A stretch of DNA of 7,508 nucleotides from an uncultured Lachnospiraceae bacterium. GTDB taxonomy: Bacteria > Bacillota_A > Clostridia > Lachnospirales > Lachnospiraceae. The DNA lies in contig CAMYVI010000123.1 of NCBI GenBank assembly GCA_947302185.1, forward strand, positions 1 through 7,508, in the 5' to 3' direction. The position numbers were made by a program, and so were the translations under genes. Shown piece by piece: positions 1-7,508 of this stretch. The notes beneath the pieces are model-generated. The model was given only the letters and a program-made list of their open reading frames with translations, was not told the DNA's origin and made no database searches. Position 1 is the first letter of the stretch, and every line of letters starts with the position of its first letter.

Positions 1-99
1 GAGCCGGTCCTGATCACTCAGAATACCCGACTCTTCTTTTCAATTCCTGCATCTGAAACCGTCCCCCACCATGTCGGGGCGTCTCTGCCTCAAATACTC

Positions 100-720
100 T
101 CAGCTGCCTACCACAACCGTGCGCAGCCTCTCAGCCGCAATTCCGCCGACGACATTTCCCGCCGTGATCACCAACAGGCGGATCAGCATATCCGCCGACC
201 ATGCTCCTGCGACATGATAGTAAAACATATCCGCGACGCAGTGTTCCGCACCGCAGAGAATAAACCCTATAACTCCGAGAAAAATCGCGGCATATTTTGC
301 AATTTCATGCTGATCATTTTTAAAGCCGTCGACCGCGATGAAAATAAAAACATTACATAAGATACCGAGCAGGAACAGGCTCAGCAGGCTGTCATTTGCC
401 TTGACCTCACAGATCGAGGCCGCTTTCTCGGCAAGACCCTTCGCACGGGACAACCTTACGATGGCAGCCACGCCCGCGGTTCCGATCAGATTTCCGATCC
501 AGATAACAGGAAGCGTTGCCGCATATGAACCGTCATTTTGAAAAGCATAGCAGACTTTGCCTGTGAACAGGTGGAAGCCATTTGTACAGATCACGAACAG
601 GCCGGTCGAGAACAGCGATGCTCCGATTACTTTGTCATCCATTGCAAGGAACAACATACCTCCCAGGCCGATGCAGAATCCTGCAAGAACAGATGAAACT
701 AAAATTTTTTTAAAATCCAT
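100..720 (-). CDS. Formate/nitrite transporter (FNT) family channel, short form
   Basis: Predicted 206-residue inner-membrane channel of the FocA/NirC/hydrosulfide-channel family, which moves small monovalent anions such as formate, nitrite or HS-. Six hydrophobic segments are visible at about residues 7-27, 33-57, 69-89, 111-133, 141-160 and 176-197. Family motifs are clear: NGFHLFTGK (45-55 region, the omega-loop with Thr53), Lys107 just before the fourth helix, GILCNVF (119-125), and GAEHCVADM with the central His160; the last helix has AGNVVGG. The usual EHxVANM reads EHCVADM here. The open frame extends further upstream, but the start at 720 is preferred because GGGAGG lies at 731-736 on the minus strand and TM1 begins right after it; the upstream extension is Cys-rich and unlike the family. 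It is somewhat shorter than typical members (about 250-280). Substrate cannot be told from sequence; no formate-lyase or nitrite-reductase gene is in the window. Confidence 0.93.
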   Translation of the reverse strand: MDFKKILVSSVLAGFCIGLGGMLFLAMDDKVIGASLFSTGLFVICTNGFHLFTGKVCYAFQNDGSYAATLPVIWIGNLIGTAGVAAIVRLSRAKGLAEKAASICEVKANDSLLSLFLLGILCNVFIFIAVDGFKNDQHEIAKYAAIFLGVIGFILCGAEHCVADMFYYHVAGAWSADMLIRLLVITAGNVVGGIAAERLRTVVVGS

Positions 721-783
721 CAAAAAAAACCTCCCGAATGAAAAGTCACCCGTATAAATGTATGACAGACGAGAATCGCTACA

Positions 784-812
784 AAAATAGCATGCGCACC
801 TATCGTTGTCAA
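784..812 (-). promoter_or_regulatory. Sigma-A-type promoter for the FNT gene
   Basis: On the minus strand a perfect TTGACA (807-812) is followed after exactly 17 bases by TATTTT (784-789). The -10 is preceded by TGC, giving an extended -10. The implied transcription start, near 777, leaves a leader of about 55 bases before the ATG at 720. This is the best promoter in the window. Confidence 0.75.
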
Positions 813-898
813 CGACCGGGATTTTTTTTGTGCAAGTCTCCCCCGTACAGCCTGATAAAGGCCTTAAACTTGTGTAAAAGAAGTAAAGCAAATGCTAT

Positions 899-926
899 TT
901 CGCAGAGTCAAAAATTATTGTATAAT
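899..926 (+). promoter_or_regulatory. Predicted promoter for the peptide/phosphatase genes
   Basis: A perfect TATAAT (921-926) has TTCGCA (899-904, four of six matches to TTGACA) 16 bases upstream. Transcription would begin near 933, giving a leader of about 78 bases before the small peptide gene at 1011. The leader includes two copies of ACATGT (978-983 and 990-995) just ahead of the ribosome site. The TATAAT overlaps a TTGACA at 926-931 that has no partner -10. Confidence 0.5.
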
Positions 927-927
927 T

Positions 928-939
928 GACACAAGTGTC
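928..939. promoter_or_regulatory. Inverted repeat at the predicted transcription start (possible operator)
   Basis: GACAC-AA-GTGTC forms a 5+5 inverted repeat immediately downstream of the TATAAT at 921-926, straddling the predicted start site. This is where a repressor would block initiation. It is short and could be chance. Confidence 0.3.
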
Positions 940-1010
940 GGTTTTCCACCGGACGCATCCTAATCAGTATGAGTATTACATGTCAAGTAACATGTTGAAA
1001 GGAGAGTAAA

Positions 1011-1229
1011 ATGTCAAACGAGAATATGAATATTGCTAACGACCAGGTTGAGGCCGCAAAGAAACTTTCTGACGAGAAATTAAGACATGTTATCGGCGGC
1101 TTAGCCGTAAGCGATGAACAGATTGAAGAGTTATTCGATGACTTAGAGGGCGGCAGCGAGGACGAAGAGCTTGTCGGAAAACGCGGACCGGGCGCAACGC
1201 GCAAGAAACAGGGTCCAATCTTTCTGTAA
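1011..1229 (+). CDS. Small peptide with double-glycine-type leader (putative secreted RiPP/bacteriocin-like or signal peptide)
   Basis: Encodes 72 residues after a strong AAAGGAG ribosome site. Residues 19-30 read LSDEKLRHVIGG, which fits the double-glycine leader pattern of peptides exported by C39-peptidase ABC transporters: Leu at -12, Ser at -11, Leu at -7, Val at -4, Gly at -2 and -1. Cleavage after Gly30 would release 42 residues. A second, weaker acidic-helix-plus-GG block ends at residue 48 (DDLEGG); cutting there would leave a 24-residue tail, acidic at its start and basic towards the end (KRGPGATRKKQGPIFL). There is no Cys and almost no Ser/Thr after residue 30, so a lanthipeptide or disulfide bacteriocin is unlikely. 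No transporter, peptidase, immunity or modification gene is nearby, so export would need genes elsewhere. It lies 50 bases before the sensor phosphatase with no terminator between, so co-transcription is plausible. It is real as a gene on ribosome site, promoter and codon structure; the function is inferred from the leader only. An alternative is a small acidic non-secreted protein. Confidence 0.75.
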   Translation: MSNENMNIANDQVEAAKKLSDEKLRHVIGGLAVSDEQIEELFDDLEGGSEDEELVGKRGPGATRKKQGPIFL

Positions 1230-1279
1230 TTCATTCCTGCATAAGTAACTGTCCATGATAAATACGCGGGGGTATTTGC

Positions 1280-2905
1280 ATGAAAATAAAGCTGCGGGAA
1301 AGAATTCTTCTTATCGTGATAATCACAGTTCTGGTGATTGGTATTCTGCTTATCAGATTAACCAGCACATCGTTCCGTGATCAATATATAGAACTGTACC
1401 GCGCTGAAACACTGGAAACGCTTAACATCCTCGCCGCTGATATCGACGGGGATGCTATTGTTTCTATGATTGAAAGCGGCGAGAAAGGTCCGGAATATGA
1501 TGCTCTGCTCGAGCGTTTCAATGAGGTAAAAGAAGAGTCGATCGATATGGACTTTCTGTATCTGGTCGTCCCTTATGATACCTATTTTGTCTATGTTCTG
1601 GAAGCGCAGGCCACAAGGGATGATCCCAGCGTGATAGCACAGTTCGGAGAGACCTATGATTACACGGATTTTGACTATGAAATGTTTCTCCCGGATGTAA
1701 AGCAGGCAAAGGCATCCGACAAACCGATCTCAGTCTCTTATGGTGGGGAATCGTTTGAGGACTCATTTACAGTCTGGACTCCCGTCCTCGATTCCAACGG
1801 CAATACAGCAGCCATGATAGAATCAGATACCAATCTGCACCGCGTAAACATTCTGATTTTCAATCTTATTAGACGGATCACTATCATTATGGCAATCCTG
1901 CTCATCATTCTCATAACACTGTTGCTGATCACTCTGAGCAACACTGTCGTCCATCCGATCCGTGCCCTGACGAAAGAAGTGGATTCCTATGAAAACGGGC
2001 ATTATAAGAATAGTAATTACCGTTTTATTTTCGATGATGAGATAAAGCGACTGTCCGATTCTTTCCACGATATGATGAACAAAATCGATTACTATATCGA
2101 AGAGAGAGCCAAAGAAGCAGTCGAAAAAGAGCATTTTATAGCTGAGCTTTCACTGGCAGCCAGAATTCAGGGAAATTATCTGCCGAATGTTTTTCCGGCT
2201 TTCCCTGAAAGGCATGATTTCGATATCTACGCTACCATGACGCCGGCCAAAAATGTCGGCGGAGATTTCTATGACTTCTTCATGCCGGACGAAGACCATA
2301 TCTATCTTGTTATTGCCGATGTTTCCGGCAAGGGAATTCCTGCATCCCTTTTCATGATGGTATCCAGAATGGCGATCCGCAATGCAGCCCAGTTCGAGAC
2401 GCTTCCGTCACGCATTCTTATGAATGCCAATCAGCACATAATAGAGAACAACCCCGAGAACATGTTCGTAACCGTGTGGCTCGGCTGTGTGGAGCTCTCC
2501 ACCGGTAAGCTGACTTATGCAAATGCAGGCCACTCTCGCACGCTCCTATACAACGGTGGTGTCTGGGAATATGTCGAGACACGCTGCGGGCTTCCTCTCG
2601 CGGCTATAGAATTTTCCCGCTATCGCGACTACGATCTTATGCTTGAAAAGGGAAGCTTCCTCTTCCAGTATACGGACGGCGTGACTGAGGCAGAACGTGA
2701 GGATGCGAGTCAGTATGGCAAAGAGCGCCTGTTAGAAGCCGCCAAACAGCTGACCACATTGAATCCGCAGGAGGTCCTGACGGAAATCAGGAAAAAGGTC
2801 GATGAGTTCGTGGACGGTGCGCCGCAATTCGACGATCTAACCATGCTTGGTTTCTACTATATCGGCAATGAGGCGGAAGGTGAGGAAACACCGGAGAATG
2901 TATGA
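1280..2905 (+). CDS. Membrane sensor PP2C phosphatase, SpoIIE/RsbU class, with HAMP domain
   Basis: A 541-residue transmembrane Ser/Thr phosphatase. TM1 is about residues 8-27, followed by an extracellular sensor region of about 165 residues (Cache-like by size and position, not confirmed). TM2 is about 198-220, then a HAMP segment with the typical HPIRALT start (225-231) to about 270, a coiled linker with AARIQGNYLP (293-302), and a C-terminal PP2C domain (about 310-530). The metal-ligand acidic motifs are all present: NVGGDFYDF (Asp329), ADVSGKGIPAS (Asp347), YTDGVTEAE (Asp466) and QFDDLTML (Asp518/519), so it should be active. Family members typically dephosphorylate STAS-domain anti-anti-sigma proteins, releasing a sigma factor or other output in response to an outside signal. 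No STAS or anti-sigma kinase gene is in the window, so the partner is unknown. The ribosome site is weak (GGGGGT, 1268-1273), consistent with a downstream operon position. Confidence 0.93.
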   Translation: MKIKLRERILLIVIITVLVIGILLIRLTSTSFRDQYIELYRAETLETLNILAADIDGDAIVSMIESGEKGPEYDALLERFNEVKEESIDMDFLYLVVPYDTYFVYVLEAQATRDDPSVIAQFGETYDYTDFDYEMFLPDVKQAKASDKPISVSYGGESFEDSFTVWTPVLDSNGNTAAMIESDTNLHRVNILIFNLIRRITIIMAILLIILITLLLITLSNTVVHPIRALTKEVDSYENGHYKNSNYRFIFDDEIKRLSDSFHDMMNKIDYYIEERAKEAVEKEHFIAELSLAARIQGNYLPNVFPAFPERHDFDIYATMTPAKNVGGDFYDFFMPDEDHIYLVIADVSGKGIPASLFMMVSRMAIRNAAQFETLPSRILMNANQHIIENNPENMFVTVWLGCVELSTGKLTYANAGHSRTLLYNGGVWEYVETRCGLPLAAIEFSRYRDYDLMLEKGSFLFQYTDGVTEAEREDASQYGKERLLEAAKQLTTLNPQEVLTEIRKKVDEFVDGAPQFDDLTMLGFYYIGNEAEGEETPENV

Positions 2906-2949
2906 TTGTGCAGAAAAAACAGCAGTGATCCGTAATCGACTTCCGGCGA

Positions 2950-3080
2950 GTGAATTATAATTATCGGAAAGTGAATCATTATCATTGACCTTGTGAATCA
3001 TTATCATTGACCGAGTGAATCATTATCATTGACCGAGTGAATCAGTATCATTAACTCAGTGAATCATAATTATTAACTCA
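2950..3080. repeat. Tandem 22-base direct repeats (five copies plus one degenerate)
   Basis: Five end-to-end 22-base units start at 2971, 2993, 3015, 3037 and 3059, each beginning GTGAATCA. The second and third are identical; the first differs in its last two bases. The fourth and fifth share the ending TTAACTCA. A degenerate 21-base relative starts at 2950 (GTGAATTATAATTATC). Core: GTGAATCATTATCATTGACC. There are no spacers, so this is not CRISPR. The last unit's ACTCA is part of the left arm of the terminator. The array lies between two convergent genes, so it is not in a promoter. Confidence 0.95.
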
Positions 3081-3112
3081 GTGGAGAATCGACACTCTCC
3101 ACTGAGTTTTTT
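3076..3112 (+). terminator. Strong intrinsic terminator after the phosphatase gene
   Basis: A perfect 12-bp stem, ACTCAGTGGAGA (3076-3087) with TCTCCACTGAGT (3096-3107), encloses an 8-base loop and runs into six T residues (3107-3112). One more A-T pair (3075-3108) extends the base. On the minus strand the same hairpin is followed by TTAATAATTA, so it may also weakly end transcripts from the convergent thioesterase gene. Confidence 0.92.
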
Positions 3113-3210
3113 ATTCTTCATCGCGTAATATTCGTGACGTAAGTCCATAATACGCTCACAAGGTGACACTCGTCTTCATCGTAAGTGCATTCTCGCGATG
3201 AAGAATAAAA
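3109..3210. repeat. 102-base structure bounded by 17-bp perfect inverted repeats
   Basis: TTTTATTCTTCATCGCG (3109-3125) is the exact reverse complement of 3194-3210. The 68-base interior has no reading frame of note. It contains a second partial copy of the left arm, TCTTCATCG (3173-3181), which can pair with CGATGAAGA (3196-3204) over 9 bp with a 14-base loop, so two left arms compete for one right arm. No target-site duplication is visible, so mobile-element (MITE) origin is not supported. It may act as 3'-end structure for the thioesterase transcript, which reads through it on the minus strand. Confidence 0.85.
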
Positions 3211-3214
3211 GTCT

Positions 3215-3292
3215 CCGGCAGATTGCAGACGCTCATCCATCCGGCGGGTTGCAGACGCTCATCTATCCGGCGGGTTGCAGACGCTCATCTAT
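3215..3292. repeat. Three 26-base direct repeats abutting the thioesterase stop codon
   Basis: Units at 3215-3240, 3241-3266 and 3267-3292 are contiguous. The second and third are identical; the first differs at three positions (AGA for GGG shows two, and CC for CT one). Core: GGTTGCAGACGCTCATC. The last base of the third unit is also the last base of the thioesterase TAA stop (3292-3294). Unit length is not a multiple of three, so it is not a coding repeat. Confidence 0.95.
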
Positions 3293-4062
3293 TAGGGGCG
3301 GGATTCATTTTCAATATTCATCTCATAACCGCGCAGACGATAGTTCTGCGGGAGAGACGAAACAAAGAACTGCATGATCGCGCACACCTGGCCCTCTATC
3401 TCCAGCCACACGATATACTCCTCCCCATTATGATAAAACCTGGGGCTTAGCATATCGCCGAGATGCGCCTGGCGCAGATATTCGACCCTAAGCTCCCTGG
3501 CCTTAATACCGGCAGGAAGATACGCAAGCGCCATATTAATGTATTGCTCATTGTTAACATGACCGTTGGAATCAAGATGTATGGTGCGCACTTTGAACGG
3601 CATCTTTTCTACAATATTCTCCTTCGGAAGCCTGATATGGCGGGGCGCTTTCTCCATCTCAAGTCCTTCTTCGATGCCGTATGCATCAATCTCTGACTGA
3701 GGAATCCTGATCGGGCGACCGGCCTCCGTATCGAAATAGCACCAGCGTGAGTCAGCACAAGCTATTAAGTCCCCTTTCTCATCCTTTATCGTAAAGTTTC
3801 TCATCGCTTCCAGTCCCCGAAACCCATGAGCCCAGGTACGGGTAGTGATGGATTCACCGTGTTCAGGATAACGTAAAGCCTTGATCTGCCACCCATTGAT
3901 CATCCACGCGACGTGTTCTCTTTTCAGCTGCTGACCGCTCCGTCCCACATTCTCCGCATGAAAGACAGCGCAGTCCTGCAAATAGTTTACCAGACCTGCC
4001 AGCGAGAGCCTGTAATCAGGTGCGCATTCAGAATAGCGGACGCGGGATGTAAATTCGTACAT
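3292..4062 (-). CDS. Acyl-ACP thioesterase (FatA/FatB-like, double hotdog)
   Basis: A 256-residue cytoplasmic enzyme predicted to hydrolyse acyl-acyl carrier protein to free fatty acid, ending or trimming fatty-acid synthesis. The N-terminal hotdog half (about 1-130) has RVRYSECAPDYRLS and NYLQDCAVFHAENVG. The C-terminal half (about 150-250) carries LDSNGHVNNEQYI (163-175), matching the conserved D-x-N-x-H-V-N-N catalytic segment of plant and bacterial acyl-ACP thioesterases (Asn166, His168), followed by the EYLRQAHLGD strand (Glu194). Length fits bacterial members. An upstream Met at 4101 exists, but 4062 is chosen because AAAGGAG sits 8 bases ahead and the MYEFTSRVRYSE start matches the family; the longer form would also translate through the leader hairpin. 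It is transcribed away from the ion-channel gene and towards the phosphatase, with no fatty-acid synthesis genes in view. Confidence 0.93.
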   Translation of the reverse strand: MYEFTSRVRYSECAPDYRLSLAGLVNYLQDCAVFHAENVGRSGQQLKREHVAWMINGWQIKALRYPEHGESITTRTWAHGFRGLEAMRNFTIKDEKGDLIACADSRWCYFDTEAGRPIRIPQSEIDAYGIEEGLEMEKAPRHIRLPKENIVEKMPFKVRTIHLDSNGHVNNEQYINMALAYLPAGIKARELRVEYLRQAHLGDMLSPRFYHNGEEYIVWLEIEGQVCAIMQFFVSSLPQNYRLRGYEMNIENESRP

Positions 4063-4080
4063 AGTAAAAACTCCTTTATC

Positions 4081-4107
4081 AAAAAGACAAGACCCGCGCA
4101 CGGGTCT
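4081..4107 (-). terminator. Terminator-like hairpin in the thioesterase leader (possible attenuator)
   Basis: On the minus strand AGACCCG-TGCG-CGGGTCT (4107 to 4090) is a 7-bp GC-rich stem with a 4-base loop, followed by TGTCTTTTTG. It lies between the likely -10 (4127-4132) and the ribosome site (about 4070-4077). A terminator here could attenuate the gene, or simply shield the transcript end. The U-tract is interrupted by G and C, so termination may be partial. No competing antiterminator arm was identified. Confidence 0.45.
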
Positions 4108-4126
4108 CGAACAATTTTCCTCAATT

Positions 4127-4132
4127 ATTATA
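4127..4132 (-). promoter_or_regulatory. Probable -10 box for the thioesterase gene
   Basis: A perfect TATAAT on the minus strand, about 65 bases before the start codon and just upstream of the leader hairpin. No convincing -35 is visible at 16-18 bases, so either an activator helps or this call is wrong. Confidence 0.4.
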
Positions 4133-4155
4133 CATCATTTTAACCACATCGGATA

Positions 4156-4185
4156 TTGCGATGTTATAATTGTGAATATTATAAA
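4156..4185 (+). promoter_or_regulatory. Probable promoter for the ion-channel gene
   Basis: TTGCGA (4156-4161, four of six matches to TTGACA) and TATAAA (4180-4185) are separated by 18 bases. Transcription would start near 4192, giving a very short leader of about 20 bases that contains the GAGGGG ribosome site. A perfect TATAAT at 4165-4170 is an alternative -10, without a good -35. Confidence 0.45.
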
Positions 4186-4210
4186 ATGAAATCATACGAG
4201 GGGAATAAAA

Positions 4211-6223
4211 GTGAAGAATCGGAGAAACAAGAAATCGTTACATGACCAGTTGATGTATTATTTCGACCTCTGGCTGTCCAAAGGAACAGTCTCTATGGTC
4301 ATTTTACTGTTCGCAATAACAGGCCTGATTGTCTTTATTTTGTCACTTTTGGTGATTGCTTTCGGAGGGCAGGATGCGTCCCTGACCGGTGCACTTTGGA
4401 ATACGCTAAACCATGCATTTGACCCGGGCGTCCTTTCCGGTGATGTAGGAAACCGTATCTTTCTTTTCATCATGCTCCTTGCAACCCTGTGCGGAGTTTT
4501 TTTCATGGCACTGCTGATAGGTCTGATCAATGATGGTATTTCAAGCCGCATGCAGGAACTTGCGAAAGGAATTGAAGCAGTAATCGAGAAAGACCACGTA
4601 GTCATCCTGGGGTTCAACGAATCTACTTTTCTGATTATAAGCGAACTGATAGAAGCCTATGAAAATCAGAAAGGGAAGCGCAATGCAGTGGTCGTTATGG
4701 ATACCGGTGATAAGCTTGAGATGGAAGAGCGTATTCGTTCTCAGTTCCCTTATATGGGGAATCTGACGGTCGTGTGCAGAAGCGGATTCATCTTTAACAA
4801 GACCGATCTGGAACGCTGCTCGATAAACACCGGCAAGTCTATTATTATTGTTGCGGAAAATGACTTCGATACAATAAAATCCATTCTTGCATGTTCTCAG
4901 ATGCTGAATGAAACTAACGATTCAAAGACATTTATAACTTCGGTAATCAATCATAAAGAGAATGAATTTGCAGCAAGAATAGCAGGAAATGATACAGATC
5001 TGAGCAAATCCGTATATTCTCTCAACGGGGATCGCCTGGAGCTTTTGATGATGGATAGCATCATTTCAAAGATAATGGCGCACACCTGCCGGCAAAACGG
5101 ATTTTCGAAAGTTCTCACAGAGATATTCAACTTTTTCGGAAATGAGTTTTATATTGTCCGGAATGAAAACGAGAATTCTGAGTTTTTCAGTAAAATGAAA
5201 GGGAAGACGATACAGGAGATCAATCGGTGTCTTCCCGATTCGATTGTTGTAGGTTTAGTTGATAATGAGAATCAGGTCATCATAGACGACCCGAATAAAG
5301 TAATCCTTCAGAATGAAAACAGATTAATTGTTCTGGAAGAGGATGATGATAAGATAATATTTGAAGCCGAACAGCAATCTGTGTTTAATCGTCCCATCGA
5401 ATTGTACAATACAAACCCCGTTTCTATCGTTATAATGGAGTGTAACTCCAAACTTCCTATGATTCTGAATGAGCTTTGCCATTATATAAGTCCCGGCTCT
5501 ATCATTTATCTCGCTGCAGATCCTAATGAATTGAACAAGACAGTAAATGATAAGCTCATCAACCGATTGCTGGGGCATGATATTGATTCTGCTATCCGTA
5601 TAAGAAGAGGACTATCCGATACCGGCAGCGAAAATGAAAATTATGATATTTATGATTATGCAAGCATGGAAAAGCTTCTCGATGAATGCCATCCGGATTA
5701 TGTCCTTACTATGTCAAACCAAAATCTTAATGACGATATGGCTGATGAAAAATCCCTCACTCTGCTGCTTTATTGCAGACATTATAAGATGCTGCATCCG
5801 AATGCTCATTTTGGTATTACCTGCGAGATGAGAAGCGTAGTAAATCAAAGCCTGGCTCAGGATACTATGGCCAATGACTTCGTAATCAGCAGAAATATTG
5901 CTTCACTTATGATGTCTCAGATAGCTGAGAGTCGAGAACTAAAGAGTGTATTTGAGACATTGCTTAACTCGGAAGGCTTTGAGATTTACATGAAGCCTGT
6001 AAAGTACTATATGGATGTGAAAGAGGGAATTACGACCAATATTTATGCCATTGCTGAAGCAGTAGCTGCTAAGAGAGAAATATTCATCGGATACAAGCTG
6101 AAGTCAGATGGAGGACCTATACTCAATCCTGCAAAGAAGAAGTATGGCAAAATAATCACAGTAGAGCTTTCCCCGGAGGACCTGTTCGTTGTTCTTGCGG
6201 AAGAGCCGGAAGTGCCGGTGTAA
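4211..6223 (+). CDS. CASTOR/POLLUX-like ion channel with cytoplasmic RCK-type NAD-binding region
   Basis: A 670-residue membrane protein related to the plant CASTOR/POLLUX (DMI1) cation channels and their bacterial homologues. It starts at GTG, 7 bases after GAGGGG. Residues 11-25 (HDQLMYYFDLWLSKG) match the family's conserved pre-TM segment; TM1 is about 26-52. A pore segment, WNTLNHAFDPGVLSGDVGNR (63-82), has a D-x-G-N element comparable to the plant filter, and TM2 is about 83-107, followed by DGISSRMQELAKG. The cytoplasmic part holds a Rossmann-like start, HVVILGFNES (129-138), with an acidic VVMDTG (161-166), a middle region, and a second weaker domain from about 403 (VSIVIMECN). DFVISRNIASLMMSQIAES (556-574) is typical of the family's C-terminal half. 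The stop is a tandem TAATAA. It probably conducts cations (K+ or Ca2+ in relatives) under ligand control; selectivity and ligand cannot be read from sequence. It stands alone, divergent from the thioesterase. Confidence 0.88.
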   Translation: MKNRRNKKSLHDQLMYYFDLWLSKGTVSMVILLFAITGLIVFILSLLVIAFGGQDASLTGALWNTLNHAFDPGVLSGDVGNRIFLFIMLLATLCGVFFMALLIGLINDGISSRMQELAKGIEAVIEKDHVVILGFNESTFLIISELIEAYENQKGKRNAVVVMDTGDKLEMEERIRSQFPYMGNLTVVCRSGFIFNKTDLERCSINTGKSIIIVAENDFDTIKSILACSQMLNETNDSKTFITSVINHKENEFAARIAGNDTDLSKSVYSLNGDRLELLMMDSIISKIMAHTCRQNGFSKVLTEIFNFFGNEFYIVRNENENSEFFSKMKGKTIQEINRCLPDSIVVGLVDNENQVIIDDPNKVILQNENRLIVLEEDDDKIIFEAEQQSVFNRPIELYNTNPVSIVIMECNSKLPMILNELCHYISPGSIIYLAADPNELNKTVNDKLINRLLGHDIDSAIRIRRGLSDTGSENENYDIYDYASMEKLLDECHPDYVLTMSNQNLNDDMADEKSLTLLLYCRHYKMLHPNAHFGITCEMRSVVNQSLAQDTMANDFVISRNIASLMMSQIAESRELKSVFETLLNSEGFEIYMKPVKYYMDVKEGITTNIYAIAEAVAAKREIFIGYKLKSDGGPILNPAKKKYGKIITVELSPEDLFVVLAEEPEVPV

Positions 6224-6231
6224 TAACCGGG

Positions 6232-6252
6232 AAGCTTTCTTTGAGAAGGCTT
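6232..6252 (+). terminator. Weak hairpin after the ion-channel gene
   Basis: AAGCTTTCT-TTG-AGAAGGCTT is a 9-bp stem with one G-U pair and a 3-base loop, 8 bases after the stop codon. The following sequence (ATTCTGAC) lacks a proper T-tract, so it is a poor intrinsic terminator. A smaller hairpin, CCGGT-GTAATA-ACCGG (6215-6230), encloses the stop codon. Confidence 0.4.
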
Positions 6253-6268
6253 ATTCTGACACTTACTT

Positions 6269-6288
6269 TGTATCACATATGTGAGACA
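6269..6288. promoter_or_regulatory. 20-base operator-like palindrome
   Basis: TGTATCACATATGTGAGACA is symmetrical except for one position in each arm; the central TCACATATGTGA (6273-6284) is a perfect 12-base palindrome. Size and symmetry suit a dimeric regulator such as a TetR or MarR type, but none is encoded here. It lies about 160 bases upstream of the acetyltransferase start, before the 40-base repeats. A TTGAGA (6241-6246) sits upstream at a distance that could place the palindrome over a start site, but the -10 would be poor. Confidence 0.45.
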
Positions 6289-6300
6289 GATTTCATCTTC

Positions 6301-6420
6301 CACATTCAACTAACCATCTTCGGCACTATAAATCATTTTACACATTCATCGAATGACCTTAGGCACTATATTTCTTTTTGTACATTCATCGAACGACCTT
6401 GGTCACTATAATTCTGCTTC
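6301..6420. repeat. Three 40-base direct repeats upstream of the acetyltransferase
   Basis: Units at 6301-6340, 6341-6380 and 6381-6420 are exactly 40 bases each; the first is the most diverged. All share ACATTCA near the start and CACTATA in the second half. The second and third also share ATTCATCGAAYGACCTT. Each unit carries a TATA-type box (TATAAA, TATATT, TATAAT at about 6327, 6367 and 6407). The second has a small inverted repeat CATTC-ATC-GAATG. The last box, perfect TATAAT at 6407-6412, is 38 bases before the start codon and is the likeliest -10 for the gene, although its -35 is weak. Confidence 0.9.
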
Positions 6421-6450
6421 AGAGACCATAACAATAGAGAAAGGATCTAT

Positions 6451-7065
6451 ATGACACAACGGGAAAGAATGGATAAAGGCCTGATCTATGATCCGGGCGA
6501 CAGCGATATCATGACCGAGCAGACCGACTGTCTCGAGCTTCTGTATGATTTCAATAACACGAGGCCTTCGGAATGTGAAAAGCGACAGGCACTCCTGAAA
6601 AAGATGTTCGGAAGCATCGGGGAAGGCTGCTACATCGAGCCTCCGCTCCGCGCGAACTGGGCAGGTAAGAATGTGTATATGGGAGATTACTGCTATGCCA
6701 ATTTCAACCTGACCCTGGTCGACGATGCCCCGATATATGTCGGTAACAAAGTAATGTTCGGTCCGAACGTCACGGTCGCGACAGCTAACCATCCCATCGA
6801 CCCGGAACTTCGGGAGCGAATGCTTCAATATAATAAAGAGGTTCGAATCGGTAATAATGTCTGGATCGGAACCGGTGTGGTAATCGTTCCGGGCGTGACG
6901 ATAGGAGATAATTCCGTCATAGGTGCGGGCAGCATCGTGACAAAAGATATACCTGCAGGCGTCGTTGCCTACGGCAATCCGTGCCGCGTAATCCGGAAAA
7001 TAGGCGCCCATGACCGGGAGTTCTTTTACAGAAATGAGAGAATAGACTGGGAGAATCTGACTTGA
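6451..7065 (+). CDS. Maltose/galactoside-type sugar O-acetyltransferase
   Basis: A 204-residue cytoplasmic acetyl-CoA:sugar O-acetyltransferase of the LacA/Maa/NodL family. The N-terminal Mac domain (about 3-57) shows RERMDKGLIYDPGDSDI and a LLYDFNNTRPSE helix. The rest is a left-handed beta-helix of hexapeptide repeats: residues 71-112, then IGNNVWIGTGVVIVPGVTIG (133-152) and NSVIGAGSIVTKDIPAG. It ends with the typical AYGNPCRVIRKI. The catalytic His is His114 in TANHPID. Length and all landmarks are normal, so the protein should be functional; it would work as a trimer. The family detoxifies or modifies non-metabolised sugars, but the true substrate is unknown here. The start ATG has AGAAAGGA 5 bases upstream. 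No sugar-uptake genes are adjacent. Control probably comes from the repeat/palindrome region directly upstream. Confidence 0.94.
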   Translation: MTQRERMDKGLIYDPGDSDIMTEQTDCLELLYDFNNTRPSECEKRQALLKKMFGSIGEGCYIEPPLRANWAGKNVYMGDYCYANFNLTLVDDAPIYVGNKVMFGPNVTVATANHPIDPELRERMLQYNKEVRIGNNVWIGTGVVIVPGVTIGDNSVIGAGSIVTKDIPAGVVAYGNPCRVIRKIGAHDREFFYRNERIDWENLT

Positions 7066-7081
7066 TTTTGCACTCCGCTAA

Positions 7082-7163
7082 CTGCTTTTTGTTACTTGAA
7101 CTTCCCACATGAAGTCGGCTTACTGCTCTTTATTACTTGAGCTTCTCATATGAAGTCGGCTTA
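7082..7163. repeat. Two 41-base direct repeats after the acetyltransferase
   Basis: Units 7082-7122 and 7123-7163 are contiguous and differ at six positions; the first 10-13 bases (CTGCTCTTTATAT) begin a third copy at 7164. Common core: ATGAAGTCGGCTTA. Each unit has a small hairpin, ACTTC-CCACAT-GAAGT (7100-7115) in the first and CTTC-TCATAT-GAAG in the second. They start 16 bases after the stop codon, and no standard terminator is visible, so they may serve as 3'-end structure. Confidence 0.88.
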
Positions 7164-7301
7164 CTGCTCTTTATATCGCATTAGCTTACCACACGCATTC
7201 TGAGCAGTGGGTGGAGAGTTTGAGTTACATTTTCCAAAGTATAAAAGATTTCCGGCAACATAAGTTATTCACACATATAATACATTACTGAGGAGAAAAA
7301 A

Positions 7302-7442
7302 ATGTTCCGTAAAATCAGAAGAGTTAAGAATGAAATATCAGAAGAAGCTGCAAAAGAACTGCTTCGAAAGAACAGAAGGGGCGCTCTTGCTGTAAACGGC
7401 TACCCCTATGCCATCCCGATTGATTTCTATTATGAGGAATAG
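7302..7442 (+). pseudogene. N-terminal fragment of a pyridoxamine-phosphate-oxidase/NimA-like flavoprotein
   Basis: A 46-codon frame with a good AGGAG site (7291-7295) and a TATAAT (7276-7281) just upstream. The translation MFRKIRRVKNEISEEAA, then RGALAVNGYPYAIPIDFYY, matches the first third of the FMN-binding PNPOx-like/NimA family (about 150 residues), from the start to the second beta strand. It stops at TAG after YYEE, where relatives continue with a short loop and the next strand (typically xxIYFHxAxxGHK). The usual GDDGYPY loop is also two residues short. Sequence after the stop does not resume the family in the same frame; the bases just after it (GGTTAGAATA) could reflect a small indel. 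It is therefore most likely a decayed gene, or a sequence error, rather than a functional small protein. The remainder of the window, to 7508, has no supportable gene. Confidence 0.6.
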
Positions 7443-7508
7443 GTTAGAATACAATATTTATTATGGATTATTATGCTAAAATACCATATATGCGATGGAC
7501 TATTGTCG

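Follow-up and report, generated by a model that had tools for sequence, protein, structure and literature searches.

A narrowly distributed double-glycine peptide gene upstream of a Cache-PP2C phosphatase gene in Lachnospiraceae

Are a small exported peptide and the membrane phosphatase encoded immediately downstream of it a signal and its receptor, or are they merely neighbors? The question is raised by a DNA stretch of 7,508 nt (hereafter the window) from an uncultured Lachnospiraceae bacterium (assembly GCA_947302185.1, contig CAMYVI010000123.1, positions 1 to 7,508, forward strand), in which an ORF with a double-glycine leader precedes a gene for a SpoIIE-type phosphatase (Table 1). The original prediction, made from the letters of this stretch, took the two to be co-transcribed members of a sensing pair with a partner-switching (STAS/anti-sigma) output. 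The reading preferred here, to which we give a probability of about 0.6, is that the small gene encodes an orphan exported peptide, cut after Gly30 by an unlinked exporter, which lies beside an independently controlled Cache-PP2C phosphatase. Two sister loci from near relatives are used for comparison: L001, the locus of the Lachnospiraceae MAG RGIG2452 from goat ileum (genome G001), and L111, from genome G426.

Table 1. Features of the peptide-phosphatase region of the window
Feature	Position	Strand	Remarks
TATAAT -10 box, likely peptide promoter	921..926	+	promoter scan 899-926, 10/12 matches
Peptide ORF	1011-1229	+	72 aa, AAAGGAG ribosome site
Double-glycine leader, residues 1-30, ending LSDEKLRHVIGG (residues 19-30)	1011..1100	+	predicted C39 cut after Gly30
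Acidic pro-segment, residues 31-56	1101..1178	+	net charge -11
Basic C-terminal tail KRGPGATRKKQGPIFL, residues 57-72, then stop codon	1179..1229	+	net charge +5
Hairpin AAATAC-GCGGGG-GTATTT	1260..1277	+	ribosome site in loop, just before phosphatase ATG
Membrane SpoIIE/PP2C phosphatase, intact	1280..2905	+	541 aa, 50 nt downstream of peptide ORF

The peptide gene is real and conserved, but narrowly distributed. Its ORF is more than a chance one, since full-length orthologues adjoin the orthologous phosphatase gene in two closely related Lachnospiraceae genomes (the L001 copy, at 5233-5451, is 60% identical to that of the window). Its dN/dS is 0.22 against L001 and 0.29 against L111, at a dS of about 1, which is near saturation. 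Searched as a single sequence among 5.8 billion proteins, the peptide found only its own cluster, and a three-sequence profile found nine proteins, of which eight, from metagenomes, were new. Eighteen of 42 genomes of the genus gave some match at E up to 1, full-length in two of them, G001 and G426 (the G001 peptide being itself part of the query); a family sample gave matches in 3 of 397 genomes, full-length in G001 only, and an order sample in 1 of 392, again G001. The partial, low-scoring matches (E 0.004-0.98), which make up two of the three family-sample genomes, 16 of the 18 genus genomes and one extra G426 row, were treated as chance. No match to the peptide came from plasmid or phage collections, and a scan of viral contigs gave four pattern matches with no phosphatase relative among them. 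Leader-like motifs are rare in small ORFs, with 16 in 3970 on the plus strand of 80 related loci and 15 in 1422 on both strands of 44 loci under a somewhat different rule, and both counts include orthologues of the window peptide. A different contig of G001 holds another small gene, whose 88-aa product also has a double-glycine-like leader (L110, 1297-1563).

Double-glycine leaders are defined by hydrophobic residues at -4, -7 and -12 and glycines at -2 and -1. All 11 aligned peptide sequences follow this rule, with L19, L24, V27, G29 and G30 invariant (L at -12, L at -7, V at -4 and GG at -2/-1). According to passages of PMC6363468, positions -4, -7 and -12 are held in a hydrophobic groove, and cleavage by the Lachnospiraceae C39 protease LahT150 is impaired by changes at -4 and -7. 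The NCBIfam model TIGR01847 (“bacteriocin_sig”) matches the window peptide at 15.9 bits against a cut-off of 15.7; the window's is the sole matching member, the other ten giving no match at E 0.1. The leader peptide gene of the original prediction thus stands, on the invariant anchors and the two orthologues. Beyond this generic leader model nothing informative was matched: the peptide family scored over no Pfam cut-off, the NHLP-leader models were unmatched, no member matched a bacteriocin family, and the PHROG matches (E 0.0065 for 4 of the 11 members, with no function given, and 0.019 for 1 of 11) were judged uninformative. A second GG, at residues 47-48, is present in the window only and is replaced by GE or GD in the ten other aligned sequences; a cut after Gly48, which had been offered as a second site, was rejected because the pair is not conserved. 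If the GG at 29-30 were coincidental as well, the gene would encode a small cytoplasmic protein that is not exported; the strongly acidic segment behind the GG and the single TIGR01847 match among 11 members would suit such a protein, but the invariance of the C39 anchors in 11 of 11 sequences and the C39 exporters of both sister genomes (see below) speak against it, and we consider it very improbable.

The part of the peptide that follows the leader has an unusual build. In the ten full-length sequences an acidic segment with a net charge of -9 to -11 is followed by a basic tail of +3 to +5, which ends in the pattern G-[GP]-IF[LF]. Among nine full-length homologues (the window left out as an outgroup and P0129 as truncated), 1 of 30 leader columns, 7 of 26 middle columns and 10 of 18 tail columns are variable (p about 0.001 by column shuffling, which ignores relatedness); with the window added, these values become 14/30, 14/26 and 13/18. 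When the window is compared with L001, conservation is highest in the tail (75% identical; leader 53%, middle 55%), so the variability of the tail is confined to the L001-type clade. The basic tail is likely the active part of the peptide, which is credibly a new orphan double-glycine cargo with an acidic-then-basic design. This design would also suit an unmodified antimicrobial (class II-like bacteriocin or microcin-like) in which the basic tail is active, the acidic segment silences it and the phosphatase is a mere neighbor. The charge pattern, the tail that varies within the L001-type clade and the naming of NHLP exporters for bacteriocin export are all in keeping with this. However, the linked immunity gene of a class II bacteriocin cluster has no counterpart among the four other window proteins in a Pfam scan (which immunity proteins without a Pfam model would escape), and the peptide's family matches stop at the leader model; an antimicrobial of this kind is on balance unlikely.

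C39 exporters, a search for which had been proposed with the original prediction, are present in both sister genomes, where they lie away from the peptide locus. G001 has one C39 match, in a 730-residue peptidase-ABC protein that scores 890 bits with TIGR03796 (cut-off 853), and the ABC protein encoded beside it falls just below the cut-off of TIGR03797 (700 vs 709). The HlyD partner of this NHLP operon is represented by an 81-residue ORF (G001 L082, 4691-4936) that resembles the N-terminus of HlyD, at 29 bits against a cut-off of 156. In G426 both ABC genes recur, and there is another C39 system besides. The stretch around the G001 exporter genes, which starts at a contig end, showed no double-glycine ORF, nor did the surroundings of the second C39 system of G426; the first G426 exporter copy has two motif hits nearby, both antisense to other genes. 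C39 matches occur in 25 of the 42 genus genomes, in 24 of them over the cut-off, which makes C39 exporters far commoner than the peptide. Compared with known NHLP/NHLM export systems (TIGR03796/03797/03794), the G001 operon shares the peptidase-ABC protein over cut-off and the ABC2-type subunit; it differs in the slightly low score of the latter, in the shortness of its HlyD-like ORF, in having no precursor gene seen beside it, and in that no NHLP-leader model matches the peptide. This arrangement agrees with the view that such an NHLP exporter, next to which no precursor gene was seen, can handle cargo from other parts of the chromosome.

Under the preferred reading, then, the product of the small gene would be an exported double-glycine peptide, an orphan restricted to a narrow Lachnospiraceae clade. 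Its leader would be recognized, and cut after Gly30, by an unlinked ABC exporter of the C39 (NHLP) type. The exported product would have 42 residues, the acidic 26-residue pro-segment and the basic 16-residue tail, and the tail would probably act outside the cell, as a signal or an antimicrobial. TIGR01847-type double-glycine (C39/PCAT) peptides have the same leader anchors, a similarly small precursor gene and C39 exporters (here in the sister genomes). The present peptide differs from them in the very acidic pro-segment between the GG and the short basic tail, in a precursor gene that does not lie beside the exporter, in belonging to no curated family beyond the leader and in a cleavage that is predicted.

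The order and spacing of the two genes are as originally described, and peptide and phosphatase follow one another in the same order in all three loci with readable context (window, L001 and L111). Two of the 42 genus genomes carry the peptide, and the same two carry an 83%-identical phosphatase, although phosphatase matches of some kind at E 1e-50 or better are present in 31. Both observations favor a signalling pair, in which the exported peptide would be the ligand of the adjacent phosphatase sensor and would switch a STAS/anti-sigma output. However, the FNT, thioesterase and acetyltransferase genes (93%, 95% and 94% identical, respectively) are part of the same block common to the window and the sister loci, and where the surroundings of the thioesterase gene were examined in six more stretches from the genus (4.7-12 kb, some to contig ends), no other window gene was seen, peptide and phosphatase included. 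The linkage therefore reflects one clade, adjacency and co-occurrence are confounded by kinship, and adjacency within such a block says little about function.

Relatives of the phosphatase give no sign of the pair outside this clade among the loci examined. A profile of seven phosphatase sequences (61-98% identical), scanned against species genomes, has at least 573 relatives; among the best 80 of these only L001 is close (84%), the other 79 being 32-48% identical over the best segment. The phosphatase clusters P0006-P0008 are 61-75% identical. Of these 80 loci, 76 have at least 250 bp upstream, and a credible leader peptide is absent there from 75, the remaining one being L001; there were three motif hits, and those upstream of L033 and L055 were dropped by eye as non-leaders. 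Among 44 further phosphatase loci, some from the same genomes, 36 were examined, of which 34 had no hit and two were the same peptide pair. G001 and G426 each have seven more phosphatase regions, and in none of these 14 does a double-glycine ORF lie upstream. The original expectation that homologues of the peptide precede the phosphatase thus holds wherever context is readable, but within a single clade, and as a hypothesis the signalling pair has little support beyond adjacency there.

The signals before and between the genes bear on whether the two are transcribed together. The TATAAT box and its surroundings are conserved in L001 and L111. In the window's 50-nt gap no terminator-like site is called, as originally reported, and the gap, which does not have the long hairpin stretch of the sister loci, folds with a z of -0.78. 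The L001 and G426 loci have a long terminator-like hairpin between the genes (z -6.65 and -7.37, respectively), which ends in GGCTTTTTG and is directly followed by a TGCTATAAT box. A consensus scanner finds no terminator in the L001 gap and, in the L111 gap, one on the minus strand only; none of its listed promoters uses the TGCTATAAT box in either locus. The hairpin is presumably a terminator, and in the sister species the phosphatase gene apparently has its own promoter. The close kinship of L001 and L111 makes the hairpin the trait of a single lineage as against the window's; even so, with hairpin and box between the genes in each of these loci, co-transcription is probably not common to all three. 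The co-transcription originally proposed is possible in the window, where the open gap is in favor of the signalling pair, while the sister loci argue against it.

A second, short hairpin, which holds the ribosome site of the phosphatase gene, is identical in L001 (5574-5591) and L111 (3182-3199). Its sequence has one exact site each in G001 and G426, before the phosphatase gene; it folds with a z of -3.07 in the window and -3.35 in L001, and a match with up to one mismatch occurred in 2 of 200 shuffles of the window. It may serve in translational control or as an operator, and as a conserved element belonging to the phosphatase gene itself it counts against the pair.

The phosphatase itself consists of a TM helix, a Cache-like extracellular domain, a second TM helix, a HAMP-like stretch and a PP2C domain; the helices are placed from the sequence and the structure model. 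The catalytic domain has the PP2C fold with the SpoIIE-family signature (Pfam SpoIIE, 156 bits), and the HAMP stretch scores 16.9 bits, below its cut-off of 25. The sensor domain models as a Cache/PDC-like fold; 6 of 20 aligned members match dCache_1, and the window's sensor domain has no Pfam match. With the sensor model, the two best Foldseek chains are IclR-type regulators, which we read as a shared PAS/GAF-like fold and not as relatives; the fold search with the full-length model tested mainly the PP2C part. Cache-like folds are usual in small-molecule receptors, which counts against a peptide ligand. Relative to L001, the window's extracellular domain is 76% and its PP2C domain 93% identical, a difference that counts in favor of the signalling pair. 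In domain order, catalytic domain and fold the protein is the same as other RsbU/SpoIIE-type PP2C phosphatases with an extracellular Cache sensor; the differences are the double-glycine peptide gene just upstream and, by Pfam scan, the absence of a STAS or anti-sigma gene from the window.

As to the proposed partner-switching output, there are four STAS matches each in G001 and G426, and four (G001) and nine (G426) HATPase_c_2 (RsbW-type) matches, several of them below the family cut-off, so both kinds of domain occur in the two sister genomes, a point in favor of the pair; all of these matches lie on contigs other than those of the peptide-phosphatase locus. Taken with the intergenic signals, the Cache-like sensor and the other phosphatase loci, this makes a signalling pair quite unlikely. 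Slightly less probable again is the full one-clade circuit, in which the peptide, matured by the unlinked NHLP exporter, would bind the Cache-like domain of the adjacent phosphatase and drive partner switching; in that case, tails that differ within the clade would stand for different types of signal. Under the preferred reading the phosphatase would be an unremarkable receptor of the Cache-HAMP-PP2C (RsbU/SpoIIE) type, with a translation hairpin of its own; it would probably sense a small molecule and dephosphorylate an unlinked STAS protein.

ComC/ComD and BlpC/BlpH are systems of a peptide pheromone and a histidine kinase. The present locus is like these in that a double-glycine peptide gene adjoins a membrane sensor gene, and unlike them in that a Ser/Thr phosphatase carrying a Cache-like domain takes the place of the kinase, that separating signals lie between the genes in the sister loci, and that no exporter or regulator is linked. 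No pair of a peptide and a SpoIIE phosphatase appeared among the listed titles and abstract openings of open-licence papers, some of the lists giving the best 10. If the pairing were true, it would place exported peptides upstream of partner-switching phosphatases and not of histidine kinases. Even without it, the locus defines a peptide family in which the leader is conserved, the spacer acidic and the tail variable within a single clade.

Several minor features of the window lie outside the two genes. A short ORF near the window end (7302-7442), with a stop after 46 codons, has no Pfam match. A CASTOR/POLLUX-like channel gene (4211-6223) lies between the thioesterase and acetyltransferase genes; no counterpart was matched in L001 or L111, which have an ORF of 161-185 aa at the same place instead. 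Short tandem repeats of about 22, 26, 40 and 41 nt, all different, occupy the gaps at 2947-3079, 3214-3292, 6293-6412 and 7069-7150, and by eye other repeats lie near the corresponding places in L001 and L111.
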